Source of the DNA: Paracoccaceae bacterium
Lineage (GTDB): Bacteria > Pseudomonadota > Alphaproteobacteria > Rhodobacterales > Rhodobacteraceae
Direction of reading: 5' to 3'
NCBI GenBank assembly: GCA_004153385.1
Contig: SDAL01000001.1
Coordinates: 62,001-126,000, forward strand
Length of the DNA stretch: 64,000 bases
The translations under genes were made by a program, and so were the position numbers. Positions within the stretch are counted from its first letter, which is position 1. The number at the start of each line of letters is the position of its first letter. Shown here one piece after another: positions 1-64,000 of the stretch. The notes under the pieces were generated by a model, which saw nothing but the letters and a program-made list of their open reading frames with translations, made no database searches and was not told the origin of the DNA.

Positions 1-1
1 G

Positions 2-229
2 CGGCGCGATGATCGCGATGCGGTGGTCGATCCCGAAGGGCGGGTCATCGGCGTGTCGGGGCTGCGTGTGGCGGACAGTTCGATCTTTCCGCGCATCCCG
101 AACGGCAACCTCAACGGACCGTCGATCATGGTGGGCGAGAAGATCGCCGATCATATCCTGGGCCGCAAACTGCCAGCCGAGAACACGCCGCCTTGGGTCC
201 ATCCCAACTGGCAGAACCAGCAGCGTTGA
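2..229 (+). CDS. GMC-family oxidoreductase, C-terminal fragment
   Basis: The window opens inside this gene and shows only its last 75 or so codons. The visible tail carries the C-terminal signature of glucose-methanol-choline flavoenzymes: a [16 protein letters not shown] segment followed by [16 protein letters not shown]. In characterised members (choline and alcohol dehydrogenases) this region closes the FAD domain and supplies the catalytic Asn of the His/Asn pair; the Asn in GNLN is the likely equivalent. The N-terminal FAD-binding GxGxxG motif lies upstream of the window, so substrate cannot be judged. Choline dehydrogenase is only one of many possibilities. The stop codon is followed by a C-run/G-run hairpin. 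Confidence 0.85.
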
Positions 230-236
230 CGCTGTG

Positions 237-263
237 CCCCCCCCCCGGGTGACGTAGGGGGGG
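237..263. terminator. C7/G7 stem-loop after the GMC gene
   Basis: A run of ten C (237-246) can pair with a run of seven G (257-263) across a short loop. It sits 8 nt after the GMC stop codon. There is no following T-run, so it may be a transcript-end stabilising hairpin rather than an intrinsic terminator. Confidence 0.35.
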
Positions 264-301
264 CCTTGCACTTGGCGGCATATTCATCGACATGCACGAA
301 C

Positions 302-958
302 ATGTTTAGGTTTTGTACTCTTTTGGTTTGCGGCGTCCTCGGGGCGTCGGTCGTGCCCACCGCCCTGATGGCCAAAGAGGTGCGCGGACCGGCGCGCGTG
401 GTGGATGGCGATACGCTGGTCATCGGTGACGAGATCTTGCGCCTGCACGGCATCGACGCGCCCGAACGCGCGCAAGACTGCACCCGCTCGGACGGCCGGA
501 CATGGGCCTGTGGCGCGGCGGCAACCGAGGCGATGAAGGCACGGGCCACGGGTGTGGTGTCGTGTCGTGGCACCACCCGTGATCGGTATGGCAGGCTGGT
601 TGCGGTGTGCAGCAAGAATGACGTGGATCTTGGGGCGGCATTGGTCGAGGACGGGCTGGCGATCGCCTACCGGCAGTATTCCACCGATTATATCGGGCAG
701 GAGAAAGCCGCGATGATCGCCAAGCGCGGGATCTGGTCCGGACCTGTAGAGACGCCCGCCCATTGGCGCGCGCATTCCAACGACCCCACGGGCGATTGCG
801 CGATCAAGGGCAATATCTCCTCCAATGGGCATTTGTATCATGTGCCGGGTATGCGGTCATATGCGGCCACCAAGATCGACGAGGCCAAGGGCGAGCGCTG
901 GTTTTGCACCGAAGACGAGGCCCGCGCGGCTGGCTGGACCGCCGCCGATACACGCTAA
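302..958 (+). CDS. Secreted thermonuclease-like (SNase-fold) protein
   Basis: A protein of 218 residues with an N-terminal signal peptide (FRFCTLLVCGVLGASVV... ending near ALMAKEV), so probably exported. After it comes the staphylococcal-nuclease fold: ARVVDGDTLVIGDE, then RLHGIDAPERAQ and RDRYGRLVAVC. These correspond to the family's calcium-binding Asp, catalytic Arg and Glu (RxxGIDAPE) and second catalytic Arg. The C-terminal 60 residues (GDCAIKGNIS...YHVPG... RWFCTEDEARAAGW) match the extension common in alphaproteobacterial SNase-like proteins, where an excalibur-like Cys motif and a closing EARAAGWR-type helix occur. The ATG at 302 is preferred over an upstream in-frame ATG at 266 because it places the hydrophobic signal segment at the N-terminus. 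Activity on nucleic acid is inferred from conserved residues. Confidence 0.85.
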   Translation: MFRFCTLLVCGVLGASVVPTALMAKEVRGPARVVDGDTLVIGDEILRLHGIDAPERAQDCTRSDGRTWACGAAATEAMKARATGVVSCRGTTRDRYGRLVAVCSKNDVDLGAALVEDGLAIAYRQYSTDYIGQEKAAMIAKRGIWSGPVETPAHWRAHSNDPTGDCAIKGNISSNGHLYHVPGMRSYAATKIDEAKGERWFCTEDEARAAGWTAADTR

Positions 959-1044
959 TGCCCTCTCTAGGCTTGACCCTGATCAAAGCGGCTGCACTAT
1001 GGGGGCGCTATCATAGCGTTATTGCCTGAAAAAGGAGCTGCCCG

Positions 1045-1281
1045 ATGTCTGCAACCCCGCATGCTTTGGCCGAAGATTTTGCCGCTGATATTGATCGGCT
1101 GCGTGAACTGAAATCCGCAGATCCGCGTTTTGCGCGTCTGGTGGCCGAATACGAGAAGATCAACGACGAAGTCTATCGTGCCGAAAGCCACACCGCGCCA
1201 CAATCGTCGTTTGATGAAAACAAGCTGCGCAAACGCCGTGCCTCTTTGAAAGACGAGATCGCAGAGCAACTATCGGCCTGA
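1045..1281 (+). CDS. YdcH-family small protein (DUF465)
   Basis: A 78-residue protein that is largely alpha-helical and charged. It has the pattern LxxDIDRLRELKSADPRFARLVAEYEKINDEVYRAE followed by a KLRKRRASLKDEIAEQL tail (both stretches discontinuous in conservation), which is typical of the YdcH/DUF465 family. These proteins are short coiled-coil hairpins of unknown function, common and often multicopy in proteobacteria. A good Shine-Dalgarno (AAGGAG) precedes the ATG by 8 nt. It stands alone between the nuclease-like gene and a degenerate region. No function can be assigned. Confidence 0.85.
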   Translation: MSATPHALAEDFAADIDRLRELKSADPRFARLVAEYEKINDEVYRAESHTAPQSSFDENKLRKRRASLKDEIAEQLSA

Positions 1282-1337
1282 TCGATCACGTATGACAGAG
1301 CTCGCGCAGTCAGCATCCTGATGCCCCTCGACCCCTT

Positions 1338-2280
1338 TCACCGCAAGATAGGGGCGTTTGGATGCGGCGCGATCAGCCCCGCCCGTTTGCACAGGGCCAA
1401 TCTGGTACAATCATAGGCCTTGATGGCGCGCCTGTCGGGATCGGCATCAAGGCCGCGCGCAAGTGGTGGGATGGAGTGCAAAGCGTTAATGACCGTTTTC
1501 ACGCGCGCAGATGTGGCAGGACTTGCCGATTGTCGCATAGGCGCGCTGGTGGTCATGCCATCGGCGCAGATCACGCGTCCGGCATGGGTATCCCTCATCC
1601 AAGACAGATCGCGCAGCCGCGCATCGGGGCGCCAAACCGCCCCTGCCGTCCGGTGTCTCGGCCAGCTGGCGCAAGAACCGCGCTGGCGTCTGAAAGACCT
1701 GATGCATATTCCACTGCGGGCAGGCCCCACCGAAACGCGCACATTGCAGCCGCGTGGCGGAAGGGTGTCTGGTGATGGTGTCTGGCTGATTGATCCAAAC
1801 GAGAAAGAATGGAATTCCTTTGGCACCGTGGCGTTTGAATATGGACAGCCGACGGGCGATCTGCTCGTTGGAGGCCCAGAGCGTTTCGGCCAGGTGCTGC
1901 ACATAATGGTGTTCGCGCCGCGCTGCGGTATTGGTGGAAATCTACCGCGATGGCGCGCGCGCCAAGCGCATGGATCGCATAGGAAATCAGAGTACGGTGA
2001 TCGCTGCAGGGGGCCGGCGCCGTGTGCGGTGGTGCGGTCCCCTGCATCAATGTAGTTGTCGTTATAATGTAAGAAATCGCGCCTCTCTTCCCGCGCGCTG
2101 GGCATTGTGTTTGCACTCTTCAGGCACGACGCTCTCGTCCAGAGTGCAGAGGCGTTCATAGGGCTGGCGATAGGCTTGGTGCGGGGTCAGGATGGCCCGT
2201 ACAAGGGCGTGGCCGATGGGCGGGCCTCTTTTGCAAATATCTTGATTGTTTTGCAAAGTGTCGTGGTCAGATCGGATGGG
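1338..2280 (-). pseudogene. Degenerate minus-strand coding region, family not recognised
   Basis: No single intact gene fills these roughly 950 bases. On the minus strand, protein-like text jumps between frames. One stretch near 2280-2070 contains IGHALVRAILTPHQAYRQP and LDESVVPEE. A second near 2000-1930 contains TLISYAIHALGARAIAVDF. A third near 1902-1500 contains HLAETLWASNEQIARRLSIF and GIPFFLVWINQPDT. A last one near 1390-1340 reads RLALCKRAGLIAPHPNAP. Order and direction are consistent, as expected for one gene of about 300 codons broken by at least two or three indels. I do not recognise the family. The alternative is chance open frames in GC-rich DNA, but hydrophobic, repeat-free, codon-biased segments in order on one strand make a decayed gene more likely. 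Confidence 0.45.
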
Positions 2281-2347
2281 TGAGGGAACGCACAAATATC
2301 GCGCCCTTTCAGGTATGTGGCCGGGTCCGCAGACACCATATGGACCG

Positions 2348-3541
2348 TCAGCCCAACCCCACGCTGGAATTGCGCCGCAAGACCCACAAGATCGATCCGA
2401 GGGCCGCCACGGTCGTCAACCACATGATCACCACAAGCGGCAAAGCGCCCGATCCGGGTTGTAACAATAGCCCGGCGATCGCCGAAAGCCCCGCGCCACC
2501 GCCGATCATCATCGTACCGCCCAGACCTGACGCTGTGCCCGCCAGCTCGGGGCGTACCGACATCAGCCCCGAATTCGAAGAGGGCAATGTCATCCCGCTG
2601 CCCATCGAGGCGATGCAGATACTGCCGAAAAACAGCACCGGATGCTCCAGCCCCGCAAGCTCTGACAAAAGCAGAAAACCGGTCGCGACAAAGGTGACGA
2701 TCGTGCCACCCAAAATCATCCGGTCCATGCCCACACGTGCCGCGTAGCGGCCCGACAGGAAATTGCCGATGCCGTAGCCAAGCGCCGGCAGTGCGAAGAA
2801 ATATCCGACCTCTGACGAGGAGAGATGGAAAACTTGCTCGCCCACAAAAGGCGCGCCGCCCAGATAGGCAAAGAACTGCCCCGATGAACAGGCCGCCGCC
2901 AGTGCATAGCCCCAAAACCGCTGCGAGCGCAGCAAGACCGGATAGGTGCTTAATTGCTGGCGGAACCCGATACCGCCCGGAGGCGAAGTCTCGCCCATAT
3001 CCGCCCAGATCAGCGCGAACGTGCCCGCGCCAACGATCAGCAGCAACGCAAAATTTGCCTGCCAGCCGATATATTCATCCAGAAAGCCACCCAGTATCGG
3101 CCCGATCATCGGCACCAGCGCCATCCCCATCGTGACATACCCGATCATCGAGGCCGCCTGATCGCCGGGGTAAAGATCGCGCACTGTGGCGCGCGAGATC
3201 ACCATCCCCGTGGCCACAGCGGCCTGAAGCATACGCGCCGCCAGAAATGCCTCGGCGGTGGTGGCCGCAAGCGTCCCTATTGTGGCCAGAACAAATACCG
3301 CCAGCACCCATAACAGCACCTGCCGCCGTCCCAGACGGTCCGTGATCGGGCCGATCAGCAATTGCAGCACCGCAGACACTGCCAGATAGCCCGAAACCGA
3401 CAGTTGCATGACCGCGTAATCGACCCCGAAATACCGTGCCATACCCGGCAGGGAGGGCAGGAAGACATTCATGCTGAGTGCGGACATGCCTGCCACCACA
3501 ATAAGGGTCAGGATATGGGGCGGGGTGTGGCGGTTCATCAT
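2348..3541 (-). CDS. MFS drug-resistance transporter, Bcr/CflA type
   Basis: A 397-residue membrane protein with twelve predicted hydrophobic helices. The early segment SALSMNVFLPSLPGMARYF and the loop GPITDRLGRRQVLL (motif A, between helices 2 and 3) mark the Bcr/CflA subgroup of proton-driven multidrug exporters. RMLQAAVATGMVISRATVRD, broken here as RMLQA and ISRATVRDLY, is its motif B/C region with the characteristic Arg. The DHA1 family exports drugs and sulfonamide- or bicyclomycin-like compounds, but the substrate here is unknown. Of three clustered ATGs (3547, 3541, 3538), that at 3541 has GAGGG at proper distance. The gene is divergent from the urt operon with a 336-nt gap. Confidence 0.88.
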   Translation of the reverse strand: MMNRHTPPHILTLIVVAGMSALSMNVFLPSLPGMARYFGVDYAVMQLSVSGYLAVSAVLQLLIGPITDRLGRRQVLLWVLAVFVLATIGTLAATTAEAFLAARMLQAAVATGMVISRATVRDLYPGDQAASMIGYVTMGMALVPMIGPILGGFLDEYIGWQANFALLLIVGAGTFALIWADMGETSPPGGIGFRQQLSTYPVLLRSQRFWGYALAAACSSGQFFAYLGGAPFVGEQVFHLSSSEVGYFFALPALGYGIGNFLSGRYAARVGMDRMILGGTIVTFVATGFLLLSELAGLEHPVLFFGSICIASMGSGMTLPSSNSGLMSVRPELAGTASGLGGTMMIGGGAGLSAIAGLLLQPGSGALPLVVIMWLTTVAALGSILWVLRRNSSVGLG

Positions 3542-3877
3542 GGGCATCCCTCGTGGCTATTCCGTTTTACACGGTTTTGTCCAGCGCTCGAAATGAACAG
3601 CCTGTCGGGGGATATCTCTCCGAAATCAGAAGGCTGGCAGAACGGGCGCGCGGCCCATCCCGTCTGTTGGAGTGACGCGGCCTATACTCCCTTTGGTGCA
3701 TACCGGCGCGGCCATCGCCTGTCTAAGCTGAGGCCTGATCGCGCCGTGTCACAACAACTGGCCCGCCATCCCCGCGCAATTTTCCGCCCGTTTTGTTGCA
3801 AAACGCGGAGCTTGAGCGGGGAGGGCAGAAGGCCCGGACAGGCGCGCGCACGAAAAACAGGGATAAGGACACCAGAT
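3542..3877. other. Intergenic region between efflux pump and urtA
   Basis: This 336-nt stretch separates the divergent MFS gene and urtA and must hold both promoters. The long open frame that runs through it into urtA has no plausible start and is not coding. The only clear structure is the 17-bp palindrome at 3789-3805. I could not pick a confident -35/-10 pair. Confidence 0.6.
3789..3805. promoter_or_regulatory. Candidate operator palindrome upstream of urtA
   Basis: CGTTTTG-TTG-CAAAACG is a perfect 7-bp inverted repeat with a 3-nt centre, ending 72 nt before the urtA start codon. Size and position suit a dimeric DNA-binding regulator. The LuxR-type response regulator at 8733-9647 is a natural candidate, but that link is inference. 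Confidence 0.4.
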
Positions 3878-5074
3878 ATGACGACTTCTACCAGATATGT
3901 GCTCGCGGCCGGTATGGCCTTTGGCTTGGGACAGGCCGCACTGGCCCAAGACGAGACCGTCAACGTGGGTGTTTTGCAATCGCTGTCGGGCACGATGGCG
4001 ATCAGCGAAGTCACCGTGAAAAACGCCGAGATCATGGCCATCGACGAGATCAACGCCGCGGGCGGTGTGATGGGCCACCAGATCAAGGCCGTGATCGAGG
4101 ATGGCGCATCCGATCCGGCGATCTTTGCACAAAAGGCCACCAAGCTGATCCAGAACGATGATGTCGTGACCGTATTCGGCGGCTGGACGTCGGCCTCGCG
4201 CAAGGCGATGCTGCCGGTGTTCGAGCGTGCCGATAACCTGTTGTGGTATCCGGTCCAGTTCGAGGGCAACGAATGCTCTGCCAATATCATGTATTCGGGC
4301 GCGCAGCCCAACCAGCAGATCCTGCCTGCCTACACATGGGCCAAGGATCAGGGCAAGGAGAGCTATTTCCTTGTGGGCTCGGATTACGTCTTTCCGCGCA
4401 CGGCCAACATGATCGTTAAAAAACATATCGACGAGGACGGTCTGAGCCTTGCAGGCGAGGAATATGTACCGCTCGGGGGGACGGATTTTTCAGCCGTGAT
4501 CGCGAAAATCCGCGCCGCACAGCCCGATATCATCTTCAACACGCTCAACGGCGATAGCAATGTGTCGTTTTTCAAACAGCTGGCCTCGGCAGGTATCAGC
4601 ATCGAAGACACACCTGTTATGAGCTTTTCCATTGGTGAACAGGAAGCGCAGGCAATGGGCGTGTCGCTGGTTGAAGGGTCCTATGCCGCATGGAACTATT
4701 TCGAAACGCTGCCCGGTGAAGCAAACGAGGCTTTCATTGCCCAGTACCGTGACGCCTACGGGGCCAATGCCGCCGTCACCGATCCGATGCTGCATGGCTA
4801 CCTGAACGTGTACGCATGGAAGGCCGCGGTCGAGGCGGCAGGGGCGTTCGATGTGGATGAAGTGCGCGCAGCAGCGGTGGATCTGGATGTGGACACGCCC
4901 ATGGGCACCGTCTCGTTCGCACCCAACCAGAGCTTGCGCCAGACGGCCTATGTGGGCGAGCTGAACGAGAGCGGCAAGTTCGATATCTTGTGGCAGTCCG
5001 AAGGTATGATCGAGCCGCAGCCCTATGATCCGCTGACCTTCCCGAACAAAAGCTGTGATCTGAGCGCGGGCTAA
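3878..5074 (+). CDS. urtA: Urea/short-chain amide ABC transporter, substrate-binding protein
   Basis: A 398-residue periplasmic protein with a signal peptide (MTTSTRYVLAAGMAFGLG, cleaved near ALAQD). The mature start ETVNVGVLQSLSGTMAISE and the downstream FGGWTSASRKAMLPVFE, WYPVQFEGNE, SGAQPNQQILPA and FLVGSDYVFPRTAN segments are hallmarks of the UrtA/FmdD branch of the branched-chain amino acid-type binding proteins, which bind urea or formamide/acetamide-like amides. The real start is the ATG at 3878 with GATAAGGAC upstream; the much longer open frame beginning at 3362 has no ribosome site or signal. It is the first gene of a five-gene operon. Urea and short-chain amides cannot be separated by eye, and no urease or amidase gene is in the window. 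Confidence 0.85.
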   Translation: MTTSTRYVLAAGMAFGLGQAALAQDETVNVGVLQSLSGTMAISEVTVKNAEIMAIDEINAAGGVMGHQIKAVIEDGASDPAIFAQKATKLIQNDDVVTVFGGWTSASRKAMLPVFERADNLLWYPVQFEGNECSANIMYSGAQPNQQILPAYTWAKDQGKESYFLVGSDYVFPRTANMIVKKHIDEDGLSLAGEEYVPLGGTDFSAVIAKIRAAQPDIIFNTLNGDSNVSFFKQLASAGISIEDTPVMSFSIGEQEAQAMGVSLVEGSYAAWNYFETLPGEANEAFIAQYRDAYGANAAVTDPMLHGYLNVYAWKAAVEAAGAFDVDEVRAAAVDLDVDTPMGTVSFAPNQSLRQTAYVGELNESGKFDILWQSEGMIEPQPYDPLTFPNKSCDLSAG

Positions 5075-5091
5075 TCACGCCCGCCCTGCGC

Positions 5092-5142
5092 CAAGGCCCG
5101 AAGACGCGCGCGGGGGGCTTTCCCCCCGACCTTCGGGCCTTG
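5092..5142 (+). terminator. Nested stem-loop between urtA and urtB
   Basis: CAAGGCCCGAAG (5092-5103) pairs perfectly with CTTCGGGCCTTG (5131-5142), and inside it G6 (5112-5117) pairs with C6 (5122-5127). There is no T-run. Hairpins just after the binding-protein gene of ABC operons usually cause partial termination or protect the upstream mRNA, giving more binding protein than membrane subunits; that role is inferred. Confidence 0.6.
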
Positions 5143-5174
5143 CGTTTGCCCCCCCCCAACCAAAGGACATTTCG

Positions 5175-6068
5175 ATGCTAGATGCGACCCTTCTTGCAGG
5201 GCAGGTATTCAACGGCTTCAGCGTGGCCTCGCTTTTCGTGCTCGCAGCGCTCGGGCTTGCGCTCAGTTTCGGGCTGATGCGGGTGATCAACATGGCCCAT
5301 GGCGAGATGCTGATGCTTGGCGGCTATCTGGCCTATCTGACCTATCTGGTGGTGCCCGGCCCGTTGGCGATCTTGGTGGCGATGCCGGTCGCGTTTCTGG
5401 GGGCGGCGCTTTTGGGTGCGGTGCTGGAGCTGACGGTCATCCGCAAACTTGCCGCACGCCCGCTCGATACGCTTTTGGCGACGTGGGGTGTCAGCCTGAT
5501 CTTGCAGCAGGCCGCGCGGTCGATCTTTGGCCCGATCGGGGTGGGGGTGACGGCACCTGACTGGCTGAACACAGGATTTCTGCTGGCAGGCGTCTATATC
5601 CCCTCCACGCGGCTGTTCATTCTGGCGGTGGCGGTCGTGGTGCTGGCTGTGCTGGGGCTGGTCATTGCCCGAACGCGGCTGGGGTTGCTGGTGCGTGCGG
5701 TCAACCAAGACCGGATGATGGCCGCAGCGTCTGGGATCAATGTGCGCCGTGTCGATCTGGCGGTCTTTTGTCTGGGCACAGGAATTGCGGGCCTTGCCGG
5801 GGTTGTGCTGTCGCTTCTGGGACCGGTCACACCCAGTGTGGGGCAAAGCTATATCGTGCCCGCCTTTCTGGTGGTGGTGATGGGCGGCTTGGGATCAATG
5901 GTGGGCACAACCGTGGCCGCGATCATTCTGGGCCTTGTCTCGGCCATCTCGCAAATCTTCCTTGATGTCTCGATGAGCCAGGTTCTGATGCTGCTCTCGG
6001 TCATTGTCTTCTTGCAATTCCGCCCCCAGGGCGTTGTCGCGACCCGTTCGCGCGCATTGGAGGAGTGA
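5175..6068 (+). CDS. urtB: Urea/amide ABC transporter permease (LivH-type)
   Basis: A 297-residue integral membrane protein of the LivH family with about eight hydrophobic helices. Conserved features are the GLALSFGLMRVINMAHGEMLM motif near residue 30 (broken here: LSFGLMRV and INMAHGEM), the ATWGVSLILQQ stretch, and the RAVNQDRMMAAASGINVRR loop (RAVNQD...SGINV), which contacts the ATPases. The C-terminus ends FRPQGVVATRSRALEE. Unlike many cyanobacterial and enterobacterial UrtB proteins it lacks a long periplasmic N-terminal extension. AAAGGAC precedes the ATG at 5175. The stop is 3 nt before the urtC start, so the two permeases are translated together. Confidence 0.88.
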   Translation: MLDATLLAGQVFNGFSVASLFVLAALGLALSFGLMRVINMAHGEMLMLGGYLAYLTYLVVPGPLAILVAMPVAFLGAALLGAVLELTVIRKLAARPLDTLLATWGVSLILQQAARSIFGPIGVGVTAPDWLNTGFLLAGVYIPSTRLFILAVAVVVLAVLGLVIARTRLGLLVRAVNQDRMMAAASGINVRRVDLAVFCLGTGIAGLAGVVLSLLGPVTPSVGQSYIVPAFLVVVMGGLGSMVGTTVAAIILGLVSAISQIFLDVSMSQVLMLLSVIVFLQFRPQGVVATRSRALEE

Positions 6069-6071
6069 TCC

Positions 6072-7154
6072 ATGACCGATCACCCGATATTCAAACATGG
6101 CTGGATCGTCGTGCTGGCCGTGGGGATCTGTGCACCGGCGCTTTTGTCGTCTTATGATCTCAACCTTCTGGGCCGGTTTCTGGCAATGGCCATTCTGGCC
6201 ATCGGGATCGTGCTGATCTGGGGCGAGGCTGGCATCCTGACCCTTGGCCAAGGCGTGTTCTTCGGAATGGGTGGCTATTGTATCGCGATGTATCTGAAGC
6301 TCTCCTCGCTGGAGGCGGGAGCGCTGCCCGACTTTATGGAGTGGTCGGGCGTGAGTGCGCTGCCGTGGTGGTGGGTGCCTTTCGCCAATCCGGTGCTCGC
6401 ATTGTTGGCGATTATTGTCGTGCCCGCCGTCTTTTCAGGTGTTTTCGCGTGGCTTGTATTCCGGCGCCGGATCGTGGGCGTGTATTTCGCGCTGATCACC
6501 CAAGCCGTGGCGCTCACCTTCGCCACGCTGTTGACCAGTCAGCAAAACACCACAGGCGGCTATAACGGCCTGACCGGGTTCCAGACGATTTTCGGGTTGG
6601 AGCTGGGGACAACGGATGGCAATCGTACGCTTTACTGGGTGACGCTGGCCATTCTGGCGCTGGTCTTTGCAGCCACCAGATGGCTGATCGGATCGCGCTA
6701 CGGAACAGTGCTGCGTGCCACGCGCGACGGCGAGAACAGGGTCCGCTTTCTGGGCTACAATACGACACCGTACAAAGTGGTGGCTTTTGCGCTGTCTGCG
6801 GTGTTCGCCGCCATCGGCGGGGCGTTGTTCACGCTTCATGCCGGTGTGGTCTCGCCTGCCTTTGTCGGGGTGGTGCCGTCTATCGAGATGATCGTCTGGG
6901 TGGCAGTGGGCGGACGCCACAGCCTGTGGGGCGCGATTTCGGGCGTGTTGATCGTGAATTTTGCCAAGGACATGATTTCGTCCGCGTTGCCGGAGGCATG
7001 GCTTTATGTGCTGGGGCTCGTGTTCATTCTGGTGGTGATGTTCCTGCCCAACGGCCTTGCCGGTCTGGTGGACGACCTTTGGCAGAAATACCGCACGCGG
7101 GATGGCTCAAACGATATGGCCGGCTCGACCGGCGCACTGGAGGAAAGCAAATGA
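6072..7154 (+). CDS. urtC: Urea/amide ABC transporter permease (LivM-type)
   Basis: A 360-residue LivM-like permease and the second half of the transmembrane channel. It carries ILIWGEAGILTLGQGVFFG in pieces (GEAGILTLGQG), the FRRRIVGVYFALITQA region, and NGLTGFQTIFGLEL, followed by RATRDGENRVRFLGY, the cytoplasmic coupling loop. The late GGRHSLWGAISG motif is typical of urea-type LivM proteins. The ribosome site GGAG lies 6-7 nt before the ATG at 6072. Its TGA overlaps the urtD ATG in an ATGA junction (7151-7154), showing translational coupling. Confidence 0.88.
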   Translation: MTDHPIFKHGWIVVLAVGICAPALLSSYDLNLLGRFLAMAILAIGIVLIWGEAGILTLGQGVFFGMGGYCIAMYLKLSSLEAGALPDFMEWSGVSALPWWWVPFANPVLALLAIIVVPAVFSGVFAWLVFRRRIVGVYFALITQAVALTFATLLTSQQNTTGGYNGLTGFQTIFGLELGTTDGNRTLYWVTLAILALVFAATRWLIGSRYGTVLRATRDGENRVRFLGYNTTPYKVVAFALSAVFAAIGGALFTLHAGVVSPAFVGVVPSIEMIVWVAVGGRHSLWGAISGVLIVNFAKDMISSALPEAWLYVLGLVFILVVMFLPNGLAGLVDDLWQKYRTRDGSNDMAGSTGALEESK

Positions 7155-7915
7155 CCGCAGATGCGCATCCCGCACCCTATCTGTTGAAAGTAGATGGCAT
7201 TACCGTGGATTTCGACGGTTTCAAGGCGATCGATAATTTCTCGATGACGCTGGATCGTGGTCAGTTGCGGGTGTTGATCGGGCCCAATGGCGCCGGCAAA
7301 TCCACCTTGTGTGATACGATTATCGGGCGGGTCCAGTCTGCCGCGGGCCGGGTGTCGTTCAATGATGAAGATATCACCAACCTGCCTGAATACGAGATCG
7401 TGCGTCGCGGGATCTGCCGCAAATTCCAGACCCCGGGCGTGCTGCCCAGCCTGAGCGTGCGCGACAATCTGGCCGTGGCCGCGCAAAAGGACCGCCGCTG
7501 GTGGCGGGGCTTTGGTCGGGGCGTGCGCAAGGCCGAAGCCGTGCGCGTGGACGAGATCCTCGAACAGGTGGGGTTGGCTGCGCGTGCAACCACACTGGCC
7601 GCAGATCTGGCCCATGGCGAGAAACAATGGCTGGAAATCGGCATGGTTGTGGCGACCGAGGCGGAGCTGCTTTTGCTGGATGAACCCACCGCCGGCATGG
7701 GCCCGAACGAGACATCGAAAACCGCGAAGCTGATCCATTCGCTTTTAGGGAAACACGCGGTTCTGGTGATCGACCACGATATGAGTTTTGTCGAGGAACT
7801 GGGGGCCAAGGTCACGGTGATGCATCAAGGCAAGTTCCTGAAACAGGGGTCGGTGGCGCAGGTGCGTGCCGATCCCGAGGTGGCGGCCGTGTATCTTGGT
7901 CGGGCAAAGGAGTAG
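7151..7915 (+). CDS. urtD: Urea/amide ABC transporter ATPase (LivG-type)
   Basis: A 254-residue cytoplasmic ATPase. Walker A is GPNGAGKST near residue 43. The Q-loop region reads ICRKFQTPGVLPSLSV, a UrtD-like feature (FQxPxVxxxLSV). The signature motif is the variant DLAHGEKQWLEIGM, also typical of UrtD, followed by Walker B ELLLLDEPTAGMGPNE and a switch His in VLVIDHDMSFVEEL. The start is the ATG at 7151, inside an ATGA overlap with urtC; the longer open frame beginning at 6680 is only an out-of-frame run through urtC. It pairs with UrtE to energise the permease. Confidence 0.88.
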   Translation: MTADAHPAPYLLKVDGITVDFDGFKAIDNFSMTLDRGQLRVLIGPNGAGKSTLCDTIIGRVQSAAGRVSFNDEDITNLPEYEIVRRGICRKFQTPGVLPSLSVRDNLAVAAQKDRRWWRGFGRGVRKAEAVRVDEILEQVGLAARATTLAADLAHGEKQWLEIGMVVATEAELLLLDEPTAGMGPNETSKTAKLIHSLLGKHAVLVIDHDMSFVEELGAKVTVMHQGKFLKQGSVAQVRADPEVAAVYLGRAKE

Positions 7916-7920
7916 GCACT

Positions 7921-8640
7921 ATGGAAACGCTTTTGAAAATGGAGGCAGTCACAGCTGCCTACGGCCAAAGTCAGGTATTGTGGGATATCGATCTGGACAT
8001 CCACAAAGGCGGTGCGGTTGCGCTGATCGGGCGCAACGGGGTTGGCAAGACCACGCTGTTGCGCACGATCATGGGAGTGCAGAAGGCGGCCTCGGGGGTG
8101 ATCCGGTTCAACGGGGCGGATGTGACAGCGCAAAAGCCGCACGAGCGCGCGCGCGGCGGTATCGGATTTGTGCCCCAAGGCCGGCATGTGTTTGCCCATC
8201 TTAGCGTCGAGGAAAACCTGACCACCGGCCTTTCGGCACTGGCCGGTCGTGGGCGCGGCCTGATCGGGCAGGGCGTGCCGGATCATATTTTCGATTTGTT
8301 TCCGAAACTCGCCCAGATCCGCCACCGCAAGGCCGGTGTCTTGTCGGGGGGCGAACAACAGCAACTGGCGATCGGGCGCGCGCTGGCGGGCCAGCCCAAA
8401 TTGTTGCTGCTTGACGAGCCGACCGAAGGCATCCAGCCCAATGTCGTGCAGCAGATCGAGGAGGCCCTGCGCCGCGTGCGCACCGAACTGGGCGTGACAA
8501 TCGTCATCGTAGAGCAATATCTGGATTTCGCGTGGTCTTTTGCCGATGAGTATTGCGTACTGATGCGCGGGCGTATGATCCGGCGCGGAACGACCGCACA
8601 AGACAGCGCAGCCGATGTGGCGCATCTGGTCAATGTGTGA
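7921..8640 (+). CDS. urtE: Urea/amide ABC transporter ATPase (LivF-type)
   Basis: A 239-residue ATPase with Walker A GRNGVGKTT near residue 38, the LivF/UrtE-type GIGFVPQGRHVFAHLSVEENL in pieces (FVPQGR, LSVEENL), ABC signature LSGGEQQQLAIGRAL, Walker B KLLLLDEPTEGIQPNVV and switch VEQYLDFAW. The DEPTEGIQP wording is characteristic of UrtE. It begins 5 nt after the urtD stop. It is the last gene of the operon and is followed by a strong hairpin at 8647-8690, beyond which the regulator genes run in the opposite direction. Confidence 0.88.
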   Translation: METLLKMEAVTAAYGQSQVLWDIDLDIHKGGAVALIGRNGVGKTTLLRTIMGVQKAASGVIRFNGADVTAQKPHERARGGIGFVPQGRHVFAHLSVEENLTTGLSALAGRGRGLIGQGVPDHIFDLFPKLAQIRHRKAGVLSGGEQQQLAIGRALAGQPKLLLLDEPTEGIQPNVVQQIEEALRRVRTELGVTIVIVEQYLDFAWSFADEYCVLMRGRMIRRGTTAQDSAADVAHLVNV

Positions 8641-8646
8641 ACATGG

Positions 8647-8690
8647 CTTTTGCAGGGCCGGATCTTGGTAAGGGTGCGGCCTTGCAAAAG
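8647..8690. terminator. Hairpin between convergent urtE and response-regulator genes
   Basis: CTTTTGCAGGGCCG (8647-8660) pairs with CGGCCTTGCAAAAG (8677-8690), 13 of 14 positions matching, across a 16-nt loop. It begins 6 nt after the urtE stop and lies before the end of the convergent regulator gene, so it can serve both transcripts. The A-rich outer stem gives T-rich ends on both strands. Confidence 0.7.
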
Positions 8691-8732
8691 ATTGACCCTG
8701 CGCCCCATGCCTGGGATGCGTATGCGCGCGCG

Positions 8733-9647
8733 TCAGCCGTGCTCGGCCAGCGCCTGTACGGCCATGGCCGCGGCGGTGGCGCGGTTTTCCACGCCCAGCT
8801 TGGCATAGATCTGTAGCAGGTGCTTTTTGACCGTGGCCGGACTATTGCCCAGAATATCGGCAATATCCTGATTGGATTTACCCGCAGCCAGCCAGACCAG
8901 TACCTCGGCCTCGCGCACGGTCAGGGGGAAGCGCGCGCGCAAAAGCGCCTCGCGGGCACCGGGAAGGGTTTCGGTCACGCGAAAGAGATATTCGCCCGGC
9001 CTGACGGTGGTCAGAAAATGGAATTCGCGCGTAGGCGGGCCCGAGTGCGGTGCCGACAGGGGCCGGGGGGGTGTGGCGCCATCTGAGGCCACCGCGGCCA
9101 ACAGGCTGCCCACAAGCGCATCCTCCAGCATCAGCCGCCCGCCTGTGAACTGATCTGACAAGATCTCTTCGGCGCGCGGGGTGCACCATAAAAGTTGCCC
9201 GTCGGCTGCAAGGGAAAACAGGCTGCGGCCGGTGGCATCCAGTGCCGCGCGGGCCCCCACCGCCAGCCGCGCATTGGCCAGATGCACCCTGATACGGGCG
9301 ATCATCTCGTCCAGAACAATGGGTTTGGTCACATAATCCACCCCGCCCGCGGCCAGACCTGCCACAACATGCTGGGTCTCTGTCAGGCCAGTCATGAAGA
9401 TGACGGGGATATGTTCGCGCATCGGGGTCTGCTTGATCCGGCGGGTCGTTTCGAACCCGTCAAGCCCGGGCATGCGGGCGTCCATCAAGATGACATGGGG
9501 GGCCACTTTGGCAAGCAGATCGAGCGCGGCCTGCCCGCTGGTGGCCACCAGAACCGTCATGTCCTCGCGTTCCAGCGCATCGGTCAGCATCCCGAGGGTC
9601 TGCGGGGAATCGTCCACGATCAGAACGGTGTCGCCCAGATCTGTCAT
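8733..9647 (-). CDS. Response regulator, receiver plus LuxR-type DNA-binding domain
   Basis: A 304-residue two-component regulator. Residues 7-125 form a receiver: acidic pocket VDDSP (D12-D13), phospho-acceptor Asp56 in VILMDARMPG, Thr in IFMTG and Lys in YVTKP. A middle region of about 100 residues (VGARAALDATGRSLFSLA...) looks like a linker or degenerate sensor domain. The C-terminal 60 residues are a LuxR/GerE helix-turn-helix: LTVREAEVLVWLAAGKSNQD, then IADILGNSPATVKKHL and IYAKLGV. The start ATG overlaps the kinase stop by 4 nt (ATGA, 9644-9647), so kinase and regulator are co-translated partners. Being convergent with the urt operon, it probably controls it. Confidence 0.9.
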   Translation of the reverse strand: MTDLGDTVLIVDDSPQTLGMLTDALEREDMTVLVATSGQAALDLLAKVAPHVILMDARMPGLDGFETTRRIKQTPMREHIPVIFMTGLTETQHVVAGLAAGGVDYVTKPIVLDEMIARIRVHLANARLAVGARAALDATGRSLFSLAADGQLLWCTPRAEEILSDQFTGGRLMLEDALVGSLLAAVASDGATPPRPLSAPHSGPPTREFHFLTTVRPGEYLFRVTETLPGAREALLRARFPLTVREAEVLVWLAAGKSNQDIADILGNSPATVKKHLLQIYAKLGVENRATAAAMAVQALAEHG

Positions 9648-12600
9648 GGCATGCCCTTTTCAAGGTCCGCGACAATGGCGGGCAGGTTGAATTCATCGGC
9701 CATCTGGCGCCAGCGGGCGATATCGGTGGCGGGCGCGCCTGTGCAGGCCATGGCATCGAGCGCGCGCAGAACGCCGCGGTGATGGCCGATTTCAGCGGCC
9801 TGTCGCAGGGCCGCGCGATATGTGCCGGTCTCGGTGGGTGCCTGTGGCGATGAGGCAGGGGGAGGGGCTGGCGTCTCAGGTGTGGTCTTGCACGCTTGCA
9901 AGGCGGGCAGGGCCTGTGATGCGGGCTCACGCATGTGCCCGTGGGCCGGATGGCGGTCCCAGTCCAGATGTAAAAGCGCGCCCACCTGTGCCACGAATGT
10001 GTCAAACACGAAGGGTTTGGAGACAAACGCATCATGATCTGCCCCTGTTTCGCGCCGCGCGCTGGCCTGTGCGTCCTGCGCATTGCCCGACACCATCAAG
10101 ATCGCAAGGCCGGGCCAAAGCGCGCGCAGCTTTGAGGCCAGTTGCCAGCCGTCCATGCCGGGCATCGTCACATCCAGAACCGCCAGATCGGGCGGCGCGC
10201 TGGGGGCGATGCGCAGGGCCTGCGCGCCGCTTCGCGCCGTCTGGATGGCAAAGCCCAATGGGGCAAGTATTTGCTGGCCCAACCGCAGATGATCCTCGTC
10301 ATCGTCGACCAGCAGCACCCGTCTGCGCGGTCCGTGATACCCCAAGATCGGGTCGTGTCTTGCCGGACTGGCCTGCGCGGTTGCGGCAAACAGCAGCATC
10401 TCGACCGTCATCTGGCTGCCATGTCCCACACGGCTTTGCACCGCGATGCGTCCGCCCATGATTTCCACCAGAAGTTTCGTGATCGTCAGGCCCAGACCGG
10501 TGCCGGGAACGGAATGGGCCTGACTGTCGGTGCCGCGGTCAAAGGGCTGAAAAATCCGCTCCAGATCCGCGGGCGCGATGCCGATGCCTGTATCGGCCAC
10601 TTCGATCTGCAACATGTGGTTGCGATAGCGGATCTGGAGGCTGACCTCGCCTTGGGCAGTGAATTTCACCGCGTTGGACAACAGATTGATGATCACCTGA
10701 CGCAGCCGCTTGCGGTCTGCAAAGATCTGTTGGGGCATCCAGCCTTGGCGCATGTAGCGAAAGCCAAGCCCTTTGGCTTCGGCCTGCAGGCGGAACATAT
10801 CGGCCAACTGGTCGAGCAGTTCGGGCAGCGCAATAGGATCGCGTTGCAAGACCAGTGTTCCGCCCTCGATCTGCGAGATATCCTGCAGCCCGTCGACCAG
10901 ATCGGTCAGATGTTCGGCGGAGCGCTGGATCACGCTGATCGCCTGTGCGGGATCTCTGGCATCGCGTTGCATAAGCTGGGCATAGCCATAGATCGAATTG
11001 AGCGGCGAGCGGACCTCGTGGCTCAGCCCCGTCAAAAACCGCGATTTGGCAAAATTTGCGGCCTCGGCGGTTTCGCGTGCCTTCTGGGCTGTGGCTTCGG
11101 CTTCCTCTCGCGCCGCGATCTCGCCAAACAGCTGCTCGGCCTGTCGGGCGAACTCATCCTCGACCTTGCGCCGGCTTTCATGCGCCAGCACCAGAAACCA
11201 TGTCATCACACCTGACAGGATCGATAGCACGGTGAAAATAACCCATAGCGCACGGGTGACGGCCACGGCCTGATCAACGCTGAACTGGGGATAAAGCTGG
11301 TGGGCGATGCAGGCCAGTAATCCTGCCAGTATCAACACGAACACCAAGCTCAGGCTGAGAACCTGCGCCAGACGTGTACGGGTTTGTGCCGCCAGTCCGG
11401 GCGGCAGCAATCGCTGTGCCAGCTGCGCGACCTGCTGGGACGCCCGTGCCTGGGGTTTGCACATGTCATGACACCGCCCTTCAAGCGAGCAACACAGCGA
11501 ACAGATCGCGACCCCGTAGGCAGGGCATTGGGCCATATCGGACGGATCGAACCGGTTTTCACAAATGCCGCAGGTGCACAGTCCGGACGGGTCGGGCGTG
11601 CTGGCCGAGATGCGTGCGATATAAAATCGCCCCCCTGTGGCCCATGCCAGAAGGGGCGCTGTGCAAAAAGCGACCGCCAGACCGATAACCACGCAAAACG
11701 CCTGCGCCAGATCGCCCAGAATTCCGCTGAAACACACAATCGCGCAGAGGATCGACAGGCCCATGGCCCCGCATCCCACCGGATTGATATCGTAAAGGTG
11801 GGCACGTTTGAATTCCATCACGCGCGGCGCCCATCCCAAGGGTTTCGCAATCATCAGATCGCCCGCAATCGCGCCAAGCCATCCCACAGCCAATATCGCA
11901 AACAGATCCAGAATGCTTTCGATCACGCCGAAGACGCCGAGCTCCATCAGCATCAGCGCCAAGGCCAGATTGAAGACCAGCCAGACCACACGGCCCGGGT
12001 GGTTATGGGTCAGGCGGGAGAAGAAGTTGGACCATGCCAGAGAGCCTGCATAGGCATTCGTGACGTTGATCTTGATCTGGCAAACGCACACGAAGACCCC
12101 TGTGAGCACCAGTGCTGCCGCAGGCGCGGGCACGATCTGGCCAAAGACCATGTGGTAGATTTCGGCCGGCTGGGCCGCGCGTTCGGGCGACAGGCCGGTT
12201 TGCAGCGCAAGATATCCCAGATAGGATCCCAGCGCCAGTTTGGCACCTGCGATCAACACCCATCCCGGCCCCACCCCCAGCACGGCCGCCCACCATGCGC
12301 GATCCCGCCGCGTGGGCATGAAGCGCAAATAGTCCACCTGCTCTCCGATCTGCGGAAGAAGCGACATCAGAAGCGAAAGCCCCGCCCCGATCATCAGCGG
12401 GTTGATGCCGGTGCCCTCCACCAGCCGCATGTCGCCTGCAAAGGTGGCCCAGCCTGCGATATCGCCTTGCATGACAGCGACCACCAGAAGCGGTGCCAGC
12501 TGCAATGCCAGCCACAGCGGTTGTGTCGCGCGTTGCCAGCGCGAGATCCGCCGGATGCCGAAGGCGGCAATCGGCAAAACAATCAGCGCCGATATAAGAT

Positions 12601-13051
12601 GCGCCACTCCCAGCGGTATCCCCAGCACCATTTCCAGTGCGACCGACATGATGCTGGCCTCGATCGCGAACAGGACAAAGGTGAAAGAGGCATAGACCAG
12701 CGATGTGACCGTAGAGCCGATGTAGCCAAACCCTGCCGCCCGCGTCAGCAAGTCGATATCCAGTCCGGAGCGCGCCGCGTTTATCGCGATTGGCACCGCG
12801 ATAAACGCGCCCAGCACCATCATCGCCCCGATCGCGATCAGGGTGTTGAGCGTGCCGTAATTCATCGTGAGGGTGGCACCAATCGCCTCGCATGCCAGAA
12901 AGGCCAGCGCGCCGATGGCGGTGTGGGCAACTGTGGCGGGCGACAGTCGCGCACTGCGGGCGGTAAAGCGTAGCGCGTAATCTTCCAGCGTTTCGTCTGC
13001 GGCCCATTTGTTGTATCGGCGCCGTTCCACCGCGATGCGCTGCCTGTGCAT
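9644..13051 (-). CDS. Hybrid sensor kinase with N-terminal NCS1 permease domain
   Basis: A 1135-residue protein of rare architecture. Residues 1-480 form a complete NCS1-type permease (cytosine/purine/allantoin/hydantoin class): a polar start (NKWAADETLEDYALRF), then about twelve hydrophobic helices with GALAFLACEAIGATLTMNYG, AGFGYIGSTVTS, LPQIGEQVDYLRFMP and INVTNAYAGSLAWSNFF landmarks (shown discontinuously). Residues 492-531 hold nine cysteines. Two further helices (about 563-625) precede a coiled coil. The HisKA H-box is GLSHEVRSPLNS (His678), followed by an HATPase core with N box NLLSNAVKF, G1 ADTGIGI and G2 GTGLGL. A receiver at 911-1030 has Asp960 in VLDVTMPG. The final 60 residues are helical and unassigned. 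AGGAA precedes the ATG. The likely role is a transporter-derived sensor of a nitrogen compound, signalling to the overlapping response regulator. Confidence 0.88.
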   Translation of the reverse strand: MHRQRIAVERRRYNKWAADETLEDYALRFTARSARLSPATVAHTAIGALAFLACEAIGATLTMNYGTLNTLIAIGAMMVLGAFIAVPIAINAARSGLDIDLLTRAAGFGYIGSTVTSLVYASFTFVLFAIEASIMSVALEMVLGIPLGVAHLISALIVLPIAAFGIRRISRWQRATQPLWLALQLAPLLVVAVMQGDIAGWATFAGDMRLVEGTGINPLMIGAGLSLLMSLLPQIGEQVDYLRFMPTRRDRAWWAAVLGVGPGWVLIAGAKLALGSYLGYLALQTGLSPERAAQPAEIYHMVFGQIVPAPAAALVLTGVFVCVCQIKINVTNAYAGSLAWSNFFSRLTHNHPGRVVWLVFNLALALMLMELGVFGVIESILDLFAILAVGWLGAIAGDLMIAKPLGWAPRVMEFKRAHLYDINPVGCGAMGLSILCAIVCFSGILGDLAQAFCVVIGLAVAFCTAPLLAWATGGRFYIARISASTPDPSGLCTCGICENRFDPSDMAQCPAYGVAICSLCCSLEGRCHDMCKPQARASQQVAQLAQRLLPPGLAAQTRTRLAQVLSLSLVFVLILAGLLACIAHQLYPQFSVDQAVAVTRALWVIFTVLSILSGVMTWFLVLAHESRRKVEDEFARQAEQLFGEIAAREEAEATAQKARETAEAANFAKSRFLTGLSHEVRSPLNSIYGYAQLMQRDARDPAQAISVIQRSAEHLTDLVDGLQDISQIEGGTLVLQRDPIALPELLDQLADMFRLQAEAKGLGFRYMRQGWMPQQIFADRKRLRQVIINLLSNAVKFTAQGEVSLQIRYRNHMLQIEVADTGIGIAPADLERIFQPFDRGTDSQAHSVPGTGLGLTITKLLVEIMGGRIAVQSRVGHGSQMTVEMLLFAATAQASPARHDPILGYHGPRRRVLLVDDDEDHLRLGQQILAPLGFAIQTARSGAQALRIAPSAPPDLAVLDVTMPGMDGWQLASKLRALWPGLAILMVSGNAQDAQASARRETGADHDAFVSKPFVFDTFVAQVGALLHLDWDRHPAHGHMREPASQALPALQACKTTPETPAPPPASSPQAPTETGTYRAALRQAAEIGHHRGVLRALDAMACTGAPATDIARWRQMADEFNLPAIVADLEKGMP

Positions 13052-13288
13052 GACTGTTTCCTAATGCCGAAGGGCGCGACCGGCGGACCAATCTTTCCCC
13101 GAGGAGAGGGCACAAGGCCTGAAGAGGGGTCCGTCAGGGCTCTAGCGCTTTTGGAAGGTGCGCCAGTGGCGGTCAACAGGCGACAGGGGGGGCGGGCCGC
13201 GCAGATTGGCGGCGCGCGCATGGGTCTGCCCGTAATTTATGCAGATCGCCTTGATTTTATGCGCAATACAAAGCAAGGGCCTTGGCTG

Positions 13289-14134
13289 TCAGGCATTGCG
13301 CCCGATCGCCATTTTGACCCGCACCCTGCGGTAGCCAAGCGCGATCAGGAACAGGATCGTCAGCAGCAGTACAATCGTCGGCGCAGGCGCGCTGTCGAGC
13401 CAGAAGCTGATATAGATGCCGCCCAGTCCGGCTGTGAGTGCGCTCAGCACCGCCGCCACCATCATCGCCACAAAACGCCGTGCCAGCAAAAACCCGACCG
13501 CGCCGGGGGCGATCAGAAACGCCACTGCCAGAATGATGCCCACCGACGAGAGCATCGCGACGATGGTGGCTGACAGGACCGTCAGCAGCCCGTAATGCAA
13601 CCAGCCCACCCGCAGCCCGATCATCCGCGCCTGAACAGGATCAAACGCATGGGCCAGAAGATCGCGCCATTTCAGCGCGAGCATCAGGCCAACCAGTGCA
13701 GCTATCGTGCCGGTAAGCCACAGATCGGGCGCCCCCACACCCAGCATGTTGCCAAACAGGATATGGTCAAGATGCACGGCACTGTCCACTTGGGTATAAA
13801 GCACCACCCCGAGGCCGAACATGCCAGAGAAGACGACCCCCATCACGGTGTCTTGCTTGATGCGGGAATGGTCCTTGATCAGCCCTGTGGCGAGCGCGCA
13901 AAACAAGCCCGCCAGAAACGCCCCCACAATCAACGGTATGCCGGCGATATAGGCCAGCACCACCCCTGGCAGCACCGCGTGGCTTGTGGCGTCGCCCATC
14001 AGTGCCCATCCCTTGAGCACCAGAAAACATGACAGCATGGCCGCCGCGGGCGCAATCAGCGCGGTGATCAGGAACGCGTTTTGCATGAACGGGAATTGCA
14101 GCGGGAATACCAGTGTATCAATCAATGACATCAT
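13289..14134 (-). CDS. sitD: Manganese ABC transporter permease
   Basis: A 281-residue membrane protein of the ABC-3 (zinc/manganese/iron) permease family with about eight helices. It shares with SitC the family segments FLVLKGWALMGDATSHAVLPGVV (as LKGWALMGDA and SHAVLPG), LKWRDLLAHAFDPVQAR and IALAFLIAPGAVGFLL-like text. The MM start at 14134-14129 overlaps the sitC TGA, so the longer open frame reaching 14434 is not used. It is the last gene of sitABCD and, with SitC, forms the membrane channel energised by SitB. Confidence 0.88.
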   Translation of the reverse strand: MMSLIDTLVFPLQFPFMQNAFLITALIAPAAAMLSCFLVLKGWALMGDATSHAVLPGVVLAYIAGIPLIVGAFLAGLFCALATGLIKDHSRIKQDTVMGVVFSGMFGLGVVLYTQVDSAVHLDHILFGNMLGVGAPDLWLTGTIAALVGLMLALKWRDLLAHAFDPVQARMIGLRVGWLHYGLLTVLSATIVAMLSSVGIILAVAFLIAPGAVGFLLARRFVAMMVAAVLSALTAGLGGIYISFWLDSAPAPTIVLLLTILFLIALGYRRVRVKMAIGRNA

Positions 14135-14988
14135 CCGGCCTCCGTCAGGGCGCGCCGCGCGCGGCGGCGTGCGGCCAGAACGCCATGCTTGGGGGCGAAG
14201 GTGAAGGCCAAGAGGAAAATGGACGTTTGCAGGCAGACGATGATCCCCCCTGTCGCCCCGTCCAGAAAATAGCTGACATAGGCCCCCAGCGCAGAGGTGC
14301 TCGCCCCGATGATGACCGATAGCACAATCAGACGTGGAAAACGGTCGGTCAGCAGATAGGCCGTGGCACCGGGTGTCACCACAAGGGCGATCACCAGAAA
14401 TGCGCCGACCGTCTGCATCGCAGCCACGGTGCACGCAGCCAGAAGCGTGAAAAACACCACCCTGAGCGCGCCCGGATGCAGGCCAATGGTGCGGGCATGG
14501 GCCTCGTCAAAGAATACGGCCAGAAGATCGCGCCATTTCAGCAGCAAAACCAGAAGCGACACCCCGCCTATCAGTGCAAGCTGGATGGTATCTGACGGTG
14601 TGATGGCCAGAATGTTGCCCATGATGATCGTCTGGACCGACACGGCCATAGGATTGAGCGAGACCATAAACAAACCCAATCCGAAAAACGAAGTGAAGAT
14701 CAGCCCGATGACCGTGTCTTCCTTCAATCCCGAACTTTGTCGCAAAAACAGCATGGCCGCTGCTGCGAGGCCGCCGGACAGAAAGGCCCCCATCGCGAAA
14801 GGCAGCCCCAGCATATACGCGCCCGCGACGCCCGGAACAATGGAATGGCTGAGCGCATCACCGATCAACGACCAGCCTTTGAGCATCAGATAGGCCGAGA
14901 GAAATGCACAGACCCCACCCACCAAGGCAGAGACCCAGATCGCGTTGGTCATGTACCCGTAGGAGAAGGGCTCGAGTAGAATGCTCAT
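14131..14988 (-). CDS. sitC: Manganese ABC transporter permease
   Basis: A 285-residue ABC-3 family permease: YLMLKGWSLIGDALSHSIVPG near residue 35 (conserved core LKGWSLIGDALSHS), GLKEDTVIGLIFTSFFGLGL, LLKWRDLLAVFFDEAHARTIGL, and ALVVTPGATAYLLTDRFPRL. SitC and SitD are clearly paralogous and make the heterodimeric channel. The start overlaps the sitB stop by 4 nt (14985-14988), and the stop overlaps the double ATG of sitD. The family transports Mn(II) and sometimes Fe(II); Mn is favoured because of the adjacent mur gene. Confidence 0.9.
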   Translation of the reverse strand: MSILLEPFSYGYMTNAIWVSALVGGVCAFLSAYLMLKGWSLIGDALSHSIVPGVAGAYMLGLPFAMGAFLSGGLAAAAMLFLRQSSGLKEDTVIGLIFTSFFGLGLFMVSLNPMAVSVQTIIMGNILAITPSDTIQLALIGGVSLLVLLLKWRDLLAVFFDEAHARTIGLHPGALRVVFFTLLAACTVAAMQTVGAFLVIALVVTPGATAYLLTDRFPRLIVLSVIIGASTSALGAYVSYFLDGATGGIIVCLQTSIFLLAFTFAPKHGVLAARRRARRALTEAG

Positions 14989-15836
14989 TTGCGCGGCTCC
15001 ACCGTGCGGGCGCGATCATCATAGATTACAAGCGGGCGCTCGTCGTCGCTGAAGACCTCCAGTTTGCGCGGATCGGCATCATCATGCAGTCGGGCGCCAT
15101 CCATCAGGAAGTGGCGCAATACACCGCCAAAGGCCACACGCAGGTTGTCGGCGGTAAACACTTCCTTTGTGGGGCCAAACGCCAGAACCGTCCCGTTGAC
15201 CAACACGACCCTGTCGCAAAATTCAGGCACCGATCCCAGATTATGAGTGGCCACCAGCATCACGCGCCCTTCTTTGCGCAGGTCGTGCAACAGCGCGATG
15301 ATCTGTTCTTCGGTTTTGACATCGACGCCGGTAAACGGCTCGTCCAGCAAGATGACTTGGGCATCTTGTGCCAGTGCACGCGCCAGAAAGACCCGCTTTT
15401 TCTGCCCGCCCGACAACTCCCCTATCTGGCGGTGGCGAAACTGGGACATATTCACCCGTTCCAGCGCGCGGTCCACGGCCTGACGATCAGCGGGGCGGGC
15501 ACGGCGCATAAAGCCCATATGCCCGTAGCGACCCATCATGACCACATCCTCGACCAGCACCGGAAAGCTCCAGTCCACTTCCTCGGCCTGCGGCACATAG
15601 GCCACCGCCTGTTGCCGCATCGCGGTGCGCACCGGCATACCCAGAATTTCAACCCGACCACGCGACAGGGGCACAAAGCCCATAAGCGCCTTGAACAGGG
15701 TGGATTTTCCGGCACCATTCACCCCCACAAGCGCGGTGATCGTGCCTTTGGGGGTGGTGAAGCTTGCATCACGAAGGGCTGTCATCCCGTTGCGGTAGGT
15801 GACGGTCAGCCCTTCGGCGCGAATGCCGTCTGTCAT
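14985..15836 (-). CDS. sitB: Manganese ABC transporter ATPase
   Basis: A 283-residue ATPase. Walker A is GVNGAGKST near residue 40. AYVPQAEEVDWSFPVLVEDV (in pieces YVPQAEEVDW and FPVLVEDV) is the Q-loop wording of metal-type ABC ATPases. The signature is LSGGQKKRVFLARAL, Walker B is VILLDEPFTGVDVKTE and the switch is VATHNLGSV. A 30-residue C-terminal tail (LMDGARLHDDADPRKLEVFSDDE, discontinuous) is common in roseobacter SitB. Its ATG overlaps the sitA TGA (15833-15836). Confidence 0.9.
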   Translation of the reverse strand: MTDGIRAEGLTVTYRNGMTALRDASFTTPKGTITALVGVNGAGKSTLFKALMGFVPLSRGRVEILGMPVRTAMRQQAVAYVPQAEEVDWSFPVLVEDVVMMGRYGHMGFMRRARPADRQAVDRALERVNMSQFRHRQIGELSGGQKKRVFLARALAQDAQVILLDEPFTGVDVKTEEQIIALLHDLRKEGRVMLVATHNLGSVPEFCDRVVLVNGTVLAFGPTKEVFTADNLRVAFGGVLRHFLMDGARLHDDADPRKLEVFSDDERPLVIYDDRARTVEPRK

Positions 15837-16786
15837 TGCGATAATCCGTCCACGATGGTTTGCGATGTGACGCGCAGCAGATCTATGTAGCTGGGTACCG
15901 GCCCATCGGGTCCGCTGAGACTGTCGACATAAAGCACACCGCCATAGGCCGCGCCGGTTTCGCGTGCAACCTGACGGGCGGGTTTGTCAGATACGGTGGA
16001 TTCAGAGAATACGGCAGGAATGTCATGCGTTCTGACCGCATCGATGACTTTGCGCACCTGCTGGGGCGTGCCTTGGGCATCGGCATTGATTGGCCAGAGA
16101 TAAACCTCTGTCAGGTTGAAATCGCGCGCCAGATAGGAAAACGCCCCTTCCGAGGTCACAAGCCAGCGGCGGTCCTCGGGCAGGGCACGGGCGGCCGCGC
16201 GCAGAGGGCCGATCACCTCCATGATCTGCGCCTTGTAGGTCTCTGCATTCTCGCGGTAACGGTGGGCGTTGTCGGGGTCGATGCCGATCATGGCATCGCG
16301 GATATTGTCCACATAGATCATGGCCGATGAGGGGGCCATCCAGCCATGCGGGTTGGGCGTGCCGTCGTATTCGCCCCCCGAGATCGACATCGGCTCCACC
16401 CCGTCGGACACGGTTACTGCGGGCACATCGGCCAGAGTGCGGAAGAACTGCTCGAACCAGCGTTCCAGATTGAGGCCGTTCCACAACACCAGATCTGCGC
16501 CTTGTGCGCCCACCAGATCGCGCGGGGTCGGCTGATAGCCGTGGATTTCCGCGCCCGGTTTCGTGATCGAGACCACGTCTATGTCGGGGCCTGCGACCTG
16601 CTTGGCCATATCCGCAATCACGGTGAATGTCGTGACGACCTTCAGCCGGTCCTGGTCGGCCATCGCCGCAGGGGCCGATAGCCACACCCCCAACCCCGTT
16701 AAAATCCCCAGCATCCCGCGCCTGCGCAGGCCGCCTGCGCGCCGCTGGTCTAGGAAAAGGTGGTTACTTCCATGTCGTGTTTGCAT
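15833..16786 (-). CDS. sitA: Manganese ABC transporter substrate-binding protein
   Basis: A 317-residue metal-binding receptor of the SitA/ZnuA (A-1) cluster. An N-terminal segment around GMLGILTGLGVWLSAPAAMA is the signal peptide. The mature part has LKVVTTFTVIADMAKQVAG, the metal ligand His in GAEIHGYQPTPRDL, His in PNPHGWMAPSSA, then VFSESTVSDKPARQ (Glu ligand) and GVLYVDSLS (Asp ligand). The His-His-Glu-Asp set is typical of Mn/Fe-type receptors, and the His-rich loop of Zn receptors is absent. The start at 16786 follows GGAGGG; the upstream frame reaching 16924 overlaps the promoter and is rejected. It is first in a tightly overlapping operon and divergent from mur. Confidence 0.9.
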   Translation of the reverse strand: MQTRHGSNHLFLDQRRAGGLRRRGMLGILTGLGVWLSAPAAMADQDRLKVVTTFTVIADMAKQVAGPDIDVVSITKPGAEIHGYQPTPRDLVGAQGADLVLWNGLNLERWFEQFFRTLADVPAVTVSDGVEPMSISGGEYDGTPNPHGWMAPSSAMIYVDNIRDAMIGIDPDNAHRYRENAETYKAQIMEVIGPLRAAARALPEDRRWLVTSEGAFSYLARDFNLTEVYLWPINADAQGTPQQVRKVIDAVRTHDIPAVFSESTVSDKPARQVARETGAAYGGVLYVDSLSGPDGPVPSYIDLLRVTSQTIVDGLSQ

Positions 16787-16819
16787 TCCCCGTGTCCCTC
16801 CGTTCAAAATACATGCAAA

Positions 16820-16834
16820 TGCAAATGAGTTGCA
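16820..16834. promoter_or_regulatory. Mur-box-like operator between sitA and mur
   Basis: TGCAA-ATGAG-TTGCA is a perfect 5-bp inverted repeat, 34-48 nt upstream of the sitA start. It resembles the manganese-responsive sites recognised by alphaproteobacterial Mur. A second weaker copy, AGCAA-N7-TTGCA, lies at 16860-16876 nearer mur. The likely role is Mn-dependent repression of sitABCD; binding is not shown. Confidence 0.65.
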
Positions 16835-16907
16835 ACTGTCAAGCCTGATGAAAATTTCCAGCAATAAATTCTTGCATTTTCCGGAAGGGCGGGGGCAAAA
16901 CCGCACA

Positions 16908-17339
16908 ATGGACAGAACGACCAACAGCCTTGAAAGTTTAATGCAGGCGCTGCGGGCTGCGGGTATTCGTGTGACCCGCCAGCGCGCGGCCTTGCTTGCG
17001 GTTCTGGCAGAGGCCGGAGATCATCCCGATGCGCCGGAGTTGCACAGACGCGCCGAGGAAGCGGCCCCTGGTATTTCGCTTTCCACCGTGTACCGCACGC
17101 TGACCACGCTCGAGACGCAGGGCGTGATCCAGCGCCACCAGTTCGAAGGCGCGCCTGCGCGGTTCGAACCCGCCGAGACGGATCATCATGACCATATGAT
17201 TGATGTAGATACGGGCGAGGTGGTGGAGTTCTGTTCCGAGCGGATCGAGAAACTGCAGGCCGCGATTGCCGCCGAGATGGGCTATGATATCGTACACCAC
17301 CGCATGGAATTGTATGTCCGAAAGCGCACGCAGGAGTGA
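16908..17339 (+). CDS. mur: Fur-family manganese uptake regulator
   Basis: A 143-residue Fur-superfamily repressor. The winged-helix N-terminus reads RVTRQRAALLAVLAEAGDHPDAPELHRRA, with recognition helix region ISLSTVYRTLTTLETQGVI (both shown as continuous family landmarks in parts). The dimerisation domain has metal ligands in ETDHHDHMIDVDTGEVVEFC. The CxxC of classical Fur/Zur is absent and replaced by IDVDTG, as in alphaproteobacterial Mur. Its position directly opposite sitABCD with a Mur-box-like site supports Mn-responsive control. The ATG at 16908 is chosen from homology to the usual Fur length; the in-frame extension to 16563 would overlap sitA. Confidence 0.88.
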   Translation: MDRTTNSLESLMQALRAAGIRVTRQRAALLAVLAEAGDHPDAPELHRRAEEAAPGISLSTVYRTLTTLETQGVIQRHQFEGAPARFEPAETDHHDHMIDVDTGEVVEFCSERIEKLQAAIAAEMGYDIVHHRMELYVRKRTQE

Positions 17340-17671
17340 TCCACGACAGCGTCGCGATTTCTTTCGTGATCAGCAAGAGCTGCCCGCGTGTGCCGGCCCG
17401 ATCAGGGACTAGCCCGAAGCCGCCCGCCCCATAACGGCCGAGGCGCGACTCATTCTGCCTGGCTCAAAGCGTGTGCTGTCGGGGGGATGCAGGCTCCTCG
17501 GTAGGGCCGCCACCCGCGCATGGACCGTTGCGCTGGGCGGTTTTGGGGCGCGCTGGGCGATGTGGCGGCCGCACCCGTTGTATGTCGATCCCCCGCCTGC
17601 GTTTATTGCCGCTTTCGGCTCGCTTGCTTTGACGCGAAGCGGAGGCGCTAAATGCAGGCAAGGGATCCAGC
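17340..17671. other. Intergenic region between mur and monooxygenase gene
   Basis: These 332 nt lie between two convergent genes. Short open frames here have no ribosome site or recognisable product. I see no clear intrinsic terminator, tRNA or repeat. Confidence 0.5.
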
Positions 17672-19474
17672 TCAGCTTAGATGATGGGGCGGGGACAATC
17701 CCCAGACGGGGGTGTTGATCCCCTCAAAACGGGCCTTGAGCTGAAGCGCCAGATAGCGCGAGTAATGACGGGACTGATGCAGGTTGCCGCCATGAAACCA
17801 CAGGCCGGGTTGCATCGTGGGTTTCCACATATTGCGTTGCTCGCCTTCCCAAGGGCCGGGATCTTTGGTGGTGTCCGACCCAAGGCCCCAGCACTTGCCC
17901 ACCTTATCGGCCACCTCTTGCGAGATAAGATCCGCCGCCCATCCGTTCATCGAGCCGTAGCCGGTGGCGTAGATCACCAAATCGGCGGGAAGCTCGGTGC
18001 CATCATCCAAAACCACCGCGGTTTTGCTCAGGTGGCTGATGCCCTTGCCCGATTGCAGCTTGATCGATCCGTCAATTACCAGATCGCACGCGCCCACATC
18101 GATGTAATACCCCGACCCACGGCGCAGGTATTTCATGAACAAACCGCTTTCGTCATCGCCGAAATCCAGCTGGAACCCTGCTTTCTCAAGCGCGGCATAG
18201 AAATCCGCATCACGGCGTTTGATCTCGTTATATTGCGGCACATGCCATTCATGCATGATTTTATAGGGCAGGGAGGCGAAGATCATATCGGCCTTGTCGG
18301 TGGTGATCCCGTTCGCAATAGCCTGTTCGGAATAAAGCCCGCCCAGACACACATCCATCAGGCTGTTGGATTTGACGATATGTGTGGAGGATCGCTGGAC
18401 CATGGTGACATCGGCCCCGTGCTCCCAAAGGGCGGCGCAAATGTCATGGGCCGAGTTATTGGCCCCGATCACCACGACCTTCTTGCCGCGATAGGCATCA
18501 GGTCCGGGATGCTGGCTGGAGTGCTGTTGCGCGCCTTCGAAAACATCCTGACCCGGGAAGGTGGGGATGTTGGGTTTGCCCGACATGCCTGTGGCCATCA
18601 CAAGCTGCGTGGGGTGCAAGGTGATCTCCTCGCCCGCGCGCTCCACCACCACCTGCCATGTGGCAGTCTGCGCATCGTATTGCGCGGATTTGGCCGTGGT
18701 CGAGGACCAGTAGTTCAACTCCATCACGCGGGTATACATCTCAAGCCAGTCACCGATCTTGTCTTTGGGCGCAAAGACCGGCCAGTTGTCGGGAAAGGGC
18801 AGGTAGGGCAGGTGGTCATACCAGACCGGATCATGCAGGCATAGCGACTTGTAGCGCTTGCGCCACTGGTCGCCCGGGCGTTCATGGCTGTCGATAATGA
18901 TGGCGGGCACATCCAGTTGGCGCAAGCGCGCGCCCAACGCAATACCACCCTGACCACCGCCTATAATCAGCACATATGGCTGGGTCTCGACCCCGAGTGT
19001 CGCGGTCTCCAGGGCGCGTTTTTCCAGCCAGCTTAACCGGTCGGGATCATGGCCGTGTTCCGCGCCCATAGGCCTGCGGTCCTTTCGGGGTTCCTCGAAC
19101 CCTTTAAGCTCGTGCAATGTGGTCAGCAGCGTCCAGATCCGGCCCTGTTTCATCCGGATATAGCCCACACCGCGGCCGATGGAGGTCTCGAGCAGCAGCC
19201 AGCCTTCTGTGACACCATCGGCGTGGGTGGTGTCCTCGGCAGGATCAAGGCGGAGGGATTGCGGCGCCACCTGCGGCAACTGCGCCTGCGCCATTGCGGC
19301 AATTTCGCCACGCCCTTCGCAGGTTTTCAAATTCCACGTAAAAGCTGCCAGATCGCGCCAGAATCCGTTTTCCAAAAACAGATCGGCCACGGCCTTGGCA
19401 TCTTGCGCGACAAGTGCGCGCTCAAGATCGGCAACAAGCGCGTGCAGGGCGCTGTTTCGGGGTGTATCGAGCAT
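17672..19474 (-). CDS. Flavin-dependent monooxygenase with N-terminal NTF2-like domain
   Basis: A 600-residue class B flavoprotein monooxygenase. Residues 5-125 resemble an NTF2/SnoaL-type domain (LVADLERALVAQDAKAVADL, then FWRDLAAFTWNLKTCEG). The FAD site GGGQGGIALGARL is near residue 172. A FxGxxxHS-like linker (FEGAQQHSSQHPG) lies near 312, and the NADPH site VVVIGANNSAHDIC near 335. The linker has His where Baeyer-Villiger enzymes have Trp, so N-hydroxylating/FMO-type chemistry is at least as likely as ketone oxidation. The start at 19474 has a strong GGGAGGAG. It lies downstream of and in the same direction as the alcohol dehydrogenase, so one operon is likely. Substrate unknown. Confidence 0.85.
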   Translation of the reverse strand: MLDTPRNSALHALVADLERALVAQDAKAVADLFLENGFWRDLAAFTWNLKTCEGRGEIAAMAQAQLPQVAPQSLRLDPAEDTTHADGVTEGWLLLETSIGRGVGYIRMKQGRIWTLLTTLHELKGFEEPRKDRRPMGAEHGHDPDRLSWLEKRALETATLGVETQPYVLIIGGGQGGIALGARLRQLDVPAIIIDSHERPGDQWRKRYKSLCLHDPVWYDHLPYLPFPDNWPVFAPKDKIGDWLEMYTRVMELNYWSSTTAKSAQYDAQTATWQVVVERAGEEITLHPTQLVMATGMSGKPNIPTFPGQDVFEGAQQHSSQHPGPDAYRGKKVVVIGANNSAHDICAALWEHGADVTMVQRSSTHIVKSNSLMDVCLGGLYSEQAIANGITTDKADMIFASLPYKIMHEWHVPQYNEIKRRDADFYAALEKAGFQLDFGDDESGLFMKYLRRGSGYYIDVGACDLVIDGSIKLQSGKGISHLSKTAVVLDDGTELPADLVIYATGYGSMNGWAADLISQEVADKVGKCWGLGSDTTKDPGPWEGEQRNMWKPTMQPGLWFHGGNLHQSRHYSRYLALQLKARFEGINTPVWGLSPPHHLS

Positions 19475-19578
19475 AGGTTCTCCTCCCTTGGCTCTGGTGA
19501 TGCACAGGCGCGGGTCCATGGCGGGCGGGGTCTCCTCAAACCCCGTAACCCCGCCGGATGCGCCTGCGCGGAGTGGTG

Positions 19579-20652
19579 TTAACGCGCCAGATCGATCAGG
19601 ATCTTCAGCTGGGTGCCGGCCGGATCCAAAAGCGCCTCGAACCCTTCGCTTACGGCGTCATCAAGGGCGATCTTTTTGGTCACGACCTTGCGGGCCGGAA
19701 TGGCCCCCGACGCGATCAGATCCATCACACGTGGCCAGCTGTGGGCCGGATAGCACCACGAGCCTTTCAGCGTGACATCCTTGAACGTGACATCGAAGAA
19801 ATTCAGCTTACCCACACCGGGATGGACCCCCGTGGCCACGATCACGCCCTGTTTACGCACCCCGTCAAGGCAGCTTTGCAGGGCCTTGTCGTTGCCGACA
19901 CATTCGATGGCGATGTCGCAGCCCAGATTATCTTGGGTGTTGGACTGGATCACGGCCACCAAATCGTCTTTTGCTGGATTGATGGTGATCACCTCCGGCA
20001 GGGCGTCTTTGGCAAGCTTCAGGCGCGTCTCGTTCATATCCGAGACAAAAAGCGTGGTGGCACCAAAGGCTTTCGCACTTAGCAAGGCCAGAATACCGAT
20101 CGGACCTGCACCCGTGACCAGAACCGAATTGCCTGCGCTCACGCCTGCGCGGTCGCAGGCATAAACGGTCACGGCGGTGGGTTCGACAAGGGCGGCTTCC
20201 TCTTCGGACATCGCATCGGGGATTTTATAGACGTTGTAGTCGTTGAGCAGGGCAGCCTCCGCCATCCCGCCCCATCCATAGCTAAGCCCCACCAGTCCCA
20301 GCACCGGTGACAGGTTCAGCAAGCCGCGCTCGGCGAAATATTCGCCCGTCCGCGGCGCGACCAACGGCTGGATCGACACTCTGTCGCCCACGCTGACATG
20401 GCTGACCCCTTCGCCCACCGCCGTGACAGTGCCGCCGAATTCGTGGCCCATAATCTGTGGCCCTTGCGCGCCGGTATAGGGATGGGGGTCCGTGGGGATG
20501 AAAATCGGCCCGTTGGCATATTCATGCAGATCTGTGCCACAAATGCCGACGTAACGGTTTTTGACCACGACCTGACCCGGCCCGGGGGGGGATATGTCGT
20601 CCACCGTGTCGATCCGCAGGTCTTTGGCGGCGTGAAAACGTAGCGCTTTCAT
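19579..20652 (-). CDS. Medium-chain alcohol dehydrogenase, 2,3-butanediol dehydrogenase-like
   Basis: A 357-residue MDR dehydrogenase. YVGICGTDLHEYANGPIF and IMGHEFGGTV supply the catalytic zinc Cys and His-Glu, and ALVEPTAVTVYA the following Glu. The cofactor motif is VLVTGAGPIGILALL with Asp at the end of the second strand (FVSDMN), which favours NAD. The wording ICGTDLHEYxxGPIFIP is typical of the butanediol/acetoin branch. Unusually, the four structural-zinc cysteines are missing: the lobe reads PLVAPRTGEYFAERGLL. It is divergent from an AcoR-like regulator and upstream of a flavin monooxygenase. Acetoin/butanediol or another secondary alcohol/ketone couple is a reasonable guess. Confidence 0.85.
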   Translation of the reverse strand: MKALRFHAAKDLRIDTVDDISPPGPGQVVVKNRYVGICGTDLHEYANGPIFIPTDPHPYTGAQGPQIMGHEFGGTVTAVGEGVSHVSVGDRVSIQPLVAPRTGEYFAERGLLNLSPVLGLVGLSYGWGGMAEAALLNDYNVYKIPDAMSEEEAALVEPTAVTVYACDRAGVSAGNSVLVTGAGPIGILALLSAKAFGATTLFVSDMNETRLKLAKDALPEVITINPAKDDLVAVIQSNTQDNLGCDIAIECVGNDKALQSCLDGVRKQGVIVATGVHPGVGKLNFFDVTFKDVTLKGSWCYPAHSWPRVMDLIASGAIPARKVVTKKIALDDAVSEGFEALLDPAGTQLKILIDLAR

Positions 20653-20767
20653 GGAGGCGTCTCCTTTTCATTATCTGGCTGTCATGATGCGCGCGGCTGT
20701 GTTTGTGCCCAGAGCGAAATCGTTTCTTTCGCATTTCCAACGGGTTGGAATTGCGCGCTGTTGCACG

Positions 20768-20811
20768 GCTTGCGCCATGTGTTGCATTTGGCTGCAACAC
20801 ATGGCGCAAGC
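20768..20811. promoter_or_regulatory. Perfect 19-bp inverted repeat, probable operator
   Basis: GCTTGCGCCATGTGTTGCA (20768-20786) is repeated as its exact reverse complement at 20793-20811 around the 6-nt centre TTTGGC. It sits midway between the divergent dehydrogenase and AcoR-like genes. A smaller palindrome, TTCCAAC-GG-GTTGGAA, lies at 20735-20750. The inner TGTTGCA-N6-TGCAACA half-sites suit a Fis-type helix-turn-helix dimer. Operator function is inferred. Confidence 0.7.
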
Positions 20812-20926
20812 GGTTTGTGTTTCGTTCAAATCGCGGCTCGGTTACGCCTGTTTGCTGTGCAAATAGCTTGTTCCGCGTGGGTAAAATGGGCAGGCTTGTG
20901 ACGGGACCGTATTGGTGGAGGGCGGC

Positions 20927-22792
20927 ATGAACAGATATGTTGAACATATCCGCGAGATCGAGGCCGCCTCGCAGGGGGCGGCAGTCGCGCGTGATCCTGC
21001 GGTGGCCGCCTCGTGGCAGCGATGCGTGTCCAAGCACGGACTGGATCCGGCTGTGCGCACCGATGCCTATATCGTCCCGTCACAGACGCTGCGCCATCAC
21101 CAGCAGCGTTCGGGTGAGCTGATCGCAATCGCGCGTCAGGGTATCGAGCACCTTTATAAGCTGGTCGCGGGGCAGGATTATGTCCTGATGCTGGCCGATG
21201 ATGCTGGCATCACGGTCAAATATCTGGGTCAGGACGCGCAAAAGGCAGCGTTGCGTCAGGCCGGATTGTATCTGGGCGCCGAATGGTCCGAGGCCCGCGC
21301 CGGCACCTGTGCGATGGGCGCATGTATCGAGGGGGGCGAACCGATAATCGTGCATCAAAGCGACCATTTCGATGCCACACATACCAGCCTAAGCTGCACC
21401 GCCGCGCCGATCTATGACACAAGCGGGCGGTTTGCGGCGGTGCTTGATATATCGCTGCTGTCATCGCCGCGCCCGCGCGCCAGCCAGTCTTTGGCGCTCA
21501 ATCTGGTGCGCCAGACCGCACGCCGGATCGAAATGGCCAATATCATGGCTGAAAGTCGCCGCGACTGGGTGCTGCGACTTTCAACAAATGCGGATTTCCT
21601 CGATACCGATCCCGAGGCCGCGATCCGGCTGGATGCGGCAGGCTGCGTGACCGGCATGACGCATGGGGCAACACGGCTTTTGGCGCGGGCAACGGGGCTG
21701 GACTGGCGTAAGCCCGAGGCGTTGCTGGGGCGGCCTGTCTCGCAAATGCTGGCGCTTGATCTGTCGCGTATCGAGGAGCTGACGCGCCACACTGCCGCCG
21801 CCGAGCGGTTTGTGGAGACCCGCGACGGCCACAGGCTTTTTGCGCATGCGATAGAACCGCGCCGAGAGCCTGCGCGTAGACCGGCTCACAGCCCCGTTTG
21901 CCCTGCGCCCTTGCGCGCGCTGTCGCATGGCGATCCGGTGATGGCGAAGGTGATCGAACACGCTGCGGCACTGGTGGGGGGGACGGCGCCTGTGTTGCTG
22001 CAAGGTGCGTTAGGGGTCGGAAAGCACCATCTTGCGCGGGCAATACAGGCCGCAGGCGGGCATTCGGAGCCCTTCATCATCGCCAGATGCGCGGAGTTTG
22101 GCGACGCTGAGGAAGCGGTTTTGTTTGGTCGTGATGTCAAAGGGCGGCATGAGGCGGGATTGATCGATCAGGCGCAAGGCGGTGCGCTTTATCTGGATGG
22201 AATCGAGGAGTTGCCGCTGCGCGCGCAGTCGCGCCTTGTGGCGCTGGTCGCCGAGGGGCGTTGGCGGCCTGTGGGTGCAATACGCCCGCAGGTCGCGCGG
22301 TTACGGGTGTTTGCCGCCCTTGGAGTACCAGCCCGTGAAGCCCTCGAAACACACCGCCTGCGCCGCGATCTGTATTACCGGCTGTGCCGTGCAAACCTTG
22401 AATTGCCCGCATTGAAAGACCGCACCGATGTGGTGGCGCTTGCACGTGCGGCCATGACAATGGCCTTCGGGCAGGCCGTAACCCTCGCCCCGGATGCGGT
22501 CGATCTGCTTGCCCGTTACGACTGGCCGGGCAACTTCCTTGAATTGCACGATGTCGCCGCCGACGCGGCGGGTCTGGCGCAGCGCTCGGACCGGATACTT
22601 GGCGGGGTGCTGCGCGCACAGGATCTACCGTCTTTAGGGCATGCAGATGCGCGACCTGCGCAAGCTGCGATTCTGGCCGACATGCTTCAGCAAACCGATG
22701 GCAATATTTCGGAGACAGCACGCAGGTTGGGCGTTAACCGCTCGACTGTGCACCGGCAGATGCGGCGGCACGGGCTAGGGCGGGACGTGTGA
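20927..22792 (+). CDS. AcoR-like Fis-family transcriptional regulator, sigma54 motifs eroded
   Basis: A 621-residue regulator of the AcoR type. The N-terminus (DPAVAASWQRCVSKHGLDP) and a GAF-like sensory part (GTCAMGACIEGGEPI; HTSLSCTAAPIYDTSG) match acetoin-catabolism activators. A weaker PAS-like part follows. The AAA+ domain begins near 345: Walker A is GALGVGKHHLARAIQ and Walker B is GGALYLDGIEELPL, with Gly replacing the usual Glu. The GAFTGA loop that contacts sigma54 is gone; only FGRDVKGRHEAGLID remains. The C-terminus is a Fis HTH (NISETARRLGVNRSTVHRQM). The ATG at 20927 follows GGAGG. It may act through sigma70, as NtrC of Rhodobacter capsulatus does. Confidence 0.85.
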   Translation: MNRYVEHIREIEAASQGAAVARDPAVAASWQRCVSKHGLDPAVRTDAYIVPSQTLRHHQQRSGELIAIARQGIEHLYKLVAGQDYVLMLADDAGITVKYLGQDAQKAALRQAGLYLGAEWSEARAGTCAMGACIEGGEPIIVHQSDHFDATHTSLSCTAAPIYDTSGRFAAVLDISLLSSPRPRASQSLALNLVRQTARRIEMANIMAESRRDWVLRLSTNADFLDTDPEAAIRLDAAGCVTGMTHGATRLLARATGLDWRKPEALLGRPVSQMLALDLSRIEELTRHTAAAERFVETRDGHRLFAHAIEPRREPARRPAHSPVCPAPLRALSHGDPVMAKVIEHAAALVGGTAPVLLQGALGVGKHHLARAIQAAGGHSEPFIIARCAEFGDAEEAVLFGRDVKGRHEAGLIDQAQGGALYLDGIEELPLRAQSRLVALVAEGRWRPVGAIRPQVARLRVFAALGVPAREALETHRLRRDLYYRLCRANLELPALKDRTDVVALARAAMTMAFGQAVTLAPDAVDLLARYDWPGNFLELHDVAADAAGLAQRSDRILGGVLRAQDLPSLGHADARPAQAAILADMLQQTDGNISETARRLGVNRSTVHRQMRRHGLGRDV

Positions 22793-22825
22793 GGGAGAAA
22801 GCAGACGAGCGGATATATGAGCGAA

Positions 22826-22873
22826 TATGCAAATTTGTACTTTGCAGCGTAACTAACTCCGACAGTTTGCAAA
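22826..22873 (+). promoter_or_regulatory. TTTGCAAA-type motifs upstream of pccB
   Basis: An AT-rich patch in otherwise GC-rich DNA holds TATGCAAA (22826-22833), TTTGCAGC (22841-22848) and a perfect TTTGCAAA (22866-22873), 72-119 nt before pccB. From memory, PccR, the short-chain acyl-CoA regulator of Rhodobacter sphaeroides pccB, recognises paired TTTGCAAA elements. Control of pccB by such a regulator is inferred; no pccR gene is in the window. Confidence 0.45.
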
Positions 22874-22944
22874 TTTTCTCAATTAAGCTTTGAAATAAAA
22901 TTTCGTATTTGTAGGATGACCTATCACCGCCCGAAAGGAAGCCC

Positions 22945-24477
22945 ATGCGCGATATTTTGCAAGAACTCGAAACACGGCGAGATCAGGCACGGCTTGGCGG
23001 CGGCGTGGCCCGTATCGAGGCCCAGCATGCCAAGGGCAAACTGACGGCGCGCGAGCGGATCGAGCTACTGCTTGACGAAGGCAGCTTCGAAGAATTCGAT
23101 ATGTTCAAAACCCATCGGTGTGTCGATTTCGGCATGCAGGACAACAAGCCCTACGGCGATGGGGTGGTGACGGGCTGGGGCACGGTCAACGGCCGGATGG
23201 TGTATGTGTTTAGTCAGGATTTCGGTGTGTTTGGCGGTTCTTTGTCGGAAACCCATGCCGAGAAAATCTGTAAAATTATGGATATGGCAATGCAAAACGG
23301 CGCGCCAGTGATCGGATTGAACGACTCTGGTGGCGCGCGCATTCAGGAGGGTGTGGCCAGTCTGGCGGGGTATGCGGATGTGTTCCAGCGCAACATCGAG
23401 GCGTCCGGTGTGATCCCGCAAATTTCGGTGATCATGGGGCCATGTGCAGGTGGCGCGGTCTATTCCCCTGCGATGACCGATTTCATTTTCATGGTCAAGG
23501 ACAGCTCCTATATGTTTGTGACCGGCCCGGATGTGGTCAAAACCGTGACAAACGAGCATGTCACCGCAGAGGAACTGGGCGGCGCGCTGACGCATACCAA
23601 AAAATCCTCGGTGGCAGACGGGGCGTTTGAAAACGATGTCGAGGCGCTCTACGAGGTGCGCCGTCTGGTCGATTTCCTGCCACTTTCAAACGGCGAGAAA
23701 GCGCCCGTGCGCCCGTTTTTTGATGATGTGGCAAGGGTCGAGGACAGTCTTGATACGCTGATCCCTGCCAATCCGAATATGCCCTATGACATGAAGGAAC
23801 TGATCACCAAGGTCGCGGATGAAGGTGATTTTTTCGAGATCCAAGAAGCGTTTGCCGCCAATATCATCACCGGTTTCATCCGGCTTGAAGGGCAAACCGT
23901 GGGCGTTGTGGCCAACCAGCCTATGGTACTGGCAGGCTGCCTTGATATCGATTCCAGCCGCAAGGCCGCGCGGTTTGTACGGTTCTGCGATGCGTTTGAA
24001 ATTCCGCTTCTGACATTCGTGGATGTGCCCGGATTTCTGCCCGGTACGGGGCAGGAATATAATGGTGTGATCAAGCACGGGGCGAAACTGCTGTTCGCCT
24101 ATGGCGAGGCCACGGTGCCGAAAGTGACCGTTATCACGCGCAAAGCCTATGGCGGGGCGTATGATGTGATGAGTTCAAAACATCTGAAGGGCGATTTCAA
24201 CTATGCATGGCCCACCGCTGAAATCGCGGTAATGGGGGCGAAGGGGGCGGTGGAAATCCTGTACCGCGCAGAGCTGGGCGATGCGCAGAAAATTGCCGCG
24301 CGCACTGCCGAATACGAAGACCGGTTCGCAAACCCGTTCGTGGCCGCCGAAAAAGGCTTTATCGATGAGGTAATTCAGCCACGTTCGACGCGGCGGCGGG
24401 TGTCACGGGCCTTCGCAAGCCTGCGGTCGAAAAAGTGCAGCATGCCTATGAAGAAGCACAATAATATTCCGCTTTAG
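22945..24477 (+). CDS. pccB: Propionyl-CoA carboxylase, carboxyltransferase beta subunit
   Basis: A 510-residue subunit that moves CO2 from biotin to propionyl-CoA, giving methylmalonyl-CoA. It has the two crotonase-like halves of carboxyltransferases. The N-half carries [33 protein letters not shown] and [17 protein letters not shown]. The C-half carries [37 protein letters not shown] and [15 protein letters not shown]. The start [12 protein letters not shown] and end KKHNNIPL are typical of PccB, and the length matches the family. AAAGGAAG precedes the ATG. The partner pccA lies 1.7 kb downstream on the same strand, separated by three small genes. Confidence 0.95.
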
Positions 24478-24690
24478 GTCAATGGCAGCGTGTGCCGGGT
24501 CGGAAATAAGCACGCAATGCGTCTGGTTTGATACGAAGTTTCTTCTGGGGTGATTTGTGTTTGATATAGGCAAACAATGGCAGCGTGCTAACCTGATCCA
24601 CGGCCATACCGGCTTGGGGCAGGCTGATCTGCCCTGTTGCATCCGCCGCCATCCGCAGCCTCTGCAAAGCGGCCCTCTCGGGAGAAAATC

Positions 24691-24819
24691 ATGCCTGTTA
24701 AAATGCTCGCAGCCCTTGCGTTCGTCGGTTTCATCGCAGCCTGCACCCAGCCGCCGCAACCGCAGCCGGTGGTCGTGGATCCGGTGTCGACCGAGCCGAC
24801 CTACACCAGCAAATACTAA
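24691..24819 (+). CDS. Small lipoprotein, 42 residues
   Basis: A tiny secreted protein: MPVKMLAALAFVGFIAAC is a complete lipoprotein signal with lipobox FIAAC. After the lipidated Cys only 24 residues remain (TQPPQPQPVVVDP and a Ser/Thr/Tyr-rich end), Pro-rich and without a fold. GGGAGAAA precedes the ATG at 24691. It stands in the pccB-pccA interval, where roseobacters often carry small unannotated ORFs. Function unknown; the lipid anchor is the only firm inference. Confidence 0.7.
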   Translation: MPVKMLAALAFVGFIAACTQPPQPQPVVVDPVSTEPTYTSKY

Positions 24820-25005
24820 AGACCGGTCGGACGGGCCCAAACTTGTACCTGTCCGGGCCAAAACTCCGCGATTTCATGTCATGAAGGACCGGACAGCGGC
24901 GTCATTCTTGTCTAAGACGGTCGTGCCGGGGGCAATCCCTCCGGCAAACCGACCGGGTGGCGTGCAGATAACGATGCAGGCCACCTTTCAGACAAGGGGC
25001 GCAAT

Positions 25006-25401
25006 ATGCTGAAACATCGTGGATTTCCTGGGCGTTTGCCCAGCACCGATTACCAATTCGTTATCCGCCGCGCGAATAAAAAAGGCGCGACCAAGATCAT
25101 TCGCCGCGAGCGGTATCGTGACCGTTCGCCTGCAGACCGGCGTGCCGATGCAGGGTTTCTGGCGGCGCTATGGAATCACTTCGGCGAAGAGCCGTTCGAG
25201 CGCGGCAATCTGGACGCGGGCCGTATCAGCTGGCTGTTCGGGCGCGAGGTTATCGCCGCCGACAGCAGCTTTGATGCCGAATCCTATGATGCGCTTCTTA
25301 AAATCAACGTGAAGATCGCCGAGGCATCTTTTCCAGAAGTCTTTGAAGATCCTGACAGCTTTGATTGGGATGACACCGATGACGAGGACGACTGGGCATG
25401 A
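25006..25401 (+). CDS. Hypothetical acidic-tailed protein between pccB and pccA
   Basis: A 131-residue soluble protein with no recognised domain. The N-half is basic (RRANKKGATKIIRRERYRDR) and the C-terminus is extremely acidic (DPDSFDWDDTDDEDDW). It has no signal peptide or membrane helix. It shares direction with pccB and pccA and may be co-transcribed with pccB. Charge segregation suggests interaction with another protein or nucleic acid, but that is speculation. An ATG at 25006 after AAGGGG is the likely start. Confidence 0.65.
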   Translation: MLKHRGFPGRLPSTDYQFVIRRANKKGATKIIRRERYRDRSPADRRADAGFLAALWNHFGEEPFERGNLDAGRISWLFGREVIAADSSFDAESYDALLKINVKIAEASFPEVFEDPDSFDWDDTDDEDDWA

Positions 25402-25798
25402 GTTCGCGCATCGCCCCCTGCCTTTGGCGGCTTGCCGCCCAACGGACCGTGGGGGCGATTGCCTACGCCTGCAACTCGGCGCAAACTGGTTTCGGGGCGC
25501 AATATGACGCCTCAGGAGCGGTGGCGCACACTCCCGCGTTTTCCGCTCTGTCCTCTTCCTCCCTTCTACGGTCTGGCCTGCGGGCCAGACCGGCTTTGGT
25601 GCTAAATGGCGGTGCAAGCCGACGTGGCAGGCATTGTGGCTTGAGACAGGTGGAGCCTCGCCTGTTAACGCAACGGTATCGGCGAGGGGCCGCCCAAACG
25701 CCTCTGCAGTCTGCCAGATCACGAAATTTCCACTTTCCTTCACGGTTTGGCGCACTAATGTCATCTTCGAACAATGCAAATCTCGGAGTATCATTCCT
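25402..25798. other. Intergenic region with a strong hairpin
   Basis: No convincing gene in these 397 nt; a long plus-strand frame starting at 25398 is low-complexity and runs out of frame through the next gene. At 25570-25591 GGTCTGGCC pairs perfectly with GGCCAGACC around a TGCG loop, and GGCGGC-TT-GCCGCC occurs just upstream near 25427-25440. These may end the pccB transcript. Confidence 0.5.
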
Positions 25799-26011
25799 AT
25801 GCGTAAAACAGCCCTCTTCTTCGCATTCATCGGCGCAACCTCACTTGCTGGCTGCATGCAAACCGACGGGCAGCGCGCGCTTGTGGGTGCCGGCACCGGT
25901 GCCCTTATTGCTGACGCAACTGACCAGAACATGGTTGCTGGCGCTGCACTGGGTGCAGGCGCAGGCGCGCTTTGCGACGACGCAGGCGTTTGCAGCCGCA
26001 GCCGCCGCTAA
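25799..26011 (+). CDS. Small glycine-zipper lipoprotein
   Basis: A 70-residue protein. MRKTALFFAFIGATSLAGC is a lipoprotein signal with lipobox SLAGC. The mature part has alternating Gly/Ala (LVGAGTGALIADAT and AGAALGAGAGALC), a glycine-zipper pattern seen in small envelope lipoproteins, and a Cys pair before a basic end (CSRSRR). The ATG at 25799 has GGAG about 10 nt upstream. A strong intrinsic terminator follows at 26064, so it is probably its own transcript, separate from pccA. Function unknown. Confidence 0.7.
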   Translation: MRKTALFFAFIGATSLAGCMQTDGQRALVGAGTGALIADATDQNMVAGAALGAGAGALCDDAGVCSRSRR

Positions 26012-26063
26012 TACGAACGCAGGCATAAAGGGTGCCAGTCACCCGTGTGCCGCCGTTTTCAAG

Positions 26064-26099
26064 ATGCCATCGAAGGAGGTCCTTCGGTGGCATTTTTTT
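26064..26099 (+). terminator. Intrinsic terminator after glycine-zipper lipoprotein
   Basis: ATGCCATCGAAGGA pairs with TCCTTCGGTGGCAT (one G-U pair) around a GG centre and is followed directly by seven T. This is a textbook Rho-independent terminator, 52 nt past the stop codon, separating this gene from pccA. Confidence 0.92.
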
Positions 26100-26190
26100 A
26101 TCAAACCGATGATCGGCACCACTCACGAGAAAGGGGCGGGCGGATTTTCCACTGTTTTGACGTGCCCACCTTTTGGGAAAGGAAACGGGT

Positions 26191-28194
26191 ATGTTTGAAA
26201 AAATCCTGATCGCAAACCGTGGCGAGATCGCCTGCAGGGTTATCAAGACCGCACGGCGCATGGGGATCAAGACGGTCGCGGTTTATTCCGATGCCGATGC
26301 GCTGGCCATGCATGTTAAAATGGCCGACGAGGCGGTGCATATCGGCCCGCCGCCCGCAAACCAGTCCTATATCGTGATTGATAAAATCCTTGATGCGATC
26401 CGCCAGACCGGCGCGCAGGCCGTGCATCCGGGCTATGGGTTTTTGTCCGAAAACGCGAAATTCGCAGAGGCGCTTGCGCAAGAGGGTGTGGCCTTTATCG
26501 GCCCGCCTGTGAGCGCGATCGAGCAGATGGGTGACAAGATCACCTCCAAGGCGCTTGCGCAAAAGGCCGGTGTCCACACGGTGCCGGGCTATATGGGCCT
26601 GATCGGGGACGCGCAGGAGGCTGTAAGAATTGCCAACGAGATCGGCTATCCGGTAATGATCAAGGCGTCTGCCGGAGGCGGCGGCAAGGGCATGCGGATT
26701 GCGTGGGACGATGCACAAGCCCGCGAAGGCTTCCAGTCGTCCAAAAACGAGGCGGCCAGTTCTTTTGGTGATGACCGGATCTTTATCGAGAAATTCGTGA
26801 CCCAGCCGCGCCATATCGAAATCCAGGTTCTATGCGATGCGCATGGCAATGGTGTCTGGCTCAACGAGCGGGAATGTTCGATCCAGCGGCGCAACCAGAA
26901 GGTGATCGAGGAAGCACCATCGCCGTTTCTGGACGCAGAGACCCGTCGCGCAATGGGCGAGCAGGCGCTCGCATTGGCGAAAGCGGTGGGCTACACCAGC
27001 GCGGGCACGGTGGAATTCATCGTGGATGCCGATAAAAATTTCTATTTTCTCGAGATGAACACGCGGTTGCAGGTCGAACATCCCGTGACAGAGATGATCA
27101 CCGGTATCGATCTGGTTGAACAGATGATCCGTATTGCAAGCGGTGCAGCGCTGACGATCACGCAAGACGATGTGAAGATCGACGGCTGGGCGATCGAAGC
27201 GCGGCTTTATGCCGAAGACCCGTATCGTAATTTCCTGCCCTCCATCGGGCGCCTGACCCGTTACCGCCCGCCGGTCGAGGGACCTACGCCCCTTGGGGGC
27301 CGTGTGCGCAACGATACCGGCGTGTTCGAGGGGGGCGAGATTTCGATGTTCTACGATCCGATGATTGCCAAGCTTTGCACTTGGGGGGCGTCACGCGCCG
27401 CCGCAATCGAGGAGATGCGCCGCGCGCTGGATCACTTCGAGGTGGAAGGGATCGGCCATAATCTGCCGTTTTGTGCCGCCGTTATGGACCATCCCCGGTT
27501 TGTATCAGGCGACATCACAACAGCCTTTATCGCCGAAGAGTATCCCGACGGGTTCGCGGGTGCTGCGCTGGCCCCCGATCTGTTGCGTCAGGTGGTGGCG
27601 GCTGTGGCCGCGATGCAGCGTGTGGCAGAAATCCGGCGCACACGCATCTCTGGCACATTGGGCAATCACGAACGCAAGGTGGGCAATGACTGGGTGGTCA
27701 GCCTTCAGGGGGAAAGCCACGTGGTGCAGGTCGCGGCCGATAAAGCCGGTGCCACAATCGTGTTTGACGACGGCGCGGCGGTTCGCGTCAGTTCGGACTG
27801 GACGCCGGGCGATCATGTGGCAGAGTTGCTGATCGACGGCAAACCTGTGGTGCTGAAGGTCCAGAAACTGTCGATGGGATACCGCATCCGGCTGCGGGGC
27901 GCCGATCTGACCGTGCTTGTGCACACGCCCCGGCAGCACGAATTGTGGCAATTGATGCCGGAAAAACGCGCCCCCGACACGTCGAACCTGCTGCTGTGCC
28001 CGATGCCCGGTTTGTTGGTGAGTGTTAAGGTGGGCGTTGGCGATGCGGTGCAGGAAGGCCAGGCGTTGGCCACGGTCGAGGCCATGAAGATGGAAAACAT
28101 CTTGCGCGCGGAGCGCAGCGGCACTGTCAGGGCGGTCCATGCCGAGGCGGGTGCCTCGCTTGCGGTGGACGAAGTGATTATGGAGTTTGAATAG
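26191..28194 (+). CDS. pccA: Propionyl-CoA carboxylase, biotin-carrying alpha subunit
   Basis: A 667-residue subunit. Biotin carboxylase domain (1-445): MFEKILIANRGEIACRVI, glycine-rich ATP loop MIKASAGGGGKGMRI, and the catalytic region FLEMNTRLQVEHPVTE. Then comes the BT domain that holds the PccB ring. The C-terminal biotinyl domain carries Lys633 in VEAMKMENIL, the biotinylation site. An in-frame TTG at 26173 would add six residues, but the ATG at 26191 with GGAAAGGAAAC is the standard start. Together with PccB it carboxylates propionyl-CoA; methylmalonyl-CoA mutase follows about 0.7 kb downstream. Confidence 0.95.
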   Translation: MFEKILIANRGEIACRVIKTARRMGIKTVAVYSDADALAMHVKMADEAVHIGPPPANQSYIVIDKILDAIRQTGAQAVHPGYGFLSENAKFAEALAQEGVAFIGPPVSAIEQMGDKITSKALAQKAGVHTVPGYMGLIGDAQEAVRIANEIGYPVMIKASAGGGGKGMRIAWDDAQAREGFQSSKNEAASSFGDDRIFIEKFVTQPRHIEIQVLCDAHGNGVWLNERECSIQRRNQKVIEEAPSPFLDAETRRAMGEQALALAKAVGYTSAGTVEFIVDADKNFYFLEMNTRLQVEHPVTEMITGIDLVEQMIRIASGAALTITQDDVKIDGWAIEARLYAEDPYRNFLPSIGRLTRYRPPVEGPTPLGGRVRNDTGVFEGGEISMFYDPMIAKLCTWGASRAAAIEEMRRALDHFEVEGIGHNLPFCAAVMDHPRFVSGDITTAFIAEEYPDGFAGAALAPDLLRQVVAAVAAMQRVAEIRRTRISGTLGNHERKVGNDWVVSLQGESHVVQVAADKAGATIVFDDGAAVRVSSDWTPGDHVAELLIDGKPVVLKVQKLSMGYRIRLRGADLTVLVHTPRQHELWQLMPEKRAPDTSNLLLCPMPGLLVSVKVGVGDAVQEGQALATVEAMKMENILRAERSGTVRAVHAEAGASLAVDEVIMEFE

Positions 28195-28226
28195 CCAATG
28201 AACTTGCGGGCTGCAAATGATGCGAC

Positions 28227-28271
28227 TGCAGGCCAAGCAGGTGCAGGCCAAGCGGGTGCAGGTCACTCGGG
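28227..28271 (+). repeat. Three 15-bp tandem repeats after pccA
   Basis: TGCAGGCCAAGCAGG, TGCAGGCCAAGCGGG and TGCAGGTCACTCGGG follow one another from 33 nt past the pccA stop. The first two differ at one base; the third has diverged. An open frame covering them is not credible as a gene. Confidence 0.8.
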
Positions 28272-28298
28272 CGGGGCAATGTGGCGCGCCCGAGGGGC

Positions 28299-28775
28299 CT
28301 ACATGGCCGCACCATTGCGGATCTCATCGCGTCTGAGCGGCATTTTGTCGATGGAGCGTAAAACCTCGCGTCCGCTCCACGGCAGGGGTTTTCGCAAGGA
28401 CACCGATCCGTCCTTGGTCATGATCACCATTGAAAACCCGCTGGGGCGCAATTTGCGACGCACATCCGACATCGGGTCGGGAGTGGTGTCGGTAATCACC
28501 ACCACATCGCGGGCATCCAGCTCGGGCCACCGGTTTTCCAGCGCCCGCATCTGCTCGCCAAAGGCGGGATCATCGGGCGTATCGGCAAACACGACAATGG
28601 GGCGCTTTTTCCACACAAGCCCTGCCAGATCGGCCTCGGCGGCGGGGATCGGCATGAACTGGGCATCCTTATCGGCCGGCGCCATGGGCGAGACCCCGCT
28701 GGATTGCGCCTGCGCCCCGAGCGGCCATAGGGCCGTCACCATAACCAAAGCTGCGCGTTGCCATCGGGCCTGCAT
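28299..28775 (-). CDS. Exported DUF4174-type protein
   Basis: A 158-residue protein with a signal peptide (RAALVMVTALWPLGAQAQ). The mature part has a thioredoxin-like beta-alpha pattern without a CxxC: WKKRPIVVFADTPDDPAFGEQM, ARDVVVITDTTPDPMSDVRRKL, FSMVIMTKDGSVSLRKPLPW, REVLRSIDKMPLRRDEIR (all landmarks of the DUF4174 family). The family's function is unknown. It lies on the opposite strand between pccA and the mutase. The start at 28775 has a strong GGAGG; the much longer antisense frame through the mutase gene is not real. Confidence 0.8.
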   Translation of the reverse strand: MQARWQRAALVMVTALWPLGAQAQSSGVSPMAPADKDAQFMPIPAAEADLAGLVWKKRPIVVFADTPDDPAFGEQMRALENRWPELDARDVVVITDTTPDPMSDVRRKLRPSGFSMVIMTKDGSVSLRKPLPWSGREVLRSIDKMPLRRDEIRNGAAM

Positions 28776-28910
28776 CAAATCCTCCGTTTGGTTAGATATA
28801 GGGGGTGACCCCCTTTGGCACCATGGCAGTGTGGCAGAAACTTTCACGCGCGCCCGCAGGTTTGCGTCACTCCGGCCCGTGCCGCGCCCGCCCGAAGGAG
28901 GCAGTATCAC

Positions 28911-31055
28911 ATGACCCGTAAAACTGACGCCGACGCCCTCACCGAATGGCGCACGCTGGCCCAAGCGGAATTGCGGGGCAAACCGCTGGAAAGTCTGGGC
29001 TGGCAGACGCTGGAGGGTATTCACGTGAAACCCGTTTATACCGCAGCAGATACCGAAGGGCTCGCCCATATGGGCTCGATGCCCGGTGTCGCGCCGTTTA
29101 CCCGCGGGCCACGTGCCACCATGTACACAGGCCGCCCGTGGACGATCCGGCAATATGCCGGTTTTTCTACGGCGCAGGAGTCCAATGCCTTCTACCGGCG
29201 GGCGTTGGCGGCGGGTCAGCAGGGGGTATCGGTGGCCTTCGATCTGGCAACCCATCGCGGATATGACAGCGATCACCCCCGCGTTGAAGGTGATGTGGGC
29301 AAGGCCGGCGTGGCCATCGATTCCGTCGAGGATATGAAGGTGCTTTTTGACGGGATCCCGCTTGATCAGGTGTCGGTGTCCATGACGATGAACGGGGCCG
29401 TGATCCCGATCCTGGCCAGTTTCATCGTCACCGGCGAAGAACAGGGCCATGACCGTGCGGTTTTGTCGGGCACCATCCAGAACGATATCCTCAAAGAGTT
29501 CATGGTCCGCAATACCTATATCTATCCGCCCGAGCCCTCGATGCGGATCATCTCCGATATCATCGAATATACCGCAACCGAGATGCCAAAGTTCAATTCG
29601 ATCTCGATCTCGGGCTATCACATGCAGGAGGCAGGGGCCAATCTGGTGCAGGAGCTGGCCTTCACATTGGCCGACGGGCGTGAATATGTGCGCACCGCGA
29701 TTGCGGCGGGAATGGATGTGGACAAGTTCGCAGGCCGGTTGTCGTTTTTCTTCGCAATCGGGATGAATTTCTTCATGGAGGCCGCCAAGCTGCGCGCGGC
29801 GCGCACGCTGTGGACCCGGATCATGGAGGAGTTCGCACCAAAAGATCCGCGATCAAAAATGTTGCGCACGCATTGCCAGACCTCTGGCGTCAGTCTGGCC
29901 GAGCAAGATCCCTATAACAATGTGGTGCGCACCGCATACGAGGCGATGGCCGCAGCCTTGGGGGGCACGCAGTCGCTGCATACCAATGCGCTAGATGAGG
30001 CAATTGCGCTTCCTACCGATTTTTCTGCCAGAATTGCACGCAATACCCAACTGATCTTGCAGGAGGAAACCGGCATCACCAATGTCGTGGACCCGCTTGC
30101 CGGCAGTTATTACGTCGAAAGCCTGACGGCGTCGCTGATCGACGAGGCGTGGGCCCTGATCGAGGAGGTCGAAGAGATGGGCGGTATGACAAAGGCCGTG
30201 GCGTCGGGCATGCCCAAACTGCGCATCGAGGAGACCGCCGCCCGACGTCAGGCGATGATCGACCGCGGCGAGGATGTGATCGTGGGGGTCAACAAATACC
30301 GCCCCGCCAATGTCGAGGAAATCGACATCCTCGACATCGACAATGTCAAAGTGCGTGATGCCCAGATCGCCGGATTGCAGAACATCCGCGCGACCCGTGA
30401 CGAGGGCGCCTGTGCGGCGGCTCTGGCCGAGGTGACGCGTCGTGCCAAAAACGGGGGTAATCTGCTTGAGGCTGCGGTGGAGGCTGCCCGCGCCCGCGCC
30501 AGTGTGGGCGAGATTTCCATGGCGATGGAAGAGGTGTTCGGACGCCATCATGCACAGGTCAACACATTGGCGGGCGTTTATGGTGCGGCCTACGAGGGCG
30601 ACGCCGGCTTTGCCCAAATCCAGAAGGATGTAGAGGATTTCGCCCGGACCGAGGGGCGACGCCCTCGGATGCTGGTGGTCAAGATGGGGCAGGATGGCCA
30701 TGATCGCGGCGCCAAGGTAATCGCCACGGCCTTTGCAGATATCGGGTTTGATGTGGATGTGGGGCCACTGTTCCAGACCCCGCAAGAAGCCGCGCAGGAC
30801 GCCATCGACAATGATGTGCATGTGGTGGGGATTTCGTCGCAAGCGGCGGGCCACAAGATCCTTGCACCGCAGTTGATACAGGCGCTCAAGGCGCAAGGGG
30901 CCGACGACATCATCGTTGTTTGTGGGGGCGTCATACCGCAGCAGGATTATGCATTTCTGAAAAACGCAGGCGTCAGCGCCATTTTCGGGCCAGGGACCAA
31001 TATCCCCGATGCCGCGCGTGAAATCATTGATATACTGAAACATTTCCAGCGGTGA
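28911..31055 (+). CDS. scpA: Methylmalonyl-CoA mutase
   Basis: A 714-residue homodimer-type mutase that converts (R)-methylmalonyl-CoA to succinyl-CoA with adenosylcobalamin. The catalytic TIM barrel (about 40-560) contains [38 protein letters not shown] and [17 protein letters not shown]. The C-terminal cobalamin domain has the base-off motif [14 protein letters not shown] with His597, then [20 protein letters not shown] precedes the ATG at 28911, so the longer upstream frame is rejected. With PccA/PccB it completes propionyl-CoA conversion to succinyl-CoA. The epimerase and the G-protein chaperone are not in the window. Confidence 0.96.
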
Positions 31056-31201
31056 TGGCGATCGGCCCCACGGTGACCCGTGCCCTTTTGGTGTCAGGAA
31101 GGGCTGGGTTACATCAAGCCTGATAATTTTTAGCGGATTTGTTACAAAAACCTATAATTTCTCCGGTGCGTCGCCACGGGAATTGCGATAAACTGGGCTG
31201 C

Positions 31202-31900
31202 ATGGATAAGCCGCTATCACTTTGGTCCCGTATTGCTGCTGCATTGGCTTCCCTCGCGCGGGGGGAGGGGTTGGCGGATGTGTTCGACCAGCTTCGTGCG
31301 CCGCCCGAGCGTTCGGTGGCCTTCACCATCGCGGTGATCGCACTCGGTGCCAAAATGGCCAAGGCGGATGGTCAGGTGACCCGCAACGAAGTGGCGACAT
31401 TCCGGCGCATCTTCGAAATCCCTGCCGGCGAGGAAGCCAACGCCGCGCGCGTGTTCAATATGGCACGTACGGATGTGGCAGGATTTGATGCCTATGCCCG
31501 CAAGATCGCGCAGATGTTCGGGCCTGGCGATGATGTGCTCAAAGATGTTTTGGAAGGGCTTTTTGCAATCGCTGTGGCGGATGGCGAATTTCAGGAGGCG
31601 GAGGAGGTGTTCCTGCAAGAGGTCGCCGATATTTTCGGCCTTCGGGAGTGCTGCTATCGTGCGATCCGTGCCAGCTATGTAGAAAATGCAGAGCCTGATC
31701 CGTGGACCGTGCTGGAGGTGGAGCGCGATGCCTCCTACGAGCAAATCCGCCGTGCATGGCACAGCGCCGTGCGGGAGGCCCATCCCGATCGCGCCATTGC
31801 GCGCGGTATGCCGGCAGAGGCCGTGAAGCTGGCCCAGGACAGGGTGGTCGCGTTGAACCGTGCGTGGGAAGAAATCCGCGCGGGCCATCAACCCGCCTGA
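31202..31900 (+). CDS. DjlA-like protein with TerB and C-terminal J domain
   Basis: A 232-residue cytoplasmic co-chaperone-like protein. Residues 35-155 are a TerB-type helical domain: FTIAVIALGAKMAKADGQVTRNEVATFR and GLFAIAVADGEFQEAEEVFL, with two Asp/Glu-rich helix pairs. The last 65 residues form a J domain (PWTVLEVERDASYEQIRRAW) with the diagnostic HPD in REAHPDRAIARG. It lacks the membrane helix of enterobacterial DjlA. ATG 31202 is chosen over an in-frame TTG at 31139. J domains stimulate DnaK; the client is unknown. Confidence 0.88.
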   Translation: MDKPLSLWSRIAAALASLARGEGLADVFDQLRAPPERSVAFTIAVIALGAKMAKADGQVTRNEVATFRRIFEIPAGEEANAARVFNMARTDVAGFDAYARKIAQMFGPGDDVLKDVLEGLFAIAVADGEFQEAEEVFLQEVADIFGLRECCYRAIRASYVENAEPDPWTVLEVERDASYEQIRRAWHSAVREAHPDRAIARGMPAEAVKLAQDRVVALNRAWEEIRAGHQPA

Positions 31901-31961
31901 GCGCCCTCAAGGGGCGCGGGCAGTCCAGCATTCCCTATAGCGCCGGTAAAAATGTCCGGCT

Positions 31962-32211
31962 TCACTGCCCCCAGCTGAAGCGCCAACCACATGGGGGGGT
32001 GCAGGCGCGCTCTGTAGGCCCCGCTGTGGGCCGTGGCAGAAGCGCTTCGATCCGAATGACGCGCGGTTCCATTTGGGTCTGCGGGATACGGGCTGTGCAG
32101 GCGGGCACCTCGATCGGCGCGCCGTTTTTCACAATGATGGATTGGTTCGTGATGGGCACCACACCAGCACCGCACCAATGGAATGAAGATCAAAAGGATT
32201 GCATCCCGCAC
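31962..32211 (-). pseudogene. Possible frameshifted small exported protein; rest of 31901-32366 empty
   Basis: No intact gene is convincing between 31901 and 32366. On the minus strand, a GTG at 32211 opens RDAILLIFIPLV, signal-like. Dropping one base near 32173 continues as GAGVVPITNQSIIVKNGAPI, then EVPACTARIPQTQMEPRVIR to a stop at 31962. The two frames together resemble a small secreted protein of about 80 residues. I do not recognise it. Either an indel broke it, or the similarity to protein is chance. Confidence 0.35.
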
Positions 32212-32366
32212 GCCTTGATTTGTGAAGTGGCTGAAACGTTCGTCCGCATCCCCTTTTTGCCGCCCGATCCGGTGTGACTGGCGGATTTGCGCGCATTTTT
32301 CAGGGTAGAGGAAGGATCTTTTTGTGCACCTCTGGACTTATCGCCAAACACGCCCATATCACAACT

Positions 32367-32870
32367 ATGATACGCATTGTGATCTTGCTCGTTTTTCTTG
32401 TCACGCTGGGTGGCGCAGCCTTTTGGGGCGGCTCTCCGCTATTGGCGGAGGTGCGTGATGCACCTCGATCCCATAGTTCCGCTGATCCGGCGGAAGATGA
32501 GGATGGTATGGGGTTTTTCGGGCAGGGCGGTCAGGCGCTGATTGACCGCTTCCGTGAAGAACTTGCGCCGCAACTTGACGAAATGGGCCAGCGTCTTTCT
32601 GATGCCCGTGAGGAGCTTGGCCCCGCCCTGAGGGCGTTGATGGACGAGATCGATGATCTGAGCTATTACGAGGCGCCAGAGCGTCTGGACAACGGCGACA
32701 TCCTTATCCGGCGCAAAAACGATGCGCCCTCCATCGAAGTGCAACCCGATGGAGATGCGCCCGATAAAGATCTCCCCCGAAACAGTCTGCCGGGGTCACC
32801 TTCACCGACCATGCCAGAACAGGACGGGGCAGGTGAAGACGGGCTTCGTCAGAATGGAATCGAGCTTTAA
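32367..32870 (+). CDS. Exported/anchored hypothetical protein
   Basis: A 167-residue protein with an N-terminal hydrophobic segment (MIRIVILLVFLVTLGGAAF) that may act as signal or anchor. The rest is acidic and helical: ALIDRFREELAPQLDEMGQRL and ELGPALRALMDEIDDLSYYE, followed by the motif APERLDNGDILIRRKNDAP. That Tyr-Pro-Glu...NGDIxIRRK pattern is, to my recollection, shared by roseobacter proteins often mislabelled as AAA+ ATPases; no Walker motif is present. The ribosome site is weak, so the start is less certain. It is convergent with ppx. Function unknown. Confidence 0.65.
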   Translation: MIRIVILLVFLVTLGGAAFWGGSPLLAEVRDAPRSHSSADPAEDEDGMGFFGQGGQALIDRFREELAPQLDEMGQRLSDAREELGPALRALMDEIDDLSYYEAPERLDNGDILIRRKNDAPSIEVQPDGDAPDKDLPRNSLPGSPSPTMPEQDGAGEDGLRQNGIEL

Positions 32871-32929
32871 AGCCGCATCCCTGACCATTTTGCACTGATC
32901 GGGATGCGGATCTTGTTTCGCGATCAGCC

Positions 32930-34495
32930 TTATCGTTTCGCAGAGGACGGAAAGACGATTTTTGCCTCGGCCCCCAGCGCGTTACATAGGGATCTGAAGC
33001 GCGCCTCGACCACCTCGCCATACAGCGAAAATCCTTTCTCGCTCAGACGCAGTTCAACAATTCCTTTGTCGCGATCATAGTCGAGCGTGCCTGCCTCGCG
33101 CGGGTCTGCCATTGCGAACATCGCCCCGAACCGCATTGCCTTGCCAAGGGTCTCGGCATATCTGATCTGCTCTTTGTTCAGCAGCTTGAACAGGTTTTGA
33201 TAGGGCGAACTGTTGCGGCTGTTTTTGTAACGGTGCAATAGCGCAAGCCCCAGCATGATCCGCTCCGGATGGGAAAGGGCGGCCATGTTGGCGCGGGTCA
33301 CATTCTCGAAACACGCATCAGAGCGATAGTCGGGATGGGTGCGCCACGTGGTGTCGTGCAGCAAACACGCCGCGCGGATCAGGCGATAGGCCTCGGGGGG
33401 GACCTGTCCCCAGATCGGCTGGATGAACGCATGCAGCTTTTTGCCAAAGCCGGGGATGCGCGCGGACCGGCGTTCGGCGTCGCGACAGGCCTCGATCAGC
33501 GGATCACGGCGGCGCAGGCGTTCGGGCATTCGTTCGTACAGCAGCCCCTCGCGGATCCCGTAAGACGAGACATCGATTTCATTCGGGCCGAATGTGGCCA
33601 CCAGCTCGCGTAGAACCAGTGCGGCAAGCGGCACCAACTCCATGCGTTGGGATCCGATTCCGGTGCGACTGCGTAAATCCGACAGGTCACTTTTCTCGAT
33701 CCAGTCGATCGTCTCGCCAACACCCTTGGGACTCATCCGGTATTCATGCAAAACCGGCAGGGGATAATCATTGCGCTCCATATCGATACGCGCGATCGCG
33801 CGCCACGATCCACCAACCAGATAGATCCGTTCGTGATCGGTGCCCATCTCCTGGGCCAGGTCCAGTATCACCTTGCGGATATGGGCGATCTGTTCCTTGC
33901 GGCTGCCGATCAGTTGCAAACGGAAGGGGCCCAGCTGCGAGGAAATGCGCCGCCAGACGCGCCCGCCGCGGACCTCGGCAAGTTCCATGGAATTGCCGCC
34001 GATATCGCATATCAGCCCCTCGGCCTCCGGCCAGCCCAACAGCACCCCTTGCGCAGACAGGCGCGCCTCTTCGGGGCCGTCAACCACATGAAGCTGCAGG
34101 CCGGTTTCTTTTTCAAGCTGTGCACGGAATTCCGGCCCGTCTTCGGCATCGCGCATCGCTGCGGTGGCCACACATGTCAGCGGGCCGATTTTCATACCCT
34201 CTGCCAGGGCTGCGAAGCGTTTGAGGGCGGCGGCTGCCCGTATGCGGCCTTCGGGGTTCAGTTTGCCGGTTTGCGCCAGACCCTGACCAAGCCCTGCCAT
34301 GACCTTTTCGTTGAAGAAATACGCAGGCGAGCGGGCGGCCCCGTCAAACACCACCATCCGGATAGAGTTCGATCCGATATCCACCACGCCCACCCGGCTC
34401 AGGGCACGCACCGATGGGTCATCAAAAAGCGGAACCCCGAACGGGTCCCACTCATCATTATCAGTTTCCTGACCGACGGCTGTATGTTCTGCCAT
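32930..34495 (-). CDS. ppx: Exopolyphosphatase / Ppx-GppA phosphatase
   Basis: A 521-residue polyphosphatase of the actin-like ASKHA fold. ALSRVGVVDIGSNSIRMVVFD is phosphate loop 1 (core DIGSNSIRMVV), ATAAMRDAEDG and GPEEARLSAQGV follow, and ICDIGGNSMELAEV is loop 2. The C-terminal half has an HD-like helical domain with LIRAACLLHDTTWRTHPDYR, giving the longer, two-module Ppx form. It hydrolyses polyphosphate terminally or pppGpp. It starts 45 nt after ppk ends, so synthesis and breakdown enzymes are co-transcribed. A 34-residue polar N-terminal extension precedes the fold. Confidence 0.93.
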   Translation of the reverse strand: MAEHTAVGQETDNDEWDPFGVPLFDDPSVRALSRVGVVDIGSNSIRMVVFDGAARSPAYFFNEKVMAGLGQGLAQTGKLNPEGRIRAAAALKRFAALAEGMKIGPLTCVATAAMRDAEDGPEFRAQLEKETGLQLHVVDGPEEARLSAQGVLLGWPEAEGLICDIGGNSMELAEVRGGRVWRRISSQLGPFRLQLIGSRKEQIAHIRKVILDLAQEMGTDHERIYLVGGSWRAIARIDMERNDYPLPVLHEYRMSPKGVGETIDWIEKSDLSDLRSRTGIGSQRMELVPLAALVLRELVATFGPNEIDVSSYGIREGLLYERMPERLRRRDPLIEACRDAERRSARIPGFGKKLHAFIQPIWGQVPPEAYRLIRAACLLHDTTWRTHPDYRSDACFENVTRANMAALSHPERIMLGLALLHRYKNSRNSSPYQNLFKLLNKEQIRYAETLGKAMRFGAMFAMADPREAGTLDYDRDKGIVELRLSEKGFSLYGEVVEARFRSLCNALGAEAKIVFPSSAKR

Positions 34496-34540
34496 CTGTG
34501 CCCTTTCAAGGCTGTTACACGCATTCTTCCAGACCTAGGG

Positions 34541-36706
34541 CTAGTCGAAGCTATGGGCAAGCTTTGGCACATCTTTTGCTCCTGCGGAACCCCGACCCGA
34601 CAGTGAGGGGTTTTCCATGAAGAAACGGTGGCAGTTGAACAGCGCCTTTGTGTCTTCGGGCAGATAGCGGATGAATTTCCCATCGGGCTGCAAAATCCAG
34701 CTTTGGGCCTCGTCTGCCATATTCGCGGCCATGATCTGTTCGGTGATCTGGGCCTTCACCGTGGGGTTCGTTGTTTCCACGAGTGTCTCGACACGACGGT
34801 TGAGGTTGCGGCCCATCCAGTCGGCAGAGGAGAAGAACACCCGCGATTTTTTAGACGGCAGGCCGTGTCCGTTGCCAAAACATACGATGCGCGAATGTTC
34901 CAGATACCGGCCCACGATGGATTTGACGCGGATGTTTTCCGACAACCCCTTGATCCCCGGACGAATGCCGCAAATGCCGCGGATCACAAGGCTGATCTTC
35001 ACACCGGCCTGCGACGCGGCATAAAGCGCGTCGATCACTTCCGGCTCTATGATCGAATTCATCTTGGCCCAGATTTCGGCAGGCTTGCCGGCTTTGGCAA
35101 ATTCCGCCTCGCGACCGATCATCTCGATCAGTTTCGGCTTGAGCGAGTGGGGCGAGATCGACAGGTTCTCAAGTCCCTCCGGTTGGACATAGCCCGACAG
35201 ATAGTTGAACACTTTGGTCGCATCACGGCCCAAGGCGTCATCGCAGGTGAAAAACGACAGATCGGTATAGATTTTGGCGGTGATCGGGTGATAGTTGCCA
35301 GTGCCGTAGTGGGTGTAGGTCACAAGGTTGTCCCCCTCGCGCCGCACCACCGTCGAGATTTTGGCATGTGTCTTGTAGTTCACAAACCCGTAGACCACAT
35401 GCGCCCCCGCACGTTCCAGCATCCGTGACTGGCGGATGTTGGCAGCCTCGTCAAAGCGGGCCTTCAACTCCACCAGTGCCGTGACGGATTTGCCGTTTTC
35501 GGCGGCCTCGCACAGCGCGCTGACAATGGGGGAGTTCTTCGATGTCCGGTAAAGGGTCTGCTTGATCGCCAGAACATTGGGATCATTGGCCGCCTGCGTG
35601 AGAAAGCGCACCACCATATCGAATGTTTCGTAAGGGTGGTGCAGCAACATATCCTTCTGGCGGATGGCTGCGAACATATCGCCGTCATGGTCTTGCACCC
35701 GCTCGGGCACACGCGGGTTGAACGATGGCCATAAAAGGTCGGTGCGTTCATCCAGCACCAGCTCCTTGAGATCGGCCACCCCCAGAAGACCGCGCACCTC
35801 GACCACCTCGTCGGGGGTGACGTGCAGCTCGTCCATAATCACATTGTGCAAGCTGGTGGGGGCGCCGGTGGTGATTTTCAGGCGGATCACCTGACCACGC
35901 CTGCGCCGTTTGAGGGCCGTCTCGAATTCGCGCACCAGATCTTCGGCCTCGTCCTCGACCTCCAGATCGCTGTCGCGCAAGACACGAAACGCGCAATAGC
36001 CCACTTCCTTGAAGCCCGGAAACAGCGAGTTGAGATGCAACAGCAGCACTTCCTCAAGCGGCAGGAAGCGTCCCTCGCCGGGCAGGCGCACGAAACGGTC
36101 GATCTGCTGGGGGATTGGCAGCAGCGCCTGCATCCGGCGTTTGTCGCCGGGGCGTTCCAGTTCCAGCGCCAGACAGAACCCCAGATTGGGGATAAACGGA
36201 AACGGATGGGCCGGATCAATGGCCAGTGGCGACAGAACGGGAAATACCTTGTTCAGGAAATGCTCGCGCAGGAATGTCAGATCCGTATCCGTCAGGGCAT
36301 TGCGCGTCACCACGCGGATGCCTGCGGTTTCCAGCTCGCGGCGTAGTTTGTTCCATGTGGTTTGCTGCATATCCATCAGCTTGCGCGCATCATCGTTGAT
36401 CAGCTGCAGCTGTTCGCGCGGCGTCAGGCCATCATGCGAGGGGTTCACATTTCCCTCGCGCACCAGCTCGCGCAGCCCCGCCACGCGAACGGTATAGAAT
36501 TCATCCAGATTGGTGGCCGAAATCGACACAAACCGCAGGCGTTCCAACAAGGGGACACGCGGATTTGTCGCCTCCTCCAGAACGCGCCAGTTGAACGCGA
36601 GCCATGACAGCTCGCGGTTGAAAAATCGTCCGGGCCCGGCGATTACCTCTGGGGGTAATTCTACGGGGGCGGGGAAAGGGGTCTGGAGGAAATCAGCCTG
36701 GGTCAT
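34541..36706 (-). CDS. ppk: Polyphosphate kinase 1
   Basis: A 721-residue PPK1 that polymerises ATP gamma-phosphate into polyphosphate. N domain: FFNRELSWLAFNWRVLEEA and RLRFVSISATNLDEFYTVRVAG. The head domain follows, then the two phospholipase D-like catalytic domains: QTLYRTSKNSPIVSAL, VELKARFDEAANI, and VYGFVNYKTHAKIS, whose His is the autophosphorylated residue. SSADWMGRNLNRRVE marks the C2 domain. The length is standard. It is in a minus-strand run with hdaA upstream and ppx downstream. Confidence 0.96.
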   Translation of the reverse strand: MTQADFLQTPFPAPVELPPEVIAGPGRFFNRELSWLAFNWRVLEEATNPRVPLLERLRFVSISATNLDEFYTVRVAGLRELVREGNVNPSHDGLTPREQLQLINDDARKLMDMQQTTWNKLRRELETAGIRVVTRNALTDTDLTFLREHFLNKVFPVLSPLAIDPAHPFPFIPNLGFCLALELERPGDKRRMQALLPIPQQIDRFVRLPGEGRFLPLEEVLLLHLNSLFPGFKEVGYCAFRVLRDSDLEVEDEAEDLVREFETALKRRRRGQVIRLKITTGAPTSLHNVIMDELHVTPDEVVEVRGLLGVADLKELVLDERTDLLWPSFNPRVPERVQDHDGDMFAAIRQKDMLLHHPYETFDMVVRFLTQAANDPNVLAIKQTLYRTSKNSPIVSALCEAAENGKSVTALVELKARFDEAANIRQSRMLERAGAHVVYGFVNYKTHAKISTVVRREGDNLVTYTHYGTGNYHPITAKIYTDLSFFTCDDALGRDATKVFNYLSGYVQPEGLENLSISPHSLKPKLIEMIGREAEFAKAGKPAEIWAKMNSIIEPEVIDALYAASQAGVKISLVIRGICGIRPGIKGLSENIRVKSIVGRYLEHSRIVCFGNGHGLPSKKSRVFFSSADWMGRNLNRRVETLVETTNPTVKAQITEQIMAANMADEAQSWILQPDGKFIRYLPEDTKALFNCHRFFMENPSLSGRGSAGAKDVPKLAHSFD

Positions 36707-36754
36707 GGGCGCGCTTATCGCCTTGAATTGTATCGGGAAGATGACAAAAGTACC

Positions 36755-37447
36755 CTATTCTTGCCCGTCCAGCCCCAAACTGTCCAGAACTTCCGCCGCA
36801 AGGCTGCGGGTGATGGCCCGCTTTTCTTCAAGCGACCTTGCGTCAAGCGCGTTCACAAGCGCACGCGCGGTGGCCATGGAGCGGTCCATGCGCCCCACCA
36901 GCCACGGGATCAGCGTGACCGGCACATGGATCTGGCGGTCGGCAAACATTTTTACCAGAACGGCGGCCAGAAGCGCGTCATCGGGCGGCAGCAAACGCGC
37001 GCTTGCGGTGGCCTCCATCCGCGAACGCAGATCGGGCAGGTCCATCCCCCAGTCACGCGGCGGCGTACGCGCTGTGATCAGCAAACGTACCCCTTCGGCC
37101 TGACACAGGTTATTAAGATGCAACAGCAGGCTTTCGTGGTTTTCGGAGCCTGCGATACGGTCCGCATCATCCACCACCACCGCCCCGGCGGAGACGAGGA
37201 AGGGGGCGTCGTAATGCTCTAACTCGCCCGACGAAATCAGCGGCGCGCGGTTTTCGTCAGCCCAGATCTGTGCCAGATGGGTTTTGCCCGCCCCCGGATC
37301 GCCCAACAAAAGTAGCCGTCCCGATGGCCAGTTCGACGGTCGGTCCAGCATCACCAGTGCCAGCGCATTGGCCTGCGCGACATAGTAGTCCTCGCGGCCT
37401 TGCGATTGCCGCAAGGGCAAGTCGAAAATCAGCTGTTTGTTCGTCAT
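36755..37447 (-). CDS. hdaA: DnaA-related replication regulator HdaA
   Basis: A 230-residue protein homologous to the DnaA AAA+ domain. The N-terminus KQLIFDLPLR is the beta-clamp-binding motif (QLxFDLP) of Hda proteins. Walker A is LLLGDPGAGKTHLAQIW, Walker B is AGAVVVDDADRI, and sensor regions are LLITARTPPRDW and LPDLRSRMEA (Arg finger). No DNA-binding domain IV is present, as expected. In alphaproteobacteria HdaA on the clamp stimulates DnaA-ATP hydrolysis and limits initiation. It lies 33 nt after the PerM-type gene and 48 nt before ppk. Confidence 0.9.
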   Translation of the reverse strand: MTNKQLIFDLPLRQSQGREDYYVAQANALALVMLDRPSNWPSGRLLLLGDPGAGKTHLAQIWADENRAPLISSGELEHYDAPFLVSAGAVVVDDADRIAGSENHESLLLHLNNLCQAEGVRLLITARTPPRDWGMDLPDLRSRMEATASARLLPPDDALLAAVLVKMFADRQIHVPVTLIPWLVGRMDRSMATARALVNALDARSLEEKRAITRSLAAEVLDSLGLDGQE

Positions 37448-37480
37448 CGTGCCTGCCTGTTCCGGTCCGCGACCGGTCTA

Positions 37481-38566
37481 TCACTCCGCGAAGTCTTTTG
37501 CAGGCATGTCGTCGCGCCCGCTTGCGCCTTGGTAAAGAGGGCCGCGCATATATTGCTGGATTGCAAAGCGGGCCAGTACGCCCAGCATTGCGGCCACCGG
37601 CACGGCCACCAGCATTCCCACAAACCCGAATAACGTGCCAAAGACGGAGAGTGCAAACAAAAGCCACAACGGATGCAGACCGACGGAATCGCCCACCAGT
37701 TTCGGTGTGACGATATTGCCTTCCAGAAACTGGCCTAATGCAAATATCGCGACCACGATCCCGATATGCACCCAGTCGCCCCAGAACTGAAACAGTGCAA
37801 GCCCGATGGACAACGCGCCACCAATGATCGCACCCACATAAGGGATGAAGGTCAAAGTGCCCGCGATTGCCCCCGCGATCAGACCAAAGTTCAGCCCCGC
37901 CGCCATCAGCGATACCGCGTAGAACGTGCCCAAAATCAGGCAGACAGTGACCTGTCCGCGCACGAAGCCCGACAGCACACGGTCGATATCGCGTCCCAGA
38001 TGTTCAATCGTGGGGGCGTAATCGCGCGGTAACATTCCATCGACCTTCGCCACGATCTTGTCCCAATCCAGCAGCATGTAGAAAGCAACCACCGGCACAA
38101 CCACGATAAACACCACGAAATTGACCACCCCCATGGCCGAGGAGAGAACGGTCTTTGCAAGCTCCCCGCCGCGGTCCTGAATGGTCTGTCCCAGCCCTGC
38201 CAGCGCTTTATCGACAGGCGAGCCGTCTTTCATCAGATCGGGAAAATTGGTGCTAAGGAATGTGCCCAGACGATCTACGATCTGCGGGGCGGTTTGTACC
38301 AGCTGGCGCAGCTGGTCGAACAGCAGCGGAAAGACGGCCAGCGAAACCACGACGAAAAACAGCGTGACCACAACGGCAATCAGGATGGTTGCCACAGGCC
38401 GGCTCATGTATTTCTCCAGCCGGTCTGCGATCGGATCAAGAAAATAGGCAATCGCGCCGCCTACCAGGAAGGGTAAGATCACATCCCCGAGCAGCCACAA
38501 GATCAAGATGAATACGACCATGACAATGGTCCAATACAGCGCCTGATGGCGAATTGGCTGCAGCAT
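37481..38566 (-). CDS. AI-2E/PerM-family membrane permease
   Basis: A 361-residue membrane protein of the AI-2 exporter/PerM family. Helix pair TIVMVVFILILWLLGDVILP and FLVGGAIAYFLDPIADRLEKY open the protein, and PVATILIAVVVTLFFVVVS follows. A periplasmic helical stretch has the family DRLGTFLSTNFPD. The C-terminal membrane region has FVRGQVTVCLILGTFYAV, FIPYVGAIIGG and LVGDSVGLHPLWLLFALSVFG, all diagnostic. Ion or small-molecule transport is suspected in the family, and autoinducer export is not general. Start 38566 has AAGGAG. It precedes hdaA in many alphaproteobacteria, as here. Confidence 0.9.
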   Translation of the reverse strand: MLQPIRHQALYWTIVMVVFILILWLLGDVILPFLVGGAIAYFLDPIADRLEKYMSRPVATILIAVVVTLFFVVVSLAVFPLLFDQLRQLVQTAPQIVDRLGTFLSTNFPDLMKDGSPVDKALAGLGQTIQDRGGELAKTVLSSAMGVVNFVVFIVVVPVVAFYMLLDWDKIVAKVDGMLPRDYAPTIEHLGRDIDRVLSGFVRGQVTVCLILGTFYAVSLMAAGLNFGLIAGAIAGTLTFIPYVGAIIGGALSIGLALFQFWGDWVHIGIVVAIFALGQFLEGNIVTPKLVGDSVGLHPLWLLFALSVFGTLFGFVGMLVAVPVAAMLGVLARFAIQQYMRGPLYQGASGRDDMPAKDFAE

Positions 38567-38739
38567 GGGGACGGCTCCTTGGATGAGGTTGGATGACGAT
38601 TGCCTAAAAGATCGCGCGCGCGCAACCATGTCATGGCTCAATCAAAGGGGCGTGGGTAAAATGGCGACATAAATCATCGTTTTGGGAACCCGGCTTTGGT
38701 GATGTGCGTTCGGGACGGCACATTCAGTAGGAGGCTTTG

Positions 38740-39282
38740 ATGAAGACAGTGATCATGACCGCCATCGGCCTTTTGCTTGGTTCGGGCCTTGGTGCGGGCG
38801 GGGCCTTTGCCGCCACCGCCACGGCGGATTTGGAAAATCGTGACGGTGCGCCGGTCGGGCATGTCGAGATCTCCGATCTGATGCCGGATATGGCCTTGGC
38901 CGTGATCGAGGTGCATGATTTGCCCCAAGGTGATCACGTAGTACAGATGCACGGCAAAGCCAGCTGCGCCAAGGATAGCGCCGCCTTGGGCGCGGTTACG
39001 AGGCTTGGCGCCCAACAGCCGGATCCCCGTGATCGCGCGCGCGGTGATTTGCGCGCAGTCAGCCTGCCGGACATACATGTCGGGGCTGACGGGCGTGGCC
39101 GTGTCGAGGCGTTTGTGGCCGATTTCAAGGTACACCACGCAGTGACGGGTGGCCCGAACGCGGCCCTTATTGTGGACGAAGGGACGCGACCGCCTGAAGG
39201 GGGCGAGGCCCCGGACGCCAAAGACAACTTGGCCCGCCCGGATCATGACCGTGGCTGGCTGGCCTGCGGTGTGTTGCAGTAG
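38740..39282 (+). CDS. SodC-fold secreted protein lacking Cu/Zn ligands
   Basis: A 180-residue periplasmic protein with a signal peptide (MKTVIMTAIGLLLGSGLGAG, cut near AFAAT). The scaffold is that of Cu/Zn superoxide dismutase: GAPVGHVEISDL, VIEVHDLPQGDH, MHGKASC, GDLRAVSLPDIHVGADGRG, AALIVDEG and the closing WLACGVLQ. Most metal ligands are gone, however. HxH is QMH, GHFNP is GAQQP, HAGDL is RARGDL (Asp kept) and the C-terminal LxxHA is LIVDEG. The disulfide cysteines appear kept. It is probably a structural relative without dismutase activity. AGGAGG sits 6 nt before the ATG. Confidence 0.8.
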   Translation: MKTVIMTAIGLLLGSGLGAGGAFAATATADLENRDGAPVGHVEISDLMPDMALAVIEVHDLPQGDHVVQMHGKASCAKDSAALGAVTRLGAQQPDPRDRARGDLRAVSLPDIHVGADGRGRVEAFVADFKVHHAVTGGPNAALIVDEGTRPPEGGEAPDAKDNLARPDHDRGWLACGVLQ

Positions 39283-39462
39283 CATCCGCGCGCGCTTTGG
39301 GGCAGGCGGGCGTTTTTCCCCTTTATCGCCGCCCCGCCATCCAAGCCCCCGCGCAGGTATTTGCGATGAGGAATTGGCCGCCAGAACAGGTGTTTCACTT
39401 GCTCCTGTGGTTCATATCGGCTAGCCCGAAGCTTCAACGCTTTTAAATTTACAGGGACCGAT

Positions 39463-40803
39463 ATGCGCCTTTCCCGCTACTTTCTTCCCGTTCTGAAGGA
39501 AAACCCCGCAGAGGCGCAGATTGCCTCACATCGTTTGATGCTGCGCGCGGGTATGATCAAACAACAGCAGGCCGGTATCTATTCGTGGCTCCCCTTGGGC
39601 TTCAAAGTGCTGCGCCGCATCGAGGAAATCGTGCACGAGGAGCAGATCCGTGCAGGGCACCTGCCTGTGCTGATGCCCACGCTGCAGCCCGCAGACCTGT
39701 GGCAGGAATCAGGGCGCTATGATGCCTATGGTCCGGAAATGCTGCGCATCACCGACCGTCACGGACGGGATATGCTCTACGGCCCCACCAACGAGGAGAT
39801 GATCACCGACATCTTCCGCGCCCATGTCGAGAGCTATAAATCGCTGCCGATGACGCTGTATCACATCCAGTGGAAATTCCGCGACGAAGTGCGCCCGCGC
39901 TTTGGTGTGATGCGGGGCCGCGAATTCTATATGAAAGACGGTTACTCCTTCGATCTGACGAAGGAAGACGCGTTGCATGCCTATAATCGCCACATGGTCG
40001 CCTACTTGCGCACCTACGAGCGTATGGGCCTGACGGCGATCCCGATGCGCGCAGACAGCGGCCCGATCGGTGGCGACAACACCCACGAGTTCCTTGTGCT
40101 TGCCCCCACGGGCGAGTCAGAGGTGTTTTATGATGCCAAGGTGCCCGAGCTGCATCTGGGCGACCGCGAGGTTGATTACGACGATAAAGATGCCGTCGCC
40201 GAGATCTGCAAGGAATTCACCTCGCTTTATGCGCGCACCGACGAGACACATGACGAGGCGCTGTTCAACGATCTTCCCGAAGATCGCCGCTGCACCGCAC
40301 GCGGGATCGAGGTCGGCCAGATTTTCTACTTCGGCACGAAATACTCCGAAGCGATGGGGGCCACTGTCAACTCGCCCGAGGGCAAGAAGGTGCCTGTCGA
40401 AATGGGCAGCCACGGGATCGGTGTCAGCCGTCTGGTGGGCGCGCTGATCGAGGCCAACCACGACGAAAAAGGCATCATCTGGCCGGAGGGCGTCACCCCG
40501 TTCCACTGCGGGATTGTCAACCTCAAGCAAGGCGATGCGGCCTGTGACAGTGCGTGTGACGGATTGTATGCCGCGTTGAAAAAGGCCGGCCTTGATCCGC
40601 TTTACGATGACCGTAGCGAACGCGCGGGCGCAAAGTTTGCAACGATGGATCTGATCGGTTTGCCGTGGCGCATCACCGTTGGTCCGCGCGGCATTGCGGC
40701 CAACAAGGTCGAACTGACCTCGCGGCGCACCGGTGAAAGCGAAGAGATGTCTGCCGAGGTGGCCGTGGCCCGTATCGTGGACATCTACGAGGCCCACCGC
40801 TAA
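39463..40803 (+). CDS. proS: Prolyl-tRNA synthetase, alphaproteobacterial short form
   Basis: A 446-residue class II synthetase. Motif 1 region: [19 protein letters not shown]; motif 2: [13 protein letters not shown] and [20 protein letters not shown]; motif 3: [16 protein letters not shown]. The large editing insertion of most bacterial ProRS is absent, giving the compact form usual in alphaproteobacteria. The C-terminal anticodon-binding domain includes [21 protein letters not shown] strong terminator follows at 40864. Confidence 0.96.
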
Positions 40804-40863
40804 AGGCGCACCGGGGCCTGACCCGGGCGCGCGCAAGGACGCGCGCCGTGATGGATTGAAACG

Positions 40864-40892
40864 AAGCCCTCCGCCGGACGCGGGGGGCTTTT
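40864..40892 (+). terminator. Intrinsic terminator after proS
   Basis: AAGCCCTCCGC pairs with GCGGGGGGCTT (one G-U pair) around CGGAC and runs into TTTT. It is 61 nt after the proS stop. A GCGCGCG/CGCGCGC hairpin lies just upstream near 40829-40848. Confidence 0.88.
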
Positions 40893-40960
40893 CGCGATCG
40901 TATCGGGTTTCTTGATTGAAAAACTCGGAATAATCGCGCATAGACGTCCAACCCCTTCAA

Positions 40961-42133
40961 ATGCCGGTTCAGGTTTCGCTGATGCAGATGTTTCTACGCT
41001 TGATGCTCGTGCTTGCGATTGTGTGTGTCGCCGCGCCGCGCGGGTCGGCCCAGACGCCGGACACGCTTGCCGCATGGGGGGAGCGGTTGTTTTTCGATAC
41101 CGCGCTCTCGGGGCAAAATCACCAAAGCTGTGCCACCTGCCACGATCCTGCGTTCGGGTTTGCCGATCCGCGCGATACGGTCGCGGGACGTGCGGTGTCG
41201 ATGGGTGATGATCTTGAAAGCTTTGGCGACAGAAACGCCCCCGGTTTGGGATATGCGCGGTTTGTGCCCGAATTCATGCGCACCGCTGATGGTGTTTATC
41301 GGGGGGGGCAATTTCACGACGGGCGCGCGGCCAATCTGGCCGAGCAGGCTTTGGGCCCGATCATGAATCCGGTGGAGATGGCGCTGCCCTCCGCAGAGGT
41401 TCTGGCCAAACGGCTGGGCGCGGATCCCGACCACCGCGCGGCCCTGCGTCAATATGCGGGTATTACCGATCCATCAGGTGATCCCGATGCCACCCTGAAC
41501 GCGGTGGCCGATGCACTGGCCGCTTTTGAGAAAACGGATGAATTTGCCCCGTTCACCAGCCGCTATGACCGCTACCTGCGCGGCGAGATCGCGCTGAGCG
41601 ATCAGGAGGAACTGGGGCGGGTTCTGTTCTTTTCGCAGCAATTCACCAATTGCAACCAGTGCCATCAGTTGCAAGCGACACCGGGCCAGAAAAACGAAAC
41701 CTTCAGTAATTACGAATATCACAATATCGGTGTGCCGGTGAACAGGGCCGCACGCGGTGCCAGCAAGATGGCCGCAGGGTATATCGATCAGGGGCTGTTG
41801 GCCAATCCGCACATCAGCGATCCCGCCCAAGCTGGCAAGTTCAAGGTGCCGGGCTTGCGCAATGTGGCGGTGACCGGCCCCTATATGCATAACGGGGTGT
41901 TTGCCGACCTGCGCACAGTTATTTTGTTTTATAATACCTACAACACCACACGGCCGGCGCGTCATATCAATCCCGAAACCGGTGCGCCCTTCGCCCCGCC
42001 AGAGGTCGACGGCACCCTGTCGCTTGCAAAGCTGGAGATGGGGCCTGCATTGGACGACCAGCGTATTGATGCGCTGGTGGCATTCCTCGAAACGCTGACC
42101 GATGCACGCTACGAACACCTGTTGACGCGTTGA
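40961..42133 (+). CDS. Dihaem cytochrome c peroxidase/MauG family protein
   Basis: A periplasmic protein of about 390 residues with a signal peptide (FLRLMLVLAIVCVAAPRG, cut near GSAQT). Two CxxCH haem c sites are present: CATCH near residue 60 and CNQCH near 232. Between them is FHDGRAANLAEQALGPIMNPVEM, characteristic of the CCP/MauG family. After the second haem come KFKVPGLRNVAVTGPYMHNGVFADL, a conserved segment with the MHNG turn. The function is either peroxide reduction with c-type electron donors or a MauG-like protein oxidation. ATGs at 40982 and 40988 are equally good starts; no clear ribosome site decides. Confidence 0.88.
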   Translation: MPVQVSLMQMFLRLMLVLAIVCVAAPRGSAQTPDTLAAWGERLFFDTALSGQNHQSCATCHDPAFGFADPRDTVAGRAVSMGDDLESFGDRNAPGLGYARFVPEFMRTADGVYRGGQFHDGRAANLAEQALGPIMNPVEMALPSAEVLAKRLGADPDHRAALRQYAGITDPSGDPDATLNAVADALAAFEKTDEFAPFTSRYDRYLRGEIALSDQEELGRVLFFSQQFTNCNQCHQLQATPGQKNETFSNYEYHNIGVPVNRAARGASKMAAGYIDQGLLANPHISDPAQAGKFKVPGLRNVAVTGPYMHNGVFADLRTVILFYNTYNTTRPARHINPETGAPFAPPEVDGTLSLAKLEMGPALDDQRIDALVAFLETLTDARYEHLLTR

Positions 42134-42355
42134 TCTTTTGACAGGATGCAAGGTGGTCGTGCCCGCTGTCGGACGCAAGGGGGGGGGCGTCTTGCGCGCA
42201 GTCCTGCCCGATGCTGCGGTGACAAGCCATCACCGCGCGTCCATCACCGCTGGCTGTCGCCGGTGTGATGGGCGCAGGCTTGACCTTTGGGTGTCTTCAC
42301 GCAACTGTGCCGCGAATTTTCCGGATATGTGAACGCCGGAGCAAGAGGACTGCAT

Positions 42356-43648
42356 ATGGCCAGAAAAACCGCGCCTTTCGCGCCGTTCGAATTCATGATC
42401 GCGTGGCGATATCTGCGTGCGCGCCGTGCCGAAGGCGGCGTATCGGTAATGACATGGATCAGTTTGATCGGCATTACCCTCGGGGTGGCTGCCCTGATCA
42501 TCACACTTGCCGTACGCTCGGGGTTTCGTGCGGAATTCGTGGATACGATCCTCGGGGCCAACGCGCATGTCACGCTGTATTCCGCCCCCACTGAGGTGGT
42601 CGAGGGATCGGGCGTCTACACCCGCATCATGCGCGATTTCGAGGCGCGCTCCGAACGTATTTCGCAAATTCCGGGGGTGACCGATGCCGCGCCTTTGGTC
42701 AAAGGGCAGGTGATGGTCAGCTTTGGCGACCAATCCAACGTGGGGGAGGTGTTCGGCATTTCCAAATCCGATCTGGAGGAAATCCCGCGCATCGCCCACC
42801 CCGAGGAGTCATTGGGCAGTCTGGACGGTTTCGGCCCCGGTATCGCCGTAGGCTCCGGCCTGGCGCGCGAATTGGGGATAAATGTCGGCGACAAGATCCG
42901 TATGATTTCGCCAAATGGCGCCAAAACCGCCTTTGGCACCAGCCCCCGGGTCAATGCCTACGAGGTGGGCTATATTTTCACCGCCGGGCGTTATGATATC
43001 GACCGCACCCGCATCTACATGCCCTTTGCCGAGGCGCAAAGCTATTTCAACCGCGAAGGCGGCGCGGACGAGATCGATATCACCGTGACCGATCCCGAGA
43101 ATGTCGACAACTGGACGCCGCAGCTTCTGGAGGCCGGCGGCAAGGGCTCCATGCTATGGAGCTGGCGCGACAGTTCCGGCAGCTTTCTGCGCGCGCTTGA
43201 TATCGAAGACAATGTGATGTTCGTCATCTTGTCGGTGCTGGTGTTGATTGCAGCGATGAATATCACCTCGGGGTTGATCATGCTGGTCAAGAACAAGGGG
43301 CGCGATATCGGGATTTTGCGTACCATGGGCCTGACCGAAGGCGCGATCATGCGCGTGTTCTTCCTGTGCGGGGCCTTTACGGGGATTTTGGGCACGCTTG
43401 CGGGCCTGATCGTGGGCGTGGTGTTCTCGCTTAATATCGACCATATCATGGGGTTTGTGAACTATCTCAACGGTGGCAGCGTGTGGGATGCCTCGATCAG
43501 GGGGATCTATGAATTGCCCGCCAAGCTGGAGCTGGGCGATGTGCTCAAGGCGGTCGGGCTGTCGCTCGGGCTGAGTTTTATCGTCACGATCTTTCCAGCG
43601 CGTCGTGCGGCGCGTCTGAACCCAGTGGAGGCGCTGCGCTATGAGTGA
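42356..43648 (+). CDS. lolE: Lipoprotein-releasing ABC transporter permease LolC/LolE type
   Basis: A 430-residue membrane protein that extracts outer-membrane-bound lipoproteins from the inner membrane. One N-terminal helix (SVMTWISLIGITLGVAALII), a large periplasmic MacB-like domain (residues 50-270), then three C-terminal helices: MFVILSVLVLIAAMNITSG, GAFTGILGTLAGLIVGVVF and the last near 405. The C-terminus IFPARRAARLNPVEALRYE is diagnostic of the FtsX/LolC family. A single LolC/E-type protein implies a homodimer, as in alphaproteobacteria. The ATG at 42356 follows AGAGGA. Its end overlaps lolD by 8 nt. Confidence 0.9.
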   Translation: MARKTAPFAPFEFMIAWRYLRARRAEGGVSVMTWISLIGITLGVAALIITLAVRSGFRAEFVDTILGANAHVTLYSAPTEVVEGSGVYTRIMRDFEARSERISQIPGVTDAAPLVKGQVMVSFGDQSNVGEVFGISKSDLEEIPRIAHPEESLGSLDGFGPGIAVGSGLARELGINVGDKIRMISPNGAKTAFGTSPRVNAYEVGYIFTAGRYDIDRTRIYMPFAEAQSYFNREGGADEIDITVTDPENVDNWTPQLLEAGGKGSMLWSWRDSSGSFLRALDIEDNVMFVILSVLVLIAAMNITSGLIMLVKNKGRDIGILRTMGLTEGAIMRVFFLCGAFTGILGTLAGLIVGVVFSLNIDHIMGFVNYLNGGSVWDASIRGIYELPAKLELGDVLKAVGLSLGLSFIVTIFPARRAARLNPVEALRYE

Positions 43649-44318
43649 TGTTCTGAGCCTGACCGGCATCGAGAAAATCTACAACCGCGGTCTGCCCACG
43701 GAAATCGCCGTGCTGCGCGGGCTGGATCTGAAGATCCCGGCAGGGCAGGTGACGGCGCTTGTCGCGCCTTCGGGATCGGGGAAATCCACGCTTTTGCATA
43801 TTGCGGGCCTTCTGGATGTGCCCGATTGCGGTACCGTTTCCATTGATGGCACCGATCTGAGCGGGTCGAGCGACAAGCTGCGCACGGCCGCACGGCGCGA
43901 GGCATTGGGATTTGTCTACCAGTTCCACCACCTGTTGCCGGAATTCACGGCAGAGGAAAATATCGTTTTGCCACAATTGGCCAATGGGGTTGCCCGTGGC
44001 GCGGCGGTGGCGCGGTCGCGCGATCTGCTGGCACGTGTAGGGTTAAGCGACCGTCTTGGACATCGCCCGTCCGCGTTGTCGGGGGGCGAGCAACAGCGCG
44101 TGGCGTTTTGCAGGGCACTGGCGAATGGCCCCAAGCTGATGCTTGCCGACGAGCCCACTGGCAACCTTGATCCCGATACATCGGATACGGTGTTTGCCGC
44201 GCTGATGGATCTGGTGCGTGAAACAGGACTTTCGGCCCTGATCGCGACCCACAACCTTGGCCTTGCCGCGCGGATGGATCGGGTTTTGCGTCTGGAAGAC
44301 GGCATATTGAAGGAGTAA
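43641..44318 (+). CDS. lolD: Lipoprotein-releasing ABC transporter ATPase
   Basis: A 225-residue ATPase. Walker A is APSGSGKSTLLHIAGLLD near residue 42, with Ala where Gly is usual at the first position. FVYQFHHLLPEFTAEENI is the LolD-specific Q-loop wording. Signature LSGGEQQRVAFCRAL, Walker B KLMLADEPTGNLDP and switch ATHNLGLAARMD complete it. It is translationally coupled to lolE by an 8-nt overlap and powers lipoprotein release to LolA. The ArsC-like gene begins 6 nt after its stop. Confidence 0.92.
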   Translation: MSDVLSLTGIEKIYNRGLPTEIAVLRGLDLKIPAGQVTALVAPSGSGKSTLLHIAGLLDVPDCGTVSIDGTDLSGSSDKLRTAARREALGFVYQFHHLLPEFTAEENIVLPQLANGVARGAAVARSRDLLARVGLSDRLGHRPSALSGGEQQRVAFCRALANGPKLMLADEPTGNLDPDTSDTVFAALMDLVRETGLSALIATHNLGLAARMDRVLRLEDGILKE

Positions 44319-44324
44319 TCCGCA

Positions 44325-44648
44325 ATGGATCTTTATGGTATCAAGACCTGTGACACATGCCGCAAGGCCCGCCGCGCGCTGGAGGGCGCGGGCTTTGATG
44401 TGACCTTTCATGATCTGCGTGCAGAGCCGCTGACGGCTGAACACATCGCGGCGCTGCATCTGGAATTCGGTGACAAGCTGCTGAATAAATCCTCGACCAC
44501 GTGGCGTGGACTTGACGAGAATACCCGCGCCCGTCCGGTGGCCGATCTTCTGGCAGATCATCCGACCCTGATGAAACGTCCGGTGATCGAAAAGGGGGCC
44601 AAGCGCAGCCTTGGCTGGACCAAGGAGGCGCAGGCGCTCTGGCTTTGA
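44325..44648 (+). CDS. ArsC/Spx-family (YffB-like) thioredoxin-fold protein
   Basis: A 107-residue protein of the ArsC-like superfamily. The N-terminal CDTCRKARRALE holds a CxxC at positions 9 and 12, followed by FHDLRAEPLTAEH. The later KRPVIEKGAKRSLGW is the Pro-Val cis-proline and Arg region typical of YffB/Spx/ArsC. The family includes arsenate reductases and glutathione-dependent reductases, but YffB-type members have no proven substrate. It follows lolD by 6 nt and is probably in the same operon. Confidence 0.85.
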   Translation: MDLYGIKTCDTCRKARRALEGAGFDVTFHDLRAEPLTAEHIAALHLEFGDKLLNKSSTTWRGLDENTRARPVADLLADHPTLMKRPVIEKGAKRSLGWTKEAQALWL

Positions 44649-44726
44649 ACCGGGCGCAGCGATTGAACGGGGGTGGGCGTGATCGCCCGCATCTGCCACA
44701 CCGTAATGGCGTGACGCAAAACGGGC

Positions 44727-44760
44727 AACGGCCCGCGCAAACTCTGACGCGGGCCGTTTA
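44727..44760. terminator. Bidirectional terminator between ArsC-like and csp genes
   Basis: AACGGCCCGCG (44727-44737) pairs perfectly with CGCGGGCCGTT (44748-44758) around a 10-nt loop and runs into TTAT on the plus strand. It separates convergent genes. Confidence 0.8.
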
Positions 44761-44787
44761 TCTTGAAAATTCGGATCTGGTATCGTC

Positions 44788-44994
44788 TTAAAGAACCTGC
44801 AGATCGCCTGCGGACGCCCGGCCGTCACGACCGGACAGCAGTTCGTATTCGACCTTCTGATTGTCGGCCAGACCGGTGAGGCCTGCGCGTTCGACCGCAG
44901 AGATGTGCACAAACACATCCTTGCCGCCATCATCGGGTGCGATAAAGCCGTAGCCTTTGGTGGAATTGAACCATTTTACGGTGCCTGTGGCCAT
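44788..44994 (-). CDS. Cold-shock-domain protein, CspA family
   Basis: A 68-residue single-stranded nucleic acid-binding protein forming one OB-fold barrel. MATGTVKWFNSTKGYGFIAP contains the RNP1 motif KGYGFI, and DVFVHISAVERAGL contains RNP2 VFVHI. These aromatic strands bind RNA or ssDNA. The ATG at 44994 has AAGGAGA upstream. The open frame extending upstream to 45204 covers the untranslated leader and promoter, which is AT-rich. Roseobacters carry several Csp paralogues, so no specific symbol is given. Confidence 0.95.
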   Translation of the reverse strand: MATGTVKWFNSTKGYGFIAPDDGGKDVFVHISAVERAGLTGLADNQKVEYELLSGRDGRASAGDLQVL

Positions 44995-45159
44995 TCCCGT
45001 CGTCTCCTTCAAGTCTTCCCGGATGCGAGATTGCACCCGGACCGTGCTGCCGGGGCTTCCAAGTCGTCCGGCTGGCCCTGATCGGGAGCGGGATAGAAAG
45101 TCAGCGCTACACGCGCTGGAAATCATGAACAATGATTTTGAAAAATCAATGGTAAATTT

Positions 45160-45184
45160 GGTGAGGAGAGCGACTCTCCTCACC
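45160..45184 (-). terminator. Hairpin after thrS
   Basis: GGTGAGGAGAG pairs perfectly with CTCTCCTCACC around CGA, 42 nt beyond the thrS stop (minus strand), followed on that strand by AAATTT. It separates thrS from the csp promoter. An imperfect TGATTTT/AAAATCA hairpin sits just beyond, near 45130-45150. Confidence 0.75.
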
Positions 45185-45225
45185 GTACTGTGATCATGTG
45201 GCAATTCTAGCCAGCAAGGCGGGAT

Positions 45226-47172
45226 CTAGGCCAGATCAGGGGCACGGGCTTCGGTCGGAAGCTGTGCCAGAACCTCGTCCAGGGACTGGGTCTGCGTGCG
45301 GTTTTCCCCCAAGCGGCGTACGGAAACTGTGCGCTCCTCTACCTCTTTCATACCGATGGCAAAGATATAGGGCACTTTGCCAAGGCTATGTTCGCGGACC
45401 TTGTAGTTGATCTTTTCGTTGCGGGTGTCGGCCTCGGCACGGATACCACGCGCGCGCAAGGCTTGCGTGACCTCAGCCACATAGTCATCGGCATCGGACA
45501 CGATCGATGCGACAACCACCTGACGCGGGGCCAGCCACAAGGGCAGCTTGCCTGCGTAGTTTTCGATCAACATGCCGATGAACCGCTCAAAAGACCCAAG
45601 GACCGCACGGTGCAGCATGACCGGCCGGTGACGGTCGCCATCGCGCCCGATAAAGCTTGCATCAAGCCGCTCTGGCAGATTGGGGTCCACCTGAAGCGTG
45701 CCGCACTGCCATTCCCGCCCGATGGCATCGGTCAGGGTGAATTCCAGCTTGGGGCCGTAGAACGCGCCTTCGCCTTCCTGGATATCATAACCGTAGCCTG
45801 CCGCCTTGCATGCATTGCCCAAGGCCGCCTCGACACGATCCCAGCTTTCTTCGGAACCGATGCGCTTTTCGGGGCGGGTCGAGAGTTTGATCGTCCACTG
45901 GTCAAAGCCCAGATCGGCATAGATTCCGGCCAGAAATTCGATGAACTTTGCGGTTTCTTCCTCGATTTGCTCTTCGGTGCAGAAGATATGCGCGTCATCT
46001 TGGGTGAAACCGCGCACCCGCATGATGCCATGCAACGCCCCTGATGGCTCATAGCGCGCGCAAGAGCCGAATTCGGCCATACGCAAGGGCAGGTCACGGT
46101 AGGATTTCAGCCCCTGATTGAACACCTGCACATGGCACGGGCAGTTCATGGGTTTCAGCGCATTGACCGTTTTCTCGCGGGCGTGATCCTCGTCCACCTC
46201 GACGATGAACATGTTCTCTTGGTAGTTGTCCCAGTGACCCGAGGCTTCCCACAGCTTGCGGTTGACCACTTGCGGGGTGTTGACCTCGACATAGTCGCCC
46301 GCACGTTGCTTGCGCCGCATGTAGTCTTGCAATTCGGTGTAGATGGTCCAGCCGTTGGGATGCCAGAAGATCTGGCCCGGGGCCTCCTCTTGCATGTGGA
46401 ACAGGTTCATCTCGCGGCCCAGTTTGCGGTGGTCACGCTTGGCGGCCTCTTCCATCATGGTGGTCCAGGCGCTCAGGTCCTTTTTGGATTTGAAGGCCAC
46501 CCCGTAAATCCGCTGCAGCATCGGGCGCGACGAATCACCCAGCCAGTAGGCACCGGCCACATGGGTCAGTTTGAACGCATCGGCGGGCACCTGACCGGTG
46601 TGGACCAGATGCGGCCCGCGGCACAGATCCTGCCAGTCGCCGTGCCAGTACATCCGCAGGTCCTCGCCTTCGGGAATACGGTCGATCAGCTCCAGCTTGA
46701 AGGGTTCGCCACGGTCTTTGTAATACTGGATCGCGCGCTCGCGTGGCCACACTTCGGTTTTCACCGCGTCGCGGGCGTTGATGATCTCACGCATCTTCTT
46801 CTCGATGCCGGCGAGGTCTTCAGGGGTGAAGGGGTCCTGACGGTCGAAATCGTAAAACCAGCCATTGTCGCGTACAGGCCCGATGGTCACTTTCACATCC
46901 GGCCAGATTTCCTGCACGGCGCGCGCCATGATATGGGCCAGATCGTGACGGATCAGCTCCAGCGCAGGGGCATCGTCTTGCAGCGTATTGATCGCAATTT
47001 GCGCATCTTCGGTGATCGGCCATTGCAGATCATAATGTTGACCGTTGACTTGCGCGGAAATCGCCTTTTTGGACAGCGATTTCGAGATGTCAGCCGCAAC
47101 CTCGGCGGCGGTGATACCGGCCTCGGCCTGCTTTTGGTTGCCATCGGGAAAGGTGAGGGTAATCTGGGACAT
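45226..47172 (-). CDS. thrS: Threonyl-tRNA synthetase
   Basis: A 648-residue class II synthetase. The N-terminal TGS domain ([22 protein letters not shown]) is followed by the editing domain with [14 protein letters not shown] and the HxxxH site, then [20 protein letters not shown] with its Cys/His zinc-like pocket. Catalytic motifs are present: [15 protein letters not shown]-like text as [34 protein letters not shown] (motif 2, in parts) and [18 protein letters not shown] (motif 3). The C-terminal anticodon domain ends the protein. The start at 47172 follows GAGGAGGA. No leader hairpin is obvious. Confidence 0.97.
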
Positions 47173-47436
47173 ACGAGTCCTCCTCGTCGGTTTGGCGCCC
47201 ACGGAACGCCCGGTTGCAAGTTATGGTCGGCCCGACTTTTGGGCGGGGCGGAGGCATATGTCAAGAAGCGCCCGCCGAATAAGGCCCGCGCGGGGTGCGC
47301 ATGAAACAGCCGCCCGCCCGCGCCCTGTATCCGGCCCACAGGCGAAAATTGTCGTGGCACCTGCACAGGCACGCGGTATCTTTTGTGGTCATAGCCCGCA
47401 CCGCAATTGCGGTGCCAGCCACGAAAGGAGCACGGG

Positions 47437-48716
47437 ATGGGTCAGCCCCTCAGCGGTCGCATTTTTGCGCGTATGGTCGGTGAACATACGGATGCCGGAG
47501 GCCTCAGCCGCTCGGCACATTGCCACGAGCCCCGAAATTTCTGCCATCACATCCTTGCGCTGTCGGGCACGAAAACCGCAGACGGCCTTGTGGACCCCAA
47601 GCTGGTGCTCAGCTGGCTGGTCAACGAACTTGGCGCGGGCGCGGGGCTTGCAGGACTTCTGGTACCGCTACGCGAGGCTGGTGCTTTGTTGCCGCAAATC
47701 GTGATCGCAGGCCGGATACACCGGTTGGCGCGGCGCAAATGGGTCTGGGCGGCGGGTGCGGCGGTGCAGGGGCTGGCGGCTGTTGTCATGATTATGGCGG
47801 CGCTTTTGCTGAACGGTCTGTTGGCGGGCATGGTGATTGCAGGGGCGCTTGCGATTCTGGCGCTGGCGCGTGCGGCCTGCTCGGTCAGCTATAAGGATGT
47901 GCTTGGGAAAACGGTCGGCAAACGCAGGCGTGGCACCGTCACGGGGGCTGCGGCGGGGATCGGTTCTGCGGTGGTTGTGGTATTTGCGCTGTTGCTGCTG
48001 GGGGATGTGACAGACCGTAGGGGTCTGGTTCTGGGCGCGCTGGGGGTGGGCGCCATGGGCTGGTGTGTGGCCGCGGTCGCGATGGCGACACTGGTCGAGG
48101 AACGCGACGCTCACACCGTCGCCCAATACCAAGCGCATCCTTTACATTGATCCGGCAGCATCCGCAGTTGCGCCGCTTTATCGTGGCACGCGCGCTTTTG
48201 GTGGGCACAGCGCTGGCGCCGCCCTATCTGGTGTTGCTGGCCGCCAACGGCACGCAGCGTGCAGCCTCGCTGGGCGGTCTTGTGCTGGCCGCGGCGTTGG
48301 CCGCGCTGTTGTCATCATATGTATGGGGACGCTTTTCGGACAGATCGTCGCGTCGGGTGATGGTGATCGCCGGCGCTCTGGCTGCGGTGGCGCTGATGCT
48401 GGCGCTCGGTGCGCAATGGACGGGCCTCGCGCGTACGCAGCCTTGGGCGATCCCCGTGGTGCTGTTTTTGCTGATGCTCAGCTATCACGGTGTGCGCCAA
48501 GGGCGCGCGACCCATCTGGTGGATATGGCAGGCCCGCAAACACGTGCGGGCTTTACAGCCGTGTCCAACACCATAGTGGGGTGTTTTCTGCTGCTGGCGG
48601 GGGCGTTAGGTGCCGTGGTCGCCAGCGTATCCGTCCCCATTGTGATCGGGCTGTTTCTTGTGATGTCGGTCGCTGGCGCTTATTGTGCCGCCCAACTTCA
48701 AGAGGTGCAGACATGA
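47437..48716 (+). pseudogene. MFS transporter gene split by a frameshift
   Basis: Two overlapping frames make up one transporter of about 425 residues. The first runs from the ATG at 47437 (GAAAGGAG upstream) and has about six hydrophobic helices (GLLVPLREAGALLPQIVIAG; SYKDVLGKTVGKRRRGTVTG), ending at 48150 after VEERDAHTVAQYQ. The second is in the -1 frame from about 48125 (IRQHPQLRRFIVARALLVG) and continues with helices to 48716. A single missing base near 48120-48145 explains both. No classic slippery heptamer is visible, so mutation or sequencing error is likelier than programmed frameshifting. The second frame is coupled to the next gene by an ATGA overlap, suggesting recent integrity. 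Confidence 0.75.
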
Positions 48717-49459
48717 CCGAATTTCTAACCACGCCACAGGGTCGCGAGATTGCCTATAACCGAACCGAAGGGCAGGGGCCGGGGATCGTATTTCTGGGGG
48801 GCTTCCGCTCTGACATGGAGGGGACCAAGGCGCTGTCGCTGCAACAATGGGCGCAGTCGCAGGGCCGTGCGTTCCTGCGCTTCGATTATTCCGGTCATGG
48901 CCGGTCCGGCGGGGCGTTTGAAGACGGCGCAATCGGTGACTGGTTCGAGGATGCACGCGATACGATCCTTGCGCTGACCGATGGCCCGCAAGTTCTGGTG
49001 GGGTCGTCGATGGGGGGGTGGATCGCGCTTTTGCTCTGCCGCGAGATGCCCGACCGCGTCGCGGGGCTGGTGACCATCGCCGCAGCCCCCGATTTTACCG
49101 AAGACGGCTATTGGGCCAGTTTCGATTCTGACACCAAACACAAGCTTGAAACTGACGGGCGGCTGGAAATACCGTCCGAATACGGTGCCCCTTTGGTGAT
49201 TACGCGTCGCCTGATCAACGAGGGCCGCACACGTCTGGTGATGCGCGACCCGCTCAGCCTGCCGTTTCCTGCCCGCTTTTTACAAGGCACCCAAGACGAG
49301 GCTGTTCCCGTGGACTGGGCGACCCGGTTGCTGGATCACGCCGACGGGCCGGATATGCATCTGACCTTGGTGAAAGGGGCCGATCACCGGTTTTCCGATG
49401 AAGATTGCCTGACAATGATCGAATATGCCGTATCCGAGGTGCTGACGCGCATTCCTTGA
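48713..49459 (+). CDS. Alpha/beta hydrolase
   Basis: A 248-residue serine hydrolase. The fold opens with IVFLGGFRSDMEGTKALSL (oxyanion-hole region GGFRSD) and FLRFDYSGHGRSGG. The nucleophile elbow VLVGSSMGGWIALLL holds Ser in GSSMG, the acid is likely Asp in LQGTQDEAVP and the His is in VKGADHRFSDEDC. This is the pattern of short carboxylesterase/ palmitoyl-thioesterase-like ABHD10 proteins in alphaproteobacteria. The ATG overlaps the MFS stop in ATGA. Substrate unknown. Confidence 0.88.
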   Translation: MTEFLTTPQGREIAYNRTEGQGPGIVFLGGFRSDMEGTKALSLQQWAQSQGRAFLRFDYSGHGRSGGAFEDGAIGDWFEDARDTILALTDGPQVLVGSSMGGWIALLLCREMPDRVAGLVTIAAAPDFTEDGYWASFDSDTKHKLETDGRLEIPSEYGAPLVITRRLINEGRTRLVMRDPLSLPFPARFLQGTQDEAVPVDWATRLLDHADGPDMHLTLVKGADHRFSDEDCLTMIEYAVSEVLTRIP

Positions 49460-49577
49460 CCATCGCGCCCAGTATTTTGCACGAACACCTTTGCTCTGGG
49501 CGCGTGCTGCGGTTATTGTGCCCGCTAAAGTAAAGTGCGCCCGATAAAGTGGCGCCGTCTTATGAGGAGCGTGCAAT

Positions 49578-50273
49578 ATGACAGCAGAACCGCTGGTCCT
49601 GTTACCCGGATTTATGTGTGATGGTCGGCTGTTCTGGCATCAGATGACGGCCTTCTCGTCGGAGCGCGGTGTGATGGTCTGTCCGCTGCGTGGCGATACG
49701 ATAGAAGCGATGGCCGCCGCCGTTCTGGCGATGGCACCGCCGACATTCGCGGTGGCGGGGCATTGGCTGGGCGGTTTGGTGGCGCTTGATCTGTTGCGAC
49801 AGGCCCCCGAGCGGATCACGCGGCTTGCCTTGATTGATGTGTCGCCATTATCGGAGACGCCACTTGTGGCGGGCGCGCGCGAGCACCGGATCGTCAAAGC
49901 GCGCACCGGCAAGCTTGACGAGGCGATGTTGGAAGAAGTGCCTGCCAACGCGCTGGCACCGGGCCCGAACAAACAAAACATTCAGGCGATGATGCTGGAT
50001 ATGGCCGCGGCTTTGGGGCCGGATGTGTTCGACGCCCAAAGCCATGCCCTGATGCGCCGGCCCGATCTTCAGCGCGCGCTGCGTTCGACCAAGCTGTATA
50101 CCACGCTGGTGTGCGGCGAGTACGATACGATCTGTCCGCCCCGTCGCCACGAGTTTCTGGCAGAGCTTATGCCGAATGCGCGCTGCACCCAGATCAGCGG
50201 CGCAGGCCATCTGGCCCCTTTGGAACAGCCCGAGGCGGTCACGGAAGCATTGCGCACATGGTTGCGTGACTGA
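49578..50273 (+). CDS. Alpha/beta hydrolase-like protein with Trp at the nucleophile position
   Basis: A 231-residue alpha/beta hydrolase-fold protein: LVLLPGFMCDGRLFW at the start, then the elbow FAVAGHWLGGLVALDLL, RLALIDVSP, and the late VCGEYDTICPPRRHEF (acid) and ISGAGHLAPLEQPEAV (His). The elbow normally reads GHSMGG, and here TGG (Trp) stands where a Ser codon such as TCG would be one base away. With no Ser or Cys nucleophile the protein should not use the classical mechanism. A true change or a base error are both possible. ATG 49578 follows GAGGAG. Confidence 0.85.
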   Translation: MTAEPLVLLPGFMCDGRLFWHQMTAFSSERGVMVCPLRGDTIEAMAAAVLAMAPPTFAVAGHWLGGLVALDLLRQAPERITRLALIDVSPLSETPLVAGAREHRIVKARTGKLDEAMLEEVPANALAPGPNKQNIQAMMLDMAAALGPDVFDAQSHALMRRPDLQRALRSTKLYTTLVCGEYDTICPPRRHEFLAELMPNARCTQISGAGHLAPLEQPEAVTEALRTWLRD

Positions 50274-50346
50274 AGCGCCGTTGAGCGAGCGAAGCGACCG
50301 GCATCCGCGCAGGGCGGCTTTTGCTCTGCGCCCTTCACAAAAGGCA

Positions 50347-50374
50347 ACAACCGGGCGCGGATACGCCCGGTTGT
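50347..50374. terminator. Terminator hairpin between convergent hydrolase and ilvH
   Basis: ACAACCGGGCG (50347-50357) pairs perfectly with CGCCCGGTTGT (50364-50374) around CGGATA. On the minus strand it is followed by TGCCTTTTG, fitting termination of ilvIH. Confidence 0.78.
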
Positions 50375-50405
50375 AAATGGTCTGGCTGATATCAATCAGG
50401 GCGCG

Positions 50406-50966
50406 TTACATGCCGCGTGACAGGGCGGCCACGCCGGTGCGCGCCACATCAAGCAAGCCCAAAGGCCGCATCAGATCGGCAAAGGCGTCGATTTTGTCTG
50501 GCGGTCCGGTCAGTTCGAAGACAAAGCTTTCCAGTGTTGAATCCACCACATTGGCCCTGAAAATCTCGGCCAGACGCAAGGCCTCGATACGCTTGTCGCC
50601 AGTGCCGACCACCTTGATCAAGGCCAGCTCGCGTTCCACTGCCTGACCGGCCAGCGTCAGGTCCAGAACCTCGTGCACCGGCACGATCCGCCCCAGTTGC
50701 GCCTTGATCTGCTCGACCACGGCGACCGTGCCACGGGTCACAACCGTGATGCGCGAGCGGTGGCCCTTGTGATCCACCTCGGCCACCGTCAGGCTGTCGA
50801 TGTTATAGCCGCGCCCGGAAAACAATCCGATCACACGCGCCAGAACGCCGGCCTCGTTGTCCACAATTACGGCCAGCGTATGGCTTTGCACGGCTTCGGA
50901 ATGAAAATCGCGCAGATCATAGGCCGAATGGCTCGACGAGCCTTTTTTGATGTTCAGAGCGGCCAT
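50406..50966 (-). CDS. ilvH: Acetolactate synthase small (regulatory) subunit
   Basis: A 186-residue regulatory subunit. The N-terminal ACT domain SHTLAVIVDNEAGVLARVIGLFSGRGYNIDSLTV (landmarks DNEAGVLARV and GRGYNIDSL) binds valine for feedback inhibition. RITVVTRGTVAVVEQIKAQL and VRELALIKV-like text (ERELALIKVVG) follow, and the C-terminal domain ends with LLDVARTGVAALSRG. The start 50966 has GAGAGGAGAGG. The open frame reaching 51083 overlaps the spacer and is rejected. It is 113 nt downstream of ilvI, with a hairpin in between. Confidence 0.95.
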   Translation of the reverse strand: MAALNIKKGSSSHSAYDLRDFHSEAVQSHTLAVIVDNEAGVLARVIGLFSGRGYNIDSLTVAEVDHKGHRSRITVVTRGTVAVVEQIKAQLGRIVPVHEVLDLTLAGQAVERELALIKVVGTGDKRIEALRLAEIFRANVVDSTLESFVFELTGPPDKIDAFADLMRPLGLLDVARTGVAALSRGM

Positions 50967-51037
50967 TGCCCTCTCCTCTCGAATACAAGATTTCATCGTG
51001 TCGAAACGTCTGGTCGGGGGAGTTCCGCCCGCGCCGG

Positions 51038-51069
51038 ATGCCGCAGGGAGAAAGCGCCCCCTGCGGCAT
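51038..51069 (-). other. Intercistronic hairpin between ilvI and ilvH
   Basis: ATGCCGCAGGG (51038-51048) pairs perfectly with CCCTGCGGCAT (51059-51069) around a 10-nt loop, 11 nt after the ilvI stop. There is no T-run, so a role in mRNA processing or stability, setting the large-to-small subunit ratio, is more likely than termination. Confidence 0.6.
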
Positions 51070-51079
51070 GGATCCCGGG

Positions 51080-52825
51080 TCATACCAGACTTGCGCCTTC
51101 CTTGAAGGCATCAGCGTCGGCGGCAAGCAGCATCTCGTTATGGGGTTTGCCCGACGGAATCATCGGGAAGCAGTTTTCATGCTTTTCCACCAGACAATCG
51201 AACAAGACCGGCCCGTCATGGTTGATCATTTCCATGATCGCATCGTCAAGGTCGGCGGGATTGTCGCAAATGATGCCTTTCCAGCCGAAAGCTTCGGCCA
51301 GTTTCACGAAATCAGGCAGGCTTTCCGACCAGCTTTGGGAATAGCGCTCGCCATGCAGCAATTCCTGCCACTGACGCACCATGCCCAACCGCTCGTTATT
51401 GAGGATGAACTGTTTGACGGGGGTGCGGAACTGCGTGGCGGTGCCCAGCTCTTGCATATTCATCAGCCACGAGGCCTCGCCCGCGACATTGATCACAAGC
51501 GCGTCGGGATGCGCCACCTGCACGCCGATCGACGCCGGAAACCCGTATCCCATCGTGCCCAGACCACCGGAGGTCATCCAGCGGTTGGGATCCTCAAAGC
51601 CCAGATATTGTGCGGCCCACATCTGGTGCTGGCCCACTTCGGTGGTGATGTAGCGGTCGCGCCCTTTGGTCAGTGCCTCGAGCCGCTCGAGCGCATATTG
51701 TGGTTTGATGGTTTTTTCCGAATTTGTATAGGCCAAGCAGCGCACGGCACGCCATTCGTTGACCTGTGTGTGCCATTCGGCAAGGCTTGCCTTGTCTGTC
51801 TTGCGACCGCGCGCCTTCCATACCTTCAAAACATCCTCGAGCACATGGCCGACATCACCGATAATCGGCAAGTGCACATGCACGATTTTGTTGACCGAGC
51901 TGGGGTCGATGTCGATATGCACCTTGTGCGATTCTGGCGAGAAATCGGCCACGCGTCCGGTGATCCGGTCGTCGAACCGCGCGCCGACATTGATCATCAG
52001 ATCGCAATCGTGCATCGCCAGATTGGCCTCGTAAAGCCCGTGCATCCCCAGCATACCCAGCCAGTTCTTGCCCGATGCCGGATAGGCACCAAGCCCCATC
52101 AGCGTCGAGGTGATCGGGAAATCAGCGCCATCCACCAGCTCGCGCAGCAATTGCGACGCGCCGGGACCGGAATTGATCACACCGCCACCTGTGTAAAACA
52201 CCGGCTTTTTCGCGGTTTCGATCAGTTCCACCAATCGTGTGATCGCCTCGATATCTCCTTTTACCTTGGGCTGGTAATGGCTCATCTTCACTTGTTTGGG
52301 CTCGATATAGGTACCGGTGGCGAATTGCACATCCTTGGGCAGGTCCACCAGAACGGGGCCGGGGCGGCCCGATGTTGCGACGTGAAAGGCCTGATGCAGG
52401 GTTTCGGCCACATCATCGGCGTCTTTCACCAGCCAGTTGTGCTTGGTGCAGGGGCGGGTAATGCCGACAGTGTCGGCCTCCTGAAACCCGTCGGTGCCGA
52501 TCATGAACGTCGGCACCTGACCCGATATCACCACAAGCGGGATCGAATCCAACAGCGCGTCCGTCAGGCCCGTGACCGCATTTGTGGCCCCCGGTCCGGA
52601 GGTTACCAGCACGCAGCCGGGCTTGCCGGTAGAACGCGCATATCCTTCCGCCATATGCAAAGCGGCCTGTTCATGGCGCACCAGAATATGGCGGATATCG
52701 TTTTGCTGGAAGATTTCATCATAGATCGGAAGGACTGCGCCACCCGGATATCCGAAGATCACTTCGACGCCCTGATCCTTGAGCGCCTGAATCACCATTT
52801 TCGCGCCAGTCATCTGCCGTGACAT
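51080..52825 (-). CDS. ilvI: Acetolactate synthase large (catalytic) subunit
   Basis: A 581-residue ThDP enzyme that condenses pyruvate with pyruvate or 2-ketobutyrate, the first shared step of branched-chain amino acid synthesis. PYR domain: VEVIFGYPGGAVLPIYDEI with catalytic Glu in RHEQAALHMAEGYAR. FAD/middle domain: TGGGVINSGPGAS, MLGMHGLYEANLAM. PP domain: GGLGTMGYGFPASIGVQVA, with the ThDP/Mg motif reading VINVAGEASWLMNMQEL. There Ala-Glu replaces the usual Gly-Asp, a point worth checking. Start 52825 uses GGAG 8 nt upstream; ATG 52837 is an alternative. It is preceded by a full attenuator. Confidence 0.95.
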   Translation of the reverse strand: MSRQMTGAKMVIQALKDQGVEVIFGYPGGAVLPIYDEIFQQNDIRHILVRHEQAALHMAEGYARSTGKPGCVLVTSGPGATNAVTGLTDALLDSIPLVVISGQVPTFMIGTDGFQEADTVGITRPCTKHNWLVKDADDVAETLHQAFHVATSGRPGPVLVDLPKDVQFATGTYIEPKQVKMSHYQPKVKGDIEAITRLVELIETAKKPVFYTGGGVINSGPGASQLLRELVDGADFPITSTLMGLGAYPASGKNWLGMLGMHGLYEANLAMHDCDLMINVGARFDDRITGRVADFSPESHKVHIDIDPSSVNKIVHVHLPIIGDVGHVLEDVLKVWKARGRKTDKASLAEWHTQVNEWRAVRCLAYTNSEKTIKPQYALERLEALTKGRDRYITTEVGQHQMWAAQYLGFEDPNRWMTSGGLGTMGYGFPASIGVQVAHPDALVINVAGEASWLMNMQELGTATQFRTPVKQFILNNERLGMVRQWQELLHGERYSQSWSESLPDFVKLAEAFGWKGIICDNPADLDDAIMEMINHDGPVLFDCLVEKHENCFPMIPSGKPHNEMLLAADADAFKEGASLV

Positions 52826-52904
52826 CGCATTCTCCATCCCAATACCCAGTGCCCCGCGACCTGTGCGGAGCCTCACAAAATTCCAACGCAGTGGCGTCGA
52901 TATG

Positions 52905-52931
52905 AAAAAGCCCCCGGCGTTTGGCGGGGGC
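52905..52931 (-). terminator. ilvIH attenuator terminator
   Basis: On the minus strand GCCCCCG pairs with CGGGGGC and is followed by TTTTT; it lies between the leader peptide and ilvI. An alternative pairing, GCGCATGGG (52930-52938, plus-strand text) with CCCATGCGC (52965-52973, inside the leader ORF), overlaps the terminator's 5' arm, so the two structures compete. This is the layout of transcription attenuation. Confidence 0.85.
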
Positions 52932-52957
52932 GCATGGGAACCATCATGGTCAAACCG

Positions 52958-53005
52958 TCACCGGCCCATGCGCATCCTCTCGATTACGACGATAAGCGAG
53001 GTCAT
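52958..53005 (-). CDS. ilvIH leader peptide with Leu-Ile-Val-Val-Ile run
   Basis: A 15-codon ORF reading MTSLIVVIERMRMGR, with AAAGGA 7 nt upstream. Five consecutive branched-chain codons (CTT ATC GTC GTA ATC) form the sensing run. Ribosome stalling there when charged Leu/Ile/Val tRNAs are scarce would alter which downstream hairpin forms. It is too short for routine gene calling. Its stop lies 27 nt before the terminator hairpin. Confidence 0.85.
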   Translation of the reverse strand: MTSLIVVIERMRMGR

Positions 53006-53034
53006 CGCTGATCCTTTCCACTGCATTCAAGCGG

Positions 53035-53063
53035 ACATTATGTCTGCATATCGAGGGCGTCAA
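53035..53063 (-). promoter_or_regulatory. Sigma70-type promoter of ilvIH
   Basis: On the minus strand TTGACG (53058-53063) and TAATGT (53035-53040) are spaced by exactly 17 nt. Transcription would begin near 53028, just upstream of the leader peptide's ribosome site. Confidence 0.72.
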
Positions 53064-53421
53064 TGCCAAACATATAAATAAAATGTCGCGATGCATCATT
53101 TTTTCGTTCTTTAGTTGCGTAATGATGGCAGCAAAAGGAACTTAAGGTAATTCGTGACAGGTCTCGTGCTCAGACGGCCCCGGTATAGAGTGTTTATTAA
53201 GCCGGATTCGGCATTTTCAAAGTTTGGAGGCTGGTGTACCTCCCGCGGCTCGGACCAATTGCCAAAGGCGTCAACGAACATAATGCCTTTGAAAAGGCGC
53301 CGCTTGCGGTAAGAATATTGCGCGAGTTGATCTTGGAAAGTTGACCTGTTGCGCGCGCTCGGTCATAGGAAAGAGTGTTACCCGCGTCCTTGAGGGCGTA
53401 TTGTGAAAAGGGGAGGAGACC
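53064..53421. other. Intergenic region between ilvIH promoter and dctQ
   Basis: About 360 nt between divergent transcripts, AT-richer than its neighbours near 53080-53150. It must contain the dctQM promoter, but I cannot pick one with confidence. No gene, tRNA or repeat seen. Confidence 0.5.
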
Positions 53422-53994
53422 ATGGGCGGCTTGCTCGCATTTGCGCGGCTGATTGATCGCATGAACGAGATTATCGGCAAAAGCGTGTCTTGGCTTATCT
53501 TGCTGGCAATCCTGGTCAGCGCCACGAATGCTGTTGTGCGCAAGATGTTCAACATCTCGTCAAATGCCTATTTGGAGCTGCAATGGTATCTGTATGGTGC
53601 GGCATTTCTGCTTGCGGCGGCCTATACATTGCAAAAGAACGAACATATTCGCATCGATATTCTTTATGGCGCACTTAGCCGGCGCAAACAGAACTGGATC
53701 GATCTGTTCGGGCATGTGGTGTTCCTGCTGCCGTTTGTCTGCCTGATGCTGTATCTGCTTTATCCTTATGTAATGATTTCGGTGCGCTCTGGCGAGATGT
53801 CCACAAATTCGGGCGGTCTGATCCTGTGGCCTGCCAAGATGCTGCTGCTTGCGGGGTTCATCTTGCTGTTTTTGCAAACAGTGTCCGAGATTATCAAGAA
53901 AATCGGGATTATACGCGGTCTGATCCCTGATCCGCATGCCGAAGGTACCGGCACGGGCGAGGATGATCCGGTTGTTGAAGAAGGGGCGCTGTAA
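53422..53994 (+). CDS. dctQ: TRAP transporter small membrane subunit
   Basis: A 190-residue protein with four hydrophobic helices, the usual DctQ layout: SVSWLILLAILVSATNAVVRK, LYGAAFLLAAAYTLQKNEHI, HVVFLLPFVCLMLYLLYPYV and LLLAGFILLFLQTVSEI (each within the membrane limit). The conserved ELQWYLYGAAFLL and NEHIRIDILY positions are characteristic. The polar tail is acidic. GGGGAGGAGA precedes the ATG at 53422. Its stop shares one base with the dctM start (TAATG). No periplasmic DctP gene is adjacent in this window. Confidence 0.9.
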   Translation: MGGLLAFARLIDRMNEIIGKSVSWLILLAILVSATNAVVRKMFNISSNAYLELQWYLYGAAFLLAAAYTLQKNEHIRIDILYGALSRRKQNWIDLFGHVVFLLPFVCLMLYLLYPYVMISVRSGEMSTNSGGLILWPAKMLLLAGFILLFLQTVSEIIKKIGIIRGLIPDPHAEGTGTGEDDPVVEEGAL

Positions 53995-55820
53995 TGTTGC
54001 TGGAACTTATCGCGCAGAACATGGCACCGATCATGTTCGCCTCGTTGGTGATCTTTCTTCTGCTGGGCTATCCTGTGGCCTTTTCGCTTGCCGCCAACGG
54101 GTTGTTGTTTTTCTTTGTCGGGGTCGAGCTTGCGCCGCTGTCCAACGGGGCCATCAACCTGAGCTGGCCGCTGCTGAATGCGATGCCCGAACGAATGTGG
54201 GGGGTGTTGTCGAACGAAACATTGCTCGCTATCCCGTTCTTCACCTTTATGGGGCTGATGCTAGAACGCTCCGGCATGGCAGAGGATCTGCTTGATACCA
54301 TCGGCCAGTTGTTTGGTCCGGTGCGCGGCGGCCTTGCCTATGCGGTTGTGATCGTGGGGGCGCTTTTGGCGGCCACCACAGGGGTTGTGGCGGCATCTGT
54401 CATCGCGATGGGCTTGATCTCGCTGCCGATCATGCTGCGCTACGGATATGACAGGCGTATCGCCTCGGGGGTGATCACCGCATCGGGCACGTTGGCGCAG
54501 ATTATTCCGCCGTCGCTGGTGCTGATCATTCTGGCCGACCAGTTGGGCCGGTCTGTGGGCGACATGTATAAAGGCGCGATGTACCCCGGTCTGATGCTGA
54601 TGGGGCTGTATCTGCTTTATGTCTTGGTGATGTCGATCTTGCGGCCCAATTCCATGCCCGCCCTGCCCAAAGAGGCCCGCACGCTGGGGTCGGGTGTCAC
54701 ATCGCTGGTCGTGGTCCTTTTGATTGCTGTGGCGGTGTTTTTCGGCACCGATTACTATCTTGCTGTCAACCATTCGGCCAATGATGCGGGCATTCTGTCC
54801 GTCTTTGCGGCCGTGATTGTGGCCTATGCTATCGCGGTCATCGATAAAAAGGCCAAGTTCAATCTGATGAGCCGGCTGGCCCAGCAGGTCGTCATTGTGC
54901 TGATCCCGCCGCTTGCGTTGATCTTTCTGGTGCTGGGCACGATCTTTCTTGGTGTGGCCACGCCCACCGAAGGTGGCGCAATGGGCGCCGTGGGCGCGCT
55001 GGTGCTGGCCGCGATGAAGGGGCGGCTGAACATCGGTGTGGTGCGCGACGCGCTGACATCGACCACGCGGCTTGCGGCCTTTGTCATGTTCATATTGCTG
55101 GGCGCACGGGTGTTCTCGCTGACATTTTACGGCGTCAACGGGCATCTGTGGGTGGAGCATCTGCTGACCTCGCTGCCCGGCGGGCAGTTGGGCTTCTTGC
55201 TGGTGGTCTCGCTTCTGGTGTTCCTGCTCGCTTTCTTTCTGGATTTTTTCGAGCTTGCCTTCATCATCGTGCCGCTTCTGGCACCCGCAGCCGAGGCAAT
55301 GGGCATCGACCTGATCTGGTTCGGGGTGATCTTGGGGGTCAATATGCAGACATCCTTCATGCACCCGCCATTCGGGTTTGCGCTGTTCTTCCTGCGTTCG
55401 GTCGCGCCAAAGATCCCGTATCTGGACAAGGTTACCGGCAAGAAAATGGAGCCGGTTAAAACCTCGCAGATCTATTGGGGGGCGGTGCCGTTCCTTGGTA
55501 TCCAGATCGTTATGATCATAGTCGTCATCGCCTTCCCGCAGATTGTCATGCATTACAAAGGTCCGGTCGTAGATCCTGCATCGGTCGATATGACCTTGCC
55601 GGATATGCCGGGTCTTGGCGGTGGCTTGGGCGGTGGTCTTGGTGGCGGTTTGGGCGGTGGTCTCAGCCCTCTGGGTGCGCCTGACGGATCGCAGGGCGGA
55701 AATGGTCTGGGCGGACTGCCCCCGCTGGGGGCCCCCACGGGCACCGCAGTCGAGCCACCCCAAGGCGGTGGTGCGAGCCTTGGTGTGCCCGCGCCTTCGG
55801 GGTTGGGCGGGCTGAACTGA
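53994..55820 (+). CDS. dctM: TRAP transporter large membrane subunit with Gly-rich C-tail
   Basis: A 608-residue DctM permease, longer than the usual 430. The N-half has LLLGYPVAFSLAANGLLFF, PFFTFMGLMLERSGMAEDLL and ATTGVVAASVIAMGLISLP. An additional membrane segment follows (residues 235-300) and then GVATPTEGGAMGAVGALV and FFLDFFELAFIIVPLLAPA. This long form resembles TRAP permeases for 2-oxo acids or mannitol/chloroaromatics. The last 70 residues are odd: GLGGGLGGGLGGGLGGGL, then Pro/Gly-rich text (nt about 55613-55817). Start is coupled to dctQ. A perfect terminator follows. Confidence 0.9.
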   Translation: MLLELIAQNMAPIMFASLVIFLLLGYPVAFSLAANGLLFFFVGVELAPLSNGAINLSWPLLNAMPERMWGVLSNETLLAIPFFTFMGLMLERSGMAEDLLDTIGQLFGPVRGGLAYAVVIVGALLAATTGVVAASVIAMGLISLPIMLRYGYDRRIASGVITASGTLAQIIPPSLVLIILADQLGRSVGDMYKGAMYPGLMLMGLYLLYVLVMSILRPNSMPALPKEARTLGSGVTSLVVVLLIAVAVFFGTDYYLAVNHSANDAGILSVFAAVIVAYAIAVIDKKAKFNLMSRLAQQVVIVLIPPLALIFLVLGTIFLGVATPTEGGAMGAVGALVLAAMKGRLNIGVVRDALTSTTRLAAFVMFILLGARVFSLTFYGVNGHLWVEHLLTSLPGGQLGFLLVVSLLVFLLAFFLDFFELAFIIVPLLAPAAEAMGIDLIWFGVILGVNMQTSFMHPPFGFALFFLRSVAPKIPYLDKVTGKKMEPVKTSQIYWGAVPFLGIQIVMIIVVIAFPQIVMHYKGPVVDPASVDMTLPDMPGLGGGLGGGLGGGLGGGLSPLGAPDGSQGGNGLGGLPPLGAPTGTAVEPPQGGGASLGVPAPSGLGGLN

Positions 55821-55844
55821 ATACGTCACCGCTTTCCAGATGAG

Positions 55845-55876
55845 AAAAGCGCCCCTGTTTGTCAGGGGCGCTTTTT
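55845..55876 (+). terminator. Intrinsic terminator after dctM
   Basis: AAAAGCGCCCCTG pairs with CAGGGGCGCTTTT around TTTGT and ends in five T. It is 24 nt past the dctM stop. Confidence 0.95.
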
Positions 55877-56057
55877 AATGCAATTGGCCGGAGTATCGTC
55901 GCGCTGATCCAGCCTATAGAACCGGGGTCATGCGCAGATGTTGCGGGCGTTTGGCAGGCTTTCCTTGCAAAAAACGCGCAGTGATAGAAGAAGCGGCGCC
56001 CGTGCGAGACGTGGACGCTCATAATAAGACCGGCGCGCCTATCAAAGGCGCGCCGCA

Positions 56058-56107
56058 GCGAATTTCAGACAAGAGTGGCGGTGCGAATTTCAGACAAGAG
56101 TGGCGGT
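56058..56107. repeat. Exact 25-bp tandem duplication in an otherwise empty interval
   Basis: The 25-nt unit beginning GCGAATTTCAGACAAGAG at 56058 is repeated exactly at 56083-56107. Just upstream, GGCGCGCC occurs at 56032-56039 and 56047-56054, able to form an 8-bp hairpin. The stretch 55877-56193 between dctM and phaZ holds no convincing gene; a long frame across it into phaZ is antisense. Confidence 0.85.
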
Positions 56108-56193
56108 GCGTAAACTGTGCGTCTGTCCGTGGTTTTAAAAATGACACAGGTCTGGAACGCACGCTAAGCCCTTTTCCACCGGCTTTGCTATCC

Positions 56194-57546
56194 TCACACA
56201 GGGGTCGCGCCGTCTGTGCCGGTTTTGCTTGCGGCGGGTTTTGGTCCCGTCGCCTTGCGTCCGCGCATCGGTGTGACGGTGCTATCGCCGGTTACGCTGA
56301 TATCGGCGCTGCCATGGCTTGCGTTGCTGTCAATGAATTCCAGCACAAGGGGCCGGATATTGTTGCGCCACGCGCCGCCCGCAAAAATCCCGTAATGGCC
56401 AGCGCCCGGCTCGAGGTGCTGGGATTTCATCTCGTCGGGCACGCCTGTGCACAGATCAAGGGCGGCCACACACTGACCGGGGGCAGAGATATCGTCGTTC
56501 TCTCCCTCCACGGTTTTTATCGCGACAGTGGTGATCTTGCCGATGTCTATGCGCCGTCCTTCAATGGTGAATTCGTTCTTGGCGATTTCCAGCCCCTTGA
56601 AAATCCGCTGAACGGTGGAGAGGTAGAACTCCGCCGTCATATCCATCACCGCCAGATATTCGTCGTAGAAACGGTTGTGGCGGTCGTAATCGCTGGTGCC
56701 TTCCTTGGCATCTTTCATGATCTTGTTCATGAAGGCTTTGGTGTGGGTTTCGCCATTCATCGAGATGAACGAGGCCAGCTGCATCAGGCCGGGGTAGACC
56801 ATCCGACCGACCCCCTTGTAACGGAAACCGACCTGCTGGATCACGCTATGTTCCAGCTGGCCCATCGTCACGCGATGCCCGAAATCGGTGACATCGGTGG
56901 CGCGCGCATCGGGATCGATCGGACCGCCCACCAAGATCAGGGTGCGGGGCTGTGCGTCGGGGTCTTCCTCGGCCAGATAGGCGGTTGCTGCCAGCGCAAG
57001 CGGCGCGGGCTGGCACACGGCCACCACGTTGATTTCCGGACCCAGCTCGCGCATGAAATCCACCAGATACATCGTGTAGTCTTCGATATCGAACTTGCCC
57101 GCGCTTACAGGGATATCGCGTGCGTTATGCCAATCGGTCACGAAGACATCCGCATCCGGCAGGAGCGATGCGACGGTGGAGCGCATCAGCGTCGCATAGT
57201 GGCCGGACATGGGCGCGACCAGCAGCACACGGCGCGGCATGGGATCGCGTCCCTGTACCGAGAAATGGATCAGTGATCCGAAAGGCTTTTCCAGCACTGT
57301 GGTAATGTCGATCAGGTGATCACGGCCATCTGCGCCGGCGATCGAATGAATGCCCCAATCGGGTTTCATTACCATCCGGGCAAAGCTGCGTTCGGTCACG
57401 CCGCCCCACGCTTCTATCATCTTGAACGCGGGGTTCGGGATCATGCCAAAAATCGGGTAGGAGGCCATGGCGCGTGCCGAGGCACCCAGCCATTCATTGG
57501 TATTTCTGACGCTTTCCATCAGATCGTAACTCGACATACCCTTCAT
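56194..57546 (-). CDS. phaZ: Intracellular polyhydroxybutyrate depolymerase
   Basis: A 450-residue enzyme that releases 3-hydroxybutyrate from stored PHB granules. It belongs to the cytoplasmic PhaZ family: a helical start (SYDLMESVRNTNEWLGASAR), RRVLLVAPMSGHYATLMR, DVFVTDWHNARDIPVSAG, the nucleophile elbow VVAVCQPAPLALAAT with Cys instead of Ser, and LEPGAGHYGIFAGGAWRNNI containing the catalytic His. No signal peptide, as expected. The last 35 residues are a polar, low-complexity tail. GGAG lies 8 nt before the ATG. It is divergent from phaC, so synthesis and breakdown share a control region. Confidence 0.93.
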   Translation of the reverse strand: MKGMSSYDLMESVRNTNEWLGASARAMASYPIFGMIPNPAFKMIEAWGGVTERSFARMVMKPDWGIHSIAGADGRDHLIDITTVLEKPFGSLIHFSVQGRDPMPRRVLLVAPMSGHYATLMRSTVASLLPDADVFVTDWHNARDIPVSAGKFDIEDYTMYLVDFMRELGPEINVVAVCQPAPLALAATAYLAEEDPDAQPRTLILVGGPIDPDARATDVTDFGHRVTMGQLEHSVIQQVGFRYKGVGRMVYPGLMQLASFISMNGETHTKAFMNKIMKDAKEGTSDYDRHNRFYDEYLAVMDMTAEFYLSTVQRIFKGLEIAKNEFTIEGRRIDIGKITTVAIKTVEGENDDISAPGQCVAALDLCTGVPDEMKSQHLEPGAGHYGIFAGGAWRNNIRPLVLEFIDSNASHGSADISVTGDSTVTPMRGRKATGPKPAASKTGTDGATPV

Positions 57547-57677
57547 AGATTTTACTCCTTATGGCCGACCCCGTGATTGCAGCTTGCGGAAAGAGTATGA
57601 AAATCTGACGAATGTCCGCTTTACCCATCCGAAGGGTCAGGTCTATGCTGCTAAAAAGATAGGAGGAGGTTGGGGGC

Positions 57678-59468
57678 ATGACAACAGGTGAACGACAGGT
57701 TTCTGCTGCAACGCAGCAAATGCAACAAAATCTCGCGAAAATAGAGAATTTATCGCAAAGATTGGTCGACGCTCTGGCAAAAAAGCGCTTGCCCAACCCT
57801 GCGCTGGAGGGGCCGGGGCCTGATCTTTACATGTCTGCGGCGCATGCGTGGATGAAAGAGCTGTCAGACAAGCCGGAACTGGTCCTCGAATCTCAGGTGA
57901 AATACTGGGGCGAGGCCATGACGCATTATGTCGGCGCGACCCATGCATTGGCAACGGCAGGCTTCGTCCCGCCCGATGATCCCGGCCCTCAGGACCGGCG
58001 TTTCAGCAATCCGCTGTGGAACACGCATCCCTATTTCAATTTTGTCAAACAGCAATACCAGATCGCCTCTCAGGCGATGGAAGAGGCCACCGAGAACCTG
58101 CCCGGGCTTGATCCGGTTGACCAAAAGCGGCTGCAGTATTTTACCCGCCAACTGGTGGATATGATGGCGCCTACGAATTTCCTTGCCACCAATCCCGATG
58201 CGCTGGAACGGGCGGTTGCCACCGAAGGGGCAAGCCTTGTGCAGGGGCTGGAAAATCTGGTGCGCGACGTCGAGGAGCATAACGGCGATCTTCTGGTCAC
58301 GCTCGCGGATCGCCATGCCTTCGAGGTGGGCGGCAACCTTGCCACCAGCGAAGGGGAGGTGATCTACCGTACGCGCTTGTTCGAAATGATCCAGTACACC
58401 CCAAAGACCGAACAGGTGTATCGCACGCCTTTGGTGATCTTTCCGCCATGGATCAACAAATTCTACATCCTCGATCTGAAGCAGCAAAACAGCTTTATCA
58501 ACTATGCGGTAGAGCAGGGGTTCACGGTGTTTGTCGTGAGCTGGAAAAACCCCGATCAGGGGTTCGCCGATGTCGGGTTCGAACATTACATCGACAGCTA
58601 TATGGATGCGATCGAGCAGGTGAAGACGATCACCGGCGTGGCGAAGGTGAATGCGATCGGCTACTGCATTGCGGGCACCACGTTGGCACTGACGCTGGCC
58701 CTGATGAAGGCGCGCAAGGATACCTCCATCAACAGTGCCACGTTTTTCACCACACTCACGGATTTCTCTGATCAGGGCGAATTCACGGCCTTCTTACAGG
58801 ACGATTTCGTAGACGGGCTGGAAAAGCAGTGTAAGGCGGACGGGGTTCTGTCGAGCTATTTCATGAGCCGCACATTCTCGTTTCTCAGGGCCAATGATCT
58901 GGTCTGGCGACCTGCAATTCGCAGCTACATGATGGGGGAGGCGCCGCCTGCTTTTGATCTGCTGTACTGGAACGGGGATGCCACCAACCTTCCGGGAAAA
59001 ATGGCCATCCAGTATCTGCGGGGCCTGTGTCAGCAGAACCGCTTTGCCGATACGGCGTTCGAGCTGAAAGGCGAAAAACTAAAGCTGTCGGATGTGAATG
59101 TGCCCCTGATGGCAATTGCATGTGAAACCGATCATATCGCGCCTTGGGCCGCATCTTTCGGCGGGATCGCGAAAATGGGCGCACGGGAGAAGACCTTTGT
59201 TCTTGCGCAATCGGGCCATATCGCGGGGATCGTCAACCCGCCATCAAAGAAGAAATACGGCCATTATACATCTGCGGCACCTATAAAAGAGGCTGAAGAC
59301 TGGCTGGAACAGGCAGAGTTTCACGAAGGCACGTGGTGGGGCAGGTGGGCCGAATGGCTGGCCGAGAAATCGGGCCGCAAGGTCGCAGCCCGCACCCCGG
59401 GCGACGCATCCCACCCCTCATTGGGTCCGGCGCCGGGTGAATATGTCAAGGAGACCTTCGTGCTGTAA
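57678..59468 (+). CDS. phaC: Class I polyhydroxyalkanoate synthase
   Basis: A 596-residue polymerase joining 3-hydroxyacyl-CoA units into PHA. The variable N-domain is followed by the alpha/beta hydrolase core: PLVIFPPWINKFYILDL, FVVSWKNPDQG, then lipase-box-like AIGYCIAGTTLALT with catalytic Cys330. The Asp is in AIACETDHIAPWAAS and the His in LAQSGHIAGIVNPP. Length and wording mark a class I (PhaC-only, short side chain) enzyme. GGAGGAGG precedes the ATG. The start codons include a CTGC-N3-GCAG sequence. Phasin and phaR follow. Confidence 0.96.
   Translation: MTTGERQVSAATQQMQQNLAKIENLSQRLVDALAKKRLPNPALEGPGPDLYMSAAHAWMKELSDKPELVLESQVKYWGEAMTHYVGATHALATAGFVPPDDPGPQDRRFSNPLWNTHPYFNFVKQQYQIASQAMEEATENLPGLDPVDQKRLQYFTRQLVDMMAPTNFLATNPDALERAVATEGASLVQGLENLVRDVEEHNGDLLVTLADRHAFEVGGNLATSEGEVIYRTRLFEMIQYTPKTEQVYRTPLVIFPPWINKFYILDLKQQNSFINYAVEQGFTVFVVSWKNPDQGFADVGFEHYIDSYMDAIEQVKTITGVAKVNAIGYCIAGTTLALTLALMKARKDTSINSATFFTTLTDFSDQGEFTAFLQDDFVDGLEKQCKADGVLSSYFMSRTFSFLRANDLVWRPAIRSYMMGEAPPAFDLLYWNGDATNLPGKMAIQYLRGLCQQNRFADTAFELKGEKLKLSDVNVPLMAIACETDHIAPWAASFGGIAKMGAREKTFVLAQSGHIAGIVNPPSKKKYGHYTSAAPIKEAEDWLEQAEFHEGTWWGRWAEWLAEKSGRKVAARTPGDASHPSLGPAPGEYVKETFVL
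57706..57716. promoter_or_regulatory. PhaR-type site inside the phaC 5' coding end
   Basis: CTGC-AAC-GCAG matches the CTGC-N3-GCAG motif bound by PhaR of Paracoccus denitrificans. It lies 28 nt into phaC. A second match outside the expected promoter position may be chance or a roadblock site. Confidence 0.4.
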
Positions 59469-59582
59469 CAGGCCCGCGCGTGCGCTGGTGCTGTGAGAGC
59501 AAGACCACCGGCGCGCGCGTCATCTGTAGCTGACCCAACGGCACGATCGATGATCCGTGTCGCGTCTATTTTATTAATAATG

Positions 59583-59633
59583 CTGCGGCGCAGCATAAAA
59601 GGGCTTGATTTTCTGCATTGCAGCATCTATCTT
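59583..59633 (+). promoter_or_regulatory. Phasin promoter with two PhaR operators
   Basis: TTGATT (59605-59610) and TATCTT (59628-59633) are 17 nt apart. CTGC-ATT-GCAG (59613-59623) fills the spacer and CTGC-GGC-GCAG (59583-59593) lies just upstream. Both match CTGC-N3-GCAG exactly. PhaR bound there would block RNA polymerase until PHB granules titrate it, as known for Paracoccus. Confidence 0.78.
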
Positions 59634-59699
59634 CTGATTCAGCGAAAGGGGCCGCGCTGATCGAATACACGCCCCATGCAATAAACTGGAGCGACCGAC

Positions 59700-60155
59700 A
59701 TGGCTGCAAAGACCCAAGACTTCACCAAAATGATGCAAGACATGATGGCGTCCATGCCGATGGACACATCCAAATTCCAAGACAGCTTCAAAGCGCAAGC
59801 TGCTTTGGGCGAGAAAATGTCGAAAGTTGCGCTGGACGCAGCTGAAAAATCGACAGAAATCTCGGCCAAATGGACGAAAGATACTCTGTCCAAAATGGGC
59901 GACATGTCGACCCACAAGGAAGAGCCGTCCGACTATGCCAAGGCGATGAGTGATTTTGCTTCTTCGTCGGCAGAAATCGCTGCAGAAAACATGTCCGCTT
60001 TTGCGGAAGTTGCGAAAAAACTGCAGATGGAAACCGTTGAATTGATGATGGCTGCTGGCAAGGACATGTCCGAAGACGCAAGCGCTGCAATGAAATCGGC
60101 GACCTCCTCGGCCACCAATGCGGCCAAGAAAACCACCACGACCACGACGAAGTAA
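59700..60155 (+). CDS. phaP: Phasin, PHA granule-associated protein
   Basis: A 151-residue amphipathic helical protein without Cys or Trp-rich folds. It is Met/Ala/Lys-rich (FTKMMQDMMASMPMD; QAALGEKMSKVALDAAEKS; AAENMSAFAEVAKKLQME) and ends in a Thr run before Lys. Phasins coat PHB granules and set their number. Position between phaC and phaR and the PhaR-type operators in its promoter support the call. The ATG at 59700 has GGAG 9 nt upstream. It has its own terminator. Confidence 0.9.
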   Translation: MAAKTQDFTKMMQDMMASMPMDTSKFQDSFKAQAALGEKMSKVALDAAEKSTEISAKWTKDTLSKMGDMSTHKEEPSDYAKAMSDFASSSAEIAAENMSAFAEVAKKLQMETVELMMAAGKDMSEDASAAMKSATSSATNAAKKTTTTTTK

Positions 60156-60204
60156 GTTTTCGTTGCTGCGTCCTGTCAGGTCCCTCTGGACCGGGCGGTA
60201 TTTT

Positions 60205-60243
60205 GAAAGGGGCGGGCCCGAGGGTCTGCCCCTTTCTATATTG
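60205..60243 (+). terminator. Terminator after phaP
   Basis: GAAAGGGGC (60205-60213) pairs perfectly with GCCCCTTTC (60228-60236), with further GCCC/GGG pairing inside, then TATATTGC. It is 50 nt after the stop. Confidence 0.75.
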
Positions 60244-60300
60244 CTTTTGGCAAGCGACACCTTCATGCTGCAAAGAAGCTTTTTGCTCAGGGAGGTTACC

Positions 60301-60867
60301 ATGGCCGAAGCAGAAAAACCTCTGTTGATAAAGCGTTACGCGAGCCGTCGCCTGTATAATACAGAGACGAGCGATTATGTAACGCTGGAAGATATCGCCC
60401 GGTTCATACGTGACGGGCGCGAGGTACAGATCATTGATCTGAAATCCGGGGATGATTTGACCCGACAATATTTGCTGCAGATCGTGGCAGAACATGAAAG
60501 CCGGGGCGAGAGCGTGCTGCCCGTGGATGTACTGACCGATCTGGTGCGATCTTACACGACATCGGCGCAAAGCGTTGTGCCGCAGTTTCTGGCGGCCAGC
60601 TTCGAGATGCTGCGCGAAGGTCAGTCGCATATGATGGAAAATATGGGACGGATGCCTGGCCCGATGACCAATATGCCGGGGTTCGAGGCATTGCAAAAAC
60701 AACAGCAGGCCTTTTTGAAAACCATGATGGCAGGCTGGCCCAAAGGCACGAGCGGGCCAGATGTCGACATGGGCCGAGACGATGCGGCAGGTACCGAAGA
60801 TCGTGACGAACTGGACAAGATCAAAAAGCAGTTGGCGGAGTTGCAAAGCAAACTCTCCAAGCTTTGA
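60301..60867 (+). CDS. phaR: PHB-responsive repressor PhaR
   Basis: A 188-residue repressor. The N-terminal DNA-binding domain is KRYASRRLYNTETSDYVTLE with IARFIRDGREVQIIDLKSGDD, the PHB/PHA accumulation regulator fold. A second conserved block follows (LLQIVAEHESRGESVLPVDV and LVRSYTTSAQSVVPQFL), the part thought to sense polymer. The C-terminus is a coiled coil (DKIKKQLAELQSKLSKL). GGGAGG precedes the ATG at 60301. A partial TGC-rich site (ATGCTGCAAAGAAGC near 60264) upstream hints at autoregulation. Confidence 0.93.
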   Translation: MAEAEKPLLIKRYASRRLYNTETSDYVTLEDIARFIRDGREVQIIDLKSGDDLTRQYLLQIVAEHESRGESVLPVDVLTDLVRSYTTSAQSVVPQFLAASFEMLREGQSHMMENMGRMPGPMTNMPGFEALQKQQQAFLKTMMAGWPKGTSGPDVDMGRDDAAGTEDRDELDKIKKQLAELQSKLSKL

Positions 60868-60906
60868 GCACGTTGGTGTAAACGTGGGGCTGCAAAGGCC
60901 CTGCTT

Positions 60907-61596
60907 TTACACCCTGTGCGCTTCGTCCTGATCGCGCGTGATAAGACCCAGCCCTTGCATCGCGGCATGGATCTGGTCTTTTGGCAGCAAGATCAGGCAG
61001 TTTCCCGTGATACCCAGTGTGACCGGCCCCACAGTTTCGTTCGATGTTCCGATTTGGCCGTCGGGGCTGAACTCCAGACCGTCAATCGGCCATCGCAATC
61101 CGGTTGACCGGCCTGTTACCGGCCCCATCGGATAGAGCGAGAACCGCGTGGCTGTTGGCAGATGAAATTCCATCTCGGGCAGGGCGCGGAAAATCACATC
61201 ATCGCGGCCGATCAGCAAAACCGGCGGATATCGATCGGTCGCAATTTGCGACAGGGCCGCCAAAGTATGATCAATCCGTTTGCCGGTGAACCCCAGCGCC
61301 AGAAAAAACGCAGCCTCGACCATGCGCAGGCATTTGCCGAAATCGGTGCTGTCTTGCTCGGCTACATGATGAAGGCGGTCGGGGCCCAACGTGCTGCGGG
61401 CCTGCGCTGACAGCGAATCCATATCGCCGATCACCGCGCGTGGATATAGCCCGAAGCTCAACGCCCGATCCCCGCCGCCATCGGCTGCGATCAGATCGGG
61501 CGCGTACTGCAGCGCCATATCCATGTCGCCAGATTCACAACTGCCGCCGCCAATAAGCGTGACACCGCCGGGGGATTTGAAAATAGGGTCGTTCAT
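60907..61596 (-). CDS. thiN: Thiamine pyrophosphokinase
   Basis: A 229-residue enzyme making thiamine diphosphate from thiamine and ATP. GGVTLIGGGSCESGDMD opens the Rossmann-like catalytic domain, and LIAADGGGDRALSFGLYPRAVIGDMDSLS (landmarks AADGGGDRA and IGDMDS) contains the catalytic Asp residues. HHVAEQDSTDFGKCLR and LGFTGKRIDHTLAAL complete the site. A C-terminal beta domain binds thiamine. Start 61596 fits the domain; the ribosome site is weak and the upstream 48 codons are not homologous. Confidence 0.9.
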   Translation of the reverse strand: MNDPIFKSPGGVTLIGGGSCESGDMDMALQYAPDLIAADGGGDRALSFGLYPRAVIGDMDSLSAQARSTLGPDRLHHVAEQDSTDFGKCLRMVEAAFFLALGFTGKRIDHTLAALSQIATDRYPPVLLIGRDDVIFRALPEMEFHLPTATRFSLYPMGPVTGRSTGLRWPIDGLEFSPDGQIGTSNETVGPVTLGITGNCLILLPKDQIHAAMQGLGLITRDQDEAHRV

Positions 61597-61692
61597 GCCA
61601 AGATTACTGACGTGTTGTGTGCAGTCCTGCAATGCGCAAGCTGGGCTGCGGTTAAAAAATCCCGCGCATAGGCGTGAAAAGGAGCAAACCAG

Positions 61693-62199
61693 ATGGCACC
61701 GTCCCGACAGACCAAGACGTTTCACGAGGCAGGCTATCACTGCAATCTGATTGACCTGCCGGTGTCAGAGGCGACACTGGCAGAACTGCGCGGATATTTG
61801 CAGGCATTATCGCGTGACGGCGGCGCGCCGGACCCGCAGCGCCTGCGCCAGATAACGGAAACTGCGTCCCAAGGGTGGGTGCAGGTGACCGTGGCCGGCG
61901 CCGACATCCATCTGCGTTGCGCTGACCAAACAGCACAAGAAGCGCCGCAGGATGCGATAGGGGCTGCGCTGGATGCGTTGGAAGAAGGGGCCGAGGATGC
62001 AGAGTTGAGCCTTGATCTGGACGCAGCGCCTTCGCCTGCGCGCCCCGTGACCCATGCGCAAATGATGAACACCGGTCACGCTACCGCGCCAGATGCGCCG
62101 CGCCCGCAAAACCCAAGCGCCAAGGACGAGGGCGCGTTGCAGGCAGATCTGGCGGCCGCGCGCACGGCTGGCGCGACCAAGAACCACCAAGGCGGCTAA
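61693..62199 (+). CDS. Hypothetical protein with acidic, Pro/Ala-rich second half
   Basis: A 168-residue protein not recognised. The first half looks folded (YHCNLIDLPVSEATLAELRG, ITETASQGWVQVTVAGADIH), with mixed strand and helix. The second half is acidic then disordered-looking (LEEGAEDAELSLDLDAAPSP; ATAPDAPRPQNPSAKDEG). No signal or membrane segment. AAAAGGAG precedes the ATG. It is convergent with purA and divergent from thiN. Confidence 0.65.
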   Translation: MAPSRQTKTFHEAGYHCNLIDLPVSEATLAELRGYLQALSRDGGAPDPQRLRQITETASQGWVQVTVAGADIHLRCADQTAQEAPQDAIGAALDALEEGAEDAELSLDLDAAPSPARPVTHAQMMNTGHATAPDAPRPQNPSAKDEGALQADLAAARTAGATKNHQGG

Positions 62200-62265
62200 C
62201 GGTTATGTGCTGAAGGCGCGTGCTCGGGGCGCGCCTTGAGCGCGGGTGGGATAAGGGGGGGGTAC

Positions 62266-62300
62266 AAAAATGGCCCGGATCGGGGATACCGAACCGGGCC
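62266..62300 (-). terminator. Intrinsic terminator of purA
   Basis: GGCCCGG-AT-CGG pairs with CCG-AA-CCGGGCC (62272-62300) around GGATA, and on the minus strand it is followed by ATTTTTG. It lies 54 nt past the purA stop. Confidence 0.88.
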
Positions 62301-62353
62301 GTATTTACGCATAACAACTGACCGGTGCGCGCACCGGTCGGCCGATCAGGCGA

Positions 62354-63646
62354 TCAATCCGCGAAGGGATCGGTGACAAGGATCGTGTCTTCACGCTCAG
62401 GGCTGGTGGATAGCATGGCCACAGGGCAATCGATCAGCTCTTCGATGTGGCGCACGTATTTCACCGCATTGGCAGGCAGATCATTCCAGCTGCGCGCGCC
62501 TTCGGTCGATTCCGACCAGCCTTCTACTTCTTCATAAATCGGGGTGCAGCGGGCCTGCTCGTCCGATGCGGTGGGAAGATAGTCCAGCCGCTTGCCATCC
62601 AGATCGTAGGCCACACAGATTTTGATCGTATCGAAACCGTCAAGCACGTCGAGCTTGGTCAGCGCGATGCCGTTCACCCCCGAGACCGAGCAGGTCTGGC
62701 GCACAAGCGTTGCATCGAACCAGCCGCAGCGGCGCTTGCGCCCTGTGACCACGCCAAATTCACGCCCCCGTTCGCCCAGACGTTCGCCGTCATCGTCGTG
62801 CAATTCGGTCGGGAAGGGGCCTTCACCCACACGCGTGGTATACGCTTTGACGATCCCCAGCACGAAATCAATCGATCCCGGACCAATGCCGACACCGGTG
62901 GCGGCCTGACCTGCAATCACGTTCGAGGAGGTGACAAAAGGATATGTGCCGAAGTCGATATCCAGGAGCGAGCCCTGCGCGCCCTCGAACAAGATCCGTT
63001 TGCCGGCTTTGCGCTTTTCGGCCAGAACCTTCCACACAGGTGCGGCGTATTGCAGAATTTCCGGCGCGATTTCACGCAACTGGGCGATGATCACATCGCG
63101 GTCGATCGGCTCCAGCCCCAGACCGAGGCGCAGGGCATTGTGGTGCACCAATGCGCGATCCACACGCAGCTCCAGCGTTGCGGGATCGGCAAGATCGGCC
63201 ACACGGATGACCCGACGCCCGACCTTATCTTCATAAGCGGGACCGATACCACGACCGGTCGTGCCGATTTTGGCGACCGAGTTCTGTGCTTCGCGTGCGC
63301 GGTCCAGTTCCCCGTGGAAGGGCAGGATCAGCGGCGTATTCTCTGCGATCATCAGCGTCTCTGGGGTGATGGTCACACCCTGTTCGCGGATTTTGGCGAT
63401 TTCGCCCACAAGATGCCAAGGGTCCAGCACGACACCATTGCCGATCACCGACAACTTGCCGCCGCGCACAACACCCGAAGGCAATGCGTTCAGCTTGTAG
63501 ACTTGTCCATCAATCACCAGAGTGTGTCCGGCGTTATGGCCTCCTTGGAAACGGGCGATGACGTCGGCTCTCTCCGACAGCCAATCAACAATCTTGCCCT
63601 TTCCCTCGTCACCCCACTGGGCACCGACGACGACGACATTGGCCAT
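62354..63646 (-). CDS. purA: Adenylosuccinate synthetase
   Basis: A 430-residue GTP-dependent enzyme joining IMP and aspartate in AMP synthesis. The N-terminus [20 protein letters not shown] is the GTP/IMP P-loop with catalytic Asp. [25 protein letters not shown] (PurA signature), [19 protein letters not shown] and the late base-binding [11 protein letters not shown] and KLDVLDGFD complete the family set. The start 63646 has GAGGAGAG; the longer upstream frame is rejected. Its length is standard. Confidence 0.97.
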
Positions 63647-63977
63647 GACACTCTCCTCAGGCGCTTGGAAAAACCTTGCGCGGTATAGCGAAGGCCGGCG
63701 CGCGGGGAAACCGGTTTCTTGCATCGCGGACCTGATTCTATTCATTTGCGCTGCCAAAAGCCTCCCCTTTTGGATTTCTGCGATGCCCGATAGGGTGTGG
63801 CCTGCGGGCAGGGTATGGCATCTGCATAGGCTTGTCGCCTTGGGCCAGTGATTGCGCTGTCTGGCAATCGCGCGCCATTTGACGATTTCCTGACGGCGCG
63901 GTGCGGGCTAGGGGTTGCGTGACAGAACCTATCCGCCTAGATAGTCGCGTCGACTGGCAAGAAGGTTTCGTGTCCGC
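63647..63977. other. Intergenic region between purA and probable secG
   Basis: These 331 nt separate divergent genes and hold their promoters. Open frames in it have no ribosome site or recognisable product. I see no tRNA or strong hairpin. Confidence 0.5.
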
Positions 63978-64000
63978 ATGCAAAACATCATCCTTACCGT
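63978..64000 (+). CDS. secG: First codons of probable preprotein translocase subunit SecG
   Basis: Only MQNIILTV is visible before the window ends. This matches the usual roseobacter SecG beginning (MENVVLTVHLILALxLIG type). No strong ribosome site is visible; the preceding bases are AAGAAGGTTTCGTGTCCGC. The call rests on eight residues and is tentative. Confidence 0.45.

Follow-up and report, generated by a model that had tools for sequence, protein, structure and literature searches.

Organization of the locus

The kinase gene described here lies in a 64,000-nucleotide stretch of Paracoccaceae bacterium DNA, referred to as the window, and the features of the locus are collected in Table 1. 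The kinase and response regulator genes on the minus strand converge on the plus-strand urtABCDE operon, and all five UrtABCDE subunits exceeded the curated cut-offs of NCBIfam. The urease operon of the same genome is located ~1.1 Mb from the locus, and the 20 kb around that operon contained no urt genes. To the right of the kinase (window 13289-17339), what looks by eye like an ABC importer operon for a metal (two permeases, an ATPase, and a binding protein) was seen together with a divergent Fur-family regulator.

Table 1. Genes, protein domains, and proposed regulatory site at the locus (window coordinates)
Feature	Position	Strand	Basis
Proposed operator ATACTCCCTTTGGTGCAT, diverged form of ATACGTCA-NN-TGACGTAT	3684..3701	+	Thioclava comparison; no binding data
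urtA, urea-binding protein, urease-associated clade	3878..5074	+	TIGR03407, 514 bits > 492.75; tree
urtB	5175..6068	+	TIGR03409 above cut-off
urtC	6072..7154	+	TIGR03408 above cut-off
urtD	7151..7915	+	TIGR03411 above cut-off
urtE	7921..8640	+	TIGR03410 above cut-off
Response regulator, REC and LuxR-type (GerE) DNA-binding domain	8733..9647	-	Pfam scan; overlaps kinase 3' end
NCS1-hybrid histidine kinase, 1135 aa	9644..13051	-	Intact ORF, ATG start; full length kept in homologues
NCS1/LeuT-fold transporter-derived sensor domain, residues 1-480	11612..13051	-	hhalign, AlphaFold2 model, 38% identity to urease-operon permease
Cysteine module, residues 487-535, 8 invariant Cys	11447..11593	-	Homologue alignment
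Two further helices leading to kinase, residues 560-622	11186..11374	-	Secondary structure from predicted model
HisKA, residues 668-731, His678	10859..11050	-	Pfam scan, homologue alignment
HATPase_c, residues 779-885	10397..10717	-	Pfam scan
Receiver (REC), residues 912-1022, Asp960	9986..10318	-	Pfam scan, homologue alignment

An earlier note on this DNA had described a single 1135-residue kinase with HisKA His678, an HATPase core, and receiver Asp960, and the intact open reading frame, domain matches, and invariant residues bear this out. H678, D960, and K1012 were invariant in an alignment of nine full-length homologues, and the criteria for a hybrid histidine kinase, a HisKA histidine with an HATPase and a receiver aspartate, are satisfied. 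The two extra helices that had been described were recovered in the predicted secondary structure, and the cysteine module is real: Cys 494, 497, 509, 517, 520, 521, 527, and 531 were invariant in 52/52 kinase homologues. The claimed overlap with a LuxR-type regulator and convergence on urtABCDE were likewise confirmed from the reading-frame coordinates and domains. The regulator satisfies the criteria for a NarL/FixJ-type response regulator (REC with its Asp, plus a GerE helix-turn-helix), and its D12, D13, D56, and K108 were invariant in the loci of the nine full-length homologues. The C-terminal helical tail of the kinase is missing from some homologues of ~1030 aa and, thus, is not essential to the design. 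The tail was considered as an Hpt domain, but this was ruled out since it has no conserved His among full-length homologues.

Origin of the membrane half

Residues 1-480 had been assigned to an NCS1-type transporter. This was upheld by profile comparison, predicted fold, and a bridging permease, but not by a direct Pfam match. PF02133 did not match the window protein or eight homologues even at E<=10, and a sequence profile search of the PDB with the kinase gave no match. When a profile of the 52 homologues was compared with 11 NCS1 proteins from related genomes using hhalign, the match was co-linear over 357 columns (95.8%, E 8.1e-9). The controls gave 1.3% for the sensor domain against SLC5 (25 SSF proteins) and 2.4% for SLC5 against NCS1. 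An SLC5 origin of the membrane half was ruled out by the first of these values and by the absence of PF00474 from the Pfam matches. The Pfam scan of the kinase also gave no STAC match; the presence of a STAC model in the library is unconfirmed.

An AlphaFold2 model of the sensor domain (pLDDT 81, pTM 0.85) was built from an alignment that excluded rows from plasmid records. The model matched CodB with a Z of 28.1 (397/400 residues) and Mhp1 with a Z of 21.7-25.1, and the other LeuT-fold families all had Z<=21.1. The matches to Mhp1 and CodB spanned about 400-430 residues. The sensor domain is 27-38% identical to its stand-alone relatives. One of these, L198, is the bridging permease: it is 29% identical to the window domain (E 9e-28) and passes PF02133 with 36.4 bits, above the cut-off of 23.5. 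As judged by the profile comparison and the predicted model, the membrane half is an NCS1-derived domain and not an ordinary PF02133 member, a wording chosen because of the missing direct match. The window genome also contains a separate NCS1-type PF02133 match (L102, G000 C2:561506-561775) in a 235-aa frame, which is possibly a fragment.

The cysteine module is probably metal-binding, although this is an inference. It could be the main input of the kinase, responding to metal or redox state, with the transporter part acting only as an anchor or as a contact reporter of flux through the Urt importer. The invariance of the eight cysteines in all 52 homologues would fit this explanation, and sensing via a partner transporter is known from BceAB-BceS (PMC11109136). 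However, half of the module cysteines are kept in a stand-alone permease from Acinetobacter, suggesting a structural role, and the transporter core is conserved at least as much as the cysteine module, which is more than an anchor needs. We consider the cysteines very unlikely as the main input and regard the NCS1-derived domain as the likely sensor.

Distribution and gene neighborhood

The kinase was present in 9/248 sampled genomes of the window's family, 26/385 of its class, and 57/398 of its phylum. Across Proteobacteria, the protein is conserved over its full extent, and its frames are nearly always about 1120-1250 aa. The regulator followed directly after the kinase in all 86 testable loci (90 loci in all). 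Among 75 well-flanked loci, urtA was near the kinase in 69, from Alpha- and Gammaproteobacteria, and six had no urtA nearby. It was also near the kinase in a Betaproteobacterium. The earlier note had held that the lack of a conserved neighborhood between this fusion and urt genes would refute its hypothesis, and that refutation failed. The kinase and urtA were divergent in 65 of the 69 loci, convergent in two, and codirectional in two; the convergent pair, Thioclava and Methylovirgula, has the same layout as the window. Formamidase was found in 27 loci of the neighborhood survey and urease in 25, and xanthine dehydrogenase-family genes were near two kinase loci.

About 340 Klebsiella plasmid records matched the sensor domain. 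A locus on one Klebsiella pneumoniae plasmid (L249 9944-14153, NZ_CP073628.1) contains the kinase, a regulator that is intact but unannotated, urtABCDE, formamidase, and the palindrome described below, and it is apparently the CG307 locus known as UTS. NCS1 kinases of another kind, ~880-900 aa long and without a receiver, were seen in L199, L200 (5666-8302), and L201 (6574-9207). The genes flanking these short kinases encode a response regulator and a REC-HisKA-HATPase protein. No palindrome is present there, and formamidase is near the short kinase in L199 and L200.

A conserved palindrome upstream of urtA

A count of 7-mers in 22 divergent urtA/kinase intervals found TACGTCA in 18 of them, compared to 10 for the best chance word. 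This 7-mer is half of a new palindrome, ATACGTCA-NN-TGACGTAT. Forty-one exact palindromes were present in 89 loci (1.8 Mb), where about 0.02 would be expected under uniform base composition. Thirty-eight of these preceded urtA by about 90-240 bp, including cases with urtA kilobases from the kinase, three were upstream of a separate fmdA, and none were elsewhere in the 89 loci. In 58 whole genomes, nearly all with the kinase, the palindrome gave 31 strand hits compared to 2 for the reversed pattern, and 26 of its 28 distinct places were on the kinase contig within about 12 kb. Loci from Paracoccus, Burkholderia, and Klebsiella that were not part of the discovery set each had one strong palindrome, between urtA and the kinase. 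The palindrome was absent from the loci of stand-alone permeases and from the short-kinase loci, which have a different regulator, and many urease-clade members had no recognizable copy. Of the two places in the whole genomes that were not near the kinase, one (L251, G312 C1:1181728) is ~65 bp upstream of ureA, which suggests that the regulon can include urease.

The canonical palindrome is absent from the window, where a diverged form, ATACTCCCTTTGGTGCAT, was found 176 bp before the urtA start. It keeps the 8-2-8 layout and matches the canonical palindrome at 12/18 letters. Two Thioclava loci share this site at 18/18 and 17/18 letters, amid otherwise unalignable upstream DNA, and the site is the sole match in the 3.77 Mb genome of the window at <=3 mismatches. 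The window form of the operator rests on these three sequences only. The window and Thioclava regulators have the recognition helix ATVKKHLLQ, compared to the usual RTVNKHLEQ, and in Bradyrhizobium the helix is RTVDKHLEQ and the site is ATACGCAAGATTGCGTAT. In several groups, the form of the operator pairs with that of the recognition helix. L010 and L035 are exceptions; there, the recognition helix of the regulator is unusual and yet the canonical palindrome is present. Another repeat, CGTTTTG-TTG-CAAAACG at 3789-3805, was considered as the operator and was unsupported in the comparison with Thioclava. A sigma-70 scan upstream of urtA found nothing. There are no binding or expression data, but the conserved palindrome before urtA adds support to a reading in which the kinase controls the importer.

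The ligand inferred from gene context

The stand-alone relatives of the sensor domain (L236 6944-8551; L250 8013-9689; L198 7949-9439; L233 7001-8494; L234 6998-8461) are annotated as hypothetical protein or as cytosine or allantoin permease, and they adjoin urease, amidase, or nitrilase-type genes. The nearest relative, with 38% identity to the window domain, opens a complete Acinetobacter urease operon, and the second nearest, with 36% identity, is an Arthrobacter permease whose gene immediately precedes that of an aliphatic amidase. In a tree of permeases and kinases, these two permeases branch together as sisters to the whole set of kinases (union 100/100, kinases 96/96); the deep branches of this tree, where the classical NCS1 rows fall, are long and should not be relied on. 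A farther relative is beside a carbon-nitrogen hydrolase, an AmiC-like amide-binding protein, and an ANTAR protein, and others are beside an amidase, or hydantoinase or oxoprolinase-type genes. The stretches KINVTNAYAGS and QIGEQVDYLRF are common to the kinases and the stand-alone permeases. The stand-alone relatives are, thus far, candidate urea/amide permeases.

The urease or formamidase context of the loci tracks the kinase tree, with 3 changes compared to a mean of 17.9 and a minimum of 11 in 300 shuffles. The same context splits the UrtA tree completely, and the window UrtA, which is 83-84% identical to Thioclava UrtA, falls on the urease side. A formamidase-linked Urt cluster in Bradyrhizobium probably carries amides and not urea (PMC3098086). 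The earlier note had proposed a purine-breakdown product or an amide as the ligand. Since the stand-alone relatives occur with urease, amidase, and hydantoinase genes, an amide is favored over a purine-breakdown product. The context of the nearest permeases and the position of UrtA on the urease side favor urea for the window. The most likely ligand would be urea in the window and short amides in formamidase-linked members, not purines, although this is inferred from gene context and there are no ligand data.

The best-matching NCS1 structures carry cytosine (CodB) and hydantoins (Mhp1), and one stand-alone relative adjoins hydantoinase genes. This could mean that the NCS1 domain senses hydantoin, allantoin, cytosine, or uracil and that urtABCDE is induced for scavenging purine and pyrimidine nitrogen. 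We find this improbable, with the two closest stand-alone relatives occurring with urease and aliphatic amidase. In addition, the genes that recur by the kinase in the locus tables examined are urease and formamidase, not allantoinase or cytosine deaminase.

With urea or a short amide as the preferred ligand, another possibility is that the kinase is a bifunctional transceptor that also imports it, in the manner of CbrA, which transports histidine (PMC7096432; PMC13022988). The closeness of the sensor core to stand-alone permeases, at 38% for the one from the urease operon, is compatible with import, but transport is only inferred. Glu55 in the first core helix is invariant in 52/52 kinases, whereas the two closest stand-alone permeases have Phe at this position and Asp one position earlier. 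Also, Ks-Amt5 lost transport on turning into a sensor (PMC5764959), and a dedicated ABC importer already adjoins the kinase. Import by the kinase is therefore possible but doubtful.

More generally, the balance tips slightly toward a widespread and undescribed group of NCS1-derived transceptor kinases whose direct ligand is urea or a short amide and whose sisters are stand-alone NCS1-like urea/amide permeases. If true, there are urea/amide carriers within the NCS1 family, and one of them gave rise to the sensor. Since a living stand-alone sister permease is available, the step from carrier to receptor could be studied directly.

Proposed mechanism and comparison with known systems

We think it likely that the kinase and regulator form a transporter-derived sensory system dedicated to urea uptake, which induces urtABCDE via the palindrome; the ligand, phosphorylation, and DNA binding are inferred. 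Urea in the window, or a short amide in formamidase-linked members, would occupy the central site of the NCS1 domain. The resulting conformational change would be transmitted to HisKA through the cysteine module and both helices and alter autophosphorylation of His678. Phosphate would then reach the regulator, with receiver Asp960 as a modulator or relay; the path is unclear because the tail does not provide a conserved Hpt. A regulator dimer may bind the palindrome (window 3684-3701) and induce urtABCDE. Both urea and formamide are important sources of nitrogen, and the control of urtABCDE is usually ascribed to global nitrogen regulation. The proposal names a sensor, a regulator, and a DNA site that can be tested and are spread across Proteobacteria, also on plasmids of Rhizobium, Burkholderia, and Klebsiella.

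No NCS1-kinase fusion and no substrate-specific regulator of this kind for urtABCDE was found in the open-access literature, subscription papers being outside the scope, and we claim the system as new within those limits. A hybrid kinase without a name, next to urt together with a LuxR regulator, is mentioned in one paper on a genome (PMC13296017). The UTS of the Klebsiella CG307 plasmid (PMC13060141) appears to have the same arrangement of kinase, regulator, urtABCDE, and formamidase, with the palindrome, but is of the formamidase type, unlike the window. The paper describes the transporter, and the terms "histidine kinase," "two-component," and "sensor" are absent from its main text.

AmiC/AmiR also provides amide-responsive control of amide use, and one relative of the sensor domain adjoins an AmiC-like and an ANTAR protein. 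However, that system pairs a soluble binding protein (AmiC) with an antiterminator (AmiR), compared to a membrane kinase and a DNA-binding regulator in the window. Mhp1 and CodB are the best fold matches, with a co-linear profile match, but the sensor domain is below the PF02133 threshold, is fused to a kinase, and has urea or an amide, not a nucleobase or hydantoin, as its expected ligand. GrtK, the ammonia sensor of B. glumae, was ruled out as a comparator by its PilS-like membrane domain.

Transporter-kinase fusions are known for SLC5 (CbrA, CrbS, and RpuS) and for Amt (Ks-Amt5). The comparison with CbrA made in the earlier note holds for the working principle but not for the transporter family, as no SLC5 similarity was found. 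Like the window kinase, CbrA, CrbS, and RpuS have a LeuT-fold transporter-like N-terminal domain fused to a histidine kinase and a co-encoded regulator, and they sense the nutrient whose use they control. The window kinase differs in having NCS1 instead of SLC5, a cysteine module and two helices at the position that STAC occupies in those proteins, and urtABCDE as its proposed output. Ks-Amt5, an ammonium sensor kinase, is similar in that the transporter of a nitrogen source was turned into a kinase sensor (PMC5764959). It has the Amt fold, is a trimer, and its regulator is unknown, whereas the window system has the NCS1 fold and a hybrid kinase, and its regulator and proposed target site are identified. 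NCS1 would be the third transporter family turned kinase sensor, after SLC5 and Amt.
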